DNA from: Bryobacterales bacterium
GTDB taxonomy: Bacteria; Acidobacteriota; Terriglobia; Bryobacterales; Bryobacteraceae
Assembly (NCBI GenBank): GCA_947446025.1
Contig: CANFEY010000019.1
Coordinates: forward strand, 1-64,000
DNA: 64,000 bases
Reading direction: 5' to 3'
Shown here: one piece after another, positions 1 to 64,000 of the stretch
Layout of the letters: each line of letters opens with the position of its first letter
Numbering within the stretch: position 1 is the first letter of the stretch
The notes under the pieces: generated by a model
Databases searched by the model: none
What the model was told of the DNA's origin: nothing
What the model saw: the letters and a program-made list of their open reading frames with translations, nothing else
Made by a program: the position numbers and the translations under genes

Positions 1-121
1 CTACGCTCCCGCCACCCTCGCAAATCCTTCAAACTAAGGCCCATCCACCCTGTGGACTGGTCTACTTTCTCTCCGCCCCACTGGTCTAGTTTTACTCCGC
101 CCTTGACAAAGTGACTTCGAA

Positions 122-1678
122 ATGGCCGATTCCGTCCCCCAAGCCGCCCCCGAGTTAGCTACCGTAGTAGCCCAACTGGCGCAGGAACAAGCCAAGCGCA
201 AGTGGGCCGAAATGCGGGTGACGCAGCTGGAAGAAATGGTGCGCCTACTCCGGCTCAAGAAGTACGGTCCTCAGGGAGAGAACCTTGCCGCTTTCTATCT
301 GCCGCTCTTCGATGAAGAGCCCGGTGTTTCCCTCGACGAGGTAGCCGCCGAAGCGGCCCGCCCCGATCTGCCGGAGAAGCCCCTGCGCAAACGGAAGAAG
401 CATCCCGGCCGCCAGTCGCTGCCCGCCGATCTGCCGCGCGTTGAGCGGATCGTCGCTTGCCCAGCGGCGGAGTGCCAATGCGGGAAATGCGGGGCCGAAA
501 CGGTCGTCATCGGCTACGAAGAGAGTGAGCGGCTTGATGTGGAGCCGGCCAAGCTATTTGTCACCGTTACCCGCCGCGAGAAGAGGGCCTGCCGGAACTG
601 CAAACAGGCGGGCGTAGTGACCGCCCCGGTGCCGACTCCGATCATCGAGAAGGGTTTGGCGAGTGATCGGGTCGTAATCGATGCGGTAATTGCCAAGTAT
701 TGCGACCACCTCCCTTTATACCGGCAGAGCGCGATGTTCCTGCGCGACGCGGGCGTGGAAATCAGTCGGGTGACCATGAGCGGATGGATGATGCGGGTGG
801 GTGACTTACTTGCCCCGGTCGTCGCGGCGATGCGGCGGGAGATATTACAAGGAAGTTACATCCAGGCGGATGAAACTACGGTGCCGGTGCAACGACCGGG
901 GGTGAAAAAGGGGAAGAACCATCAGGCTTACTTATGGCAGTTCGGGAGCCCGGGCGAATATGGAGGGCGGGAGGGCCCCGTGGTATTTCGGTTTGCGCTG
1001 GGACGCGGCGGCCTGGTGCCTCGCGGGTTCTTGGGCGATTATGCGGGGCTACTGCAGACCGACGGCTACGCGGGATACAACCACGTTGGCGAGGTGGGTA
1101 TGGTGCATGCGGGCTGTTGGGCGCATGTGCGGCGTTACTTTATCGAGGCGTTGAAGGTGCGCCCAGAGGATCAGTTAGCGGCGGAGTTTGTGCGTCGGAT
1201 CGACGAGCTATTTGCGGTGGACCGGGAGGCGCGAGCGGGCGGGTTAACGCTGTCGGAGCGGGCAGAGTTGCGTCGGGAGAAATCGGCGAAGAAAGTGGCG
1301 GACATACGGGAGCGCTTGGAGGCGGAGCGTTATCGGGTGTTGCCGAAGAGTAAGTTGGGGGAGGGGGTGGGGTATGCGTTGGGACAGTGGGCGCGACTGA
1401 CCCCGTTTTTGGATTATGCGGAGCTGGAGTTATCGAACAACTTGGCGGAGAATTCAATGCGACCGACTGTGTTGGGGAGGAAGAACTGGATCCACGTGGG
1501 TAGCGTGAGCGCGGGGCCGAAGGTGGCCGCGATCTTGTCGGTGGTGGAGAGCTGCCGGAGGATGGGGATTCCGGTGCGGCAATATCTGCTCAGCGTGCTG
1601 CCCGGGATGGGGGACCGAAAGGTGAGCGAAGTGGATGAGTTGACCCCGTCGGCTTGGTTGCGGCGGCAAAAGGCCTAG
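122..1678 (+). CDS. tnpC: IS66-family transposase (TnpC, DDE type)
   Basis: This 518-residue protein catalyses transposition of an IS66-type element. The N-terminus (about residues 15-55) is a charged helical stretch like the IS66 leucine-zipper segment. A zinc-finger-like segment follows at about 115-165 (CQCGKCG, later CRNC). The catalytic part shows IQADET and LQTDGY for the two Asp residues and SNNLAENSMRP near the C-terminus for the Glu, so the DDE triad looks intact. The length is normal for the family. The accessory tnpA and tnpB genes of classical IS66 are absent, as in the single-gene subgroup, unless they lie before the window. The stop overlaps the stop of the convergent membrane-protein gene. 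Confidence 0.93.
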   Translation: MADSVPQAAPELATVVAQLAQEQAKRKWAEMRVTQLEEMVRLLRLKKYGPQGENLAAFYLPLFDEEPGVSLDEVAAEAARPDLPEKPLRKRKKHPGRQSLPADLPRVERIVACPAAECQCGKCGAETVVIGYEESERLDVEPAKLFVTVTRREKRACRNCKQAGVVTAPVPTPIIEKGLASDRVVIDAVIAKYCDHLPLYRQSAMFLRDAGVEISRVTMSGWMMRVGDLLAPVVAAMRREILQGSYIQADETTVPVQRPGVKKGKNHQAYLWQFGSPGEYGGREGPVVFRFALGRGGLVPRGFLGDYAGLLQTDGYAGYNHVGEVGMVHAGCWAHVRRYFIEALKVRPEDQLAAEFVRRIDELFAVDREARAGGLTLSERAELRREKSAKKVADIRERLEAERYRVLPKSKLGEGVGYALGQWARLTPFLDYAELELSNNLAENSMRPTVLGRKNWIHVGSVSAGPKVAAILSVVESCRRMGIPVRQYLLSVLPGMGDRKVSEVDELTPSAWLRRQKA

Positions 1679-2757
1679 CCGGGTTTAAGGACATTCGCAA
1701 GGCTGGGGTTGGCCGAACGCTTACGAATGACCAGGGAAACAATGGGAATGGACAGGCTGATCCCATCGCCGAAGAAATAGGGCAGCGGGGTGAGCGAGAT
1801 CGCCAAGACAGCGCGCATCAGCTTGTCCGTACAAGAGTTCACCAGCAACACAAATACCAGCAAGAGCAAAATCTGATCGCCGAGCCCGGAATGATAGCTC
1901 ACCAGCAAGCCGCACAGCAGGCTGATCGCGAACAATAACTCGTAGTTCTGGGCCCGGAAACAGATCCACAAAAACGCGCCGATGACCAGCACAACCAGGG
2001 CTGTCTCGGCTGGCAAACTCGCTCCCAGCGTGGATGCCAGGCCATGCAGATTGGGCATCATGTCGGTGGCGAAGTTGATCCAGGGATCGCCCAGAGTTTG
2101 CACATACCGGCCAGTGGAGTTCGTCCCGGCGAATGCCAGGCCCAGCAGGAAGAGCACCAACGTACCGGTCGTGCCGCCTGCCAGGATGCGCCACCGCCGC
2201 TTGATCAGCAGCATGACCGGGACCAGCAGGAAAAGGTGAAACTTGATCGCACACATCGCCAGCAGCAGTCCAGCCAGGAAGTCCCGCCCTTTCCTCATTT
2301 GCAGGATCGCAGCACCGGCGAAGAGCAGCAGCAGCGGCGTGTCTTGCCCCTGGGGAATGAACGCGGCCACAGGGATAAAAAACGACGCATACAGCGGCAG
2401 CGCGGCGCAGTCCGCCTGGAAACGGATCACAAACCACAGAACGCAAGCCAGACACGTGAAGCAGAACAGCGGCCAGGCGATTCCATAGGGCAGCCAGGAA
2501 ATCGGTTTGAGAAGGACAGCATAGAAGGGAGCCCGCGTGTACGTCACGCTCTCCATCGTCACGCCCAGCGTTGCTTGGATGGACGCTTGGTTCGCGGCAC
2601 GCGAATAGAGATCGGGAGTTCCCGCTAGACCGGCTCCGGCATAGAGGGCGGCAAAGTCATTTTGCCCCCGGCTGATTCTGTCCCATTGAAGGCTGGTGAG
2701 GAAGGCGAGCAGCGCCAGTCCAATCGCCACGGGGAACCAATCGAGCAGACTTCTCAT
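1675..2757 (-). CDS. GT87/DUF2029-like polytopic membrane glycosyltransferase
   Basis: This 360-residue, very hydrophobic protein has about nine to ten predicted membrane helices. An early extracytoplasmic loop holds an Asp (GQNDFAALYAGAG), followed by a conserved-looking LYS, as in the GT87 (polyprenyl-phosphate-mannose-dependent mannosyltransferase, DUF2029) family. Such enzymes transfer a sugar from a lipid carrier at the membrane; the substrate cannot be told from sequence. It starts 33 nt downstream of csm5 on the same strand and may be co-transcribed. Its last codons abut the convergent IS66 transposase stop, and the protein is slightly short for the family, so the 3' end may have been altered by the insertion. 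Confidence 0.7.
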   Translation of the reverse strand: MRSLLDWFPVAIGLALLAFLTSLQWDRISRGQNDFAALYAGAGLAGTPDLYSRAANQASIQATLGVTMESVTYTRAPFYAVLLKPISWLPYGIAWPLFCFTCLACVLWFVIRFQADCAALPLYASFFIPVAAFIPQGQDTPLLLLFAGAAILQMRKGRDFLAGLLLAMCAIKFHLFLLVPVMLLIKRRWRILAGGTTGTLVLFLLGLAFAGTNSTGRYVQTLGDPWINFATDMMPNLHGLASTLGASLPAETALVVLVIGAFLWICFRAQNYELLFAISLLCGLLVSYHSGLGDQILLLLVFVLLVNSCTDKLMRAVLAISLTPLPYFFGDGISLSIPIVSLVIRKRSANPSLANVLKPG

Positions 2758-2790
2758 CTAAAGAGAAATCGGCCCTGCCGCTGCGAGGCA

Positions 2791-3915
2791 TTAGGGCTGA
2801 ACTTGCAGCAACACAAATCCGGCCAGCTGGGCGGCTTTCCCGTCCTGAAAAATGATCCGCCGCGTCTTGGGGAACGGAAGTCCCGTGCGTAGCGCCTTTT
2901 CAAAGAAAGCCACGCGCTTGGCCAGCGTCCGGAAATCCGGGGCAGAGGTGTCTGACACCGAATTCTTCGACAACACCCCGCCGCCCCAGCCTATGGAGAG
3001 TATACAAGCATCATTCCGCGACATGAGTTCCGTGAGCTTCGCTTCCAGCCCGTCAATGGTCGCGGCCAGCGGAGCCAAGCCTGTCCACTCCGCATACAGC
3101 TTGTGCTGAGCCAACTGCGCCGAGGCGAACCGGTTTGCGGCATGGAACATCTTCGCGCGGTCGCGTTGCGAGGATTCGCTCCACACGCCTTCAAAGCGAG
3201 TGCCGGGAGAAGCCATCTCGGCGAATGTCGGCGTGCTGTCGTCGATGCGTCTCGCCTCAGCAGTACCGCGCGCCGACTTCCAACCCAACTCGTATTTGCC
3301 CTCGCCCTTTGCGATCAGCGTCGAGGTGCGGAGCATGTAAACTTTCATGCCGGTGTGCGGGATGCTGCCCGAATCGCCGGCCGCAACACGCCGCATCAGA
3401 CTCTTGCCCGCCCCGCCCAGCACTGCTTCTTCAGCCTTGAGAGCAGGATTGCGCGGGATCCGTTTGCCTTCGGCCTCGTCCGCCTCGATGCGCTTCACCA
3501 GGTCGCCCATGGTAGCTTCGCTCCAGCGGTCGAACACCGCCGCCGTGCGTAACGCACCCTTAATCGACGTGGCGGGAAGGTAAGCTCCACCAGTGGCCAA
3601 CGTGGCGAACGTCGGGATAAACAAACCCGCCGCCGGCATCTTCTCAATCACCGGCACCGCGCTGGCGTGCTCAAACGGAATGCGCCGCCCCGCGTAGTTC
3701 TGCGCGAATCCGCCCCACGAAGCAAAGTCCAATTTCTCAGCCCGCTTCAACTGCGCCAGGTACCCCTCAAAGCGCGGACCGTTGGCCAGCAAGCGTAGGA
3801 TGCGCCGCTGATCCAGCACGTTGACGTGATCCTTCCACACCATATAATCGATGGGCGAAAGCTTGCTGCCATCGCCGACCAGCGTCGGCGTCAAACAGGT
3901 GACGCGGTACTTCAT
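2791..3915 (-). CDS. csm5: Type III-A CRISPR RAMP protein Csm5
   Basis: This 374-residue RAMP subunit caps the 3' end of crRNA in the Csm interference complex. The N-terminus shows the Csm5 pattern of a first beta strand followed by TPTLVGDGSKLSPIDYMV, comparable to the usual TPLHIGSG-KLSP-DY signature. A mid-protein LPATSIKGALRTA is the RAMP glycine loop (usual form IPGSSIKGALR). The start codon overlaps the csm4 stop by 4 nt, implying translational coupling. It is the last csm gene of the operon and the order csm1-2-3-4-5 is canonical. Nothing indicates truncation. Confidence 0.9.
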   Translation of the reverse strand: MKYRVTCLTPTLVGDGSKLSPIDYMVWKDHVNVLDQRRILRLLANGPRFEGYLAQLKRAEKLDFASWGGFAQNYAGRRIPFEHASAVPVIEKMPAAGLFIPTFATLATGGAYLPATSIKGALRTAAVFDRWSEATMGDLVKRIEADEAEGKRIPRNPALKAEEAVLGGAGKSLMRRVAAGDSGSIPHTGMKVYMLRTSTLIAKGEGKYELGWKSARGTAEARRIDDSTPTFAEMASPGTRFEGVWSESSQRDRAKMFHAANRFASAQLAQHKLYAEWTGLAPLAATIDGLEAKLTELMSRNDACILSIGWGGGVLSKNSVSDTSAPDFRTLAKRVAFFEKALRTGLPFPKTRRIIFQDGKAAQLAGFVLLQVQP

Positions 3916-4916
3916 GCCGTCACCTTCACAGGAATCGGAATCGTGAGCGCGAACCCCGCCCGATACACCGGATGCGCAAACCCGTCCGGCGCAACATCCG
4001 CCGCGCTTCCCCGCGGAGCCGAAGCAGCCACCAACACCGACCCTTCCGCCACCATCCGCGTCAGCTTCTTGCTGTCACCCCACCCCGCGCTACTCTCCAC
4101 GCGCCCGCCACGAGTAGTCAGAAGGTAATCCCCCCGCTCCCAGTCAATCGCATCCGACTCCGCCGGCGAGTAAACACTCAAGAGCCAATAGCCCCATGCG
4201 TCAGCTTGGGGCCTAGAAATCACCAACCCCGGCAACTCGCCCGCCGTAATCTCCGGCATCTCCGACCGCCCCCACCCCCGAGACCGCTCTCCGCCCATTC
4301 CAGAATCCGCCAACAATCGGAACGCAGCCGTAAGCGGCCCAGTCCAGCGATCCCGAGCCGAATCATCCGCAAACTCCGCCACAGTCCACAACCCGCAGTC
4401 CTGCGTGAATTCCAAACAAGCCGTCGAGTGCGGAGTAACGCTGGCACCATCCCGATCCACTGCCGCGCTAGACCGCACAGCCACGCGGAACGGCCCCGGC
4501 ACCGACGGATTACGCGAAGGCACCAAGCATTCGCTCTCCGCATCCACAACCCAAGCACCCTCCGACAACGTGCGCCCCGCAGCCAAAGTTTCCACTACGC
4601 TCACAGGCACAAACCGCGCACCCTTCCAGCGAACCTTTGAGGATGCCTGCGGTGGCCACAAATTCCGCGGAGGTGCCACCAACAGCGTATCGCCCTGATA
4701 CGGGAAGCACGACCCAAAGCGCACAGCAGGCTCCACCGCCCGCGCCGTAGCGTCCAGCCAGTCGTCCAGCGACCCCAACTGCGCCATCGCGCTGGACACA
4801 GCCGAATACAGCGAGTCGCTGTGAAACACGCGATCCACGCGATCCCGCACACCGGAATCCGGACCAATGCGCCACGGACCCGTAGGCCGCAACTTGATGA
4901 TGAGTCCCTGAGACAT
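3912..4916 (-). CDS. csm4: Type III-A CRISPR RAMP protein Csm4
   Basis: This 334-residue Cas5-like RAMP protein binds the 5' handle of crRNA and contacts Cas10 in the Csm complex. Recognisable parts are the N-terminal strand with PTGPWRIG, the FHSDSLYSAVSSAM segment typical of Csm4 (target-RNA and Cas10 contact region) and a late GGERSRGWGR glycine-rich RAMP loop. It overlaps csm5 by 4 nt but is separated from csm3 by about 56 nt that hold a small palindromic repeat. Length is normal for the family. Confidence 0.9.
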   Translation of the reverse strand: MSQGLIIKLRPTGPWRIGPDSGVRDRVDRVFHSDSLYSAVSSAMAQLGSLDDWLDATARAVEPAVRFGSCFPYQGDTLLVAPPRNLWPPQASSKVRWKGARFVPVSVVETLAAGRTLSEGAWVVDAESECLVPSRNPSVPGPFRVAVRSSAAVDRDGASVTPHSTACLEFTQDCGLWTVAEFADDSARDRWTGPLTAAFRLLADSGMGGERSRGWGRSEMPEITAGELPGLVISRPQADAWGYWLLSVYSPAESDAIDWERGDYLLTTRGGRVESSAGWGDSKKLTRMVAEGSVLVAASAPRGSAADVAPDGFAHPVYRAGFALTIPIPVKVTA

Positions 4917-4926
4917 TCTTTGGACG

Positions 4927-4943
4927 GCAGGCTTCCAGCCTGC
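4927..4943. repeat. Short palindrome between csm3 and csm4
   Basis: A GCAGGCT / AGCCTGC inverted repeat with a 3-nt loop sits in the only sizeable gap inside the csm operon. A second imperfect GGCGG/CCGCC pairing follows at about 4944-4963 and then a run of pyrimidines. It resembles a REP-like palindromic unit. It could also act as a processing or attenuation hairpin between csm3 and csm4. Confidence 0.5.
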
Positions 4944-4972
4944 GGCGGACCTCAGGCCCGCCCTCCCTTTTT

Positions 4973-5806
4973 CTAGCTCAGCTTCTCGCCGAACGAAGCA
5001 TCATTCACCAGCGACTGCACCGCCGCTAGATCCGCGCCCGAAGCCAGTTCCGCTTCCGCCGCGCCCGTCGAGTAGAACGCCTCGCCGCGCCACGTAAGGC
5101 CCAGGTTCGCGAAGCGCACACGCCCGCTACCGCGCGATCCGCCGCCGCCCAGCGCGTCATCTTCCAGCAGCCGCAACCCGCCGATCAGCCGCCCAACCAG
5201 AGCCTTGTCTTCCTCGCACAACACGTCCAGCACCATGCGCACACGGAACCGCGCCCCCGCCGGCACACGTTCCAGCGTCCGGGGATTCGCCTGCGACGTG
5301 ATGCGGTCAATCGCGTTCTCGCTCTTGACCTCAGTGATCTCGTCGTCCAGATTCTCGCGCATCTGTGCCGTGATGCTTTCCTGATCCAGCGGCGCATCGT
5401 ATACGGCCAAGCGTGCAGGACTCGCCGAACGCGCGTCCAGAGCCTCGCCCTCCACGCGCTCCATGCGTCCCGGATTGCGCCCAAACAGCAGGCAGATTTC
5501 GTCGTCCGGACGGTCGCTCTGATGGATGCGGACTTCCTGCCCGCGCCGCTTCGACAAGTAAACCAGTTCAGACGGAGACGTCAGCCCCATCGCCGTCTCC
5601 AGCAGCGACCGCAGCCGCCCGCGCAGCGAACTGCCCGGAATGTACGGCAGCCCGAAGGCGTCCTTCACCACCGGATTATCCGCGCCGCCGATCTCGAGCG
5701 ATCCCTTGCCCGCACCGATGTGCAGGCCCGTTTCGCAGTGCAGGTCACCGGCCAGAATCAGCTTGCCAATCAATTTCAATTTCGTTTGAGCAGTATGTTG
5801 GCTCAT
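4973..5806 (-). CDS. csm3: Type III-A CRISPR RAMP protein Csm3 (target-RNA nuclease backbone)
   Basis: This 277-residue protein forms the helical backbone of the Csm complex and cuts target RNA every 6 nt. I chose the ATG at 5806 (MSQHTAQ) because it follows the csm2 stop by 10 nt; the upstream in-frame ATG at 5845 lies inside csm2. ETGLHIG contains the conserved His, and IGGADNPV contains the Asp (residue 43) that aligns with catalytic Asp33 of Streptococcus thermophilus Csm3, so RNase activity is probably retained. LPYIPGSSLRGRLRSLLE and IDRITSQANPRTLER are further hallmark Csm3 segments, and GGGGSRGSGRV is the C-terminal glycine loop. Confidence 0.93.
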   Translation of the reverse strand: MSQHTAQTKLKLIGKLILAGDLHCETGLHIGAGKGSLEIGGADNPVVKDAFGLPYIPGSSLRGRLRSLLETAMGLTSPSELVYLSKRRGQEVRIHQSDRPDDEICLLFGRNPGRMERVEGEALDARSASPARLAVYDAPLDQESITAQMRENLDDEITEVKSENAIDRITSQANPRTLERVPAGARFRVRMVLDVLCEEDKALVGRLIGGLRLLEDDALGGGGSRGSGRVRFANLGLTWRGEAFYSTGAAEAELASGADLAAVQSLVNDASFGEKLS

Positions 5807-5816
5807 ATAGTCTCGC

Positions 5817-6530
5817 TTATTCGTTGTAAGCCACGATGGCTTCAAACAGATCCTTAAATCTCTCGTATCCTTGTGCGTTATTCTTGCGCGTCACCGCCAG
5901 CAGCAGCCGCTCCAGCCCATCCAAACTCCGCAGCGAATGCCGCGCAATGGTGTAGGCCAAGCGAGCCCGCAACATCACGAACTGATGCTGCCGGTCGCTC
6001 TCCGGAGCCCGCACCGCGCGCCGCACCGCGTTGAACAAACGCCGCAACTGGCTCTTGGTGCCGCTATCCATATCCCGCATGCGCGCCACCACCGCGTGCG
6101 CCTGATTGTCCAGATAGAGACTGTCGCTGATGAGCTTCTCGATGTCGATGTCCATCATCGACTCAAACGGCCGCCCGCCGCGATCACCGCCGCGATCACC
6201 ACCGGGACGCCCGCCTTCGCGACGTTCCCCGCCACCCGGCCGAGGACCACGATCCCCCGCCGGACGCCCGCCACCCTCCGGACGCGGACCCCGCTCGGGA
6301 CGCGGGCCACGCTCCGGCCGGCCCTCGCGCTTTTCACCACGCGGTTCCCGCACCTGAGGTTGGTTCTCCTTCGGCGGACGGCCTTCGCGCAAAGCCTGAT
6401 TCAGCTTCGCCGCCATATCCGCAACCGCCGGAGTGGATGACTGCTCCACCGCCGGAGTTGCTACAGGTTCCGCCGCAGCTTCCGCCGCTGGTTCCGGATT
6501 GGGAGTAATGCTCTCTTGATTCTCTTCCAT
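5817..6530 (-). CDS. csm2: Csm2 with a long disordered Arg/Gly-rich N-terminal extension
   Basis: This is the small helical subunit of the type III-A complex, here 237 residues against the usual 120-160. The Csm2 core is residues about 122-237, with a helical segment containing LRRLFNAVRR, then MLRARLAYTIARH and the signature-like FEAIVAYNE end. Residues 1-60 are Ala/Glu/Pro-rich. Residues 61-120 are a low-complexity tract built from RPERGP, RPEGG and GGDRGG units, resembling RGG-type RNA-binding disorder. The start is well supported: GAGGAG lies 7 nt before the ATG at 6530 and 20 nt behind the cas10 stop, so the extension is very likely translated. An internal ATG at 6158 would give a core-only protein but lacks comparable support. 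Confidence 0.88.
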   Translation of the reverse strand: MEENQESITPNPEPAAEAAAEPVATPAVEQSSTPAVADMAAKLNQALREGRPPKENQPQVREPRGEKREGRPERGPRPERGPRPEGGGRPAGDRGPRPGGGERREGGRPGGDRGGDRGGRPFESMMDIDIEKLISDSLYLDNQAHAVVARMRDMDSGTKSQLRRLFNAVRRAVRAPESDRQHQFVMLRARLAYTIARHSLRSLDGLERLLLAVTRKNNAQGYERFKDLFEAIVAYNE

Positions 6531-6549
6531 ACAAACTCCTCGCCTTACT

Positions 6550-7986
6550 TCAGGCTTGAGCGGCTGACAGCCTCGCCCATTCTAGCGCCACGCGCCCCGC
6601 CGGCCGCAGCTTCACGGTAATCGCGCTACGCCCGATCAAATCCGCAATCAGCGCCGCGCGCGCCTTCTGATATTCCTGCCGTCCCTTGTTGCCCGGACGC
6701 GCCGCATTCAAAATCCGCCGGATTCGCCGATGATAGCGCCACGGCCTCTCGCCACCCATCTTGCGCGCCTGCCGCTTCGACACCCGCGACTGCGTCTCGC
6801 GATAAATGCCGCACAAGTCGCGCAAGTACTGCGGCGAGCAACCGAACTCCGTCACCATCTTCGACAACGAATCTTTCAACGTCGCGGCTTCCGCGAACTG
6901 CTTCCATTCCAGCGTCCGCCCCAGCAGCCAGATGCAGTCTTTACTGGCCGACTTCGCCGCCTCCAGCCGCTGCCCCGCTTCCTCGAACACCGCGCCCAGC
7001 GACGCATCCACCGCCGGAGCCATCGCCAGCGCCATCGTGATCGTCTTGCCTTCCAGGCCGTCCAAGTCTTTTAGGTTCGTCTCCGCGAAGCGGTGGAACA
7101 AGCGCTGCACCTCGCCTGCCAGCCCGATCAGCGCATCCCACGATCCGTACACCGCGAAGTCGTCTCCGCCCGAATACATCACCGTAACCTTGCGCCAGAA
7201 CTCCGGCATGCTGCACAACACTTCCAGCTCACCCGCGAAAAACTGCTTGTACATCACCGACAACGAGATGTGTTCCTCAATCGAAGCCGCGCGCTGCATG
7301 CGGATCGCGAAGTTGTCTACGTCGCCCCGTAACACGCCCCAAGTTTCCACTCCACCCGCGCGCCCCGCAAGTACCGCCGTCGAGGCAGGCTCGGTGCCGT
7401 CTTCGCTGGGAGCCGTGTGCCGCGCAAACGGGATCGAATCCAGCCCCGCCAGTGTCCACGAATGTTTCCCCGCCGACGTAGTCACCCGCCCCGGCGTCTC
7501 AGCCGACCAGCAAACCGTCTCCGCGTCACGCAACGGAAACCCAAGTTCGGTAACGAAATATTCTTCCGCCGAAGCATCCGCCACAGTCACGGAAGCGTCA
7601 AACCCCGGCGCGCCCCGCCGCCGCTCTAGACCTTCATTGAGACGCTTGCGGACGTCAGTCCAATCGCCCAGATTCTCCGTGGAACTCCAGATCAGCTTCA
7701 ACGCGTTGCCGCTCAACTGCCCGATCTCCGCCGCCGCCGCAGCCAGGAACGCATCCGCCGCCTCGCGCGACTCAATCGGCAGCAGCATCAGAAACCGCCC
7801 ACCACCGCTCGATCCCAGCAGAATCTTCGCGAGCCCCAGCTCACTCAGCAGTGCGCGGGGCAGCACTTCGCTCAACAGACTAATCCAATGCGACCGCCCC
7901 GTAAACACCGCATCGGCGTCACGTGTGGCGGGAGCCAAGAGACAATCGTCCACTCCCAGGAGCTTACCTTCAAGAAAAATCTGCAT
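6550..7986 (-). CDS. csm1: Cas10/Csm1 lacking the HD domain, GGDD cyclase motif intact
   Basis: This large subunit of the type III-A complex is only 478 residues, whereas most Csm1 proteins are 700-850. The protein begins directly in the first Palm domain (GRSHWISLLSEVLPR, then SSGGGRFLMLLP), so the usual N-terminal HD DNase domain is missing. No CxxC zinc-finger pairs are seen between the Palms. The second Palm has GDVDNF at about residue 221 and SGGDDF with GGDD at residues 273-276, the cyclic-oligoadenylate synthase site, which looks intact. A helical Csm1-type C-terminal domain follows. The start lies only 15 nt from the stop of cobA-hemD, leaving no room for a lost HD domain upstream or for a normal promoter. 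Confidence 0.9.
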   Translation of the reverse strand: MQIFLEGKLLGVDDCLLAPATRDADAVFTGRSHWISLLSEVLPRALLSELGLAKILLGSSGGGRFLMLLPIESREAADAFLAAAAAEIGQLSGNALKLIWSSTENLGDWTDVRKRLNEGLERRRGAPGFDASVTVADASAEEYFVTELGFPLRDAETVCWSAETPGRVTTSAGKHSWTLAGLDSIPFARHTAPSEDGTEPASTAVLAGRAGGVETWGVLRGDVDNFAIRMQRAASIEEHISLSVMYKQFFAGELEVLCSMPEFWRKVTVMYSGGDDFAVYGSWDALIGLAGEVQRLFHRFAETNLKDLDGLEGKTITMALAMAPAVDASLGAVFEEAGQRLEAAKSASKDCIWLLGRTLEWKQFAEAATLKDSLSKMVTEFGCSPQYLRDLCGIYRETQSRVSKRQARKMGGERPWRYHRRIRRILNAARPGNKGRQEYQKARAALIADLIGRSAITVKLRPAGRVALEWARLSAAQA

Positions 7987-8001
7987 GTGCGGGCGAAACC
8001 A

Positions 8002-9564
8002 TCACTGTAGCATGCCTGCCACTAGGCCAGCGATGGTATGTGGGTTCGCCTCAACCTCGACGTGCAGTCCAAGCTCCCGTGCTGTGGCCGACGTGATCGG
8101 ACCAATCGACGCCACCTTCGCTCCCGCCGGCACGCCCGCTGCCGCGACGAAATTCTTCACCGTCGACGAACTGGTGAACGTGATCCATTGCGGCTTGCGC
8201 TCCATGACTTCCTTCGCGCGCGCCGCTAAGCCCTCGGGAGCCTCCGTGCGATACGCCTCCACCACATCCACAATCGCCCCGCGCTTGCGCAATTCTTCCG
8301 GCACCACATCCCGAGCCACAGCCGCACGAGGCAGCAGCACCCGCTTCCCGCGCAGATCCTCGCCAGCAAGCGCTTCGAGCAAACTCTCCGCTACGTACTC
8401 CGCAGGCATACAGTCTGCTTTCAGATGCAGCGCCTCGACGGCGGCCCTCGTCGCTGGACCAATCGCGGCGACTCTCGCACGCAGCTTGCGGATGTCGTCG
8501 AGCCCCGCCACGAAGCGCTTCACTCCGTTGACGCTGGTGAAAATCACCCAGTCGTACGAATCCAGCCGCTCCATCGCCCGAGCCATCGGACCCGGGTCAG
8601 CAGGCGACCGAATCTCAATCACCGGCAGCGCGATCACCTCCGCGCCCAACGCCTCCAGCGGCTCCGCCAAATCCCGCGACTGCCGATGGTCCCGCGTAAT
8701 CACAATCCGTTGGCCGAACAGCGGCAGCTTCTCAAACCAACTGAAGCGATCCCGCAGCGACACCACCTCGCCGATCACAATTGTCGCCGGCGGCTTCAGC
8801 CCCTGCGCCGCGATCAGACCCGGCAGCGTTTCGAGCGTCCCCACAATCGTCTGCTGATTCGGACGAGTCGCCCACCGCACCACCATCGCCGGAGTATGCT
8901 TCGACCGTCCCCGCGCCACCATCTCCCGAGCGATCTCGGCGAAGTTCACCAGCCCCATGAACAGCACCACTGTCTCCGCTGACCCGACCTTGCCCCAGTC
9001 AATTGCATCCACCCGATGCCCCGTCACAAACGTCACCGCTGAGGTATGCTCGCGATGCGTCAGCGGCACCCCCGTGTACGCCGCCACGCCGAGCGGCACG
9101 GTCACTCCCGGCACAATCTCAAACGCCACGCCCGCCGCCGCCAGCGCCTCAACCTCTTCCCCGCCCCGCGCGAAGATGAACGGATCGCCGCCCTTCAGCC
9201 GAACCACAGTGCGCCCGCGCGCGGCATGCTCCACCAACAGCGCGTTGATCTCCTCCTGTGACATCTCATGGTCCGCGCGCTTCTTGCCCACGTAGATCCG
9301 CTCAGCCGAAGCAGGCGCATAATCGAGCAGCCGGTCACTAGCCAGCGCGTCATAGAGCACGACATCCGCGCGCTCAAGCACCTTGCGCCCCTTGACCGTG
9401 ATTAAATCCGGATCGCCAGGCCCCGCCCCAACCAAAAACACTTTGGGGACAGTATACTCAACTCCCGAATTCCCCCCAGACTTTCCCTTAGACCCTCCGC
9501 CGACCCGGGGGAATTCGGGAGTTGAGTATACTGTCCCTCCATTCCCTCCATTCCCGCTGCTCAT
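8002..9564 (-). CDS. cobA-hemD: Fused uroporphyrinogen-III C-methyltransferase / uroporphyrinogen-III synthase
   Basis: This 520-residue bifunctional enzyme links heme and siroheme synthesis. Residues about 40-290 are the SAM-dependent methyltransferase (SUMT), with VGAGPGDPDLITVKG at its start and VVRLKGGDPFIFARGG. Residues about 290-520 are the HemD synthase that closes the tetrapyrrole ring (TSVNGVKRF, TFTSSSTVKNF). The ATG at 9564 overlaps the hemC stop by 4 nt, supporting it as the true start. That start gives an odd 40-residue N-terminal extension encoded by a perfect 31-bp inverted repeat, not by SUMT sequence. A start at a later codon near the SUMT domain is an alternative. Confidence 0.92.
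   Translation of the reverse strand: MSSGNGGNGGTVYSTPEFPRVGGGSKGKSGGNSGVEYTVPKVFLVGAGPGDPDLITVKGRKVLERADVVLYDALASDRLLDYAPASAERIYVGKKRADHEMSQEEINALLVEHAARGRTVVRLKGGDPFIFARGGEEVEALAAAGVAFEIVPGVTVPLGVAAYTGVPLTHREHTSAVTFVTGHRVDAIDWGKVGSAETVVLFMGLVNFAEIAREMVARGRSKHTPAMVVRWATRPNQQTIVGTLETLPGLIAAQGLKPPATIVIGEVVSLRDRFSWFEKLPLFGQRIVITRDHRQSRDLAEPLEALGAEVIALPVIEIRSPADPGPMARAMERLDSYDWVIFTSVNGVKRFVAGLDDIRKLRARVAAIGPATRAAVEALHLKADCMPAEYVAESLLEALAGEDLRGKRVLLPRAAVARDVVPEELRKRGAIVDVVEAYRTEAPEGLAARAKEVMERKPQWITFTSSSTVKNFVAAAGVPAGAKVASIGPITSATARELGLHVEVEANPHTIAGLVAGMLQ
9446..9537. repeat. Perfect 31-bp inverted repeat inside the 5' end of cobA-hemD
   Basis: Positions 9446-9476 are exactly reverse-complementary to 9507-9537, separated by a 30-nt spacer. 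The arms contain GTATAC and GAATTC. The repeat lies just inside the cobA-hemD reading frame and adds about 35 residues. It has the look of a mobile palindromic element of the REP/MITE kind; that identity is inference. Confidence 0.85.
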
Positions 9565-10457
9565 GCCCCGTAGACCTCACTCAAAATCACATCCGCCCCA
9601 TCATCCAGCAGCGTCCGCCCCAGCGTCTCCCCCACATGCTTGGGATCACGCCCCGCCAACTCCCCGCGCACAATCTCCGCCCCATCCGGCCTCGCCACAA
9701 TCGCCACCAACCTTACCCCATCCGCCGTCACAGTCGCGTGCGCGCCCACAGGAACCTGACACCCGCCCCCCAGCACCAATAACAACGCCCGCTCCGCCGT
9801 CACCGCCGCCCGCGTAGCCACATGATCCAACTTGCGAGCCAACTCCTGCGCAAGCCCGCCGTCATCCCGAGTCTCAATCGCCAGCGCCCCCTGCCCAACC
9901 GCCGGACACATCACATCTTGCGGAATCAGCTCCGTAATCCGCTCCGCCCACCCCAGCCTCCGCAACCCCGCCGCCGCCAGCACGATCGCACCATACTGCC
10001 CCTCATCCAACTTCCGCAGCCGCGTATCCACGTTCCCCCGCAGCATCTCAATCGAAAGCCCGCGCCCCAGCGCCAGCAACTGCGACGACCGCCGCAGTGA
10101 ACTCGTGCCAATCTTCATCCCCGCCCGCAGCTCACTCACCCGAGCACCAATTAACGCATCCCGAGGCTCCTCCCGCTCCGGGATCGCCGACAAAATCAGC
10201 CCCGCAGGCAACTCCGTCGGAACATCCTTCATGCTGTGTACCGCCAGATCAATCGACCCGTCCAGCAGCGCCTCTTCGATCTCCTTCGTGAACAGCCCCT
10301 TGCCCCCGACCTTCGAGAGCGGCACATCCTGAATCCGATCCCCGCTCGTCTTGATGATCTCGATGCGCGCCTCCGCCCCCAGCTCCTTCAAACACGCCTG
10401 AATGTGCCGAGCCTGCCACAGCGCGAGTTGCGACCCGCGCGAACCAATAACGATCAT
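9561..10457 (-). CDS. hemC: Porphobilinogen deaminase (hydroxymethylbilane synthase)
   Basis: This 298-residue cytosolic enzyme polymerises four porphobilinogen units into hydroxymethylbilane, the substrate of HemD encoded next. The N-terminus IGSRGSQLALWQA, the KEIEEALLDGSIDLAVHSMKD region (cofactor and Asp site) and GGGCQVPVGAHA with the dipyrromethane-binding Cys are all present. It overlaps hemA upstream and cobA-hemD downstream by 4 nt each, so the genes are translationally coupled. Length is normal. Confidence 0.97.
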   Translation of the reverse strand: MIVIGSRGSQLALWQARHIQACLKELGAEARIEIIKTSGDRIQDVPLSKVGGKGLFTKEIEEALLDGSIDLAVHSMKDVPTELPAGLILSAIPEREEPRDALIGARVSELRAGMKIGTSSLRRSSQLLALGRGLSIEMLRGNVDTRLRKLDEGQYGAIVLAAAGLRRLGWAERITELIPQDVMCPAVGQGALAIETRDDGGLAQELARKLDHVATRAAVTAERALLLVLGGGCQVPVGAHATVTADGVRLVAIVARPDGAEIVRGELAGRDPKHVGETLGRTLLDDGADVILSEVYGA

Positions 10458-11713
10458 TCGTCTCCTAGCCTAAACAGCTTGCGCACCGCATCCAGCACGT
10501 TCGAATCCGTCCCCTGCTTGCGCAACTCCGAAATCGGCCCGTGCGCGATCTTGTTGACCAGGCCGCGGGTCATCGCCTCGATGGCTTCTTCCTGCTGCGG
10601 CGTGAGCGGGCCCAACTTCCCGCGCACGCGGTCGATCTCGCCCTTGCGCCAGCCGTCGAGCTGCTCCTGCAAGCGCACAATCGTCGGAGCCGCCTCGCGC
10701 GTCTTCAACCGCAGCATCATCCGCTCGACTTCTTCCCCGATGATGTCCTCGGCGTCCTTGGCCACCTCAATGCGACCCTTCAGGTTCGCATCCACAACCT
10801 TGCCCAAATCATCGATGTCGTAAAGAAACGCTCCGTCAATCTGATTCACCGACGGATCAATGTTGCGTGGCACCGCGATGTCGATGAAAAACATCGGCTG
10901 ATTGCGCCGCTTCGAAATCGCCGCCCGCACTTGATCCTTGGTCAGGATGTAGTGCGGAGCCCCGCTCGACGCCAACACGATATCCACGTTCGGCACCATC
11001 TCTTCAAACCGCTCGTAGTCGATCACTCGCCCGCCGCAATCCTCCGCCAGCGCCTCCGCCCGCGCCCGCGTGCGATTCGTCACCAAAATCTCCGACACCC
11101 CTGCCCGCCGCAGATGCCGAGCCGCACTCTCCGCCATCTTCCCCGCACCCACCACCAACGCGCGCTTGCCCTGCAAGGTCCCAAAAATCTCGCGAGCCAA
11201 CTCCACCGCGGCGTAACTCACAGACACCGCGCTCTGCCCGATCTCCGTCTCAGACCGCACACGCTTCGCCACATTGAAGGCACGCGTCATCAGCAAATCA
11301 AGGAACCCGCTGACCGACCCATTCGCCTTCGCCACCGCATACGCCGCTTTCAGCTGCCCCAATATCTGCGGCTCGCCGACCACAATCGAATCCAAACTCG
11401 ACGCCACGCGGAATAAGTGCCGAATCGCCTCCGGCCCATCGTAACTATAAAGGTAGGGAGTCACCAGCGCCGGATCCACCGCCCGCGCATCAGCCAGGAA
11501 CCCGCCCACCGCAGCCTCCACATCCACGCCCTCTTCCGCCGTAACCGACACCTCCACGCGATTGCACGTGGAAAGGATCAGCCCCTCCTGCACCCCAGGC
11601 CGCCGCTTCAGTTTGTCCAAGGCTTCAGGCAAAGCTCCCTCAGCGAACGCAATCCGTTCGCGGACCTCCACAGGAGCCGTGCGGTGATTCAACCCTGTAA
11701 GAAGAAACTTCAT
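10454..11713 (-). CDS. hemA: Glutamyl-tRNA reductase
   Basis: This 419-residue NADPH-dependent enzyme reduces glutamyl-tRNA to glutamate semialdehyde, the first committed step of C5-pathway heme synthesis. The start at 11713 gives MKFLLTGLNHRTAPVEVRE, the family N-terminus, and overlaps the stop of the upstream gene by 4 nt; an in-frame ATG 39 nt further up is less likely. The catalytic Cys is in ILSTCNRVEVS. An NADPH-binding VVGAGKMAE and a C-terminal dimerisation helix region follow. It is the second gene of the tetrapyrrole operon. Confidence 0.97.
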   Translation of the reverse strand: MKFLLTGLNHRTAPVEVRERIAFAEGALPEALDKLKRRPGVQEGLILSTCNRVEVSVTAEEGVDVEAAVGGFLADARAVDPALVTPYLYSYDGPEAIRHLFRVASSLDSIVVGEPQILGQLKAAYAVAKANGSVSGFLDLLMTRAFNVAKRVRSETEIGQSAVSVSYAAVELAREIFGTLQGKRALVVGAGKMAESAARHLRRAGVSEILVTNRTRARAEALAEDCGGRVIDYERFEEMVPNVDIVLASSGAPHYILTKDQVRAAISKRRNQPMFFIDIAVPRNIDPSVNQIDGAFLYDIDDLGKVVDANLKGRIEVAKDAEDIIGEEVERMMLRLKTREAAPTIVRLQEQLDGWRKGEIDRVRGKLGPLTPQQEEAIEAMTRGLVNKIAHGPISELRKQGTDSNVLDAVRKLFRLGDE

Positions 11714-12528
11714 GGAGTCAGCGTTGACTCCAGTCCCAAATGCGTCACCCACGTCAGCGCGCTACACCCCAGCACCGCCAGCGCCATCACCGCCGCCTTA
11801 CGCCCGCGCCACCCCGCCGATTGCCGCAGAAACAGCATGATCAGCAACAGCGCCCAAGTGAACAGCGAAATCGTGATGCTAGGATTCCCAATCCAACTCG
11901 AGTTGGAGTAAAAGAACGCCCACATCACCGCGAAGATCAACCCCAGCGTCAGGAACGCAAACCCCAGCCCCAGAGACTTGGTCAACATCCCATCCAGCGT
12001 CGCCAGCGGAGGTAATTTCTCCAGCAGCGCGCTCCCCGACTTGCTCTTCAACCGCCGCTCCTGCATCAAATACGCCACCGCCGAAAGCGCCGTGAAGAAC
12101 AGCGCCGCGTACCCCGCCAGCACCAGCACAATGTGGACCACCAGCAGCACCCCGCGGAACCCCTCGTCCTGCGAAGGCGTCATCGGCGTTTCCAGCGCCG
12201 CCACCAACACCATCCCAAACACCAGCGGAAACAGCGCGACCGATGCCGACCCGAACCCGTAGCGCTTCTCCGTAGCCACAAATGCCAGCGCGATCAAAAA
12301 CGCGCACAAGCTGACCGTCTGGTAGAAGTTGTCCACCGGAATCCGCCCGCTGCCCAGCCCCAACTCGACAATCGCCACCCCGTGCAAAATCACCGCCAGC
12401 CGGAACGCCGAAAGCGCCACCCCCAACGCACTCTGCCCCTGCCGCACCGCCGTCAAAAGCGAATGCAGCAGCCCCACGGCATACAACCCCGCCGCAACGC
12501 GCAACCAGAATGTGCTGGCTTCAATCAT
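11710..12528 (-). CDS. HemX/CcsA-like cytochrome c assembly membrane protein
   Basis: This 272-residue integral membrane protein has about eight hydrophobic helices. It matches the CcsA/ResC/HemX type that commonly precedes hemA and handles heme or affects HemA abundance. The LVVHIVLVLAGYAALFFTALSAVAYL helix pair and a Trp-rich loop (WAFFYSNSSWIGNP) are typical. Its stop overlaps the hemA start by 4 nt, so it heads the hemX-hemA-hemC-cobA/hemD operon. Whether it handles heme for cytochrome c or regulates HemA is not decidable from sequence. Confidence 0.8.
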   Translation of the reverse strand: MIEASTFWLRVAAGLYAVGLLHSLLTAVRQGQSALGVALSAFRLAVILHGVAIVELGLGSGRIPVDNFYQTVSLCAFLIALAFVATEKRYGFGSASVALFPLVFGMVLVAALETPMTPSQDEGFRGVLLVVHIVLVLAGYAALFFTALSAVAYLMQERRLKSKSGSALLEKLPPLATLDGMLTKSLGLGFAFLTLGLIFAVMWAFFYSNSSWIGNPSITISLFTWALLLIMLFLRQSAGWRGRKAAVMALAVLGCSALTWVTHLGLESTLTP

Positions 12529-12605
12529 TTTTGCCCTATTCTGATTCTACGCTGTCCATCCGACCTCAGAATAGAACTCCCACCAGATCCTCGACAAATT
12601 GAACG

Positions 12606-12624
12606 AACGCGCAAGCGTTACAAT
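12606..12624 (+). promoter_or_regulatory. Candidate hicBA promoter/operator
   Basis: AACGC-4nt-GCGTT is a small perfect palindrome at 12606-12619. It overlaps TACAAT (12619-12624), a good -10 hexamer only 8 nt before the hicB ATG at 12633. A TTGAAC lies upstream at a shorter than usual spacing (14 nt). The position fits autoregulation by the HicB DNA-binding antitoxin and an almost leaderless mRNA. This is inference. Confidence 0.4.
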
Positions 12625-12632
12625 AAGAACGC

Positions 12633-12845
12633 ATGGCATTCGACGACTACAAGGTTGTCCTCTATCGCAACCAACCCGACGGATGGGTTGCGGAAATCCC
12701 CGCAATCCCCGGCTGCTACGCCCTCATGCCGACCCGCGAAGCCGCGCTTCACGAACTCTCCGCCATCTTTGGCGCGATTGTCGCAGAGTATCGGGAACGT
12801 AACCAGCCATTGCCCACCGATACCACCGAACTCGTGCATGCCTAG
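12633..12845 (+). CDS. hicB: HicB-family antitoxin
   Basis: This 70-residue protein has the HicB fold signature: YKVVLYRNQPDGWVAEIPAI followed by PGCYALMPTREAALHEL and a helical tail. HicB neutralises the HicA mRNA interferase and normally represses its own operon. It is the short form without an obvious extra DNA-binding domain. It overlaps hicA by 8 nt and precedes it, the reverse of the textbook hicAB order. Confidence 0.85.
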   Translation: MAFDDYKVVLYRNQPDGWVAEIPAIPGCYALMPTREAALHELSAIFGAIVAEYRERNQPLPTDTTELVHA

Positions 12846-13053
12846 CGCGCGAGCCGAAGAATTTCGCCGGGCCGCAACTAAGCTAGGTTTCGCGAGAACC
12901 CGTCAAGTTGGAAGTCATGAACGCTGGCGGCACCCGGACGGGCGCTCGGCGACCATTCCGATTCATGGCGGTCAAGAGATCGGTGCCCCGCTGTTTCAGC
13001 GAATCCTTCGCCAACTGGGAATTGACGAGCAACGTTTCAGCAAGCTCCGCTGA
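12838..13053 (+). CDS. hicA: HicA-family mRNA interferase toxin
   Basis: This 71-residue protein matches HicA, a small dsRBD-like toxin that cleaves mRNA. The ATG at 12838 gives MPSARAEEFRRAATKLGF. The active-site His lies in QVGSHERWRHPDG, followed by ATIPIHGGQEIG, the hallmark TIPIHG segment, and a C-terminal ILRQLGI helix. It overlaps hicB by 8 nt. The toxin looks intact. Confidence 0.88.
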   Translation: MPSARAEEFRRAATKLGFARTRQVGSHERWRHPDGRSATIPIHGGQEIGAPLFQRILRQLGIDEQRFSKLR

Positions 13054-13104
13054 CCCATCGTCCCCCGCCGGCCACACCCGAGCCCCCGCGCTATACTAGC
13101 TCCG

Positions 13105-13674
13105 ATGCTCGAGCCTTCTCCCGACGACGTGAGCACCCTGCTCATCCGCTGGAGCGACGGCGACCGCGCTGCCCTCGACCAGCTCATGCCGCTGGTCTAC
13201 TCCGAACTCCACCTGCTCGCCGCCGCCTACCTCCGCCGCGAGCGCCCCGGCCACTCCCTCCAGAGCACCGGCATCGTCCATGAAGCCTTCCTCAAACTGG
13301 TGGACCAACGCCACGTCCGCTGGCAGGACCGCGCCCACTTCTAAGGCGTCACCGCGCAAATCATGCGCCGCATCCTGGTCGATCACGCCCGCGCCAAACA
13401 CCGTAAAAAGCGCGGCGGAGAAATGGAAACGCTCGCCCTTGACGAAGGCCTCCATGTCTCGCCGCGCAAAAGTGTCCAGATTATCGCCCTCGATGACGCC
13501 CTCACCGCACTCGCCCAACTCGACCAGCAACAGTGCACCGTCGTCGAAATGCGCTTCTTCGGCGGCCTCACTCTGGAAGAGACCGCCGAAGCCCTGCGTA
13601 TTTCCCGCGCCACCGTCCATCGCGACTGGGTCACCGCCCGCGCCTGGCTCATGCGCGAGCTGGCCGCTGCGTAG
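13105..13674 (+). pseudogene. ECF sigma factor (TIGR02999/SigX6 type) interrupted by an in-frame TAA
   Basis: The combined reading frame encodes a complete ECF-type sigma factor of about 189 residues. Region 2 reads [24 protein letters not shown] and ends in WQDRAHF; after TAA at 13342-13344 the same frame continues GVTAQIMRRILVDHARAKHRKK and then region 4 with VVEMRFFGGLTLEETAEALRIS and a helix-turn-helix. The stop replaces the second aromatic residue of the conserved HF(F/Y)GVAA segment. No frameshift is needed, so this is one nonsense codon in an otherwise well-preserved gene. Readthrough, a sequencing error or recent inactivation are possible. The ATG at 13363 could restart a region-4-only fragment. 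Confidence 0.88.
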
Positions 13675-13690
13675 GACAAGACCGAATCGC

Positions 13691-14221
13691 CTACTTGGAA
13701 CCACCGCCGTCGGACGTATCCACGTCCATCTCCGGGTCAATCCGCCAGTAGACAGCCTGGTTGGCGGCATTGTATGCCGAGATCAACACGCTAATCTCGA
13801 AGTTCCCTTTGTTGTTGACGGTCACATTGGGACTGTCGTATTCAACCACCCCGCCGACGGCGTTGAAAGCAGGAACGGTCCACGTGACAGGGTTTGGACC
13901 TGTAAAGGCATTCGGCCCTTGGCCGGACACTCCGTTCCCTTTCTTGACTGAACTCACGGCGAACGCGAGTACGGGCGGCGGCGTGGGTGCGGTAGCGCCG
14001 AAATTCACGGTCGCGATAAACATTAAGGACGGTTTTCGCGGCGGGGGGCCGTCGGGGGCCAAGACGCTCAACGGGCTGGGTACATCGCGGAAACTGCTGT
14101 CCCATTCGGCCCAACTGGCGGCGGACTGCGGGATCACCGTCGGATTGTTCGGATCGGTGGAACCCTCCCACCAGTTCATGGTCCATCCCAATTTGTAGCC
14201 GGGATAATACGGTTTTGGCAT
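13691..14221 (-). CDS. Uncharacterised protein downstream of the kinase gene
   Basis: This 176-residue protein is not recognised. The start at 14221 (MPKPYYPGYKLGWTMNW) has AGGAG 8 nt upstream; longer in-frame starts lack this. The sequence is rich in Pro, Gly and Asn, has no clear signal peptide or membrane helix, and ends with a beta-like segment FEISVLISAYN then YWRIDPEMDVD. It lies 40 nt behind the interrupted kinase gene in the same direction and meets the sigma factor gene tail to tail. Its product could be a small soluble beta-sandwich; this is a guess from composition. Confidence 0.6.
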   Translation of the reverse strand: MPKPYYPGYKLGWTMNWWEGSTDPNNPTVIPQSAASWAEWDSSFRDVPSPLSVLAPDGPPPRKPSLMFIATVNFGATAPTPPPVLAFAVSSVKKGNGVSGQGPNAFTGPNPVTWTVPAFNAVGGVVEYDSPNVTVNNKGNFEISVLISAYNAANQAVYWRIDPEMDVDTSDGGGSK

Positions 14222-14261
14222 TGTATGCTCCTCTTTTCTGCGTTGTAAGTCGATTTGCGGA

Positions 14262-16730
14262 TTACTTCTTCCCGGTTGCCGTTCCGCTCGTGGCAGCCAG
14301 TAACTGGTAGCGCCGGTCTGCACGTAGCGCCACTAATTCCGGTTCGTGCTCAATCTCGTTCAGGGAGTAGCCCGCGCCCAACGACTCCCCCAGTGCAGTC
14401 AGCGCTTTGTCGCGCTCCCCTAGTAATTCCCAGGCGATGGCCACGCGGAACATCAGCAGCCCCGACTTGGCAGTGGACGGCAACTTCCCCAGTTCTGCCC
14501 GAGACCCTTGCGGATCGCCCAGTTTTGCCAGGTAAATCGCCAGGCGCGAATGCAAGTCTGGGTCGTTCGGTTTCCGCTCCAGTTCCGCCCGGGCCAATTG
14601 AGCAGCGCGCGTGTAGGTAGTTTTCGATTTGTCCCGTTGCCCGGGCGCCCAACGGTACGCGTCCCCCAGATTTCCCCAATAGAGGTAGTTCCCCGCGGAA
14701 AGTTCCACCGCCTTCTCCAACGGAGCTACAGCATCACCAAAGCGTCCCTGAAAGAAACGTAGAGTACCCAGATTGTTGTAAACCACGGCGCTCGGTTGAA
14801 TTTCCAGGGATTTCTGAAACTCAGCAGCGGCCTCGTCGTAGCGATTCAACATGTAGAGCGACGTAGCCGCGGTCCTGTGAAGAATTGCGTTGTCCGGCGT
14901 CAGCCGTAGAGCTTGATTCAACACCGCCAGAGCATCTCCGTAATCCCCCCTGCGGTAGAGCAGGCTCCCCAGATTCTCTGACAGTAACCATCGGTTTGGT
15001 TCCAGAGCCAGGCCAGCCCGCAGTTCCTTCTCCGCTTCCAAACGCTTTTGTTGCGCGGTCAAGAGATTCGCCCTGTAGAGGAAAACCAAAGGGTCCTTAG
15101 GATTGTCGAGGAACGCCGCGTCCAATTCCCGCTCGGCGTCGGACAATTGACCCTGCGTGGTCATGACTTTGCCTAGCACGGCGTGCGCCATCCCCAAACT
15201 GGGTGCGATTTGCACCGATTTCTCGGCGGACTCCCGCGCCAGCCGAAGCCACTGCGCATCGGGCGCGACCGCGTACCTAAAAACGTAACCTTGGGCTAAC
15301 CCCGCATACGCCGGAGCCGACTGCGCGTCCAATTGAATCGCCTTCTGGAACGCCTCAATCGCCTTGTCCACATTGCCCTGCCGGTCATACCGCTCCAATA
15401 ACGTCGCGCCAAGCTGATAATGCTCGTACGCGGTCACCGGGACGGCTACCGACCGCGCGGGCAACAGCGCCAACACCCGATCCGCAATCGCCGCCCGCTG
15501 CCAGCCCCCGGCACCCAGCAACGCCACCGCAGCCAACCCCGAGGCCAGCACCGCCGTCGACCACTTACGCGGCACCTCGACAGGAGGAACGGCCACTTCC
15601 GGCGCGAGAGTCCCGACAAAGGACGCCATCGTCCCGCCGCCCTCCCCCAACACCCCCGCCAGCGACTGCAACCGCTGATCCCGGTCCTTCTTCATGCACG
15701 CGTCAATCAGCGCCGCCACACGCTCCGGCACGGCAGGATTCACCTGCACCACCGGCACCGGCTCGGCATGCACGATCTGCTTCAGCAGCGCCACCGTGTT
15801 CGCACCCGCGAACGGACGCGCGCCGCTCACCAGTTCATAGAGAATCACGCCGAACGAAAAAATGTCGCTGCGCCAATCCACTTTCTCGCCCAGTGCTTGC
15901 TCGGGAGACATGTACGCCGGTGTCCCCATCACCGCGCCCGCATTCGTGAGCCCGGTTTCGAGGTGCGCGCCCGCGCCCTCACCCTCCGGCTCGGTCCACT
16001 TCGCCAGCCCGAAGTCCAGGACCTTCACAATCCCCTCCGGCGTCACCATGATGTTCGCCGGCTTCAGATCCCGATGCACAATGCCCTTGGCGTGGGCCTT
16101 GGTCAGTGCCGAAGCGGTCTGCCGGGCGTACTCCAGTAACTTGAGGAAAGACGGCGCGTTTGCCTCCCCCGCCTTCCGCCCTGCCAGCACCCGGTTGAGC
16201 GGGGTCCCTTCGATGAACTCCATCGCAATGAAGTCCACCCCCTCCACCGAGTTGTACTCATAAATGGTGACGATGTTCGGATGATTCAGCGCCGATGCGG
16301 CCTTAGCCTAGCGCGCGAACCGTTGCCGGTGCTTCGGGCTGATGACCTCGCGCGAGATCACCTTCACCGCCACCTCGCGCCCCAGGTTCACGTCCACGGC
16401 CTTATAGACCGCCCCCATCCCGCCCTCACCAATTTTTCCAGTAATCCTATAGTGCGAAAGGACGCGCCCCACCGGGATTTCCGCCACTCCGCCGGGTGGG
16501 TGCATCGTCACCGTCCGGTCACCGGCCATAACAAGAGGTTGATCCAAAAAGGCAGACCCCTCCGCCGCGCGCAGCAAGCTCTCCACCTCAGCCCGCAACG
16601 CAGCATCATCGGCGCAGGCAACGTCGAGAAAGGCGTTCCGCTCAGCCAGCGGGACGCCGAGCCCGCGGTCCAACAATTCGCGAACCACCGCCCAGCGCCG
16701 GGCAGCGGCAGAACCTGAACCATTGTCCAT
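14262..16730 (-). pseudogene. Ser/Thr kinase with TPR tail interrupted by an in-frame TAG
   Basis: The full frame starts at MDNGSGSAAARRW (16730). It has an N-terminal helical region of the kind paired with ECF sigma factors, then a PknB-type kinase: IGEGGMGAVYKA glycine loop, VAVKV lysine, GIVHRDLKPANI, LDFGLAKW and GTPAYMSPEQ. A membrane helix sits mid-protein and many TPR repeats fill the C-terminal half (for example NNLGTLRFFQGRFGDAVAPLEKAVEL). A single TAG at 16308-16310 falls in RFAR-stop-AKAASALNHPNIV, where the family has Glu (GAG to TAG, one base). No other lesion is seen. The interruption lies between the ATP-binding lobe and the catalytic loop, so an unsuppressed gene is dead. Confidence 0.88.
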
Positions 16731-17527
16731 AAAGTAGCTGATTACACCACGTTTGCCCTGGCCACGCAACGGGCCAGCAAACAAAACGCCCAGATCTAAT
16801 GCCACCCCGGCCATTTCAAAAGCTCCTTCACCTCTACATGCGCCATAGTGGGCGCAATCGTCTCATCACCGGAAAAGTTATTTCGGAGATTCCGGCGATC
16901 ACGCCCCCTTATTCCGGCTTTCTCACGCAGTACCCACCGCTTGCCCCCAAACCCCAACTCCACGCGGCCCCCGCCATCCTAACCTCGTCCCAGGAGGCAA
17001 CGGATCACGCGACCCGGCATGGGCTCGCACACACAAAATTACAAAACGAACCCACCGCTGCCTCCCCGCCCGTGCGCCGATCACCGCCCTTTTCAGCCAC
17101 ATGCCGATTCCACTCGCGCCGGCGCTTAAAAGTAAAGTCGCCGCCAAAGTTGCCGATCTAAGGTTACACAAGGAAGTTCTAAGCATTTGGCTGATAGCAG
17201 GGAAACGCGCCGTGGTGTACCCAACGTCTAACCAGGCAGAGGGTCCGCGGAATGGATGTAAGAGGAATGCTCCCCCGGCTGTCAGAAAGAACTTTGGCCC
17301 GCCGGGTCGAGATCCGGCCCCGCCAGCCGAAAAGAGCAGAAGACAGTCGATCATGGAACGCGGAATCTCAAAGTTCGGGGGAGCATCTAACAAATGGCAC
17401 TGGAGTTGAAATGGCTTTAAGGTTGCCACAGACGTTATATCGAGAAGAACTCGACGATACCCCGGCGCTGAACCGGCGTTCTGAAGAAGTTCTTCCGCGT
17501 AAGAAGGCTCCGTTAGGAGAAAGAGCG
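16731..17527. other. Gene-poor gap between divergent kinase and AAA genes
   Basis: About 800 bases without a convincing gene. A minus-strand frame at 16923-17429 is open but has no family-like sequence, odd composition and no ribosome site. The right part may hold the AAA-gene promoter: GGAAAC at 17201-17206 and GTCTA at 17226-17230 are spaced like an ECF-type -35/-10 pair. Confidence 0.5.
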
Positions 17528-18721
<1,194 letters not shown>

Positions 18722-18737
18722 TCCCTAGGAGAATTTC

Positions 18738-18766
18738 GCCACTCCCAGCCCACTACTGGGAGTGGC
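18738..18766 (+). promoter_or_regulatory. Perfect 11-bp stem-loop enclosing the acyltransferase start codon
   Basis: GCCACTCCCAG (18738-18748) pairs perfectly with 18756-18766 across a 7-nt loop. The GTG start at 18762 lies within the right arm. It sits 17 nt after the AAA-gene stop and an upstream AGGAGA (18727-18732). It could terminate the AAA transcript or mask initiation of the next gene. No T-run follows. Confidence 0.55.
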
Positions 18767-20612
18767 CCCCTCCTACCGCCCCGATATTGACGGCCTTCGC
18801 GCCGTCGCCGTGCTCGCCGTCGTCGGCTTTCACGCCTTCCCCACCTGGGTCACCGGCGGCTTCATCGGCGTCGATATCTTCTTTGTTATCTCCGGCTTCC
18901 TCATCTCAACCATCCTGCTCAACAGCCTCGCCGCCGGCCGCTTTTCCCTCCTCGACTTCTACTCTCGCCGCGTCAAACGCATCTTCCCCGCCCTCCTCTC
19001 GATCCTGATCGCCTGCGCCGTCGCCGGATGGTTCACGCTGCTGCCCGATGACTACCGCAAACTCGCCCAGCACACCCTCGCAGGTGCGGGCTTCGCCTCC
19101 AACCTGATGCTGTGGAGCGAAAGCGGCTACTTCGATGCCGACGCCGCCACCAAGCCGCTCCTGCACCTCTGGTCGCTGGGCCTGGAGGAGCAGTTCTACA
19201 TCCTCTGGCCCTTGCTGCTGTGGGCCGCCCACAAGCTGCGCGCCAACTTGCTGGCTCTGGCGCTGCTGTTGGCTGTCTCCTCATTCGCCTTTGAAGCCGT
19301 CCTCATCCGCCAGGACGCGACGGCCGCGTTCTACTCACCGCCCGCCCGCTTCTGGGAACTGCTGGCGGGCTGCATGCTCGCCATGCGCAGACCCACGGCC
19401 GGCAACACTCTGTCCATCGCGGGAGCCGCCCTACTCGCCGCGGGATTCGCGCTCACCACCGAGCAAAGCGCCTTCCCTGGCTGGTGGGCCGCGCTCCCCG
19501 TCGCCGGAGCCACCCTGCTAATCGCCGCCGGCCCCGACGCCTGGCTCAACCGCCGGGTGCTGGCAAACCCGGTGATGGTCTGGTTCGGACTCATCAGCTT
19601 CCCCCTCTACCTATGGCACTGGCCCCTGCTGGCCTTCGCCCGCATTCTGGAAACCGCGCGCCCGTCCTTCGCAACCCGTGCCGCCGCTGTAGCCGCCTCC
19701 ATCGCCCTCGCCTGGCTGACCTACCTGCTGGTGGAGCGCCCTGTCCGCTTCGGCCAACGTTCCTGGACCCGGCCATTGGTAGCGGCCATGGCCTCCATCG
19801 CGGGCGCCAGCTACCTCGGCTACCTGCAGGCCGGCTTCCCCGCCCGCTTCCCGCCCATGGTGCAAGCGGTGACGCAGTTCAAGTACGACCACGCCGCCGA
19901 CTACCGCGAAGGCTCCTGCCTGCTGTTCCCCGAGCAAGACTACAGCGCCTTCGCCGACTGCGCCTCCGGCGATGCGGACAAGCCCACCCTGCTGCTCTGG
20001 GGGGATTCCTACGCCGCGCATCTCTACTCCGGTTCAGTGGCCGTGCTCGGATCGCACTACCGCATCGTGCAGCGCACCTCCGCGTCGTGTCCCCCGATCC
20101 TGGACTTAGAAATCGACCAGCGCCCCCACTGCCGCGTCATCAACGACAAAATCCACGAATGGGTGCTGCGCGAGCGCCCCGCCAGAGTGGTCCTCTCCGC
20201 CAAGTGGACCAAGTTCACCCCCGCCGAAATCCAGCGCATCACCAGCAAGCTGCAATCGACCATCACCCAGTTGAACGCCGAAGGCTTAACCGGCCTGACG
20301 CTGGTGGGACCGTTCCCCGTGTGGCAGGACAGCCTGGTGAAGCAGCTCTACCGCTACGCGCTGCTGCACAAGCCACAAGTGCTCCCCGCGCGCATGGCGT
20401 TCGGACTCGATCCTTACTCGGCACAACTTGAGCCGCGCTTCGAAGCAGCCGCGCGCGCCGCAGGCATTGAGTACATCTCCCCCACCAGCATTCTGTGCAA
20501 CGAAAGCGGCTGCCTCACACGCATGGGAGAAGGCGCGGACACGCTGGCCAGCTTCGACGAAGGCCACCTGACGCGCCTGGCGTCGCAGTATGTAGTGGCG
20601 AGATTCCCGTGA
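18762..20612 (+). CDS. OafA/YrhL-type acyltransferase with C-terminal SGNH domain
   Basis: This 616-residue membrane protein begins with YRPDIDGLRAVAVLAVV and FHAF, the acyltransferase-3 signature with its catalytic His, followed by about ten membrane helices (GGFIGVDIFFVISGFLI, HLWSLGLEEQFYILWP). Residues about 370-616 form a periplasmic SGNH hydrolase-like domain: LLLWGDSYAAHL carries the GDS nucleophile block and FDEGHLTR the DxxH block. Such proteins acetylate surface polysaccharide or lipid. The start is a GTG with no free ribosome site because of the hairpin around it. It converges with the reductase gene 1 nt downstream. Confidence 0.92.
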   Translation: MAPSYRPDIDGLRAVAVLAVVGFHAFPTWVTGGFIGVDIFFVISGFLISTILLNSLAAGRFSLLDFYSRRVKRIFPALLSILIACAVAGWFTLLPDDYRKLAQHTLAGAGFASNLMLWSESGYFDADAATKPLLHLWSLGLEEQFYILWPLLLWAAHKLRANLLALALLLAVSSFAFEAVLIRQDATAAFYSPPARFWELLAGCMLAMRRPTAGNTLSIAGAALLAAGFALTTEQSAFPGWWAALPVAGATLLIAAGPDAWLNRRVLANPVMVWFGLISFPLYLWHWPLLAFARILETARPSFATRAAAVAASIALAWLTYLLVERPVRFGQRSWTRPLVAAMASIAGASYLGYLQAGFPARFPPMVQAVTQFKYDHAADYREGSCLLFPEQDYSAFADCASGDADKPTLLLWGDSYAAHLYSGSVAVLGSHYRIVQRTSASCPPILDLEIDQRPHCRVINDKIHEWVLRERPARVVLSAKWTKFTPAEIQRITSKLQSTITQLNAEGLTGLTLVGPFPVWQDSLVKQLYRYALLHKPQVLPARMAFGLDPYSAQLEPRFEAAARAAGIEYISPTSILCNESGCLTRMGEGADTLASFDEGHLTRLASQYVVARFP

Positions 20613-20613
20613 C

Positions 20614-22368
20614 CTACGCGGCGCACTCGCCGCGGCCGAGCTTGAGCGAGAAGTTCTCGTTGTCGCCCCAGTCCATGAAGACTTCGGGGTCGGCATCGGC
20701 AGCGGGCTTTTCGAGGTCGGCGGTGAGCTTCTTGAACGTCTCCACCTTGAAACGCTTCACGTAGTCGCGGAACGCTTCGCCGACTTCGCGATTGGCGATG
20801 AAGTGCGTCAGGATACGATCCACAGCCACCGGAGCCAAACGCGCCGGCAAGCTCTGAATGGTCATTCCGAACTCCTGCTCGGTGCCGCCGAGCATCATCT
20901 TGTAATACGGCACTTCCTTTTTTACTCCGTCCGGGCCGTCGATCTTGCGCGCGTTGCCGTAGAAACCCAGATCGCCCACCCAGTGCTGGCCACAGGAGTT
21001 GGGGCAGCCGCTGATGCGGATCTTGAGGTCGCGCACGCTGGGGTCGTCATACTTGCGCACGGTGAATGCCAGCGCATCGCCGAGGCCCATGGATTTGGTC
21101 AGCGCCAGGTTGCAGCTATAAGCTCCCGGGCAGGTCACCACGTCACTGATTTCGTCGGCGCGATCTTGCGCCAGACCCATTGCGGCCAGCGCTCCGTACA
21201 CGCGATTCAGCGCACCCACCGGCACATACGCCAGCATCACGTTCTGCGACATGCTCACGCGCAGCATCCCGTCGCCCGCATCTTCCGCGAGCTTCGCCAG
21301 CCCGCGCATCTGCTCGCCGGTGAGGTTGCCCTGCTGGACCATCACGGTGACGATGGTGTAGCCGGCCTGCTTCTGATCCCGCACATTGGTCTTGCGCCAC
21401 TCCGCGAACTCCGGCGAAGGATCGAACATGGGCAGCATCTCGCCGGTGCCGCGCGCGGGAGGCTTCGATTGGAAGCCGCCGAAATTCTCCGGCACCGCGT
21501 CGGGCATGGGGATGCCGCCGTTGGTGAGGATGTCCTGATACTGCTCCGCAATGGTGTCGCGCAGCCACTCGAACCCGCGCTCACGCAGAATGAACTTGAG
21601 GCGCGCCTTATCCTTATTGCCGCGGTTGCCGTGCTGGTTGAACACGCGAATGACGGCTTCGACGTGCGGCACCACGTCCTCAGCCGGAATGAACTCATGC
21701 AGGACTTTGCATTCCACAGGCAACGGTCCGAGTCCGCCTGCCACGGTCATGAGGAACCCGTTGACTCCGTCTTTGACAACAGCGCGCAGGCCGACGTCAT
21801 TGATGCGCGTCGCCACGGTATCTTCCTCGCCGCCTGAAAACGCGACTTTGAATTTGCGGGGCAACGCGTCCGTCAATTCCTTGTGCAGGAACGCGAAGGC
21901 CAGGCGCGCCGCATACGGCTGCACGTTGAACGGCTCATCGGGCAGCAGTCCGGCGAGAGGGCACGCGGTCACGTTACGCACCGTGTTGTAGCAAGCCTCG
22001 CGCGTAGTCAGCCGCGCATCCGCCAATATGTGTAGCGCATCCGGGACCTTCAACAACGGCACGAAGTGATACTGGATGTTCTGCCGCGTAGTGAGGTGCC
22101 CCTTGCCCCCCGCGACAGCATCGGCAACCGCAGCCATCGCCCGCATCTGATCAGCCGTCAGCAACCCGCCGGGAATTTTGGTGCGGATCATCTGCACGCC
22201 TTCCTGGCGCTGCCCATACACCCCGCGCCGCAAGCGCTGCGCCCGGAACTGGTCGTCGGTGATCTCCTTGTTCAGCCACGCGTGCGACTGGGTACGGAAC
22301 TGCTCGATATCCGCGCGGACAGTGCTATCGTACTCTTGCTCAAGGACTTGCTGGTTCTGCGTAGGCAT
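20614..22368 (-). CDS. Ferredoxin-type siroheme nitrite/sulfite reductase
   Basis: This 584-residue enzyme carries out six-electron reduction of nitrite to ammonia or sulfite to sulfide, using siroheme and a 4Fe-4S cluster. It has the duplicated half structure: an N-terminal ferredoxin-like half with HLTTRQNIQYHFV and a second half with the cluster Cys in TCPGAYSCNLALT and SGCPNSCGQHWVGD. Lack of other assimilation genes nearby prevents choosing nitrite or sulfite. Its siroheme could come from the CobA domain encoded at 8-9.6 kb. It is divergent from the GxxExxY gene. Confidence 0.92.
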   Translation of the reverse strand: MPTQNQQVLEQEYDSTVRADIEQFRTQSHAWLNKEITDDQFRAQRLRRGVYGQRQEGVQMIRTKIPGGLLTADQMRAMAAVADAVAGGKGHLTTRQNIQYHFVPLLKVPDALHILADARLTTREACYNTVRNVTACPLAGLLPDEPFNVQPYAARLAFAFLHKELTDALPRKFKVAFSGGEEDTVATRINDVGLRAVVKDGVNGFLMTVAGGLGPLPVECKVLHEFIPAEDVVPHVEAVIRVFNQHGNRGNKDKARLKFILRERGFEWLRDTIAEQYQDILTNGGIPMPDAVPENFGGFQSKPPARGTGEMLPMFDPSPEFAEWRKTNVRDQKQAGYTIVTVMVQQGNLTGEQMRGLAKLAEDAGDGMLRVSMSQNVMLAYVPVGALNRVYGALAAMGLAQDRADEISDVVTCPGAYSCNLALTKSMGLGDALAFTVRKYDDPSVRDLKIRISGCPNSCGQHWVGDLGFYGNARKIDGPDGVKKEVPYYKMMLGGTEQEFGMTIQSLPARLAPVAVDRILTHFIANREVGEAFRDYVKRFKVETFKKLTADLEKPAADADPEVFMDWGDNENFSLKLGRGECAA

Positions 22369-22441
22369 GATCGTATTCCCTATAGAGATTATACACTAAC
22401 CGGCGGGGCGGGGACCCTCCCGAATGATAGCACCCGAATTT

Positions 22442-22499
22442 CACGCAAAGGCGCAAAGCCTCGCAAAGTTTTCTTGGCGGATCTTTGCGCCTTCGCGTG
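22442..22499. repeat. GCAAAG-rich inverted repeat upstream of the GxxExxY gene
   Basis: CACGCAAAGGCGCAAAG at 22442-22458 pairs with 22483-22499 (16 of 17 positions) over a 24-nt loop. GCAAAG occurs three times in the left part (22445, 22453, 22463). The hairpin ends 34 nt before the GxxExxY start. From memory, GCAAAG-type tandem units are common near GxxExxY genes in other phyla; that was not checked. Confidence 0.75.
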
Positions 22500-22533
22500 A
22501 GAGTTTTCTCTTCCTCGACCCATATAGTTGGGG

Positions 22534-22917
22534 ATGACTGAGGATGAGGCGGCACGCGTGATTGTGGATACGGCTCTGCGGATTCATCGAGCATTGGGGC
22601 CGGGATTGTTGGAGAGCGTTTACTCCGCGACGCTTGCGGGGGGGTTGCGGGAACGGGGGCTGCGTGTTGCCTCCGAGGTCGGCGTGCCGGTGGAATTTGA
22701 AGGAGAGCGGTTTGAGCTTGGGTTCCGTGCAGACTTGATCGTTGAGGACTGCGTGATTGTCGAGGTGAAGTCAGTCACCGACCTGTCCGCGGTGCATAAG
22801 AAGCAGCTGCTTACCTACCTGCGGCTTGGAGACAAGAGACTCGGCCTGCTGATTAACTTCAACGTGGCTCTGATTAAAGACGGAATCTGCCGCATCGCCA
22901 ACGGGCTCAGTGCGTAA
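22534..22917 (+). CDS. GxxExxY protein (PD-(D/E)XK-like nuclease superfamily)
   Basis: This 127-residue protein carries the name-giving motif in ALGPGLLESVYSATL (G-L-L-E-S-V-Y). The nuclease-like core follows: LGFRADLIVEDCVIVEVKSV, with an Asp and an E-V-K strand typical of the PD-(D/E)XK fold, and then KKQLLTYLRLGDKRLGLLINF. The family (TIGR04256) has no established function. The ATG at 22534 follows the GCAAAG hairpin closely and there is no partner gene. It converges with, and overlaps by 11 nt, the first DUF4159 gene. Confidence 0.88.
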   Translation: MTEDEAARVIVDTALRIHRALGPGLLESVYSATLAGGLRERGLRVASEVGVPVEFEGERFELGFRADLIVEDCVIVEVKSVTDLSAVHKKQLLTYLRLGDKRLGLLINFNVALIKDGICRIANGLSA

Positions 22918-23743
22918 GATCGTACATGACGTAGTTGGAGAGCACTTGAAACGCCGCCTGCGCGAACTCTTGCGGGTAGTAGGGATCATCGGCGTATTCG
23001 ATGGCGTCGCCTAGATCGGAATTGTGGACCATCACCGCCACCAGGCGCTTTTTCTGGTCGTAGATGCCGCGCCAGTGTGGGATTCCATCGGCCCCACCGC
23101 CGCATTCGTCCATGCGACGGCTGCGCGTGAACTGCGCTCCAGGGATCTGTTTGCGTGGATTGAGGTCGAAGACCGAGCGGTTGATCGGGTCCTCATCCAG
23201 GATGTCCACAACTTCTGCATCGCCGTAGACCAGATCAAAGCTATTCATGAAGGACTGCCACTGGCCGTCACAGTGGAAATCGTCGACCATGAAAAACCCG
23301 CCGCGGTCGATGAACTCGCGCAGTTGCTTGGCTTCCTCGTCATTCAGATTCCAGGCACCTACCTCCACCGCATACAAGAAGGGCCAGTTGTAGACGTCGT
23401 CGGTGCCGTCCAGGTCGATGGTCTGCTCAACGGACCGGGTATCGAGCAGCGTGAGCCGCTTGAGGCCCGCCACCAGGATGCGGTCGCCCTTGGGATAGTC
23501 GGTGGACCATGCACCATTCCTACCACCGCCGCCGCGCCGTCCGCCGCCTCCACCGCCGAAGCCGAAGCCACCACCACCACCGCCGGAGTAGCGCAGCCGC
23601 GCCCATACCCACTCATGCGGTTCTTTGTAATCCGGCGCAACGGGCCAGGGCGTCTGGCCTGGATATTGCTTCCATTCCTTCTGCGCGAACAGCGCGCCGC
23701 ACGCGGACAGGAATAAGAAGAGCAAGAACGAGCGCACCCTCAT
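22907..23743 (-). CDS. Secreted DUF4159 protein with Gly-rich insertion
   Basis: This 278-residue exported protein has a signal peptide (MRVRSFLLFLFLSACGALFAQ) and a DUF4159 domain: DYPKGDR, TDDVYNWPFLYAVEVG, LREFIDRGGFFMVDDFH and a C-terminal SNYVMYDLTH. DUF4159 proteins are often encoded near MoxR/DUF58 clusters, but not here. Relative to the neighbouring paralogue it carries a Gly-rich insertion at about residues 53-76 made of poly-Gly with two Phe and a few Arg. Function is unknown. It forms a tandem pair 19 nt from its paralogue. Confidence 0.85.
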   Translation of the reverse strand: MRVRSFLLFLFLSACGALFAQKEWKQYPGQTPWPVAPDYKEPHEWVWARLRYSGGGGGGFGFGGGGGGRRGGGGRNGAWSTDYPKGDRILVAGLKRLTLLDTRSVEQTIDLDGTDDVYNWPFLYAVEVGAWNLNDEEAKQLREFIDRGGFFMVDDFHCDGQWQSFMNSFDLVYGDAEVVDILDEDPINRSVFDLNPRKQIPGAQFTRSRRMDECGGGADGIPHWRGIYDQKKRLVAVMVHNSDLGDAIEYADDPYYPQEFAQAAFQVLSNYVMYDLTH

Positions 23744-23762
23744 GGTGACGCCCAGAATAGCA

Positions 23763-24569
23763 TCAATGGCTAAGCGCGTACACCACGTAGTTGGTCAACA
23801 CCCGATAGCCCAGCGAGGCGAAGCGCTCTGGATAGAGCGGATTGTCGGAATGTTCCACTGAATCGCCCAGGTCCATGTTGTGGCAAATCGCCACCGCGAT
23901 CCGCCCTTTGGCATCCCTGATGGCGCGGAAGTGCGGGGCCACGCCGCCTTTTTCATAGGTCACGCCGCTCTGCATGTATTGCGCCGAAGGAATCTGCACC
24001 AGCTCATTCACATCGCTCACGGTGTGGAAGATGCCGTCCTTCGCGTCCAAGTCCACCACGTCATGCCCTGGCAGCACCAGGTCCATCACGTACTCGAAGT
24101 TGTTCCACTCTTCCTCACTGTGGAAGTCGTCCACCATGAGGAATCCGCCGCGCTCCAGGAAGGTGCGGAGCTGATCGGCTTGCGCCTCGGTGAGGTCCCA
24201 CATGCCGACTTCGACGGCGTAGAGGAACGGCCAGTTGTAGATATCGTCGGAGCCGTCGAGTTCGGTCACCTGCTCCACGGATCGCGCGTCCACACGCGTC
24301 AAGCGCCGCACGCCTTGGGCTAGATGCCGGTCGCCGCGCGGGTAGTCCATGGTCCAGTAAAGGTCGGTGCCGTACTGAAAGCGGGCGACGTCGCGGTACT
24401 TGAGGCGCGCGAACACCCACTCGGCCGGGCTGTTCCAGTCGTCAGGCAGCGGGAAGTTGGAGTAGTCCTCCACTGTTTCGCGATACTGCTGGAAGGGTTT
24501 CTGAGCGTAGAGTAACACCGACCCCGCCAACGAAGCGGCCACCGCAGCAATTCCCCAACGCATCTTCAC
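23763..24569 (-). CDS. Secreted DUF4159 protein (paralogue)
   Basis: This 268-residue exported protein has a signal peptide (GIAAVAASLAGSVLLYAQ) and the DUF4159 core: TMDYPRGDRHLAQGVRRLTR, DDIYNWPFLYAVEVGMW, FLERGGFLMVDDFHSEEEW and TNYVVYALSH. It is clearly homologous along its length to the following gene, which must have arisen by tandem duplication. It lacks the Gly-rich insert. Function is unknown; both proteins presumably act in the periplasm. Confidence 0.85.
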   Translation of the reverse strand: MKMRWGIAAVAASLAGSVLLYAQKPFQQYRETVEDYSNFPLPDDWNSPAEWVFARLKYRDVARFQYGTDLYWTMDYPRGDRHLAQGVRRLTRVDARSVEQVTELDGSDDIYNWPFLYAVEVGMWDLTEAQADQLRTFLERGGFLMVDDFHSEEEWNNFEYVMDLVLPGHDVVDLDAKDGIFHTVSDVNELVQIPSAQYMQSGVTYEKGGVAPHFRAIRDAKGRIAVAICHNMDLGDSVEHSDNPLYPERFASLGYRVLTNYVVYALSH

Positions 24570-24724
24570 ATCTTCAGCTTAGCGTGCGGGGTCGGATGGT
24601 GTTTAACCGCGCTCGATCTGTGCGCGGAGTTCGGCGGGTCGATGAATCTCAGTGCCCGATTCCTGGGGTCCTATAGCGGCCCAGTAGGAGGCTGGCGCGC
24701 CAACCGGGAACGCGTGAGTCACGC

Positions 24725-25602
24725 TTATTGATTTACGGACGAGAATCGGCGTTTGAACAGGATCTTTAGGGTCTCTCGCTCAATAGTGGGGACGACGTCT
24801 TTGACAAAGATCCCAGCCGTCCGGCGCTGGCGCCCTGAACGAAGTTCGTCTTCAGTTGAGCTCAACACCTCTTGGCGGTCTTTGACGGAGAGATTTGGGA
24901 CTCGATCAAGCAATTCCCGAGCGAGTTCACGCGACGAAACCGGCTTTTGGGAATCGTTTGCGAATCTCGCCAATTCGGCATCGCCGAAATCGGACTGAGC
25001 GTACCAGACCAAGCGCAACAAGGTCGCCTGCGTACGGGATCACTTTCCGTGGCCAACCGTTCGATAGCCTGATCCGCCCAGAACGCTTCGCTGGTTGGAA
25101 CTAGCAGGCCTGCGACGAGATCAGCTTGATCGTACGAGAAACCGTTGAGACTGGGGCTGAAGGAGAAATCCAGGCGCACGTCCGGTATCGCGAGCAATCT
25201 AAAAACCGCCAGGCTGACATCCACATTCTTCCTCACCAGCCGAGTAAGGATTGTGTAGTAATCAAAGACGCGAACTTCGCGGAAATCCATGCGAGCCAGC
25301 ATTCGAACCGCGAAGGCCAAGTTTTCCGGCGCATCCGACAGAAAGAGAAGAGTAGCGGTTCCATGGGGAAGCATGCGTGCTCGATCACGGCTGTCTTCCA
25401 GTTGTGCGCGGAGCGCTTCCACATAGTCCGGCAAATTCGGCTTGTTCTTGACGACGGCAAAGTACCTGGCAGCGCGCGCGAGGTCGGTGTCGTTCTTCAG
25501 ATCGACCGGAGTGTAAAGGGCCAGGATCTCAGCGCGGAGCTTGTCGGTTTGCGCTCGACCGGTCCCCACCATAACCAGAAGCAAGATGAGACTCTTCAGC
25601 AT
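24725..25602 (-). pseudogene. Secreted protein gene with a frameshift near 25035
   Basis: An exported protein (signal peptide MLKSLILLLVMVGTGRAQ) of about 290 residues is split between two frames. The first frame runs well to IERLATESDPVR and then becomes nonsense-like (PCCAWSGTL). The next frame gives a natural continuation, TLLRLVWYAQSDFGDAELARFA, down to the stop at 24725. A single-base indel around 25025-25040 explains this. The family is not recognised; the alternating helical pattern suggests an alpha-solenoid. A sequencing error is the simple alternative to a true pseudogene. Confidence 0.7.
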
Positions 25603-25614
25603 GCGGCAATCCAA

Positions 25615-26022
25615 TTATAGTTTGTCGCGAGGCGAGATCTCGTAGAACATCGCCGTCTTCTCCCGCCGGAACGTAGCGAAGCCCATGCGCTCGAATAAGT
25701 GAATCTGCCCCGTGACGGCGAAAATCTCCTTGATGCCGCGCTCGCGCGCCCGCTGGCGGCACTGCTCTACCAGCTTGGTGGCCGCCCCGTGATCCTGAAA
25801 ATCGGGGTGTACGGCGAGCGTACGCACCTCGGCGATGCGCTTCGAGTAGATCTGCAACGCGCAGCAGCCGATGACTTGGCCCTTGGCCACCGCGACAAAA
25901 AATGAAGTCACGCGCGGGAGATCTCGCTGCACCAGTTGTTTCGGGAAGAGCCGAACCAGCGCCCGGATCGCGGGCATATCGGCCCGCGTGGCTGGACGAA
26001 CTTCAAAGCGCATCGACCTCAT
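25615..26022 (-). CDS. GNAT-family N-acetyltransferase (ArgA-like)
   Basis: This 135-residue protein has the GNAT fold: RPATRADMPAIRALV at the N-terminus, the central VRTLAVHPDFQDHGAATKLVEQC acetyl-CoA pyrophosphate loop (Q-x-x-G-x-A type) and LFERMGFATF. It resembles the short N-acetylglutamate synthase-like acetyltransferases. The ATG at 26022 overlaps the ROK kinase stop by 4 nt, so the two genes are translationally coupled. The substrate is unknown. Confidence 0.85.
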   Translation of the reverse strand: MRSMRFEVRPATRADMPAIRALVRLFPKQLVQRDLPRVTSFFVAVAKGQVIGCCALQIYSKRIAEVRTLAVHPDFQDHGAATKLVEQCRQRARERGIKEIFAVTGQIHLFERMGFATFRREKTAMFYEISPRDKL

Positions 26023-26930
26023 CGCAGTGGCAAGCTCGCCGCGCCGTAGAGCCCTCCGTCGCCGCCGAGCGTGGCGCGCTCGATGCGTGTGGTCGCGCGG
26101 GTGAGGCGGTAGGTGAGCGACCGGCGCTCCACTTCGGTCAGCATCGCGGGAGCGAAGTGGTCCCATGCCGCGGAGACGCCTCCGCCCAGAAGGTACAGCG
26201 GGGCGTTGAAGATGTTGATGAGCGACGCCAGCGCGATACCCAGACTCTCGCCGGCGCTGCGGTAGACGGACCGGGCGCGTTCGTCGCCTTGGGCGGCTAG
26301 CTCCGCTACGTCTTGCGCGGTGAGGTTGGCTCCCAGGCCCAGGTTGCGGGCCATCGCGCCGATGGCGGTGGCGCTGGCGTGTTTCTCCACGCAACCGCGG
26401 TTACCGCAGCCACACGGATTGCCGTTCGGGACCACGGTGATGTGGCCCAGCTCCGCTGCCATGCCGATGTGGCCGTGCAGGATCTTGCCGCGTGAAATAA
26501 TGCCGCCGCCGATGCCCGTGCCCAGCGCCAGCATCACCAGGTCGTCAACACCCCTGCCGGCGCCCATCCACTGCTCTCCCAGTGCCGCGCAGTTGGCGTC
26601 GTTTTCGAGGATGACGGGGGTGCTGAGCCGCTTGGCGAGTTGGTCGCGCGTGGGGTAGCCGTTGAACGCCGGGACGTTGTTCCAAGCCAGAACCGTACCC
26701 GTCTTCATGTCGATGTTGCCGGGCACGCCGACGCCGATGCCGGCCAACGTATCTCGACCGAACTCGGCACGCAGCTGTTCGGCGGAACGGGCCATATCGG
26801 CGATGACGGATTCTGGCCCCGCTTCCACCGGGGTGGAACCCGAGACCTTCTTCAGCAGCTGGCCGGATTCGCCAATGGCCGCCGCTCGCAGGTTGGTGCC
26901 GCCCAGGTCAATCCCAATCGAATAACGCAT
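26019..26930 (-). CDS. ROK-family sugar kinase (glucokinase-like)
   Basis: This 303-residue cytosolic kinase has the ROK hallmarks: an N-terminal phosphate-binding IGIDLGGTNLRAA, GVPGNIDMKTG, ENDANCAALGE with the catalytic Asp, ALGTGIGGGI and the zinc-binding cluster CGCGNRGCVEKHAS. I prefer the ATG at 26930 because the family N-terminus begins there; an in-frame start 42 nt upstream is possible. It probably phosphorylates glucose or a related hexose. It forms a two-gene operon with the GNAT gene. Confidence 0.93.
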   Translation of the reverse strand: MRYSIGIDLGGTNLRAAAIGESGQLLKKVSGSTPVEAGPESVIADMARSAEQLRAEFGRDTLAGIGVGVPGNIDMKTGTVLAWNNVPAFNGYPTRDQLAKRLSTPVILENDANCAALGEQWMGAGRGVDDLVMLALGTGIGGGIISRGKILHGHIGMAAELGHITVVPNGNPCGCGNRGCVEKHASATAIGAMARNLGLGANLTAQDVAELAAQGDERARSVYRSAGESLGIALASLINIFNAPLYLLGGGVSAAWDHFAPAMLTEVERRSLTYRLTRATTRIERATLGGDGGLYGAASLPLR

Positions 26931-27017
26931 CTGCTGGATTCTAACATCTGGAACCGCATCAGCCGATGACACATCTAAGAGTGCAGGAGTCAGGGCCGAT
27001 AAGAAAGGCGGTGCTCC

Positions 27018-27653
27018 ATGTTGGGTTTACGGAACAGCATGATGGTAGGCGACAGAAAGTTTGTCGAGATCCCGGGCGGGAGGCTGCATGAGTTGCCGCC
27101 GCTGCTGGTGCGCATGTCGGCATCGGTCAAGCGGCTGGACCGTGTGATGGAGATGGCAGAACAGCTGGTGGAGCAGGAAGACATTCTTCCTCCCGACCCG
27201 TTGGCCACGCCGCTGGATTTCGAGCGCCGCCGCATGGATCTGGCGGTCAACCTTTCTGAGCAGTACCTCAACTTCGTGCTGCATTGGAAGTGGGGCGACG
27301 ACGTGCTGGAATGGATCCGGCAGTGCGAAACCACCTTCGGCACGCAGAGTGACCTGCGCAATCTGCTGCGCGCGGACTTGTGGCCGCACGCGGGACGATC
27401 GAGCTTCGTTACTTTGCTCGAAGACAAGCACGTGGATACACACGGGGTGGGAATTGAGAAAGCCGTCGGCATGCGTCTGACCTTCCGGCAGCCGCCGCCG
27501 CTCAAGTGCTTCTCTGACCAGTTCCTGCTGTACCTAAACAGCTCCATCGCGGACACCGCGTATCACACCTGGGCGGGCATGAGCCCGGATTCGGCCAGTT
27601 CCCTGCCGCCGGAGCGCTTCCATTTCGACGTGGTGAACATGAGCCTCCAGTAA
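27018..27653 (+). CDS. Uncharacterised soluble protein
   Basis: This 211-residue protein is not recognised. The N-terminal part is followed by helical segments such as KRLDRVMEMAEQLVEQ, then a strongly aromatic stretch (YLNFVLHWKWGDDVLEWI). No signal peptide, membrane helix or repeated motif is seen. It is transcribed divergently from the ROK operon. Its TAA stop codon is part of the 20-bp palindrome that precedes the next toxin-antitoxin operon. Codon use looks like that of its neighbours, so it is probably real. Confidence 0.7.
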   Translation: MLGLRNSMMVGDRKFVEIPGGRLHELPPLLVRMSASVKRLDRVMEMAEQLVEQEDILPPDPLATPLDFERRRMDLAVNLSEQYLNFVLHWKWGDDVLEWIRQCETTFGTQSDLRNLLRADLWPHAGRSSFVTLLEDKHVDTHGVGIEKAVGMRLTFRQPPPLKCFSDQFLLYLNSSIADTAYHTWAGMSPDSASSLPPERFHFDVVNMSLQ

Positions 27654-27699
27654 TACGTACGTACGTATTATTGACACATACGTACGTGCGTGTTAGCGT
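27651..27699 (+). promoter_or_regulatory. Promoter and double palindromic operator of the Phd/PIN operon
   Basis: A perfect 20-bp palindrome, TAATACGTACGTACGTATTA, occupies 27651-27670. A related imperfect one (16 of 20 symmetric positions) lies at 27674-27693, with centres 23 bp apart. Between them TTGACA (27671-27676) and, 17 nt later, TAGCGT (27694-27699) form a sigma-70 type promoter. The start codon at 27706 lies where transcription should begin, so the mRNA is likely leaderless. The second palindrome fills the -35/-10 spacer, as expected for an autorepressed toxin-antitoxin operon. Confidence 0.75.
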
Positions 27700-27705
27700 C
27701 GAGAC

Positions 27706-27996
27706 ATGGCAGTCAGCGCAACCCAGCTCCGGCAGAACATCTACGCGATCCTGGACGAGGTTCTGGCCACGGGAAAACCCGTCGAGATTGAGCGCAAGGG
27801 TAAGGTTCTGCGGATTGTGCCAGGAGCGGCGTCATCGGCGGAATCGGGCGAAGACGACCTCCGCGAGTTCCCGCGGCTGGCGCGGCTGAAGAACCACCAC
27901 CTCGTCATCGGCGAACCCGAAGACCTCGCCAGTTTGGAGTGGAACCATGACTGGACCGCGCTTGTGGCCAAGAAGCCGAAGAGGAAACGCGCGTGA
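27706..27996 (+). CDS. Phd/YefM-type antitoxin
   Basis: This 96-residue protein starts VSATQLRQNIYAILDEVL and continues GKPVEIERKGKVLRIV, the usual Phd/YefM fold of strand-helix followed by a hydrophobic strand. This part would bind the operator DNA. The C-terminal half is charged and ends in a Lys/Arg-rich tail (KKPKRKR), and would wrap the toxin. No ribosome site precedes the ATG, consistent with a leaderless mRNA. It overlaps the PIN toxin by 4 nt. Confidence 0.85.
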   Translation: MAVSATQLRQNIYAILDEVLATGKPVEIERKGKVLRIVPGAASSAESGEDDLREFPRLARLKNHHLVIGEPEDLASLEWNHDWTALVAKKPKRKRA

Positions 27997-28370
27997 TCTA
28001 CCTCGATACGCACGTACTGGAAGATGTCTGCCAGCGGAGTCTCCGCCTGCTGAGCAAAGAAGCCCGTCGGTTGCTGAATCGTGAGACGGAGTACCGCATC
28101 TCTCCGATGGTGCTGCTGGAACTTGAGTATCTGAATGAAATCGGACGCATCCGGCTTGGGGCACGCGACGTGCTCACCAGGCTGGGTCCGTTGATCGGCC
28201 TGCGGGTGTGTGATCGCCCGTTCCAGGACGTTGCACTGCAAGCCGCGTCAGAGAGTTGGACGCGCGACCCGTTCGACCGCATCATCGTCGCGCAGGCCCG
28301 GCTTGCCAAAGCGGTGTTGGTCACCCGTGACGGAAATATTCTGGCGAACTACAACAGGGCGGTCGGCTAG
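27993..28370 (+). CDS. PIN-domain toxin (VapC-like ribonuclease)
   Basis: This 125-residue protein starts with GTG inside GTGA, coupling it to the antitoxin. The PIN acidic residues are visible: Asp5 in MIYLDTHV, Glu43 in MVLLELEYL, Asp92/Asp95 in RDPFDRIIVAQA and Asp113 in LVTRDGNI. Such proteins cut specific tRNAs or rRNA when free of antitoxin. All expected catalytic residues appear present. It is followed directly by a decayed Uma2 gene on the other strand. Confidence 0.88.
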   Translation: MIYLDTHVLEDVCQRSLRLLSKEARRLLNRETEYRISPMVLLELEYLNEIGRIRLGARDVLTRLGPLIGLRVCDRPFQDVALQAASESWTRDPFDRIIVAQARLAKAVLVTRDGNILANYNRAVG

Positions 28371-28373
28371 CGG

Positions 28374-28649
28374 TCAGGCGAAGAGATCGTCCACGCTGTT
28401 CGAGGACGGCGGCACTTCAATCACCAACGCCGCGGGGCCTTCCAGATATCCGTCGGCAGGCGTGCGATCCCACCGCTCCGCGGACACCAGCGCAACGTCA
28501 GATGCTCCGAACCCGCCGCCGGACGAAAGCCGATCTCGGTTGCCGCCACCCAGTCCACGCCGCGAGCGGGGTCAGCAGCCGCTGGATCGCGGGTCGGGGA
28601 GTTGCTCGAACTCGGCGAACGCCATCAGCCGGGTGGGTGTGGTGGCCAT
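28374..28649 (-). pseudogene. Decayed Uma2-family endonuclease fragment
   Basis: The start region MATTPTRLMAFAEFEQLPDPR is nearly identical to the intact Uma2 gene at 31218-31751. It then breaks off with a deletion and frame changes. A middle part reads DWVAATEIGFRPAAGSEH, and the end resumes in another frame as ALVSAERWDRTPADGYLEGP to VDDLFA. Residues equal to roughly 50 amino acids of the N-terminal half are lost. It directly follows the kinase gene, as the intact Uma2 directly precedes it. Confidence 0.8.
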
Positions 28650-28662
28650 GGCGCCTTTGATT
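28594..28662. repeat. 69-bp direct repeat, copy 1 (Uma2 5' end)
   Basis: It matches 31696-31764 with only two visible mismatches. It covers the 5' end of the decayed Uma2 gene and stops exactly at the stop codon of the kinase gene. The two copies flank the kinase gene and the rest of the intact Uma2 gene. Confidence 0.9.
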
Positions 28663-31215
28663 CTACTGTGGTTTCCAGTTGAGGATGACGGTGCTGGGTG
28701 AGGGAGCGTTCTGGGTCACGGTCTCGCCGATCAGAAACTTCTGTCCGTTGGCGGAGGGGATGAAAGGGGCACTCTGGTTCGGTGGTAGCGGGAACAACTC
28801 CGTGGGCACGGACGCTTCGAATGTGGCTCCCGGGCGGGTGGCGGAGGCCATCCGTTTGGACTGCGCGCCCTGGAAGTAAAGTTCCTTCCCGTCGCGCCGC
28901 CACTCCGGGAGGGTGCCGCCGTCTACGGAAACCTGCACACGCTGCCCGCCAGAGATCGCCTGTACGTAGACCTCGTAGCGTCCCGACTCGTTCGAATCGT
29001 AAGCGATCCAGCGGCCATCTGGCGAGAAGCGGGCATCTCGCTGGTCACCGTTGGCGTTGGCGAACACAACCGGCTTGTGCTCGCCTTCCATCGGCAGCAG
29101 GTAGAGGTTTCTCCCAGTAGCTCCGTCGGATTGCAGGTAGACAATCGTTTTGCCGTCCGGGGCCCAATCGTTCGGTGCAGCATTAGGGCCGCCGTGCAAC
29201 ACAAGTTCTTCCTTGCCCCGCCCGCTGACAGCCCTCCGCAGCAAATCGCGGCTGGCGGCACCCGTCCGCGCGGAAAAAAGCACATGGCTTCCGTCCGGCG
29301 AAAACCCTGCCAGACCGATTTGGATGTTGGCGAGCGATGTCAGCTTCGAGCGGGTCCCGCGGGACGCATCCTGAACCCAAACGTCCTGGGTCCCGGTCTG
29401 TCGATCTATGAGGACTAGGGCTAGCTTCGACTCATCTTTCGAAATGATGGCTTGATTGATCGGAGCAGGTCCCCCAAGAGCACTGCCTTTGCGGCCCGAA
29501 CGGTCAAACCAGAAGAGTTGGCTTTCGCTCTCCGCGATTTGGTGGAACGCGATGGAGCCAACATCGGAGGCCGAAAACCCAGCGCTCCCGATGTTGAAGG
29601 CGTTACTCACCCGCTCCGCGACAACCGACGCTACGCTGCTCAACTTCAGCGTAACGGGATCGAACGGTTGCATCATCAGCGCGTTGTCGCGGCGGAAAAG
29701 AAGTTGGCCTGTGGCCGCACCCGGCTGATGAAAGTAGGCGGCGCTGTAGTCGGGTAACAACTTTAGCGGCGTATCTCCGTCGAGAGAACCCAGATAAATA
29801 CCCTGGCGGTCGGTTGTGTCGCTGCTCACGGCGAATAGGAAGTGTAGTCCGTCGGGGAGAAAGGATGGGAAACCGTTCTGCGTCGTGGCGTCAGGATTCT
29901 TATAGAGTACTTTGATCTCGCCTCCGTCTGAAGTGGATCGGAGCAGTCCCTCGCGATGGGAAACTACCAGCGACCGTGTCGTGCTCCAGGCGGCTCCCCA
30001 GCCTCCGACGCCGTCCCGCGCGATGACGACTTGAGGCACACCTCCCGCAACTGGGACGCGCTGTAGCTTGCGCGACGCCTGAAATCCGATGAACGCGCTG
30101 TCAGGAGACCAGAAGTATTGCTGGGCTCCTTCGGTGCCGGGGAATGCGCGTGCCTCGGCGGAGTTCAAGTCGCGCACCCACAGTAGATTCTTCGAGAAAA
30201 AGGCAACGTGCTTCCCGTCGGGGGAAATCGTTGCCCCCTGCATGATCAACCCGTTGTCCGGCGGCATGAACTCAAACCGGATCTCAGCCGCCTCAGCCGC
30301 AGGACGCGAGTACAAGTAAGCAACCCCTGCCAGTGCAAGCGCAGCCACCGCCCACCCCACAAGCCCCACCGCACTGAACCGCGACGGTAACGGAGCGGAC
30401 AGACGCTCCACCGCCGGCATTCCCTTCTCCAACAAAATCCGAGCCTCGCCGATCGACTGCAACCGCTGCCGGGGGTCTTTCGTTAAGCACCGCTCCAACA
30501 ACCCCCGCCAGTTTTCCGGCACGGCATCGAGCTTGGACTCTTCCTTAATCACCGATGCCAGAACCTCTCCGGTCGATTCTCCGGTGAAGAGGCGCTTGCC
30601 GGTGAGCAGCTCGTACAGCACTACGCCGAAGCTGAAAATGTCGGCTCGGCGGTCCGCGCGCTTGCCTTTGGCTTGCTCGGGGGACATGTATGCCGCGGTG
30701 CCGAGGATCATGCCGACCTTGGTGGCTTCCATGGTCAACGTCGGAGAATCCGGGCCGGGCGGCAGGGTCGTTACCTCGTCGTTCTCCAGCGCCTTGGCCA
30801 AGCCGAAGTCGAGCACCTTCACTGTGCCGTCTTCGCGACGCAGGATGTTGCCGGGTTTGAGGTCGCGATGAATGATTGCCTTGTCGTGCGCGGCTTCGAT
30901 GGCGTCCACAATCTGCTTGGCGACGGCCAGCGCCTCGGCATGCGCCAGTGGACCCTTCACAGGCTCGCCGTCGACGAACTCCATTACAAGGTAGTCGGGG
31001 CCGACGTCGTACAGCGTCGCGATGTTGGGATGATTCAGCGCCGCAATCGCCCGGGCTTCGCGGGTGAACCGCTCATTGAACCTCGCCTGCGAAGTCTTGA
31101 TGGCGACGATGCGGTTGAGCCTGGTATCGCGGGCTTTGTACACATCCCCCATACCGCCGTGCCCGATATGGGCCAGCAGCTCGACGTGTCCTAGAAGTGT
31201 GCCGGGGGCTAGCAT
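28663..31215 (-). CDS. Ser/Thr protein kinase with C-terminal beta-propeller sensor
   Basis: This 850-residue membrane-anchored kinase has a PknB-type domain at about residues 10-275: IGHGGMGDVYKARD, VAIKT, IIHRDLKPGNIL, VLDFGLAKAL and GTAAYMSPEQ. One membrane helix follows near 285-310 (VGLVGWAVAALALAGVAYLY). The rest is an extracytoplasmic TolB/WD40-like propeller with repeated ISPDGKHVAF, FSPDGSHVLF, WAPDGKTIVY and FSPDGRWIAY units. All catalytic motifs are intact. It begins 2 nt after the stop of Uma2, so the two are co-transcribed. The propeller probably senses a ligand; its targets are unknown. Confidence 0.93.
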   Translation of the reverse strand: MLAPGTLLGHVELLAHIGHGGMGDVYKARDTRLNRIVAIKTSQARFNERFTREARAIAALNHPNIATLYDVGPDYLVMEFVDGEPVKGPLAHAEALAVAKQIVDAIEAAHDKAIIHRDLKPGNILRREDGTVKVLDFGLAKALENDEVTTLPPGPDSPTLTMEATKVGMILGTAAYMSPEQAKGKRADRRADIFSFGVVLYELLTGKRLFTGESTGEVLASVIKEESKLDAVPENWRGLLERCLTKDPRQRLQSIGEARILLEKGMPAVERLSAPLPSRFSAVGLVGWAVAALALAGVAYLYSRPAAEAAEIRFEFMPPDNGLIMQGATISPDGKHVAFFSKNLLWVRDLNSAEARAFPGTEGAQQYFWSPDSAFIGFQASRKLQRVPVAGGVPQVVIARDGVGGWGAAWSTTRSLVVSHREGLLRSTSDGGEIKVLYKNPDATTQNGFPSFLPDGLHFLFAVSSDTTDRQGIYLGSLDGDTPLKLLPDYSAAYFHQPGAATGQLLFRRDNALMMQPFDPVTLKLSSVASVVAERVSNAFNIGSAGFSASDVGSIAFHQIAESESQLFWFDRSGRKGSALGGPAPINQAIISKDESKLALVLIDRQTGTQDVWVQDASRGTRSKLTSLANIQIGLAGFSPDGSHVLFSARTGAASRDLLRRAVSGRGKEELVLHGGPNAAPNDWAPDGKTIVYLQSDGATGRNLYLLPMEGEHKPVVFANANGDQRDARFSPDGRWIAYDSNESGRYEVYVQAISGGQRVQVSVDGGTLPEWRRDGKELYFQGAQSKRMASATRPGATFEASVPTELFPLPPNQSAPFIPSANGQKFLIGETVTQNAPSPSTVILNWKPQ

Positions 31216-31217
31216 GG

Positions 31218-31751
31218 TCAGGAGAAGATGTCGTCCACCGCAAGTGTGCCGCCGAAAAAGAGGGGGACTCTTTGACCTGCGTGGTAACGGACACTGCGAC
31301 CGTCAGGCGTGAAGACAGCTACCGTTTTTCGGATCGGACTCACAACCCAAAATTCCCGCGCGCCCGCAGCCAGGCAGGTTTCGCTTTTCTCTTCCATCTC
31401 CGTGGCGCTATTGGAAGGAGAGAGCACTTCAATCACCAGCTCGGGTGGACCCTGGATGTAGCCGTCATCACGGCCCTGCATGTACCGCTCAGGGGAGATC
31501 GCTCCAACGTCGGCAGTCCAGAACTCGAGCTCAGGCCGAGGTCGAAAGGCCATTTCGATGTCGATTTCCCAGTGTCCACCAGCTGAAGCCTCCAGCAGGC
31601 GCCGCAGTCGGCGTTGCAGATCATAGTGGCCCATCTTTGGTGGAGGCATGTGTACCAATTCTCCGTGGTGCAGCTCATAGTGCCCTTCGCGCGGATCGGG
31701 GAGTTGCTCGAACTCGGCGAACGTCATCAGCCGGGTGGGTGTGGTGGCCAT
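31218..31751 (-). CDS. Uma2-family (DUF820) endonuclease-like protein
   Basis: This 177-residue protein of the Uma2 family has the PD-(D/E)XK restriction-like fold. It shows MTFAEFEQLPDPREGHYELHHGELVHMPPP at the start, EFWTADVGAISPERY with the Asp and GPPELVIEVLSPSN with the E-V pair. The ATG at 31751 is shared in position with the decayed copy; longer in-frame starts are not supported. Many actinobacterial, cyanobacterial and acidobacterial genomes have many copies of unknown role. It is upstream of the kinase gene by 2 nt. Confidence 0.88.
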   Translation of the reverse strand: MATTPTRLMTFAEFEQLPDPREGHYELHHGELVHMPPPKMGHYDLQRRLRRLLEASAGGHWEIDIEMAFRPRPELEFWTADVGAISPERYMQGRDDGYIQGPPELVIEVLSPSNSATEMEEKSETCLAAGAREFWVVSPIRKTVAVFTPDGRSVRYHAGQRVPLFFGGTLAVDDIFS

Positions 31752-31764
31752 GGCTCCTTTGATT
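31696..31764. repeat. 69-bp direct repeat, copy 2 (Uma2 5' end)
   Basis: Partner of 28594-28662. It spans the first 56 bp of the intact Uma2 gene and 13 bp upstream. Two mismatches are visible between the copies. Confidence 0.9.
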
Positions 31765-31833
31765 ATAGGGCTTAGGCTGCCAAAGACGAAGGCAGCTCGG
31801 GAAGCTGCCCCGCATGTTAACATTGAGGCACTC

Positions 31834-32988
31834 ATGTTGTTAGCGCTGGAAGCTTCGTCTGCACAAATCCAGCGGATCGTGCAAAGCAAGGCGTTCCGCA
31901 CCTCTGAAGTTCATCGCAACCTGCTTACCTACCTGGGGGAAAAGTCGCTCTCCGGCGAATCCGACAACATCAAGGAATACACGGTGGGCCTGGACGTGTT
32001 CGGCAAGCCTGACTCCTACGACCCGCGCCAGGAATCCACGGTCCGCATGCATGTGGCGCGGCTGCGCCAGAAACTGGCCGACTACTATCGCACCGAAGGC
32101 GTCGACGATCCCATCTTCGTGGACTTGCCGAAGGGCGGCTTTCGCGTCACCTTTGAGCCGCGCGCCGTCGCCGCCGTGCCCGACCCGGAGACCCCCGTCG
32201 CCGCGCCGAAAGACCGCACTGGGCGGTACTGGCTCGAAGTGGTCCTGGTGGCGGCTCTGTTGGTGACCGTTGGAACCGCGCTGTACTTCGCCAACCAGCT
32301 GTGGAGCTTGCAGACTCCCGAAACCGTCTCCGTCGAAATGACGCCCGAACTGCGCCAGCTGTGGGAGCCGCTGATCAACTCCGCCCGGCCACTGATCGTC
32401 GCGGTCTCCACCGCCAAACCCGAGACCTCAGGAGCGGGTCCAGCCAGCGGACTCTTCCGCCTGGGAGAATTTCTCGGCAAGCTGAAGGCTAGCGTTCAGG
32501 TGCTGGAGAGCAATCAAATTGAAGCCCCCGAGGTCGCGATGGGCAATGTGGTCTACCTGGGCCGTATGGATGGCGACAACCGCCAGATGCAAGCCATGGT
32601 GGAAGGACGGCCGTTTGTGCTCGACGCGCAGGGCATCCACAATACCCAGCCGCTATCGGGCGAACCCGCGCTCTTCGCCGACCGCCTTCCGGCTGATCCG
32701 TCGGACACCGAGGAAAGCTTCGCCCTGATCAGCCGCGTGCCCGGTCTTTACGGGAATGGCGAGGTCCTGTACCTTTCCGGCAACCGCGTCGGAGCCATTA
32801 CCGGCGGGGTGCAGGCGTTCACTGACCCCAAGTTCGCCGCGACTCTGGTTTCGGAGATGAAGGACGCTACCGGCAAGCTCCCCCAGTATTATCAGGTGGT
32901 GCTGAAGGTTCGGGCCATGGATGGCATGCCCATTGAAACCCACTTCGTCCTGCACCGGGCGTTAGTCCGCGAAGCCAAGGCCAAATAG
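31834..32988 (+). CDS. CadC-like membrane protein with N-terminal winged helix
   Basis: This 384-residue protein starts at the ATG at 31834, which has GAGG 8 nt upstream. Residues about 1-105 match the acidobacterial winged-helix module (SKAFRTSEVHRNLLTYL, IKEYTVGLDVFGKP, RQESTVRMHVARLRQKLADYY, DLPKGGFRVTF) that resembles the OmpR/CadC DNA-binding domain. A membrane helix lies at about 132-155, and a periplasmic region of about 230 residues follows. It is therefore a one-component membrane regulator. It is divergent from the Uma2-kinase operon and could control it. Confidence 0.82.
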   Translation: MLLALEASSAQIQRIVQSKAFRTSEVHRNLLTYLGEKSLSGESDNIKEYTVGLDVFGKPDSYDPRQESTVRMHVARLRQKLADYYRTEGVDDPIFVDLPKGGFRVTFEPRAVAAVPDPETPVAAPKDRTGRYWLEVVLVAALLVTVGTALYFANQLWSLQTPETVSVEMTPELRQLWEPLINSARPLIVAVSTAKPETSGAGPASGLFRLGEFLGKLKASVQVLESNQIEAPEVAMGNVVYLGRMDGDNRQMQAMVEGRPFVLDAQGIHNTQPLSGEPALFADRLPADPSDTEESFALISRVPGLYGNGEVLYLSGNRVGAITGGVQAFTDPKFAATLVSEMKDATGKLPQYYQVVLKVRAMDGMPIETHFVLHRALVREAKAK

Positions 32989-32989
32989 A

Positions 32990-33023
32990 AAACGCGCCGG
33001 ACTCTTTCGAATCCGGCGCGTTT
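32990..33023. terminator. Bidirectional intrinsic terminator
   Basis: A perfect 12-bp stem, AAACGCGCCGGA with its complement at 33012-33023, has a 10-nt loop and A/T ends on both sides. It lies 1 nt after the winged-helix gene and just before the stop of the convergent beta-helix gene. Confidence 0.85.
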
Positions 33024-33038
33024 ATACTGCGAAGTAGC

Positions 33039-34850
33039 TTACTGGATGTCGCTATCCACCAGCCAGCTGGTCCAACCCTGGGTCCAATCGGTGTCGCCGA
33101 AGGCACCGGTGAAGCGGACCTGATCAAAGAACCCGTCGTCGGGAGCGTTGACCCAACCGGTGCGGAAGATCGGGCTGCTGAAGAGACCGAAGAAATCCGG
33201 ATCGCTATATTCGAAGGGGCGTTGGATCAGAGGATCGGCCACCACGAAGTTCTTGCCGGCCCCGTTGCCCTTGAGTCCGTTGGCGTAGTCGCGGCTATAG
33301 GCAGCGGTGATTTCCCCAGTCAACGTGTCGGCTGAGTTCGCCGTACCGCGGTTGTTCTTCCAGCAGAGGATGCCGTCCATCTTTACGTTGCCGAGGTCGG
33401 CCTGCGCCTGGGTGGCGGCATCGCTGACGTCCACGCAAGGGCTGGAGAAGTTGGAGATCACGATGTTGTTGAAGGTTCCACGAGAGCCGCGGCGCAGGAA
33501 GAGGCCCGGCGAAGCAGCTTCGTCGAAGCCCGGGCTGCCGCTGCCGAAGAAGGTCAGGTTGTAGAACGTGGGGTCAGAGAAAGGCGTCGCAGCGGCGTTG
33601 TATTCGCTGTTGTCGCCTTCGACGCCGCGGTTGCCGCGTGAGTCCGGGCTCTGATAGAAGATGCCGAACTGCACCTTGCCGGTGGTACCGAGCTGGAAGT
33701 CAACGTAGTCGTCGGCGCTGAGGCCGCCCACCAGGTACTTGGTGTTCATGGTGCCGCCAAACCACTCGAACGCATCGTCGCCGCCGAAGATGGCTTGCAG
33801 GTGATGCGCGGTGGTCTGGGTGCCGCAGCCGGCCCAAGTGAAGGAGTTGGTTTCGTTGTTGGGCGAGAGCGTCACACCCGAGTATTCGGTGCGGACGTAG
33901 GTCATGGTGCCGCAGTTGTGCGCCGGATCGGTACCGCCGTACAGGCCGTCCGGGTTGGTGTTCAGACCTTCAATGTAGAAGGAGCCGGCCGGGTTGTTGC
34001 AGGTGGTGCCCGTACCGCAGGTGGCGCCGCCGCTGATGTTGGCGCCCGTGTTGACCGGAGCCTTGCCGAGGACCAGGAGACCGCCCCAATCACCACGTTG
34101 GCGCTGGCCGAAGGGACGTGAGCTGGTGAAAACGATCGGGCGGGCTTCGGTTCCAGCCGCTTCGATGCGGCCTTCACGCGAAATCAGCAGCACGGAGGCG
34201 GGCTGCGAACCGGGCAGGCCGTAGACGAAAGTCCCGGGCTGAATGGTGAGGACCGCGCCGTTCTTGACGGTGGTCAAACCCGATATCTGCCAGGCAACGT
34301 CATTGGTGAGCGTCCGGCTGGTGGTGATGTCGCCCGTGAGCGTCGTGGTGGTCGAAACCACGCCGACCTTCATGTAGGACGTCTTCAGCGGGCGCGTACC
34401 GGTGTAGTCACGCAGTTCCACTACAAAGGTGTGCATGCCGAGTTCGTTGGGCATGGCTACAGCCGGTGCGATACCGCCCGCACCCAACAGGTTCGCCTTT
34501 GACCTATCGGTCAAACGAGCCGCCGCGAAACCTTGCGCCGGTGTGTTGCCGTTGATGTCGGTAACCGCTGCGGTTCCAGCCGGGTAGTAGGTCTTGGCTC
34601 CGGTCTGATTGTTCTGGCGATAGACGAACGTCGTATAGGGATACAGATCGTTGTTGGTCTTCACCGTCCACTTGAGCGTCAGCGCTTGACCAGCGGTGTA
34701 GGTGTACTTGTCGCTCCAAATAAACATGGAGGCAGCGACGCGGGGACCGTTGTAGATCTGGGCCTCGCGCTGCGATGCAGCGACCTTATCTTGTGCCATG
34801 GCCAGACCGGCCAGACACACTCCGAGCGTGAGTGTTGAAATAAATCGCAT
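33039..34850 (-). CDS. Secreted repeat/beta-helix protein paired with a TonB receptor
   Basis: This 603-residue exported protein has a signal peptide (MRFISTLTLGVCLAGLAMA). After an N-terminal beta-sandwich-like part it carries a right-handed beta-helix-like region: VLTIQPGTFVYG, ILIS-type strands, ARPIVFTSSRP, RGDWGGLLVLGKAPVN and AIFGGDDAFEWFGGT. Homologues with this signature are encoded next to TonB-dependent receptors in several phyla and are often misnamed multidrug transporter. It follows the receptor gene by 21 nt on the same strand. Role probably surface binding of a nutrient, or cell-surface display; the ligand is unknown. Confidence 0.8.
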   Translation of the reverse strand: MRFISTLTLGVCLAGLAMAQDKVAASQREAQIYNGPRVAASMFIWSDKYTYTAGQALTLKWTVKTNNDLYPYTTFVYRQNNQTGAKTYYPAGTAAVTDINGNTPAQGFAAARLTDRSKANLLGAGGIAPAVAMPNELGMHTFVVELRDYTGTRPLKTSYMKVGVVSTTTTLTGDITTSRTLTNDVAWQISGLTTVKNGAVLTIQPGTFVYGLPGSQPASVLLISREGRIEAAGTEARPIVFTSSRPFGQRQRGDWGGLLVLGKAPVNTGANISGGATCGTGTTCNNPAGSFYIEGLNTNPDGLYGGTDPAHNCGTMTYVRTEYSGVTLSPNNETNSFTWAGCGTQTTAHHLQAIFGGDDAFEWFGGTMNTKYLVGGLSADDYVDFQLGTTGKVQFGIFYQSPDSRGNRGVEGDNSEYNAAATPFSDPTFYNLTFFGSGSPGFDEAASPGLFLRRGSRGTFNNIVISNFSSPCVDVSDAATQAQADLGNVKMDGILCWKNNRGTANSADTLTGEITAAYSRDYANGLKGNGAGKNFVVADPLIQRPFEYSDPDFFGLFSSPIFRTGWVNAPDDGFFDQVRFTGAFGDTDWTQGWTSWLVDSDIQ

Positions 34851-34871
34851 GTTCTCTCCTAAAGAGTCGTT

Positions 34872-37640
34872 CTAGAAAAATGTGTAGGTCAAGCCGAGCT
34901 GGAAATTCCGGCCCAGAACGTACTGCCGCTGCGTGAACGCGCCTTGCGTCCAACGGAAATCCGTGTTGGTCAGATTTTCACCTTCCACACGGTAGACCCA
35001 TTGGCCGCGCTCTCCACGCGTGTACTGGTAGACGAAATCCACGTTGGGTGTCGCTTCCTGGTAAATATCGGGAAGGTTGAAGGTTCCCACGTCGGTGATG
35101 CGGCGCGAAACGTAGCCGGCGAACAACCGCGCGTCACTGTGCCAGCGCGGGCGGGCCCACTGAATCGACCCGTTGTAGATGACGCGGGATTGACCCAACA
35201 GAGGCCGGTTCTGCGACGTAAGAATCGCAGCGTCCTCCGGCTTGATCTGGATATTGGAATCTACCATCGTGAAGTTACTGGAAAGTGAAAATTCCTTCAG
35301 CGCGGACCACATCTGCCCCAGGTCCTGGCGCATTTCCAATTCGATACCCATGTTGCGCGCACCCTTGGCGTTGATGAAGCTTTGCCGCAAGTCGTTGGAA
35401 GGCAGGATGGTCGATTCGATGGGGCTGTTGAACTTCTTCAAGAAGAAGCTAGCGGCGATCAGCTGGTTGCCGCCAGGGAACATCTCCCAGCGGAAGTCGT
35501 AGTTGTTGATCGACGCGCGTTGCAGGTTGACATTGCCCACCGTCACAAAACCGCCCAGGACGTTGTTAAAATCGAACGGAGAAAGTTCGCGGAAGTCGGG
35601 GCGCGACAGCGTGCGGCTGTAAGAGACGCGGAAGTTCTGCTTTTGCGAAAAGGCGTAGATGAGGTTGACGGCAGGAACCGGGTCGCGGTTTTGCAGAGCG
35701 GCCCGCACAGGAATGGAGCCGGGAATACGGTTGTCCACCGTGACCACGTTCTGGTTGGCATCTTCCACGCGAATTCCGCCGGAAACGCGCCATTTGCTGC
35801 CGAAGTTCAGGTCCAGCATCGCGTAGCCGGCGTAGATGTCGCCGGTGGCGTTATAGGCGTCGGTACCGCGCGTGAACTCCACCAGCTGAAAACCGTCGGG
35901 CCGGATGTTCTCGGGCGCGAAGAGCTGATTGCTGGGCAGCAACAGGTTGAGCGTGCTCAAGCGCTGCGGAATATAGCGGAAGCGCCGGGCTTGAAAATCG
36001 CGGCGGCGGATGGTGGCACGAAAGCCGGTCTTGAACAGGCCCGTTACTGCTCCCTTGAAGAAGGGGACGCTGTAGTCGGCTTGCGGTTCGTAGATGCGAT
36101 CCTTCAGATCCGAGAAGAAGCGGACAGCGGAGCTGCCGAGGGCCGCGAACTGGTAGTCGCCGTTCTGCAACTGGCCCCGGAAGACCTCGCGCAAGTCGGG
36201 TTCGTTGCGGTTGGAGCTGGAGTAGGTGAACTGCCAGTGAACCAGACTGTTGTGCAGGTTCGCGAAGGAATGCTCACCTTCGACACCGCTGGAGAAGAGA
36301 GACCGTTCGACATAACGCAAGCGCTGGGATTGCAGGTTGGTACCCGTGCCACCGTCGGCGCCCGAGAACTCACGGGCGTTCTTGTCGGTGTCATGCGTGT
36401 ACATATTCTTAAAGAGGATCTTGTGGCTCGGGGCTAGACGGTAGGCTCCGTTCACCACGCCGCCTAGGCGGGCGCTTTCGGTGTACTCGCGGAAGTCGTT
36501 GTACTCAGTGAAGATATAGGGAGTGCCACCATCCTGGCGAATGTAGCGCTGGGTCTCGTTGTGATAAGAGGGCTTGTTAGAAAACGTCAACGCGCTAACC
36601 AGTCCAAGCTTGCCCCAAGTGTTGCCGCCGTTGATGGACCAATCCGCCGCGGGCCGCTGAGAGGCGATCTTGGTGGGTTCCCAATTGTTGGCGAACGCCC
36701 GGCCGTAGGTTTGCAACTGTTCCGGAGCGACGTTGCCTTGAAAGAGGCGCTGATCGGGTCCGATGATGCTGGGGAGAGCGCGCGAGCCGGAGCCGAAGCC
36801 CCAGAAATCGCCGCTGCCGCCGCCGGGATACGTCAGGAACGGGCTGCGAGTGGTCTGCGTGTTGAAGCCCGCCTTGTAGGAGACGCTGAGGTGCGCCTTG
36901 GTGGGAAATTCCATGGAGGTGATCTGCACCAAACCGCCGGAGAATTCACCCGGCAGGTCCGGTGAGTAGGTCTTGGCGATCTTGATGTTGTCGATCATCC
37001 CGGAGGGGAACAGGTCCAGCGGCACCACGCGCTTTTCGGGTTCCGTGGTGGGGATCACCGCGCCGTTGAGTTGCGTGGCGCTGTAGCGCTCACCCAAGCC
37101 TCGAACGTACACGAATCCATCGCCCACAACGCTTACACCCGTGACTTTTTCGAGCGCACCGGCTGCGTCACCCGCAGCGCTTGCCGCCAGTTCCTGGTGC
37201 CCGATGCTATCACTGACTACGCTGGAGAGCTTGCGCTCCATCAGCATCGCTTCAGAAGTCGACGTTACCGCATCCAGTTTCTCGATAACGTCAATCGAGG
37301 TCACCAGCCGTTCGTTAGTCATTAAGGTGCTAGCCTCAACGACCTCCCCCGATACGACGATGACTTCGCGAATGTCCACTGGCTGGTAGGTATCCGCCGT
37401 GAACTTCAAAGCATGTTTCCCCGCGGGAGCGGAATATGTGAATCTACCGTCGGCACTGGTGGAATTCTTGGGGTCCGAAACTCCGTCCACGGAGATGGTC
37501 ACACCCAGGATGGGCCTTCCCGTCTGACCGTCATAGACGGAACCGGCAATGGTACCGGGAGCAGACTGCGGGAAAAGGCTGGCCGCCGCGGCCAGGAAAA
37601 CAAAGAGCAATTTCTTATTGAACAAAGATGGTGACCTCAT
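34872..37640 (-). CDS. TonB-dependent receptor with N-terminal carboxypeptidase-like domain
   Basis: This 922-residue outer-membrane receptor has a signal peptide (KLLFVFLAAAASLFPQ), a CarboxypepD_reg-like domain at about 28-110 (GTIAGSVYDGQTGRPILGVTI) and a plug with GVSVVGDGFVYVRGLGERYS and VPLDLFPSGMIDNIKI. A large barrel follows, ending in LGLTYTFF, the expected terminal Phe. It imports a substrate through TonB energy transduction. It overlaps the preceding TIGR03437 gene by 26 nt and is followed by the secreted beta-helix gene, making a three-gene unit. Confidence 0.92.
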   Translation of the reverse strand: MRSPSLFNKKLLFVFLAAAASLFPQSAPGTIAGSVYDGQTGRPILGVTISVDGVSDPKNSTSADGRFTYSAPAGKHALKFTADTYQPVDIREVIVVSGEVVEASTLMTNERLVTSIDVIEKLDAVTSTSEAMLMERKLSSVVSDSIGHQELAASAAGDAAGALEKVTGVSVVGDGFVYVRGLGERYSATQLNGAVIPTTEPEKRVVPLDLFPSGMIDNIKIAKTYSPDLPGEFSGGLVQITSMEFPTKAHLSVSYKAGFNTQTTRSPFLTYPGGGSGDFWGFGSGSRALPSIIGPDQRLFQGNVAPEQLQTYGRAFANNWEPTKIASQRPAADWSINGGNTWGKLGLVSALTFSNKPSYHNETQRYIRQDGGTPYIFTEYNDFREYTESARLGGVVNGAYRLAPSHKILFKNMYTHDTDKNAREFSGADGGTGTNLQSQRLRYVERSLFSSGVEGEHSFANLHNSLVHWQFTYSSSNRNEPDLREVFRGQLQNGDYQFAALGSSAVRFFSDLKDRIYEPQADYSVPFFKGAVTGLFKTGFRATIRRRDFQARRFRYIPQRLSTLNLLLPSNQLFAPENIRPDGFQLVEFTRGTDAYNATGDIYAGYAMLDLNFGSKWRVSGGIRVEDANQNVVTVDNRIPGSIPVRAALQNRDPVPAVNLIYAFSQKQNFRVSYSRTLSRPDFRELSPFDFNNVLGGFVTVGNVNLQRASINNYDFRWEMFPGGNQLIAASFFLKKFNSPIESTILPSNDLRQSFINAKGARNMGIELEMRQDLGQMWSALKEFSLSSNFTMVDSNIQIKPEDAAILTSQNRPLLGQSRVIYNGSIQWARPRWHSDARLFAGYVSRRITDVGTFNLPDIYQEATPNVDFVYQYTRGERGQWVYRVEGENLTNTDFRWTQGAFTQRQYVLGRNFQLGLTYTFF

Positions 37641-38349
37641 TGGAATTCACGCCATCCATGAACACCACCACCGGCACCCGGCCAGTGACGAAGGACTGCG
37701 TGGGGACTTTTACGTTGAGCTGCCAGAGCGCAGCAAAGTTGGGGGCGAGGCCAGTGAACTGAACCTCAGCGGGAACGCCCGCGATAAAGACCTGCGGTGT
37801 GGACCGGGTCGTATTGGGCGGGCTCGAAGGTGCCGCGCCGCCATCGGTGACGGCTGCGGTGAACGCGCCCGGACCGGTCCCGAAGATCTGGACGATGTCG
37901 CCGCGCAGAGCCGGGTTCGTGGCGGTATTCAAGCTGGAATTCTGGTTGAGCACTGCGCCCTTCGGAGGGGTGGCTGCGTCCTGGGAGAAAAGGCCGGGTG
38001 CCGCGCTGAGGACCCGGATCGTCGAGTCAAACGTCGCCGAAGCCGTCTTCACCTGCAAAGGCTGGACGCCCGCGACCGTCGCGGCGGGGACAATAAAGTT
38101 GATCTGGCCAGGAGATACAAAGTAGACGGGAGCGGCGGTGCCGCCGACCGTGACCGTGACTCCAGCCAGGTTCGTACCGACCGGCGTCTGGCCTAGCGTT
38201 TGCGTAACTCCAGCAAACGTGCCGAACAAGGTGGCCCAGGAACCCGCGGCGATCGCGGGTCCGAAGCTGGCCCCATTTTGCACCGAACTGACCTGCGCCT
38301 GGAGGGCTCCGCAGAAAATGAGGATGGGTAGAAACGTTCTGATTTTCAT
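37615..38349 (-). CDS. Secreted TIGR03437-family protein (Solibacter-type)
   Basis: This 244-residue exported protein has a signal peptide (MKIRTFLPILIFCGALQAQ). It then shows the pattern of the Solibacter-expanded TIGR03437 family: SVQNGASFGPAIAAGSWATLFG, LAGVTVTVGGTAAPVYFVSP, GQINFIVPA, and PGLFSQD. The domain is usually found at the C-terminus of larger secreted proteins; here it is nearly the whole protein. Function is unknown. It heads the unit with the TonB receptor, whose start overlaps its end. Confidence 0.88.
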   Translation of the reverse strand: MKIRTFLPILIFCGALQAQVSSVQNGASFGPAIAAGSWATLFGTFAGVTQTLGQTPVGTNLAGVTVTVGGTAAPVYFVSPGQINFIVPAATVAGVQPLQVKTASATFDSTIRVLSAAPGLFSQDAATPPKGAVLNQNSSLNTATNPALRGDIVQIFGTGPGAFTAAVTDGGAAPSSPPNTTRSTPQVFIAGVPAEVQFTGLAPNFAALWQLNVKVPTQSFVTGRVPVVVFMDGVNSNEVTIFVQ

Positions 38350-38591
38350 GAGTAACAGTTGCTATGTTACGGAGGCCGTGTGTCAGACAGGTGAGGGAAC
38401 TGTGAATTATCGATGACGGCCGGACAGACTGTTCCCCCAACCATCGCCTCCATTGCAGCTATCTCCTTTTCCTTCATAAGCTTGAATGCGTACTCACCCG
38501 CGGCGATCCAGGTCAGTGACCGGCACCTAACCTTCCAGCAGGTGTAACCCCTCTCCATCTGTGTTACGTTTCTTGTGTGAGGGTACACACT

Positions 38592-38981
38592 ATGAAAAAG
38601 ACACTGGCAGGCATCCTGGCCATGGCCGCGTTGGCGCTGCCAATGGCTGCGCACCACTCCTTTGACGCGGAATATGACCGCACCAAGTCGCAGAACTTTG
38701 AAGGCAAAGTGACGAAAGTGGAGTGGATGAATCCCCACGCCCGCTTTTACATGGACATCAAGGGCGCGGACGGAAAGACCGTCAACTGGGAATTCGAGCT
38801 CGGCAGCCCCAATGGCCTGATGCGCGCCGGCTGGACGCGCAACTCCATCAAGGTCGGGGACGTGATCAAGTGCAAGGGCAGCTTGGCGAAGGACGGTTCG
38901 GCGTTGGCCAACGCCAGCGCTTTGACGCTTGCGAACGGCACTGTCGTCGGCGCCGCCTCCTCGGGCGACACCAAGCAGTAA
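38592..38981 (+). CDS. Exported DUF6152 protein
   Basis: This 129-residue protein has a signal peptide ending at MAAHHSFDAEYD; the HHSF motif right after cleavage is typical of DUF6152. The body (FEGKVTKVEWMNPHARFYMDIK) is an OB-fold-like beta structure. The ATG at 38592 is preferred over an in-frame GTG 15 nt before it. It is followed by two DUF6644 membrane proteins on the same strand, a combination seen in other acidobacteria. The histidine pair suggests metal binding; this is inference. Confidence 0.82.
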   Translation: MKKTLAGILAMAALALPMAAHHSFDAEYDRTKSQNFEGKVTKVEWMNPHARFYMDIKGADGKTVNWEFELGSPNGLMRAGWTRNSIKVGDVIKCKGSLAKDGSALANASALTLANGTVVGAASSGDTKQ

Positions 38982-39057
38982 CTTTCTCAACCTTTTGAAC
39001 TGTGACGCCGCCCGTTGGTCGCTACCGGCGGGTGGCTTCTTATTTGATCAAACACGC

Positions 39058-39552
39058 ATGATGGACTTACAAATGTTCTCCGAGTGGGTGCGCGATACGG
39101 AACTCAGTATCGCCATCCGCGAATCGATTCTGATGTTCCCGATCATCGAGGGAACGCACTTGTTGGGCATTGGCGCCTCGGCGGGAGCCATCGCGATCTC
39201 TGATCTGCGTATGTGCGGGAAGATTTTCCGCAAGGAGCCGGTCTCCGACGTGTTCGAAGCCGTGGCCCCATGGATGCTGATCGGCTTTATCGTTATGACG
39301 ATCACCGGGTTCCTGCTGATGTGGTCCGAGCCGGTGCGGTGTTATGAGAGCATGTGGTTCCGCTACAAGGTGCTGTTCCTTTTCTTAGGGGCGGCGAATG
39401 CGGGGTTCTATCACAACACGATTTACCGCAGGCGGGCGCAGTGGGACCGCGATCCGGATCCGCCGGCGCAGGTAAAGTTCACCGGCTGGGCGTCGATTTT
39501 CATCTGGGCGGTGGTGATTATTACGGGCCGGACCATGGCGTACAATTTTTAG
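39058..39552 (+). CDS. DUF6644-like membrane protein
   Basis: This 164-residue protein has four membrane helices. It starts MMDLQMFSEWVRDTELSIAIRES and contains the EGTHLLGIGASAGAI helix with a conserved His, and later MLIGFIVMTITGFLLMWSEP and FRYKVLFLFLG. The following gene is a paralogue with His and Phe at equivalent positions. His residues within helices suggest heme or metal ligands, as in small b-type cytochrome-like proteins; this is inference. Confidence 0.78.
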   Translation: MMDLQMFSEWVRDTELSIAIRESILMFPIIEGTHLLGIGASAGAIAISDLRMCGKIFRKEPVSDVFEAVAPWMLIGFIVMTITGFLLMWSEPVRCYESMWFRYKVLFLFLGAANAGFYHNTIYRRRAQWDRDPDPPAQVKFTGWASIFIWAVVIITGRTMAYNF

Positions 39553-39572
39553 GGGTGATGAGCGTTCTGACG

Positions 39573-39638
39573 GCTCCCTTACGGTCGCCGTTCAGTGCTG
39601 CCAGTAGCCCCAGCAATGAGCGGCGACCGTTAGGGAGC
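39573..39638. repeat. Palindromic repeat between the two DUF6644 genes
   Basis: An 18-bp arm at 39573-39590 pairs with 39621-39638 with one mismatch and a 30-nt spacer. The right-arm core reads CGGCGACCGTTAGGGAGC. It resembles a REP-like dispersed element; other copies were not seen in this window. Confidence 0.75.
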
Positions 39639-39673
39639 TGACAGGCAGGAAACGGTAGTGAATCGAGGAATCT

Positions 39674-40156
39674 ATGTGGGAAGCATCTTATCCATTTTTC
39701 GAGTGGAACAACGCCAGCTGGCTAGGCCAGGCGATCTCCGACTCCATCTGGTATTTCCCGGCGATTGAGACGGTCCACATTCTGGCTATGTGCATCATGT
39801 TCGGGGCCTTATTGGTCCTGAACCTACGCTTGCTAGGGCTGGGGATGACCAAGCAGCCGCTGCCGCTCCTGGCCCAGACGCTGATGCCGTTCGTCAACTG
39901 GGGTTTGGTGCTCATGCTGATCTCCGGGTACGCCATGTTCACCTCGGAAGCTCTCAAGGACTTCTCCAACGACGGCTTCAAGTTCAAGATGGCGTGTTTG
40001 GCTGGTATTCTGGTCTGGCAGTACACGGTTTACGGCTGGCTCCTGAAGCAGGACGACGCCAAACGCAGCCGAGCGCTGGGCGGACTAGCGGCCATCGTCA
40101 ACTTCGCTCTCTGGTTCGGCGTCGGAGCCGGCGGGCGCGCCATCGGTTTCGTGTAA
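39674..40156 (+). CDS. DUF6644-like membrane protein (paralogue)
   Basis: This 160-residue protein has four membrane helices. MWEASYPFFEWNNASWLGQA leads into the IETVHILAMCIMFGALLV helix with a conserved His, then WGLVLMLISGYAMFTSEAL and FKFKMACLAG. It is homologous to the preceding gene, differing mainly in loops. It may be co-transcribed with the DUF6152 and first DUF6644 genes, though the palindrome lies between. Confidence 0.78.
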   Translation: MWEASYPFFEWNNASWLGQAISDSIWYFPAIETVHILAMCIMFGALLVLNLRLLGLGMTKQPLPLLAQTLMPFVNWGLVLMLISGYAMFTSEALKDFSNDGFKFKMACLAGILVWQYTVYGWLLKQDDAKRSRALGGLAAIVNFALWFGVGAGGRAIGFV

Positions 40157-40176
40157 ACCTAAGCAACATAGGGGGA

Positions 40177-40206
40177 TTGACACCCATATACCCAACGGCT
40201 TAAACT
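40177..40206 (+). promoter_or_regulatory. Sigma-70-type promoter of the first Oar receptor gene
   Basis: TTGACA (40177-40182) and TAAACT (40201-40206) are separated by 18 nt. A GGAGG ribosome site (40245-40249) lies downstream. This is the only clear -35 in the receptor array. Confidence 0.6.
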
Positions 40207-40251
40207 GTCTTCAATGACTCCGGGGTCGACCCCGGAGACGCTTTGGAGGTA

Positions 40252-43200
40252 GTGGATGTATCGTATTTTGCTTTGTTGTCTCTTTCCGCCGCGCTGTCCT
40301 GGGGCCAAACTGGTTTGGCCACCATCACCGGCACGGTAAACGACCCCAGCGGTGCCGTTCTTGCGAACGCGCCCATTTCGGTCCGCAACACGGAAAATGG
40401 CCAGGTCTTCTCGGCCGCCAGTTCCGCCACCGGTAACTACACCCTCTCGCAATTGCCCATCGGCGATTACGACCTGACGGTTGCGGTAGCCGGTTTCAAA
40501 TCGTACACCCACACCAAGTTCCACTTGGCCGCGGGCCAGACCATGCGCGAGGACGTCACCCTCGAAGTCGGCCAGACGACGGAATCGGTCACGGTAACGG
40601 CCGAGGCCTCGCTGCTCAAGACCGAGTCCAGCACCGTGGCGCAGAACGTGACGTTGACGCAGCTGAACAACCTGCCCGTCCTCACGGTGGGCGGCAGCAA
40701 CTCCGGCTTCCGCGATCCCTACAATTCGGTCCGTTTGGTTCCGGGCGTGCGCTATGCCGCCGGTGCCAACATTGCTTCCGGCACCCCGGCTGCGGTCACC
40801 CAAATGGTGATCAACGGTACGCCGGCGAACACCGTCCAGGCCCGCTTGGATGGTATGACCACCAACCCGACCGGCCCGCGCCTTCTCGGTGCGCAGCAGC
40901 AGACGCAGCCCTCGGTGGACGCGATTGAAGAAGTCTCCATCGAAACCAGCAACTTTGCCGCCGAGTTCGGCACCGCCGGCGGAGCCATGATCAACATGGT
41001 CAGCAAGAGCGGCACCAACGAGTATCACGGCAGCGTGTACGACTACGGCACCAACGAAGCCATGAATGCCCGCCAGCCTTACACCGGTATCCGCAACGTT
41101 GTGAAGCAGCACGATTGGGGCTACACCATAGGCGGTCCGGTCCGTATTCCGTTCCTCTACAACGGCACCAACAAAACGTTCTTCTTCTATAACTACGAAC
41201 AGTTCCGCGTGAAGAACATCAACGTCAGCAACTCCACCACCGTGCCGCTCCCGGCCTACCGGACTGGTGACTTCACCAACTTAATCAGCGCGGAAGCCCG
41301 CTTGATGACCGTCGCCGCGACCGGCGGCGTTTGTCCGGCGAACTCGGTCGCCTCCGGCACGGCGGGCAGTTGTAACTACCTGGACCCGCTGGGACGCACG
41401 ATTCAAAGTGGTACGATTTTCGATCCGAACTCACAGACAGTGGCGCCTAACGGAAACACCTATCGGAATCCCTTCCCAGGCAACCAGATTCCAGTGGCCC
41501 GCTTTGATCCCATCGTCAACAAGATCCTGCCGTTGATCCCTCAACCGCTCGGCATCAACGCTTCCCGCGGGCAGGCGCTGAACAACTATCAGGGAACGTT
41601 TGACTCCAGCCGCCGCTCTTCGATTCCGTCCATCAAAATCGATCAGAATCTGGGCAGCAAGGGCCGTCTGTCGTTCTATCATCAGTACACGACGACCAAA
41701 GTTCCGCGCACGCCCACGGGTGCCGACGCGTTTACCCCGCCGCTCACCGGCTCGGTCGCATCGTTCTCGTCCGGCCGGACGCTGCGTGTGAACTATGACT
41801 ACACCATCACGCCGCGCCTGCTGTTGCACCTGGGCGCAGGTTACAACGACAGCGATTTCGCGCTGCTTGCGGAACTGAACAACTTCGATGCCGTCAAGGA
41901 ACTGGGGCTGAGGGGCCAGACCGCCGCCCGCTACTTCCCCTATCAGATCATCGGCACCGAGACGAACACCGCGATCGGCGGCAGTTCCAACTTCGGTATG
42001 TCGGGATTCCCGACGAACTCGCTGGAACGTCGTCCTTCCGGTATCGTTTCCGCCAGCTACGTCACCGGCGGCCACACGATCAAGATCGGCTCGGATTGGC
42101 GCATGGAGAGGTTCCCGAACTACATTGATGCCAACACGAACGGCACCTGGACCTTCGGCACGAACTATACCGAACAGCCCTCGCTGTTGGGCACCGTGAC
42201 GAATCAAGGGTTCGACGGCTTCCAGTTTGCTTCCTACCTGTTGGGCGGCATGAGCCAAAACTCGCTGAACTCGACCATCGCGCTGAGCAACTACAAGTAC
42301 CAAACGGCGCTGTATGCTCAAGACACCTGGAAGGTGACCCGCAAGCTGACCTTGGATTATGGCGTGCGCTGGGACTACGGGACCTATACAAAGGAACAAT
42401 ACGGACGCTACGGATCCGTCGGTCTGGCGATCCCGGACCCGGCGTCCAACGGACGGTTGGGGGCAACGCAGTTTGAAGCCACCTGCAACTGCAACTTCGC
42501 CAACAATTACAAGAACGCTCTGGGACCGCGCTTAGGCCTGTCTTACCAGATCAACTCTAAGACGGTTCTTCGCGCCGGCATTGGCGTGGTTTACAACTCC
42601 ACGGGCACGCCGACGCTGAATCAGTCCAATAGCGCCGCCACCACGGTATTCCCGGGAAATTCGGGCCAGATCACGGGCCTGTTCAAAGACGGTATGCCGG
42701 CCAGCGTCCAACCGGCGTGGCCCACCTTCAACCCCAGCGTCGGGCGCAGCCCGGGCTCGGTGGTTGCGATGCCGCAGCTGATGGACCGGAACGCGGGCCG
42801 TCCCGCGCGCCTCTTGCAGTGGAGCATCGGACTGCAGCGCGAAATCAACCGCAATCTTGTGGTGGAAGCTTCCTACGTCGCCAACCGCGGTGTCTGGTGG
42901 ACCGCCAATGGCTTGGCCACGCTGAACGCCTTAAGCCAGAATGACCTGCGACGCGTCGGCTTTAACGACTTCACCAGCGCGGCCGAAGCGCAGCTGCTGA
43001 CCAGGACCGTCTCGGCCCTGACCCCGGCACAGCGCTCTACGCTTGCGGCACGCGGGATCACGGGTCTTCCCTATACGCTCTTCCCGTCCTCTCAGACGGT
43101 GCGGCAATCGCTGCGGGATTATCCGCAGTTCAGCACCAGCGGGCTCTTCAACGCCCCCCTGGGCACCACCTGGTACGACTCGTTCCAGTTAAACGTGACG

Positions 43201-44037
43201 CAACGCTTTAACCATGGGGTGAGCTTCAACATGAACTACAACTTCTCCAAGTCGATGGAGATCACGGGTACCCAGGACCTGTTCAACCGCTCCATGGGCA
43301 AAGACGTCGGTGCCTTCGACCGGCCGCACAACGTCCGCCTCACGCTTCAGTACCAAGTGCCGGAACTGCGGAATTCGGGCATGGCGTTGCTTTCCAGCAA
43401 GATCGGTTCCCAGATTTTTTCAGGTTGGGGCGTAGGCACCTTCCTGAACTACGAGAGCGCCGCCCTTGTCACTCGGCCGACCAGCAATGGCACGACGCCG
43501 ATCAGCCAGTTCCTGGGTTACGGCCCGGGCCCCGCTCAGTTGAAGACGAACGCCGACGGGAGCTACATGAGCCCCTGGTCAGTGGACTGGGTGGACAACT
43601 CCGGTGCGCGCCGCACCGATCCGCTCGACATCAACTGCCGTTGCTTCGATCCGACCAAGACGGTTGTATTGAATCCCAACGCGTGGACCAACATCCCGGA
43701 CGGCCAGTTCGGTGCGCAACAAGCGTCACTGCGCTTCTATCGCGGCCAGCGTCAACCGGAAGAGAACGTCAACTTTAGCCGCAACTTCCGGTTCAAAGAA
43801 GGCCGCATCAACCTGAACGTTCGGGCGGAGTTCAACAACATCTTCAACCGGACGCGGTTCTCGAATGCCGCCGGCACTTCGGCGATCGTGACGGCGGGGA
43901 ACTTCGCAAGTGCTCCGACGAAGTTCACCAGCGGCGCCAACAACGGCTTGTACAGCGGCGGTTGGGGCACGATGAACGTGTTGGGCGGAACGGGCGGTCA
44001 GCGTTCCGGCACCTTCGTTGGACGCATCACCTTCTAG
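40252..44037 (+). CDS. Oar-like TonB-dependent receptor 1 (type A), signal peptide frameshifted
   Basis: This outer-membrane protein of about 1,260 residues is the first of six tandem receptors. It has a CarboxypepD_reg domain (GLATITGTVNDPSGAVLANAPI), a plug region, a large barrel and a terminal FVGRITF. The GGAGG site points to the ATG at 40256 (MYRILLCCLF), but that frame is off by one from the receptor frame. A 1-nt surplus near 40283-40286 would restore a signal peptide joining to SAALSWGQ. The in-frame GTG at 40252 gives MDVSYFALLSLSAALSWGQ, lacks the positive N-region and is too close to the ribosome site. It also has an extra Cys pair (GGVCPAN, GSCNYLD) absent from the other type A genes. 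Confidence 0.85.
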   Translation: MDVSYFALLSLSAALSWGQTGLATITGTVNDPSGAVLANAPISVRNTENGQVFSAASSATGNYTLSQLPIGDYDLTVAVAGFKSYTHTKFHLAAGQTMREDVTLEVGQTTESVTVTAEASLLKTESSTVAQNVTLTQLNNLPVLTVGGSNSGFRDPYNSVRLVPGVRYAAGANIASGTPAAVTQMVINGTPANTVQARLDGMTTNPTGPRLLGAQQQTQPSVDAIEEVSIETSNFAAEFGTAGGAMINMVSKSGTNEYHGSVYDYGTNEAMNARQPYTGIRNVVKQHDWGYTIGGPVRIPFLYNGTNKTFFFYNYEQFRVKNINVSNSTTVPLPAYRTGDFTNLISAEARLMTVAATGGVCPANSVASGTAGSCNYLDPLGRTIQSGTIFDPNSQTVAPNGNTYRNPFPGNQIPVARFDPIVNKILPLIPQPLGINASRGQALNNYQGTFDSSRRSSIPSIKIDQNLGSKGRLSFYHQYTTTKVPRTPTGADAFTPPLTGSVASFSSGRTLRVNYDYTITPRLLLHLGAGYNDSDFALLAELNNFDAVKELGLRGQTAARYFPYQIIGTETNTAIGGSSNFGMSGFPTNSLERRPSGIVSASYVTGGHTIKIGSDWRMERFPNYIDANTNGTWTFGTNYTEQPSLLGTVTNQGFDGFQFASYLLGGMSQNSLNSTIALSNYKYQTALYAQDTWKVTRKLTLDYGVRWDYGTYTKEQYGRYGSVGLAIPDPASNGRLGATQFEATCNCNFANNYKNALGPRLGLSYQINSKTVLRAGIGVVYNSTGTPTLNQSNSAATTVFPGNSGQITGLFKDGMPASVQPAWPTFNPSVGRSPGSVVAMPQLMDRNAGRPARLLQWSIGLQREINRNLVVEASYVANRGVWWTANGLATLNALSQNDLRRVGFNDFTSAAEAQLLTRTVSALTPAQRSTLAARGITGLPYTLFPSSQTVRQSLRDYPQFSTSGLFNAPLGTTWYDSFQLNVTQRFNHGVSFNMNYNFSKSMEITGTQDLFNRSMGKDVGAFDRPHNVRLTLQYQVPELRNSGMALLSSKIGSQIFSGWGVGTFLNYESAALVTRPTSNGTTPISQFLGYGPGPAQLKTNADGSYMSPWSVDWVDNSGARRTDPLDINCRCFDPTKTVVLNPNAWTNIPDGQFGAQQASLRFYRGQRQPEENVNFSRNFRFKEGRINLNVRAEFNNIFNRTRFSNAAGTSAIVTAGNFASAPTKFTSGANNGLYSGGWGTMNVLGGTGGQRSGTFVGRITF

Positions 44038-44056
44038 TCCTGTTCGCGATTTCTCC

Positions 44057-44085
44057 AGGGCCACCCGCAAGGGTGGCCCTTTTTC
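44057..44085 (+). terminator. Intrinsic terminator after receptor 1
   Basis: AGGGCCACCC-GCAA-GGGTGGCCCT is followed by TTTTCTT. It is the first of several near-identical hairpins that end the receptor genes. Confidence 0.9.
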
Positions 44086-44099
44086 TTGTTCGTATTCCG

Positions 44100-44108
44100 T
44101 GATATAGT
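44100..44108 (+). promoter_or_regulatory. Extended -10 promoter of receptor 2
   Basis: TGATATAGT is an extended -10 (TGN plus TATAGT) 20-28 nt after the terminator stem. The T-tract of the terminator falls at the -35 position. A perfect 12-bp palindrome TGCCAATTGGCA at 44114-44125 covers the expected start site. Confidence 0.5.
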
Positions 44109-44139
44109 CCCCGTGCCAATTGGCATAGGGGGCTTAGAC

Positions 44140-47100
44140 ATGAATCGATTTCTGCTCGCAGCTTTTCTGCTTACCGCTTCTTTCGGCTTCGGCCAGGGCG
44201 GCTCGGCCACTGTTACCGGAACCATCGCGGACGGCACCGGAGCCGTCCTGGCGAATGCGCCCATCGAGGTCAAGAACCGCGACAATGGACAAGTCTTCAG
44301 AACCACCAGTTCTGAAACCGGCAACTACTCCATCTTGCAGTTGCCCATCGGCGACTACGATCTGGTGATCGCCGTGCAGGGGTTCAAGACCTACAACCAC
44401 GCGAACTTCCATTTGGCGGCTGCGCAGATCATGCGCGAGGACGTGGCGCTGGAGGTCGGCCAGACCTCGGAATCGGTCACGGTCACCGCCGAGGCTTCGT
44501 TGCTGAAGACGGAAACCACGGAAGTTTCGCAGAACGTGACGCTGGCGCAGCTCAACAACCTGCCCATCCTCGTGGTAGGAGCCAGCAACTCGGGCTTCCG
44601 CGACCCCTTCGCCTCGGTCCGCTTGGTGCCGGGTATCCGTTACTCCAATAGCGCGGCCACTGGCGGCAACGCGGTGAATTCCATGGTGGTGAACGGTACC
44701 CCGGCCAACACCTATCAGACGCGCCTGGATGGCATGACGATGAACCCCACCAGCCCCCGCTTGTTGGGGGCGACGATGCAGACGCAGCCCTCGGTGGACG
44801 CACTTGAAGAAGTCGCGATCCAGACCTCCAATTTCGCCGCTGAATTTGGCGCGGCGGGTGGTGCCATGATCAACATGGTGACCAAGAGCGGCACCAACAC
44901 CTACCATGGCGGCGCCTACGACTACGGCAACAACGAAGGCTTAAACGCGTACGCGCCTTACAGCGGACTGCGCGCCAAGGTGCGCCAGACCGACTACGGG
45001 TTCACCCTGGGCGGGCCGGTGTGGATTCCGAAAATTTACAACGGCAAGAATAAGACGTTCTTCTTCTTCAGCTTTGAGCAATTCCGCCAGGCGAACACAT
45101 TCAACACTCCCGCCACGGTCCCGACGGCAGCGTATCGCGGCGGGAATTTCGCGAATCTGATTAGCGTGGAAAACCGCCTGGTCACCACGACGTCCGGAAA
45201 TGTGACGGATCCTCTGGGACGGACGATTCAGAGCGGCACGATCTTTGATCCGGCATCGCAGACGCTTGCGGCCAACGGGACGTCCTATCGCAATCCGTTC
45301 CCCGGCAACCAGATCCCGGTGGCGCGGTATGACCCCATTGCCTCCAAGATTCTGCCGCTGGTCCCGAACCCACAGGGCTCGAACTTTGATCGCGGCTTGC
45401 TCACAGGCAACTACATCAATCCCACCGACTCCACCCGCCACTCCAACATCCCTTCGATCAAGGTGGACCAGAACCTGGGCGACAAGGGCCGCCTGTCCCT
45501 CTATTTGCAGGAAACCAACACGCTGGTGAATCGCTCTCCGACGGGGCTCTCCCCGCTGCCGGACCTGCTTTCGTCCGGATTCTCATCGTTCTCCTCGGGC
45601 AGCACCGCGCGTTTGAATTACGACTACACCGTCACCTCCCGCCTGTTGCTGCACGGCGGTATTGGATGGAATGACAGCGACTTCAAATTGAATGCGCTAG
45701 TGGAAAACTACAACGCCGTGACAGCACTCGGCTTGAGGGGCGCATTGGTGAACAAGTATTTCCCGATCATCATCACCAGCGCGTCCACCAACAACGCGAT
45801 CGGCGGTATGTCTCAGTTGGGTACCGGGGGTCCAACGGCGTCGTATGAACGGCGGCCCTCCACCACCGTTTCCGCCAGCTATGTCACCGGCAGCCACACG
45901 ATCAAAGTGGGCCTGGATTACCGCAACGAGAAGTTTCCGCAGGTTATCGACGCTCTTTCCCAGGGCCAGTACACCTTCGGCAATTCGATGACCGAACAGC
46001 CCTCGCTGCTCGGTTCAACGCTGAACAACGGCTTTGTGGGCTTCCAGTTTGCCTCTTTCCTATTGGGCGGTATGAGCACCGTCCAGATGAACGCGCCGAT
46101 CGGTCTGGCGGCAATCAAGTCGCAGACGGGCATCTACGGGCAGGACACCTGGAAGGTGACCCGCAAGCTCACTCTGGATTACGGACTCCGCTGGGATTAC
46201 GGCACGTACGCGAAGGAACAGTATGGCCGCAACTCTTCCATCGGGCTGCTGATTCCGAACACCTCGGCCGCCGGCCGTTTGGGCGGCGCGCAGTTTGAAT
46301 CCACGTGCAAGTGCAACTTCGCCTCCAACTATCCCAACGCGTTTGGTCCGCGCGTGGGTGCTGCCTATCAGATCAACTCCAAGACGGTGCTCCGCGCCGG
46401 CCTCGGCGTGGTGTACAACGCCACGGCCAACGCTTCCGGTTCGCAAGCCAATACGTCGCAGACCAGCGCGGTGCCGGCGAACTCCGGCCAAACCGTCGGC
46501 CTGCTGGTCAACGGCATTCCGGCCACCGTTCAGCCGGTGTGGCCATCCTTTGACTCAGGCGTCGGTCATCCGGTTGCCGGCGTGATCGGTATGCCAGCGT
46601 TGCTGGACCCCAATGCGGGCCGTCCCGCGCGCCTGTTGCAGTGGAGCATTAGCCTGCAGCGGGAAATCAATCGCAACCTGGTCGTGGAGGCCTCCTATGT
46701 GGCCAACCGCGGTACCTGGTGGAGCGCCGCCGGCCTCGCACCGCTGAACTCGATCAGCCAGGCGACGCTGACCAAATACGGTTTCACCAACTACGCCAGC
46801 ACGGAAGAAGCGGCGATTCTCACCAGCACCATCGCCGGCCTGACGGCGGCCCGCCGTTCCGTGCTCGCCAGCCGGGGCGTGGTCCTGCCCTACTCGAACT
46901 TCCCCACCAACCAAACCGTGCGTCAGTCGCTGCGCGACTATCCACAGTACAACAACAGCGGTCTCAGTAGTTCTCCGCTGGGAAACACTTGGTACGATGC
47001 GTTCCAGCTCAACGTGACGCAGCGTTTCTCCCACGGCTTGAGTGCGAACGTAAACTACAATTTCTCGAAGAACCTGGACTTGATCAGCTCGCCGGACGTC

Positions 47101-47835
47101 TTCAACCGGAGCCTCGGTCGCGACATCTCCGGCAACGACTTGCCGCACCAGTTGCGCATCACGGTGCAATATGTGGTTCCGAAGTTGTTCTCGAACCGGT
47201 TTGTCTCCTATGCGCTGTCCGATTGGGGGCTGGGCGCGGCTCTCAGCTACCAGAGCGCCCCGGTTGTGGCCCGTCCCACCAGCAACGGTGCCACGCCGAT
47301 CAGTCAGTTCCTGGGCCGCGGCCCAGGTAGTGCGCAGTTGAAGAAGGACTCCAACGGGAATTATATGAATCCGTGGTCTGTGAACTGGGTGGATGACGCT
47401 GGCAAGCAGCGGACCGATCCGCTGGACATCAACTGCAGCTGCTTCGATCCGACCAAGACTGTGGCTCTGAATACCGCTGCCTGGGAGAATATCCCGGATG
47501 GTCAATGGGGTGCGCAGCAGAGCACGCTTCGCTTCTACCGTGGTATCCGCCTCCCGAGTGAAAGCGCCAACTTCAGCCGCAACTTCGCGCTTGCTAAGGA
47601 AGGGCGCGTGAATCTGAATGTGCGGGTGGAATTCACCAACATCTTCAACCGGATGTTGTTGACTGCCGGTCCAGCGTCGGCGCTGGTGACCGCCGGCAAC
47701 TTCGCCAATCCCGCGACGCGGTTTACGAGTGGCTCGAACGCCGGCCTGTATAGCGGCGGCTTCGGTACGTTCAACGTGCTGGGCGGCCTCACCGGTCAGC
47801 GTGCCGGGTCCTTTGTGGCTCGCATCAGCTTCTAA
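44140..47835 (+). CDS. Oar-like TonB-dependent receptor 2 (type B)
   Basis: This 1,231-residue outer-membrane receptor starts at 44140 (MNRFLLAAFLLTASFGFGQ signal peptide). The CarboxypepD_reg domain (about 21-105, SATVTGTIADGTGAV), a plug (RLDGMTMNPTSP, TSNFAAEFGAAGGAMINMVTKSGTN) and a long barrel follow, with C-terminal FVARISF. Two CxC motifs occur: CKC near residue 723 and CSC near 1099. It is closest to receptor 4 in sequence. These proteins resemble Myxococcus Oar and take up or display unknown ligands. Confidence 0.92.
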   Translation: MNRFLLAAFLLTASFGFGQGGSATVTGTIADGTGAVLANAPIEVKNRDNGQVFRTTSSETGNYSILQLPIGDYDLVIAVQGFKTYNHANFHLAAAQIMREDVALEVGQTSESVTVTAEASLLKTETTEVSQNVTLAQLNNLPILVVGASNSGFRDPFASVRLVPGIRYSNSAATGGNAVNSMVVNGTPANTYQTRLDGMTMNPTSPRLLGATMQTQPSVDALEEVAIQTSNFAAEFGAAGGAMINMVTKSGTNTYHGGAYDYGNNEGLNAYAPYSGLRAKVRQTDYGFTLGGPVWIPKIYNGKNKTFFFFSFEQFRQANTFNTPATVPTAAYRGGNFANLISVENRLVTTTSGNVTDPLGRTIQSGTIFDPASQTLAANGTSYRNPFPGNQIPVARYDPIASKILPLVPNPQGSNFDRGLLTGNYINPTDSTRHSNIPSIKVDQNLGDKGRLSLYLQETNTLVNRSPTGLSPLPDLLSSGFSSFSSGSTARLNYDYTVTSRLLLHGGIGWNDSDFKLNALVENYNAVTALGLRGALVNKYFPIIITSASTNNAIGGMSQLGTGGPTASYERRPSTTVSASYVTGSHTIKVGLDYRNEKFPQVIDALSQGQYTFGNSMTEQPSLLGSTLNNGFVGFQFASFLLGGMSTVQMNAPIGLAAIKSQTGIYGQDTWKVTRKLTLDYGLRWDYGTYAKEQYGRNSSIGLLIPNTSAAGRLGGAQFESTCKCNFASNYPNAFGPRVGAAYQINSKTVLRAGLGVVYNATANASGSQANTSQTSAVPANSGQTVGLLVNGIPATVQPVWPSFDSGVGHPVAGVIGMPALLDPNAGRPARLLQWSISLQREINRNLVVEASYVANRGTWWSAAGLAPLNSISQATLTKYGFTNYASTEEAAILTSTIAGLTAARRSVLASRGVVLPYSNFPTNQTVRQSLRDYPQYNNSGLSSSPLGNTWYDAFQLNVTQRFSHGLSANVNYNFSKNLDLISSPDVFNRSLGRDISGNDLPHQLRITVQYVVPKLFSNRFVSYALSDWGLGAALSYQSAPVVARPTSNGATPISQFLGRGPGSAQLKKDSNGNYMNPWSVNWVDDAGKQRTDPLDINCSCFDPTKTVALNTAAWENIPDGQWGAQQSTLRFYRGIRLPSESANFSRNFALAKEGRVNLNVRVEFTNIFNRMLLTAGPASALVTAGNFANPATRFTSGSNAGLYSGGFGTFNVLGGLTGQRAGSFVARISF

Positions 47836-47856
47836 ACAGTTCTTGATTTTCGCCGA

Positions 47857-47884
47857 AGGGCCACCCGAAAGGGTGGCCCTTTTG
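47857..47884 (+). terminator. Intrinsic terminator after receptor 2
   Basis: AGGGCCACCC-GAAA-GGGTGGCCCT and TTTG follow the stop; only the loop differs from the terminator of receptor 1. Confidence 0.9.
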
Positions 47885-47899
47885 CTTATCCGCAATGAG

Positions 47900-47908
47900 T
47901 GCTATCAT
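47900..47908 (+). promoter_or_regulatory. Extended -10 promoter of receptor 3
   Basis: TGCTATCAT lies 36 nt before the ATG and 20 nt after the terminator stem, the same arrangement as for receptors 2, 4 and 5. Confidence 0.5.
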
Positions 47909-47938
47909 CGCCAGAGTTGTTTTCCTTAAGGGGTCCAC

Positions 47939-50900
47939 ATGAATCGAATTCTGATCGCAGCTTTCCTTCTCTCCGCGTCTCTCAGCTTCGGCCAAACCGG
48001 CCTGGCCACCGTTACTGGAACCATCATGGACGCCACCGGAGCCGTGATGGCCAACGCTCCTATCGAGATCAAGAACCTGGACAACGGACAGGTCTTCACG
48101 GCCGCCAGTTCCAACAGCGGGAACTACACTGTCTCCCAGTTGCCCATCGGCGACTATGACCTCTCCGTCAAGGTGGCGGGATTCAAGACGTACACGCACA
48201 CCAGCTTCCACTTGGCGGCGCAGCAGACCATGCGTGAAGACGTGGTGCTCGAGGTCGGGCAGACGACTGAGTCCGTCACCGTGACCGCCGAAGCCTCGCT
48301 GCTCAAAACCGAATCGAGCCAGGTAGTGCAAAACGTCACCCTATCGCAGCTGAACAACCTGCCGGTTCTGGTAGTTGGCGCGACGGCCACCGGTGTCCGC
48401 GATCCCTTCGCGGCAGCCCGCTTGGCACCCGGGATCCAGTACACCAACGGCCAGCCCGGCGCGGTTGCGGTGATCGCACAAATGGTGGTGAACGGGACGC
48501 CCGCGAATACCTACAACACCCGGCTGGACGGTATTACCACCAACCCAACCGGCCCGCGCAATCTGGGAGCGCAGCAGCAGACCCAGCCCTCCGTCGACGC
48601 CATTGAGGAAGTGGCGATTCAAACGAGCAACTTCGCTGCCGAGTTCGGCACGGCGGGCGGAGCCATGATCAACATGGTCAGCAAGAGCGGCACCAACACC
48701 TACCACGGCAGCGTTTACGACTACGTGGTCAATGAGGCGCTCAATGCGTTCCAGCCGTACCTCGGCACCCGCAACAAGATCCGCCAACACGACTGGGGCT
48801 TCACCCTCGGCGGTCCCTTCATCCTACCGAAGGTTTACAACGGCACCAACAAGAGCTTCTTCTTTTTCAACTTTGAAAGATTCAACCAGCAGAACGTCGT
48901 GGTGTCGAGTTCCAGCGTCCCGACTGCCGGCTATCGCGCGGGCGACTTCAGCAGTCTCATCACCGCGGAGAACCGGCTGATGACCACCGCTCAGGGCAAT
49001 GCCACCGACGCGCTGGGCCGCACCATCGCGAGCGGCACCATTTTCGATCCCAACACGCAACAGATCAACGCAGCCAACGGACGGGCCTACCGCGATCCTT
49101 TCCCGGGCAACCGGGTTCCGGTGTCGCGTTTCGATCCGATTTCGGTAAAGGTGCTGCCCTTGGTGCCGCTGCCGCAAGGACCCAACTTCGAACGCGGTAT
49201 CGCCACGGGCAACTATACGGGGACCTACGACAGCAGCCGCACGTCCCGCATTCCGTCGGTAAAGATCGATCAGAATATCGGGTCCAAGGGACGATTGTCC
49301 TTCTACTTCCAATACACCCAAACGACCACGCCGCGAACGCAGGCCGGGGCCGATTCGCTGCCCGACCTTATCACCGCGGGCGTGCTCGCGATGGCGGACG
49401 GATACACCTCGCGTCTGAACTATGACTACACCATGACGCCACGGCTTCTGCTGCACGTGGGCGTGGGCTGGAACGATGCTGTCCTTTATCTGGAGTCGCC
49501 GGTCAACAACTACGATTCGCTCAAGGAACTGGGCCTGACAGGACAAACGTTAACCCGGTATTTCCCCAGAATCGTGACGGGCGTCAACGCGAACACCAAC
49601 ATCGGCGGGATGTCGAATCTGGGCACCACGTTCCCCACCAAGTCCTATGAGCGGCGTCCGGCCGCCAACGCCTCGGTGAGCTATGTGACGGGCGGGCATA
49701 CCTACAAGTTCGGCCTGGATTACCGGCTGGAGAAGTATCCGAACTACGTGCTCAGCAATACCAACGGCACCTACACCTTCGCGGAGAATATGACCGAGCA
49801 GCCTTCGCTGCTGGGTGTTGCCACCAATCAGGGCTTCGACGGCTTCCAAGTCGCCTCGTTCCTGTTGGGCGGCATGAGCGCGAACTCGCAGAACGCGCCC
49901 GTCGCGTTGAGCAACATTAAGTCGCAAACGGCGCTCTTCGCGCAGGACACTTGGAAGGTGACGCGCAAGATCACGTTGGACTACGGCATTCGCTGGGACT
50001 ATGGCACCTACTCGGCCGAACAGTATGGCCGCAACGGGTCCATTGGTTTGGCGGTGCCGAATGCATCGGCAGCCGGAAGGCTGGGTGCCACGCAGTTTGA
50101 GGCCACGTGCAAATGCAACTTCGCCGCCAACTACCCCTACGCCATCGGGCCGCGGGTCGGCGTAGGGTATCAGATCAGCCCGAAGACCGTGTTCCGCGCG
50201 GCTTTCGGAGTGGTGTACAACGCGACCTCGACGGCGGTGGGATCGTCCTCGAACTCCGCCGCGTCCAATGCGTTCCCCGGCAACTCCGGCCAAACCACGG
50301 GTCTGTTCCGTGACGGCATGCCTGCCAGCGTGCGCGCGGTGTGGCCGTCCTTCGACGCCAACGTCGGACAGGGTATCGGCAGCGTGGTGGGAATGCCCGC
50401 CCTGCTGGACCCGAACGCGGGACGTCCCGCGCGCCTGCTGCAGTGGAACATCGGCATGCAGCATGAGATCAACCGCAACCTCGTCGTGGAGGCGAACTAC
50501 GTCGCCAACCGGGGTTCGTGGTGGACAGCAAACGGGCTGGCTCCGCTGAACGCACTGAGCGAGAGCCGGCTGCGCGCGCTCGGTTTCAATGACTTCACCA
50601 GCACCGCCGAGGCGTCCTTGCTCACCACGCTGGTCTCCGGCCTGAGCACGGCGCAGCGGTCCACGTTGGCCGCCCGCGGCATCACGGGCCTGCCCTACTC
50701 GAACTTCCCCAGCAATCAGAACGTGCGTCAGTCGCTGCTGGATTACCCGCAGTACACCGGCAGCGGAATCACCGGCGCCCCGCTGGGCAACACCTGGTAC
50801 GATTCGCTGCAGATCACGGCGACGCAGCGCTTCAGCCGCGGCCTGAGCTTTAACGTGAATTACAACTGGGCGAAGAACCTGGACACGATAAGCTTTATCT

Positions 50901-51646
50901 CCGACACCTTCAACCGGGGTTTAAGCAAGAACCTTTCCAATAACGACCGGCCCCATGCGTTGCGTTTCACAGTGCAGTACGAAGTGCCGCAGCTGCGCAA
51001 TTCCGGCAACGGATTCCTGGCGAATCGATGGGTGTCCCAGGCTCTATCGGGCTGGAGCATCGGAACCTTCATGAGCTATTCGAGCGCCGGTTTGCTGGCG
51101 CGTCCCACCAGCAACGGAACGCTGCCCATCAGCCAGTTCCTGGGCCGCGGCCCGGGCAGTGCGCAACTGAAACGCAACGCCGACGGCAGCTACATGAGCC
51201 CGTGGTCAGTGAATTGGGTGGACAACAGCGGGGCGCAACGGACCGATCCCATCGACATCAACTGCCACTGCTTCGATCCGACGAAGAATCAGGTATTGAA
51301 TCCGCTGGCGTGGGAGAACATTCCCAACGGACAGTGGGGAGCGGACCAGAGCGCGCTACGTTTCTACCGGGGAACGCGGCTGCCGGATGAAAACGCAAAC
51401 TTCGCGCGCAACTTCCGGTTCAAGGAAGGCCGCATTACGCTGAACGTGCGGGTGGACTTCAACAACGTGTTCAATCGGATGCGTTTGCCGAATCCGTCGG
51501 TGGCGGGCAATTTCGCCACGCCGCCGACGCGGTTCACCACCGGTGCCAGCGCCGGCCTGTATAGCGGCGGCTTCGGAACCTACAACGTGCTCGGCGGGCT
51601 CCTGGGCCAACGCAACGGCACCTTCGTCGCGCGCGTTACTTTCTAG
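47939..51646 (+). CDS. Oar-like TonB-dependent receptor 3 (type A)
   Basis: This 1,235-residue outer-membrane receptor has the signal peptide MNRILIAAFLLSASLSFGQ, a CarboxypepD_reg domain (LATVTGTIMDATGAVMANAP), a plug with TSNFAAEFGTAGGAMINMVS and a barrel ending in TFVARVTF. CxC motifs are CKC at residues 724-726 and CHC at 1109-1111. It groups with receptors 1 and 5 (for example QRSTLAARGITGLPY). A clean AAGGGG ribosome site precedes the ATG. Its ligand is unknown. Confidence 0.92.
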   Translation: MNRILIAAFLLSASLSFGQTGLATVTGTIMDATGAVMANAPIEIKNLDNGQVFTAASSNSGNYTVSQLPIGDYDLSVKVAGFKTYTHTSFHLAAQQTMREDVVLEVGQTTESVTVTAEASLLKTESSQVVQNVTLSQLNNLPVLVVGATATGVRDPFAAARLAPGIQYTNGQPGAVAVIAQMVVNGTPANTYNTRLDGITTNPTGPRNLGAQQQTQPSVDAIEEVAIQTSNFAAEFGTAGGAMINMVSKSGTNTYHGSVYDYVVNEALNAFQPYLGTRNKIRQHDWGFTLGGPFILPKVYNGTNKSFFFFNFERFNQQNVVVSSSSVPTAGYRAGDFSSLITAENRLMTTAQGNATDALGRTIASGTIFDPNTQQINAANGRAYRDPFPGNRVPVSRFDPISVKVLPLVPLPQGPNFERGIATGNYTGTYDSSRTSRIPSVKIDQNIGSKGRLSFYFQYTQTTTPRTQAGADSLPDLITAGVLAMADGYTSRLNYDYTMTPRLLLHVGVGWNDAVLYLESPVNNYDSLKELGLTGQTLTRYFPRIVTGVNANTNIGGMSNLGTTFPTKSYERRPAANASVSYVTGGHTYKFGLDYRLEKYPNYVLSNTNGTYTFAENMTEQPSLLGVATNQGFDGFQVASFLLGGMSANSQNAPVALSNIKSQTALFAQDTWKVTRKITLDYGIRWDYGTYSAEQYGRNGSIGLAVPNASAAGRLGATQFEATCKCNFAANYPYAIGPRVGVGYQISPKTVFRAAFGVVYNATSTAVGSSSNSAASNAFPGNSGQTTGLFRDGMPASVRAVWPSFDANVGQGIGSVVGMPALLDPNAGRPARLLQWNIGMQHEINRNLVVEANYVANRGSWWTANGLAPLNALSESRLRALGFNDFTSTAEASLLTTLVSGLSTAQRSTLAARGITGLPYSNFPSNQNVRQSLLDYPQYTGSGITGAPLGNTWYDSLQITATQRFSRGLSFNVNYNWAKNLDTISFISDTFNRGLSKNLSNNDRPHALRFTVQYEVPQLRNSGNGFLANRWVSQALSGWSIGTFMSYSSAGLLARPTSNGTLPISQFLGRGPGSAQLKRNADGSYMSPWSVNWVDNSGAQRTDPIDINCHCFDPTKNQVLNPLAWENIPNGQWGADQSALRFYRGTRLPDENANFARNFRFKEGRITLNVRVDFNNVFNRMRLPNPSVAGNFATPPTRFTTGASAGLYSGGFGTYNVLGGLLGQRNGTFVARVTF

Positions 51647-51674
51647 GCCGAACGGAAGCCTCTAGTCCCCCCCC

Positions 51675-51705
51675 AAGGGCCACCCGCATGGGTGGCCCTT
51701 CTTCT
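51675..51705 (+). terminator. Intrinsic terminator after receptor 3
   Basis: AAGGGCCACCC-GCAT-GGGTGGCCCTT is followed by CTTCTTG. Same stem as the other receptor terminators. Confidence 0.88.
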
Positions 51706-51718
51706 TGTGAACATTTAG

Positions 51719-51727
51719 TGATATGCT
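51719..51727 (+). promoter_or_regulatory. Extended -10 promoter of receptor 4
   Basis: TGATATGCT, 37 nt before the ATG at 51759 and 18 nt after the terminator stem. Confidence 0.45.
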
Positions 51728-51758
51728 AGATGCGCTATTGAAAGATGGGGGTCTACAC

Positions 51759-54700
51759 ATGAGTCGAATTCCGCTCGCAGCTTTACTGCTTTCCGCTTCC
51801 CTGGGCTTTGGACAGGGCGGCTCGGCCATTGTGACCGGAACCGTAGCTGACGGCACCGGCGCGGTGATGGCGAATGCGCCCGTCGAGGTCAAGAACCGCG
51901 ACAACGGACAAATCTTCAGAACCACTAGTTCCGAAACCGGCAACTACTCCGTTCTCCAGTTGTCTATCGGTGACTATGACATGGTGATCGCGGTGCAGGG
52001 GTTCAAGACCTACAACCACGCGAACTTCCACTTGGCGGCTGCGCAGATTATGCGCGAGGACGTGACGCTGGAGGTCGGCCAGACCTCGGAATCAGTCACG
52101 GTCACGGCCGAGGCTTCTTTGCTAAAGACGGAATCCACGGAGGTCGTGCAGAACGTCACCCTGTCGCAGTTGAATAACCTGCCGATTCTCGTGGTCGCCT
52201 CGACCGGCTCCGGCTTCCGCGATCCGTTCGCCGCGGTGCGGCTTGTCCCCGGCATCAATTACGCCAACGGCACCAACAGCGCCGCAGGCAACCCCGCCGT
52301 CACCACCTCCATGTCGATCAACGGCACCCCGGCAAACACCTACGGCACGCGGCTGGACGGCATGACCATGAACCCCACGGGACCCCGCTTGATCAGCGCA
52401 GTGATGCAGACCCAACCGTCGGTGGACGCGATTGAAGAAGTGGCCATCCAGACCTCGAATTTCGCCGCCGAATTCGGCGCCGCCGGAGGAGCCATGATCA
52501 ACATGGTCACCAAGAGCGGCACCAACACCTACCACGGCAGCGCCTACGACTACGGCACCAATGAGTGGTTCAACGCCCGCACGCGGTACACCGGGTTGCG
52601 CAGCAAGATCCGCCAAGCCGACTTCGGCTTCACCTTGGGCGGCCCCCTCAAGATTCCGAAAGTCTATAACGGAGCCAATAAGACGTTCTTCTTCTTCAGC
52701 ATTGAGATCTTCAAGCAATCGAACCTGGTGATCGGGAACAGCAGCGTTCCCATCGCGCCCTATCGGGCCGGCGACTTCAGCAGCCTGCTCAGCGCGGAAA
52801 ACCGCTTGATCACGACGTCGGGCGGCAACGCCCTGGACACGCTGGGCCGTACCATCTCCAGCGGAACGATCTTCGATCCCACCACGCAACGGGCCGTTGC
52901 GGGCCGCAATGACGTCCGCGATCCTTTCGCGGGCAACCGTATTCCCGTGTCCCGCTTTGACCCCATCGCGGTCAAAGTCCTGGCGCTGGTCCCCAATCCG
53001 CAAGGCGTGAATTTCGCCCAGGGCCTGGTTTCCAACAACTACACTGGGACCTTCGATACCAGCCGCACATCCAAGATCCCGTCGATCAAGCTCGACCAAA
53101 ATCTCGGCGACAAGGGACGCTTGTCGTTCTATCTCCAGGAAACCAACACCCGGTCACCAACCAGCACCTCCGGGGCCGATCCGCTTCCGAACTTGATCTC
53201 CGGCGGCAACACCACCTTTTCTTCCGGCACTACGGTGCGTCTGAACTACGACTACACCATCACGCCCCGCCTCCTCTTCCATATCGGCATCGGTTGGAAT
53301 GACAGCGACTTCCGGCTGGACGGAAAACAAGACGCGCCCTACAACGCCTTCACAGAGCTGGGCCTGCGGGGGGCCTTGGTCAATCGCACCTTCCCAAGGA
53401 TTAACACGGCCGTCAACGCCAACGCCCAGATCGGCGGCATGTCTTCCCTGGGCCAGACCGGCGCCACCGCATCTTTTGAACGGCGTCCCTCCGGCACCAC
53501 CTCGGTTAGCTACGTGACTGGTAAACACACTTACAAATTCGGCCTGGACTACCGCATCGAGAAATTCCCCAATGTGATCGACGGTTCCTCGACGGGGACC
53601 TACACATTCGGCGCGAACATGACCGAGCAACCCTCGTTGCAGGGAATAACTACGAATCAAGGCTTTGACGGCTTTGAGTTTGCTTCCTTCCTCTTGGGCG
53701 GCATGAGCGCGAATTCGATAGCCGCTCCTATTAACTTGAGCAACAATAAATCCCAGACCGGAATCTACGCACAAGATACGTGGAAGGTCACCCGCAAGCT
53801 GACGCTCGACTACGGCCTGCGGTGGGACTTGGGCACCTACGCCGCCGAGTCCTATGGCCGTAACGGCTCCATCGGACTAGCGATCCCCAATCCATCCGCA
53901 TCCGGAAGGCCGGGGGCGATGCAATTCGAGCAGGTCTGCCAATGCAACTTCGCGTCGAACTACGCCTATGCCTACGGGCCGCGCCTGGGCCTGGCCTACC
54001 AGATCAATACCAAGACCGTGCTGCGCGCCGGTGTCGGCTTGGTTTACAACGCGACCTCAACATCGTCCGGCTCCTCTACAGCCGGGGCGGCCACGGGCGC
54101 GCTTCCGGGAAACTCCGGCCAGACCACCGGCCTATTCAAAGACGGTATGCCGGCCAGCGTCGTCGCGGTGTGGCCCTCGTTTAATCCGGGTGTCGGGCAA
54201 ACCCCCGGCACGGTGATCGCGATGCCTCAGCTACTGGACCGGAACGCGGGCCGTCCCGGGCGTCTGCTGCAATGGAACATCGCGCTGCAGCGGGAGATCA
54301 ACCGCAATCTAGTCGTCGATGCTTCTTACGTCGGCAACCGTGGTGTCTGGTGGACGGCCGCCGGCTTGGCTCCGCTGAACTCCATCAGCGAGGCTACGCT
54401 TCGACGCTATGGCTTCACTGACTTCACTAGCTTGGCCGAAGCCAATTTGCTGACTGGCCTGGTTTCAGGTCTGGCCACCAATACGGCGGCGAGGACGACT
54501 CTGGCTTCCCGCGGCATCACGGGCTTCCCCTACTCCAGCTTTCCCAACACTCAGAATGTTCGCCAATCGCTGCGCGACTATCCGCAGTACAACAGCAGCG
54601 GCCTGGGAGGCGCTCCGCTTGGAAATACCTGGTATGACTCCTTCCAGTTGAGCGTCACCCAGCGCTTCACCCGCGGTCTCAGCTTCAACATGAACTACAA

Positions 54701-55454
54701 CTTCGCGAAGAACCTGGATCTCATCAGCGCCACCGACGTGTTCAACCGTGCCAACGGCAAGAGCTACTCCGGCAACGACATCCCGCACACTCTCCGCCTC
54801 ACCGTGCAGTACGTTGTCCCGAAGGTGCAGGCGAACAGCGTCGTGTCCTACCTTTTGTCCGATTGGGGCTTGGGCGCGTATGTGTCGTACCAGAGCGCGG
54901 GCGTTTTGGCCCGGCCCAGCAGCAACGGCACGGTACCGCTCAGTCTGTTCCTGGGCCGCGGTCCGGGCAGCGCGCAGTTGAAGCAGAACGCCGACGGAAG
55001 TTACATGAATCCGTGGTCGGTGAACTGGATCGACAACTCCGGCGCGGTGCGCACCGATCCTCTCGACATCAACTGCCATTGCTACGATCCGACCAAGGTG
55101 CAGGCGCTGAATCCAGCCGCGTGGACCAACATTCCCGACGGCCAGTGGGCCGCCGATCAAAGCGACCTCCGCTTCTTCCGGGGCATCCGCCGGCCGAGCG
55201 AGAACATGAACTTCAGCCGCAACTTCCGCCTCAAGGAACGCGTGACGCTGAACGTGCGCGTGGAGTTCAACAACGTCCTCAACCGGATGCTGCTACCGAG
55301 TCCCTCGACCGCCGGCAACTTCGCCCAGGCACCGACGAAGTTCACCACCGGCGCCAGCACGGGCCTCTACAGCGGCGGCTTCGGCACCTACAGTGTGCTG
55401 AGCGGCGTCGGCGGCCAGCGGACGGGTACCTTTGTCGCCCGCATCTCGTTCTAG
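51759..55454 (+). CDS. Oar-like TonB-dependent receptor 4 (type B)
   Basis: This 1,231-residue outer-membrane receptor starts at 51759 (MSRIPLAALLLSASLGFGQ); an upstream in-frame ATG lies in the leader. CarboxypepD_reg (SAIVTGTVADGTGAVMANAP), plug (TSNFAAEFGAAGGAMINMVTKSGTN) and barrel are intact, and the protein ends TFVARISF. It shares with receptor 2 type-B features such as FKTYNHANFHLAAAQIMRED and a VVPK strand. CxC motifs are CQC and CHC. Codon use is like the other receptors. Confidence 0.92.
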   Translation: MSRIPLAALLLSASLGFGQGGSAIVTGTVADGTGAVMANAPVEVKNRDNGQIFRTTSSETGNYSVLQLSIGDYDMVIAVQGFKTYNHANFHLAAAQIMREDVTLEVGQTSESVTVTAEASLLKTESTEVVQNVTLSQLNNLPILVVASTGSGFRDPFAAVRLVPGINYANGTNSAAGNPAVTTSMSINGTPANTYGTRLDGMTMNPTGPRLISAVMQTQPSVDAIEEVAIQTSNFAAEFGAAGGAMINMVTKSGTNTYHGSAYDYGTNEWFNARTRYTGLRSKIRQADFGFTLGGPLKIPKVYNGANKTFFFFSIEIFKQSNLVIGNSSVPIAPYRAGDFSSLLSAENRLITTSGGNALDTLGRTISSGTIFDPTTQRAVAGRNDVRDPFAGNRIPVSRFDPIAVKVLALVPNPQGVNFAQGLVSNNYTGTFDTSRTSKIPSIKLDQNLGDKGRLSFYLQETNTRSPTSTSGADPLPNLISGGNTTFSSGTTVRLNYDYTITPRLLFHIGIGWNDSDFRLDGKQDAPYNAFTELGLRGALVNRTFPRINTAVNANAQIGGMSSLGQTGATASFERRPSGTTSVSYVTGKHTYKFGLDYRIEKFPNVIDGSSTGTYTFGANMTEQPSLQGITTNQGFDGFEFASFLLGGMSANSIAAPINLSNNKSQTGIYAQDTWKVTRKLTLDYGLRWDLGTYAAESYGRNGSIGLAIPNPSASGRPGAMQFEQVCQCNFASNYAYAYGPRLGLAYQINTKTVLRAGVGLVYNATSTSSGSSTAGAATGALPGNSGQTTGLFKDGMPASVVAVWPSFNPGVGQTPGTVIAMPQLLDRNAGRPGRLLQWNIALQREINRNLVVDASYVGNRGVWWTAAGLAPLNSISEATLRRYGFTDFTSLAEANLLTGLVSGLATNTAARTTLASRGITGFPYSSFPNTQNVRQSLRDYPQYNSSGLGGAPLGNTWYDSFQLSVTQRFTRGLSFNMNYNFAKNLDLISATDVFNRANGKSYSGNDIPHTLRLTVQYVVPKVQANSVVSYLLSDWGLGAYVSYQSAGVLARPSSNGTVPLSLFLGRGPGSAQLKQNADGSYMNPWSVNWIDNSGAVRTDPLDINCHCYDPTKVQALNPAAWTNIPDGQWAADQSDLRFFRGIRRPSENMNFSRNFRLKERVTLNVRVEFNNVLNRMLLPSPSTAGNFAQAPTKFTTGASTGLYSGGFGTYSVLSGVGGQRTGTFVARISF

Positions 55455-55476
55455 ACTCAAACCAAGTACGTCGCAC

Positions 55477-55506
55477 AAAAGGGCCGCCCACAAGGGTGGC
55501 CCTTTT
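55477..55506 (+). terminator. Intrinsic terminator after receptor 4
   Basis: AAAAGGGCCGCCC-ACAA-GGGTGGCCCTTTT has one G-T pair in the stem. Same type as the preceding receptor terminators. Confidence 0.88.
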
Positions 55507-55589
55507 GCGCATTTTGAACCCTGTAAACTCTCCTGCTCTCGGCTTGCGATGGAGTATTCAGGAATAAAATTCTTGAACTATGCAGGCCA

Positions 55590-56450
55590 TTGGCGCTGTG
55601 CCTTTACGCGACGATCTCGGCGGATGCGTAGACGGTTAAGCAGGTGGACTGTTCCAAGAGAAAGAGCATTGCCGCGGCTGTCGATAATTTAACGAACGAC
55701 CAGGCCTACATCCTGGAGATCGTGGGCACGCCCAGCGCCATCATCAACGGACTGGCGGTGGTTCCGCCGGTTGCGGCGGTACACGTAACCAATTCCCGCG
55801 CGGTCCGGATCGCAAACTTCACCATCAACGGCGCGCTGACTCCCCGTTCCCGGGCCGACGACGGGGAACACCAGTGCGATGATCATGGGGGCGTGCCGGA
55901 GCTGCGCGATTCAGGACATAACGGTGAACCATGACCGCTCCGGCATCACGTGGCTCACCTCGCAAGGCAGCCAATCCAATGTCACGGGGATCGTGGTGGA
56001 CGCCAACAGCCGCCTGCGGCAGGTCTACACACGGTGGATAAACAGATCAAGAACTTCGTCAACGGGATCATGGCGCGCAATGGCGCGTCGGTCGAAGGCG
56101 GCGGAACTTACGAGGCACCGCAACGCGCGTGCCTGCAGATCCGCGACAGAAAGCAGCGCGACTGCGATGATGGGTCCGTTGGTGGACATCACCGGGAGCA
56201 CCGCCGTCGGCGGCTCAGCCGGCAATGGCCTGACGGTTACGCACAATTCCCACGCCTCGTTCCTATCCCTCGCCCCTCCGGGCTTGCCGAACAACATCAC
56301 CAGGCGCGGAATTTCCATCGCTACCGGCTCGTCGGTTATGCTGAGCGGCTTGGCCGGGTCCGGTCCCAACAACGTGACCGGCAACTCGAGCCCGGAGGCT
56401 CCGTGGTGAGCTGCGTAAACTCGCAAGCGGCACCGATTCCGCTTCGCTAG
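55590..56450 (+). pseudogene. Decayed secreted right-handed beta-helix protein
   Basis: Fragments in several frames read as one exported protein. A hydrophobic tail LALCLYATISADA is followed by a stop (TAG for a probable CAG) and then TVKQVDCSKRKSIAAAVDNL. Next come VTNSRAVRIANFTINGAL, then, after frame changes near 55860, CAIQDITVNHDRSGITW and SNVTGIVVDANSRL. A final block reads GPLVDITGSTAVGGSAGNGL to GPNNVTGNSSPEAPW. The pieces match the parallel beta-helix proteins common in acidobacteria. At least one nonsense and two or more frameshifts and deletions are needed. It is an insertion or relic between receptors 4 and 5. Confidence 0.75.
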
Positions 56451-56466
56451 GCGCGGCAGCAGTAAC

Positions 56467-56498
56467 GGGGTGGCCTACGGGCCGAGCCACCCCTTTCT
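56467..56498 (+). terminator. Intrinsic terminator before receptor 5
   Basis: GGGGTGGC at 56467-56474 pairs with GCCACCCC at 56486-56493, followed by TTTCT. It is related to the other receptor terminators but with a longer loop, and ends the decayed beta-helix gene. Confidence 0.75.
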
Positions 56499-56513
56499 CA
56501 CGGGTGCAGGTAG

Positions 56514-56522
56514 TGCTATGAT
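56514..56522 (+). promoter_or_regulatory. Extended -10 promoter of receptor 5
   Basis: TGCTATGAT, 38 nt before the ATG and 20 nt behind the terminator stem; the arrangement matches receptors 2-4. Confidence 0.5.
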
Positions 56523-56554
56523 TGCGTGGCTGTTTGATAGAAGGGGGTCTACCT

Positions 56555-59500
56555 ATGAATCGACTTATGCTCGCCGCGGTCCTGCTGACTGCGTCGCTTG
56601 GCTTCGGCCAAACCAGTTTGGCCACTGTCACCGGAACCATCGCCGACGCCACCGGAGCCATCCTTGCCAATGCGCCCGTGGAAGTCCGCAACCTGGCCAA
56701 CGGGCAGATCTTCAAGGCGTCCAGTTCCGATACCGGGAACTACACGCTTTCGCAGTTGCCGATTGGCGACTATGACCTGAACGTCACGGTGCCCGGGTTC
56801 AAATCGTATTCCCGCACAGGCTTCCACTTGGCGGCATCGCAGACCATGCGCGAGGACGTGACCCTGGAGGTCGGCCAGACCACGGAATCGGTGACGGTGA
56901 CGGCCGAGGCTTCGCTGCTTAAGACCGAGTCGAGCGAGGTGGCCCAAAACGTGACTCTCTCGCAGCTGAATAACCTGCCGGTGTTGCAGGTGGGCGTCAG
57001 CGCGCAAGGCTTCCGCGATCCGCTGATCGCGGGCCGCCTAGTCCCCGGACTCCGCTACGCCAACGCCGGCTCGGTCGGAACGATGGTGGTCAACGGTACA
57101 CCGGCGAATACCGTGCAGATCCGCATGGACGGCGCATCCGCCGTCCCCACAGGCCCGCGCCTGATTGGTGCCACGTTTGAAACGCAGCCTTCGGTGGACG
57201 CGGTGGAAGAAGTCTCCATCCAGACCAGCAATTTTGCCGCGGAATTTGGCACCGCGGGCGGAGCGGTGATCAACATGATTTCCAAGAGCGGCACCAACGC
57301 CTTCCACGGCAGCGCCTACGACTACGGAAACAATGAGGCCCTCAACGCTTATCAGCCCTACACCGGCATCCGCAACAAGAGCCGCCAGTACGATTGGGGC
57401 TTCACCCTCGGCGGCCCTGTCAAGATCCCGAAACTCTATGACGGCACCAACAAGACCTTCTTCTTTTGGAGCTACGAATCCTTCCGCAACAAGCAGATTG
57501 TCGCCAACGGTGCCACTACAGTACCGATTGCCGCCTACCGGGCTGGTGACTTTAGCAACGTGCTCACCGCGGAAAGCCGCTTGATCACCACCGCAGGTGG
57601 AAATGCAACCGACGCGCTGGGCCGCACCATCGCCAGCGGCACGATTTTCGATCCCAACACCCAGCAAGTCGCCAACGGCCGCGCTTACCGCGATCCATTC
57701 CCGGGCAACCGTATCCCGGTGTCTCGCTTTGATCCCATTGCCCTGAAGGTTCTGGCCCTCATTCCCCAGCCGCTGGGCCCGAATTTCCAGCGCGGACTGA
57801 TCACCAACAATTTTCAAGCTCCGTATGACACCAGCCGCAAGTCCGACATCCCTTCCCTCAAGCTCGACCAGAACCTGGGCAGCAAAGGCCGCCTGTCGTT
57901 CTATGCGGGAGAGACGCGCTCCACCACGCCCCGGACCAACACAGGCGCGGACGCTTTCCCGGACTTGATCACCGCCTCGGCCGCTTCCGCCACCGCGGGC
58001 ACCACCATCCGCCTGAATTACGACTACACCATCACCCCCCGGTTGCTACTGCACCTTGGTTCGGGTTGGAACGACACCGACTTCATGCTGGAAGCCGCGG
58101 TAAAGAACTACGATGCCTTCAAGGAACTGGGGCTCGTCGGCGGAACCACGGCCCGGTACTTCCCCAGAATCGTGACGGGAGTGAACGCGAACCAATCCGT
58201 GGGCGGGTTGAGCACGATGGGATCCCTGTTCCCAGCACTCTCCTTTGAGCGGCGTCCTTCCGGCAATGTCTCCGCCAGTTACGTCACCGGCGGCCACACG
58301 TATAAGTTCGGAGCTGAGTACCGGCTGGAGAAGTACCCCGCCTACAACCTCGACAACACGCAAGGCACCTACACCTTCGGCGCCAACATGACCGAACAGC
58401 CGTCGCTACAGGGCATCACCACCAATCAGGGCTTCGACGGCTTCGAATTCGCCTCGTTCATGCTGGGCGGCCTGAGCGCGGCCAGCGTGAATGCGCCCAT
58501 CGCCCTGGGCAACAGCAAATCCCAGACCGCGATCTACGTGCAGGACACCTGGAAAGTCACCCGTAAGCTGACGCTCGACTACGGCCTCCGCTGGGACTAT
58601 GGCACCTACGCGCGCGAACAGTACGGACGCAACGGCTCCATCGGACTGGCCATCCCCAATCCATCCGCGGCGGGCCGCTTGGGTGCCCGCCAGTTCGAAG
58701 CATCCTGCAAGTGCAACTTTGCCACAAACTATCCCTACGCCTTCGGGCCGCGCTTGGGCATGTCGTACCAGATCAATCAGAGGACCGTGCTGCGCGCCGG
58801 CATCGGCGTGGTCTACAACGCTACCTCCACTGCCTCGGGTGCCTCCACCAACTCGGCAACCTCGAATACGCTGCCCGGAAACTCCGGCCAGACCGTGGGC
58901 CTGTTCAGGGACGGAATCCCGACCAGTGTCCGCGCGGAATGGCCCTCCTTCGATCCAGGTGTCGGTCAGGCCGCCGGCACGGTGATCGCGATGCCTGCGT
59001 TGCTGGACCGCAACGCAGGCCGGCCCGCGCGCCTGCTGCAATTCAACGTCGGTATCCAGCGCGAACTCACCCGCAACACCGTCGTCGAAGCATCCTACGT
59101 CGCCAACCGCGGCGTGTGGTGGACCGCGAACGGTCTGGCACCGCTCAACTCGCTCAGCCAAAACACACTCACCGCGAAAGGCTTCAACGACTTCACCAGC
59201 CCAACCGAAGCGGCGTTGGTCACCACGCTGGTCTCCGCCCTCACCCCGGCGCAACGCTCCACTCTGGCGGCGCGCGGCATCACCGGTATCCCCTATACCA
59301 ACTTCCCCACCGGGCAAACCGTACGGCAGTCGCTGCTCGATTACCCGCAGTTCACCGCCAGCGGCCTTGCCGGAGCCCCCCTGGGCAACACCTGGTATGA
59401 CTCGCTCCAGGTCAACGTGACGCAGCGCTTCAGCCACGGCCTGAGCTTCAACCTGAACTACAACTACTCCAAGAACCTAGACACCATGACTTCCGTCTCC

Positions 59501-60229
59501 GACGTGTTCAACCGGGCCAACAGCAAGAACCTCTCCGTTTGGGATCAGCCCACGCAGCTCCGCGTCGCCGGCCAGTATGTGGTGCCGCAACTCCGCAACT
59601 CCGGCCTCGGGTTTGTCTCCAACCGCTTCGTCTCGCAGATCCTGTCGGATTGGGGCCTCGGGATCTACCTGGAATACAAGAGTTCCGTGGTGCTGGCCCG
59701 CCCCAGCAGCAACGGCACCACCCCCATGAGCCTGTTCCTTGGCCGCGGCCCCGGCGGCGCACAACTGAAGTCCGGCGCCAATCCGTGGTCCGTCGATTGG
59801 GTCGACTACAGCGGCACCCGCCGGACCGATCCTATCAACGTCAACTGCAAGTGCTACGATCCCGCCACCACGGTGGTGCTGAACCCGGCTTCCTGGGAGA
59901 ACATTCCCAATGGACAGTGGGGTGCGGACGTAAGCTCCATCCGCTACTTCCGCGGCGTCCGCACGCCGCTTGAGAGCGCCAACTTCAGCCGCAACTTCCG
60001 GCTCAAGGAAGGTGTGAACCTCAACGTCCGCGTGGAGTTCGCCAACGTCTTCGGCCGGACACAGCTGCCGAACCCGTCAACAGCCGGCAACTTCGCCACC
60101 CCCGCCACGCGCTTCCCGGCGGGTAACCCGAACGCTGGATTGCTCAGCGGCGGCTTCGGTACGCTGAACGTGCTCAGCGGCACCGCGACCCCGCGCGCGG
60201 GTACCTACGTGGCTCGCATCACGTTTTAA
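56555..60229 (+). CDS. Oar-like TonB-dependent receptor 5 (type A)
   Basis: This 1,224-residue outer-membrane receptor starts at 56555 (MNRLMLAAVLLTASLGFGQ); AGGGGG precedes it. The CarboxypepD_reg domain (LATVTGTIADATGAILANAP), the plug (TSNFAAEFGTAGGAVINMIS) and barrel are intact. The C-terminus is TYVARITF. CxC motifs are CKC in both positions. It is closest to receptors 1 and 3, but the late barrel has some type-B like stretches (SDWGLGIYLEY), suggesting exchange between paralogues. Confidence 0.92.
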   Translation: MNRLMLAAVLLTASLGFGQTSLATVTGTIADATGAILANAPVEVRNLANGQIFKASSSDTGNYTLSQLPIGDYDLNVTVPGFKSYSRTGFHLAASQTMREDVTLEVGQTTESVTVTAEASLLKTESSEVAQNVTLSQLNNLPVLQVGVSAQGFRDPLIAGRLVPGLRYANAGSVGTMVVNGTPANTVQIRMDGASAVPTGPRLIGATFETQPSVDAVEEVSIQTSNFAAEFGTAGGAVINMISKSGTNAFHGSAYDYGNNEALNAYQPYTGIRNKSRQYDWGFTLGGPVKIPKLYDGTNKTFFFWSYESFRNKQIVANGATTVPIAAYRAGDFSNVLTAESRLITTAGGNATDALGRTIASGTIFDPNTQQVANGRAYRDPFPGNRIPVSRFDPIALKVLALIPQPLGPNFQRGLITNNFQAPYDTSRKSDIPSLKLDQNLGSKGRLSFYAGETRSTTPRTNTGADAFPDLITASAASATAGTTIRLNYDYTITPRLLLHLGSGWNDTDFMLEAAVKNYDAFKELGLVGGTTARYFPRIVTGVNANQSVGGLSTMGSLFPALSFERRPSGNVSASYVTGGHTYKFGAEYRLEKYPAYNLDNTQGTYTFGANMTEQPSLQGITTNQGFDGFEFASFMLGGLSAASVNAPIALGNSKSQTAIYVQDTWKVTRKLTLDYGLRWDYGTYAREQYGRNGSIGLAIPNPSAAGRLGARQFEASCKCNFATNYPYAFGPRLGMSYQINQRTVLRAGIGVVYNATSTASGASTNSATSNTLPGNSGQTVGLFRDGIPTSVRAEWPSFDPGVGQAAGTVIAMPALLDRNAGRPARLLQFNVGIQRELTRNTVVEASYVANRGVWWTANGLAPLNSLSQNTLTAKGFNDFTSPTEAALVTTLVSALTPAQRSTLAARGITGIPYTNFPTGQTVRQSLLDYPQFTASGLAGAPLGNTWYDSLQVNVTQRFSHGLSFNLNYNYSKNLDTMTSVSDVFNRANSKNLSVWDQPTQLRVAGQYVVPQLRNSGLGFVSNRFVSQILSDWGLGIYLEYKSSVVLARPSSNGTTPMSLFLGRGPGGAQLKSGANPWSVDWVDYSGTRRTDPINVNCKCYDPATTVVLNPASWENIPNGQWGADVSSIRYFRGVRTPLESANFSRNFRLKEGVNLNVRVEFANVFGRTQLPNPSTAGNFATPATRFPAGNPNAGLLSGGFGTLNVLSGTATPRAGTYVARITF

Positions 60230-60238
60230 ATTCTTCAA

Positions 60239-60260
60239 GGCCCGGGCTCACGCCCGGGCC
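60239..60260 (+). terminator. GC-rich hairpin after receptor 5
   Basis: GGCCCGGGC-TCAC-GCCCGGGCC is a perfect 9-bp stem but with no T-run behind it. It differs from the other receptor terminators and may allow readthrough into receptor 6. Confidence 0.7.
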
Positions 60261-60294
60261 CAAATCGGGTCTCAGAATTCCAGGAGGTGGTTGA

Positions 60295-63200
60295 ATGTCT
60301 CGTATTCTCTCTCTTCTCACTCTCTCTGCTACGATGGCCGTGGCCCAGACAGGTCTCGCGACGCTGACCGGCACCATTACCGACCCCAGCGGCGCGGTGA
60401 TGGCCAGCGTTCCCGTCAGTGCGCGGCACGTCACCACCGGAACGATGCTCTCCGCCGCCACCTCCAGCACCGGCAACTACACCCTCGGGAACATGCCGAT
60501 CGGCGAGTATGAAGTCACCATCGAACAACCGGGTTTCAAACGCTACGTCCGCGAAGGTCTTTCTCTGGCGTCGCAACAGGTGCTGCGGGTGGATGTAACT
60601 CTGGAGGTCGGCGCGACCGGCGAATCCATCACCGTCACCGCGGAGACTACGTTGATGAAGACGGATAGCGGCCAGGTGGTTCACAACGTTACGATGCGCG
60701 AGATCCAAACTCTGCCGCTGATTCCCGTGACCGACCGCTTCCGCGACCCCTTCGCGGTGGCGCAACTGCTGCCCGGCGTGCAGCGGTACGTTACGCAGAG
60801 CACCATGGTGATAAACGGGCTGCCGAACGGTTCCGTGCAATTCCGTATTGAAGGCCAGGTCATGGGCAACGCGCGCCAGGGCTTCCAGGCCATCACCGGC
60901 CAAGTGCAGCCGAGCGTGGATGCGATTGAACAAGTCGCGGTGCAGACCAGTAACTTCTCGGCGGAATTCGGCTCCGTGGCCGGCGCGCTGTTCAGCGTGA
61001 CCATGCGCAGCGGGACGAATCAATTTCACGGCAGCGCCTTCGACTATGCGGCCAACGAGGTCCTGAATGCGTACGACCCAGCGGTCCATCTGCGTGATCG
61101 CGTGCGGCGCCACGACTGGGGCTTCACCTTTGGCGGTCCCGTAAAAATTCCGAGGCTATACGAAGGCAAGAACAAAACGTTCTTCTTCTGGAACTGGGAA
61201 CGCTACAACCAGAACCTGTTCACGGTGGCCAATGCGAACTCCCCCACGGTACCGATTCAAGCCTACCGCGACGGCGATTTCAGCCGCCTTTTGCAGCTCT
61301 CGGGCAATCGTAACCTCACGGTCGGCACCGGCGCCGCGACCCGCGATTACAAGGACCCTCTGGGCGGTACGCTGCCGCTAGGCACGCTTTTTGATCCGCG
61401 CTCCAGCAGGCAAGTGACGTGTAATACGGCCCTCTCCGTGGATTGCGGCACGAATGGCGCGCTCCTCGACTACCGCCTGCCCTTCCCGGGCAACCGCGTG
61501 CCTGTGACCTTGTTCGATCCGGTGGCGAAAGCGATTCAGGACAAATACATTCCGCTGCCCACGGGCCCGCGCGCCGCCAACAACGAAGTGATCAACAACT
61601 TCCAGGTGCCGGTCAACAGCCGCCGCCTGTCCATCATTCCATCCATCAAGATTGACCACAATATTTCGACCAACTCCCGCATCAACGGCTACTGGCAGTG
61701 GACGCAATCGACGGCTCCGGTACAAGCCATCGGAGGAGCGGAAGGCTTCCCCGACCCGATCACCTCCAACCGCGGTACCTATCAAACCTCCAACAGTCTC
61801 CGTGTGAACTATGACCACACCCTGAGCCCCTCCACGCAGTTCCATCTTGGTTTGGCGTATTCCATCTTTGACTGGGCGGACAAATCGATCATCACCGACT
61901 ACAACGCCGCCACCGACATCGGCTTCCGGGGCGCAACGTTGATTCGCAACTTCCCGCGCTTTGCCGCGAACACACAAACCACGGCCACGGGGCTCGGTCT
62001 GGGCGGCATGAGCGCCATGGGCCCATCGCCCCAAGGGACCAACCCGGAACGCAGGCCGGCCGTGAATACCACGCTCACCTGGACCAAGGGCAACCACACC
62101 GCTAAGTTCGGCGCGGAATGGCGCTTGGACATGTTGCCCACCGGCACCTTCACCAACACCGCCGGGAACTTCGGCGCTTTGGGCAATGGCATTACCTGGC
62201 AGCCTTCGCTGCTTGGCGTGACTCTAAGCGGCGACGCGAACGTCGGGTTCCCTTACGCCGAATTCCTGATGGGCAGCGTGCGCGGCTTTACCTTGAGCGT
62301 ACCGATCAATTACCGGATTTCGAAACATCAATGGGGCGCGTATGCGCAGGATAGCTGGCGCGTCACCCGCAACCTGACAGTCGGCTACGGCCTGCGCTGG
62401 GATTACGGGACCTACACGCGCGAGGACTACGGGCGTAACGGCGCGCTCAGCCTGACGGAGCCGAATCCTTCGGCCAGCGGGAGGCCCGGCGCAATCATTT
62501 ATGAAGCTACTTGCAAGTGTTCCTTCGCGCGAAACTATCCGCTGGGCATCGGTCCGCGTGCGGACTTCGCTTACACGTTGAATCCCAAGACGGTTTTCCG
62601 AGGCGGTTTCGGCGTAGCCTACGGGTCCACTGACACCTTCGGCGGTAGCGCCCAGAACAGCGCCACGACCGCCAATCTGGTCAACGGCCAGGACGCTTTC
62701 AAGATGCGCGACGGCGTGCCGGCGGACATCCGCCCAGAATGGCCCGTGTATAATCCCGCCCTGGGGCATGCAGTGGGAACCGTGCAGGCAACCGTGCCGG
62801 CGTTGCTTGATCCCAACGCCGGGCGGCCCAGCCGCACCTATCAGTGGAACCTCAGCCTGCAGCGCGAGATCACGCGCAACCTGGTGATTGAAGCGTCCTA
62901 CGTGGGCAACCGCGGCATCTGGCAATCCGCCGCAGGCCTGGTCAATCACAACTCCGTGTCCCCCGATCTGCTGTCCAGGTACGGCTTCCGCGTCGGAGAT
63001 CTGAATGACGCCACGCTGCTGAACAAGACCCTCGCCAACCTGACGACGGCGGAGCGGACCACTCTGCAGTCCCGCGGCGTCAGTGTGCCGTATCCGAACT
63101 TCCCCACCAACCAGACGCTGTTCCAGTCCCTGCGGCCCTTCCCGCAGTACAACGGCTTGATCACCTCCACCTCCGCGCCTTTGGGCCGCAGCTGGTACGA

Positions 63201-64000
63201 TGCGCTGCAGGTTTCCGCCAACAAGCGCTACTCACACGGCCTGCAGTTCAACGCCAACTTTACCTATTCCAAGAATCTGCAATCCCGCGCGATCCAGGAC
63301 GTGTTCAACCGCAATTTCGGCAACAAGGACGTGGATGCGAATAACCTGCCCTGGCAGGTCCGCATCGCGGTGGATTATCAGGTGCCCAAGCCCAACGCCG
63401 GGCTCCCCGTGCTGGGCCATCGCTGGGTTGCGTCCGCCATCGGCGGCTGGGGCCTGGCCACCTCGCTCACCTATCAGCCAGGTTTCTACCTGGGACGGCC
63501 CGCCAACGGTGCAACCAACTCTATCACCCGATGGCTGCAACGCGGACCCGGCGGCGCGCAGCTCAAGAAGAACGCCGACGGCAGCTACATGAGCCCATGG
63601 TCAGTGAACTGGACGGACTCGAATGGCACCAAACGTACCGATCCGCTGGACATCAACTGCCATTGCTTCGATCCGGAAAAGAACACCGTCTTCAACCCGG
63701 CCGCCTGGGAAGCGGTTCCCGATGGGGTCTGGGCCACGGACGTGCAGCAACTCCAGCAACTGCGTGGTCCCCGCCGGCCGCAGGAAAACGCGAACTTGAG
63801 CCGCAATTTCAAGTTCGGGCCCGAGGGCAAGTATGGGCTGCAGATCCGCGTAGAAATGCAAAACGTGTTCAACCGCAAGCTCCTACCTAACGCTCCAAGC
63901 ATCGCGAATCTGAACTTCAATACTCCGGCGACTCCCCTTGCCGACGGACGCTACACCTCCGGCTTCGGCACCTTCGGAAACCTCCGCGCCGCGGGATCTT
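60295..64000 (+). CDS. Oar-like TonB-dependent receptor 6 (type C), truncated by window end
   Basis: This gene is open from the ATG at 60295 (AGGAGG 8 nt upstream) to the window end, so only about 15-25 residues are missing. The signal peptide is MSRILSLLTLSATMAVAQ. CarboxypepD_reg (GLATLTGTITDPSGAVMASV) and plug (TSNFSAEFGSVAGALFSVTMRSGTN) follow. It is distinctly more divergent than the others, for example the first half has inserts such as VTCNTALSVDCGTNG, but retains both CxC motifs (CKC and CHC) and the GRxxRxYQWNLSLQREI barrel segment. No own promoter is evident in the 35-nt gap. Confidence 0.9.
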   Translation, partial: MSRILSLLTLSATMAVAQTGLATLTGTITDPSGAVMASVPVSARHVTTGTMLSAATSSTGNYTLGNMPIGEYEVTIEQPGFKRYVREGLSLASQQVLRVDVTLEVGATGESITVTAETTLMKTDSGQVVHNVTMREIQTLPLIPVTDRFRDPFAVAQLLPGVQRYVTQSTMVINGLPNGSVQFRIEGQVMGNARQGFQAITGQVQPSVDAIEQVAVQTSNFSAEFGSVAGALFSVTMRSGTNQFHGSAFDYAANEVLNAYDPAVHLRDRVRRHDWGFTFGGPVKIPRLYEGKNKTFFFWNWERYNQNLFTVANANSPTVPIQAYRDGDFSRLLQLSGNRNLTVGTGAATRDYKDPLGGTLPLGTLFDPRSSRQVTCNTALSVDCGTNGALLDYRLPFPGNRVPVTLFDPVAKAIQDKYIPLPTGPRAANNEVINNFQVPVNSRRLSIIPSIKIDHNISTNSRINGYWQWTQSTAPVQAIGGAEGFPDPITSNRGTYQTSNSLRVNYDHTLSPSTQFHLGLAYSIFDWADKSIITDYNAATDIGFRGATLIRNFPRFAANTQTTATGLGLGGMSAMGPSPQGTNPERRPAVNTTLTWTKGNHTAKFGAEWRLDMLPTGTFTNTAGNFGALGNGITWQPSLLGVTLSGDANVGFPYAEFLMGSVRGFTLSVPINYRISKHQWGAYAQDSWRVTRNLTVGYGLRWDYGTYTREDYGRNGALSLTEPNPSASGRPGAIIYEATCKCSFARNYPLGIGPRADFAYTLNPKTVFRGGFGVAYGSTDTFGGSAQNSATTANLVNGQDAFKMRDGVPADIRPEWPVYNPALGHAVGTVQATVPALLDPNAGRPSRTYQWNLSLQREITRNLVIEASYVGNRGIWQSAAGLVNHNSVSPDLLSRYGFRVGDLNDATLLNKTLANLTTAERTTLQSRGVSVPYPNFPTNQTLFQSLRPFPQYNGLITSTSAPLGRSWYDALQVSANKRYSHGLQFNANFTYSKNLQSRAIQDVFNRNFGNKDVDANNLPWQVRIAVDYQVPKPNAGLPVLGHRWVASAIGGWGLATSLTYQPGFYLGRPANGATNSITRWLQRGPGGAQLKKNADGSYMSPWSVNWTDSNGTKRTDPLDINCHCFDPEKNTVFNPAAWEAVPDGVWATDVQQLQQLRGPRRPQENANLSRNFKFGPEGKYGLQIRVEMQNVFNRKLLPNAPSIANLNFNTPATPLADGRYTSGFGTFGNLRAAGS

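Follow-up and report, generated by a model that had tools for sequence, protein, structure and literature searches.

A vertically inherited Csm complex with a predicted disordered Csm2 tail in an acidobacterial family

The window analysed here, the first 64,000 bases of a contig of 65,718 bases, carries a five-gene operon, cas10-csm2-csm3-csm4-csm5, at 2791–7986, as recognised by Pfam, PADLOC and NCBIfam models (Table 1). The csm2 open reading frame lies on the minus strand, with its ATG at 6530 and its stop at 5817–5819, and encodes 237 amino acids. The sequence GGCGAGGAG-TTTGT is found directly 5′ of this ATG, and a GAGGAG ribosome site stands five bases before it, in agreement with an earlier note on this DNA that had described a strong ribosome site without naming the strand. 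Some of the Csm3 queries used below began 9 bases upstream of the csm3 ATG, at 5815. A promoter-like TGNTANA(G/T)TG motif occurs within 120 bases upstream of cas10 in 31 of the 54 loci with cas10 and is absent in the other 23. Near the operon, an open reading frame for an IS66-family transposase (122–1678, 518 aa) stands at the very start of the contig.

Table 1. Coordinates and basis of the features of the csm locus in the window.
Feature	Position	Strand	Basis or remark
csm2	5817–6530	minus	237 aa: tail (residues 1–122) and core (123–237); ORF, Pfam PF03750, NCBIfam TIGR01870
csm2 tail, predicted disordered, R/G/P/E-rich	6165–6530	minus	composition; pLDDT 45–56; similar tail in 55/55 family loci
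Csm2 core, helical bundle (modelled)	5820–6164	minus	identity to 54 relatives; dN/dS; model
csm2 ribosome-binding site (GGCGAGGAGTTTGT before ATG)	6531–6544	minus	
cas10	6550–7986	minus	478 aa; no HD domain recognised; palm2 with GGDD; Pfam PF22335, E 1.3e-16
csm3	4973–5806	minus	277 aa from ATG at 5806; GGADNPV catalytic Asp; TIGR02582, E 3.3e-60
csm4	3912–4916	minus	334 aa; TIGR01903, 136.9 bits against cut-off 55
csm5	2791–3915	minus	374 aa; TIGR01899, 47.6 bits against cut-off 38.3
cobA-hemD fusion	8002–9564	minus	neighbour, outside the complex; 15 bases upstream of cas10
Promoter-like element (ATGCTACAGTGATGGTTTCGCC...)	7987–8013	minus	just upstream of cas10, overlaps the end of hemD; pattern match only

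The C-terminal part of the protein is a genuine Csm2. Residues 140–235 match Pfam Csm2_III-A (PF03750) with an E value of 2.9e-10 and 41.3 bits against a cut-off of 24.8, TIGR01870 gives 39.1 bits against a cut-off of 30.6, and the PADLOC models agree. In an AlphaFold2 model built from 14 sequences, residues 131–237 have pLDDT values of 84–92 and form six helices, five of them long. A Foldseek search of the PDB with this model places small-subunit-length chains of Csm complexes, which we take to be Csm2 from their length, at ranks 1–18 with probabilities of 0.91–1.00 and TM-scores by target of 0.49–0.70; the best E value is 0.03 and none reaches 0.001, the tail in the model diluting the query. 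The modelled core has the helical-bundle fold of the Csm2 small subunit. Its dN/dS is 0.01–0.10 over 13 pairs of loci (rough values), and for the window and locus L084 it is 0.023, against 0.057–0.105 for four genes of the hem cluster. To call this a normal Csm2 core, as the earlier note did, is correct as to its identity and understates how distinct it is: the core of the window is 77–96 percent identical to those of 54 relatives in the family, and it is matched only weakly by the second, canonical Csm2 that three genomes of the same family carry.

Ahead of the core, residues 1–122 form a low-complexity stretch with 16 percent Arg, 17 percent Gly, 16 percent Pro, 14 percent Glu and 11 percent Ala and a single aromatic residue, while the Pfam and NCBIfam matches fall on the core; the Arg/Gly/Pro/Glu tract first noticed N-terminal to Csm2 is thus confirmed by composition. 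The tail is predicted to be disordered, with block-mean pLDDT values of 45–56 over residues 1–120 and one short helix. The description of the tails as RGG-type arms holds for their richness in Arg and Gly and is otherwise a loose label. The window's tail contains 2 RGG and 6 RG in 122 residues and lacks the clustered RGG repeats that define an RGG box. Its overall net charge is +1; the first half is acidic and rich in Ala and Pro, and only the final 40 residues are clearly basic, with a net charge of +4. RG/RGG-tailed RNA-binding proteins likewise carry an Arg/Gly-rich disordered arm beside a folded domain, whereas the Csm2 tail has few true RGG, many acidic residues and almost no aromatics. 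The tail may bind RNA, perhaps weakly.

Relatives were sought among 101 genomes, of which 61 belong to the window's family and 23 to its genus. Every one of the 55 family loci with csm2 has an R/G/P/E/D-rich tail, and relatives having only the core, which would have spoken against the tail, were looked for in these loci and not found. The tails are 34–161 residues long, 27 of them at 34–68 residues and 28 at 91 or more; these lengths carry some error, the starts having been picked by ribosome-site score, and the csm2 of locus L088 is cut by a contig end. Pooled over the 55 loci, the tails consist of 17.5 percent Arg, 17.1 percent Gly, 15.5 percent Pro and 12.0 percent Glu, with no Cys or Trp. 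Each contains at least 9.9 percent Arg, and the last 40 residues of each have a net charge of +2 to +6. The number of RGG per tail in the 54 relatives is 0–5. No such tail is found in nine canonical Csm2 outside this lineage (six from other families, three from second loci of family genomes), which have polar leaders of about 15–40 residues, judged by eye and with uncertain starts in two of the nine.

Csm3 appears to be an intact nuclease subunit. Its catalytic Asp is present in all 68 rows that cover the position, among 69 Csm3 rows; the residue was identified by aligning solved chains, with the help of two solved variants in which it is missing and of the residue numbering. The possibility that Csm3 is a dead nuclease was rejected, since the two solved chains differ exactly at the Asp of GG-x-D-NPV, which is conserved here. 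Cas10 is short. It matches TIGR02578 with residues 197–471 on positions 490–748 of 753, at 157.7 bits and so under the cut-off of 170, and its residues 12–82 align with positions 279–347 of a solved Cas10. The N-terminal HD part is therefore missing. No HD domain is recognised in it, and 478 residues leave no room for one. Most Cas10 proteins of the lineage have 468–500 residues, with shorter ones of 345, 369 and 450, whereas three of five other Cas10 loci in family genomes encode 831–851 residues with an N-terminal LHDIGKF motif. In the 1500 bases upstream of the 54 cas10 genes no LHDIGKF-like motif was found; the HD dipeptides there are scattered and lie in closed frames or a non-homologous context. 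Locus L100 (genome G028) has matches to csm3 in two separate pieces and to cas10 from residue 209 onward only, and may be a decaying or misassembled copy.

The cyclase motif GGDD is exact in 49 of the 61 distinct genomes with a palm2 domain, the window included. The twelve deviating motifs are GGND (3), GGDE (3), GGHD (2) and one each of GGYD, AGDD, GSDD and GHDQ, and six of these Cas10 proteins also change the first palm2 Asp (L068, L073, L074, L102, L105 and L110). GGDE and AGDD count as acceptable motifs for cyclases presumed to be active (PMC11229360). By that standard eight motifs look damaged, and L105, where the first Asp differs, would make a ninth; the same standard, together with the retention of GGDD in most lineages, argues that signalling still matters. 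The joint changes of the first palm2 Asp and the motif suggest that signalling was lost more than once, with Csm2 and Csm3 remaining conserved.

csm2 was found in 55 of the 61 family genomes and 21 of the 23 of the genus, and csm3 in the same 55 and in two distant genomes outside the family. Hits of the full-length Csm2 query in G066 and G069 (almost wholly on the tail) and one in G068 (half on the tail) were dropped as compositional, which is a judgement. Six family genomes have no csm2 match; one of them, G029, is 99 percent complete, and so loss of the complex does occur. An evenly drawn sample of the phylum, searched with a profile of the Csm2 core, gives matches in 9 of 396 genomes, three of this genus and six distant. 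The gene order is the same in the 54 other family loci as far as the contigs reach, while the surrounding contexts vary. Identity of Csm3 to the window's genome follows that of HemA (r 0.90 over 49 genomes), with Csm3 the more conserved of the two: the averages are 76 against 61 percent outside the genus and 86 against 74 percent within it. In a tree of Csm3 rows of at least 250 residues, the 61 rows from the family group apart from the other 12 as a single clade (support 0.79), and all 21 genus rows fall together (support 0.99). From these genomes, the Csm operon is vertically inherited and near-universal in one acidobacterial family. The counts exclude five loci on contigs already counted (L063, L064, L065, L067 and L070). 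L063 comes from a record titled Bordetella parapertussis that matches contig C6 of G014, a close relative of the window's genome, and is a mislabelled metagenome bin.

Two candidate links to neighbouring genes were rejected. The hem genes were found upstream of cas10 in no more than 6 of 55 loci; these six belong to the same genus, and one has an intervening open reading frame. As for a linked effector, the sole neighbour family outside the operon seen in more than six loci is an ExeA/GspA-like AAA ATPase, named by eye, whose gene follows soon after csm5 in 21 of 55 loci (for instance at 13319–14200 of L083); the window carries a GT87 gene in its place. In several loci of the genus this ATPase gene is preceded by a recurrent TACTATCGAT element.

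The source of guides was sought next to the complex and elsewhere in the genomes. Cas6 (PF10040) is encoded in 58 of the 61 family genomes and in 3 of the 40 others. In the loci read, cas6 is absent from the csm locus, and in the window's own genome it lies on another contig. Its divergence follows that of Csm3 to a moderate degree (r 0.64, 19 genomes). In part of the genus (loci L157, L158, L159, L162, L163, L164 and L168) the neighbours of cas6 are presumably gpsA, plsY and, in some, a 2′,3′-cyclic phosphodiesterase gene; elsewhere in the family the context differs. No CRISPR array was found in the window, in the 54 other csm loci or in the 19 cas6 loci read, nor in 834,961 bases, or 19 percent, of the window's own genome. 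Repeat matches inside five csm loci are not arrays: three are head-to-tail tandem repeats and two are simple repeats by eye. Directly upstream of cas10 in L108, five near-identical 70-base tandem repeats (8026–8374) likewise have no spacers and are not a CRISPR array. Inspected by eye, the flanks of cas10, cas6 and csm5 show promoter-like elements and no common repeat or hairpin that could be a guide RNA, and Rfam finds nothing in the window at the gathering threshold. Genome-wide, Cas1 is present in 27 of the 61 family genomes and arrays with ATTGAARC-ended repeats in 14 of the 61, none of the latter in the window's own genome. Both counts are lower bounds for CRISPR content, the main pattern seeing one type of repeat end; G037, which has Cas1, contains an array with a different end. 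This G037 array came to light with a looser pattern, three GAAAC, whose matches in 99 of 101 genomes stood mostly at the control level; the pattern was kept out of the counts. Both markers are missing in 28 of the 55 csm-bearing genomes, including G010 and G057, both listed as 100 percent complete, in 30 and 120 contigs respectively. Five family genomes have a second Csm3, with arrays at two of those loci. TIGR02710, the one CARF family searched, has matches in 5 of 101 genomes, none of them the window's own; four of the five carry such a second Csm3. The only Cas1 match of that genome lies on contig C106 (L176, 2351–6269), after a Cas9-like open reading frame of 1006 aa named by eye, in a type II-like locus; the contig stops shortly beyond it and shows no array.

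Taken together, we propose, at about an even chance (roughly 0.5), that the family possesses a vertically inherited, RNA-targeting Csm complex that is served by Cas6, bears tail arms and possibly works outside adaptive immunity. Cas6 would supply guide RNA from a precursor other than a neighbouring array, and the Csm3 backbone would bind and cut complementary RNA, while Cas10 would still signal in the majority of lineages, though not in every one. Each Csm2 copy would contribute one tail, a flexible polyampholytic arm projecting from the target-facing filament, with its basic stretch adjoining the core. Most likely these arms would touch RNA or partner proteins through contacts that are weak and multivalent, and so speed target capture or cluster the complexes. 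Since no guide RNA was found, the term RNA-guided stays a proposal. A bolder form of this reading, less likely than not, is a domesticated Csm: a core-genome RNA machine with a stand-alone Cas6, working with a non-array guide or guide-free, in which Csm3 would act in the regulation or quality control of cellular RNA and the tail brush would capture RNA or gather complexes into RNA-rich assemblies.

Alternatively, the complex could be an ordinary type III-A immune effector, whose Csm operon and Cas6 form a stable chromosomal platform, supplied in trans with crRNAs from any arrays that a strain happens to carry. The arrays would then be variable, have other repeat ends or be lost in assembly, and the tail would aid assembly or target search. 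This is a serious contender, if somewhat short of an even chance. The retention of Cas6 can equally mean ordinary crRNAs from arrays that were missed or lost in assembly, given that nearly every genome is split into many contigs and the cas9-cas1 contig of the window's genome shows no array; against this stand the 28 marker-free genomes, among them two listed as 100 percent complete, and the lack of arrays at every csm and cas6 locus read. The lower-bound counts of Cas1 and arrays, the differing repeat end in G037, the intact Csm3 Asp and the mostly intact GGDD agree with an immune role, whereas the absence of an HD domain and of any recurrent linked effector that we could recognise does not. 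CRISPR interference genes are normally patchy and fast-evolving, and immune genes usually turn over fast, whereas Csm3 here is more conserved than HemA.

A further alternative concerns the tail itself. The usual short polar leader of Csm2 might have grown by slippage in GC-rich DNA into near-neutral low-complexity sequence, tolerated as disordered. The spread of lengths from 34 to 161 residues with many indels between relatives, the presence in the tail DNA of three short tandem repeats with periods of 12 or 18, and the polar leaders of the nine canonical Csm2 are in line with such growth. Nevertheless, dN/dS of the tail is 0.06–0.30 over the alignable codons of 13 pairs, values that are rough since many dS exceed 1, and third codon positions take most of the changes in most pairs. 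Moreover, every tail keeps its share of Arg, its lack of Cys and Trp and its net-positive last 40 residues despite the turnover of sequence. Near-neutral growth is therefore unlikely, and selection that keeps the composition and translation of the tail rather than its sequence or length is the best explanation. As a repeated sequence in the window's own genome, the tail has just two weak matches elsewhere, with E values of 0.01 and 0.03. It is an elaboration of a short polar leader, because canonical Csm2 also have such leaders and nearly half of the family tails (27 of 55) are themselves just 34–68 residues long.

A start of translation at one of the two internal ATG codons (6161/6158), leaving the tail unmade, is highly improbable. 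The two codons do stand at the start of the core in the window, but no ribosome site precedes them. Between 10 codons before and 14 codons after the beginning of the core, 42 of 55 family loci have no ATG and 34 of 55 have no ATG, GTG or TTG; 26 of 55 have no alternative start codon between the first codon and core codon 14, and coding constraint is visible in the tail. A start at 6158, which according to the earlier note would refute its reading if shown, is not supported as judged from sequence, and all the sequence evidence points to a translated tail.

With type III-A Csm complexes the family complex shares the palm2 domain of Cas10, Csm2 to Csm5 as recognised by models, the catalytic Asp of Csm3 and a small-subunit-like Csm2 core. 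It differs from them in having no recognised HD domain, no array or cas6 in its loci, vertical and near-universal occurrence, and a tailed Csm2. If the proposed reading is true, a housekeeping-like Csm whose Csm3 is more conserved than HemA, and which has neither a DNA nuclease nor a nearby array, would be a type III system with a standing cellular job. With the tail, an RNA-guided filament that is well studied would gain a disordered arm, with a possible effect on target capture. The reduced type III systems III-E, III-G, III-H and III-I have in common with it a reductive trend and the loss of Cas10 activities (PMC12669027, PMC8730458), whereas the family complex keeps five separate Csm genes, lacks the HD domain, and deviates in the cyclase motif in some lineages only. 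The retention of Cas genes for a non-immune use has a precedent in exapted CRISPR systems such as the dev operon of Myxobacteria (PMC8730458); in the present case a type III Csm complex is involved, family-wide, and its non-immune role is a proposal. The earlier note knew of no described Csm2 of this kind, and neither a tailed Csm2 nor an acidobacterial core-genome Csm complex turned up in the literature searched, which is weak evidence as that literature was open-access only.

Outside the csm locus, the window contains at 40249–62598 five to six long direct-repeat units, spaced at about 3.7–4.8 kb and 61–80 percent identical to the reference units, which we take to be probably a tandem family of large receptor-like genes. 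Four of the gaps in this region carry a GGGCCACCC hairpin-like repeat before a run of T.
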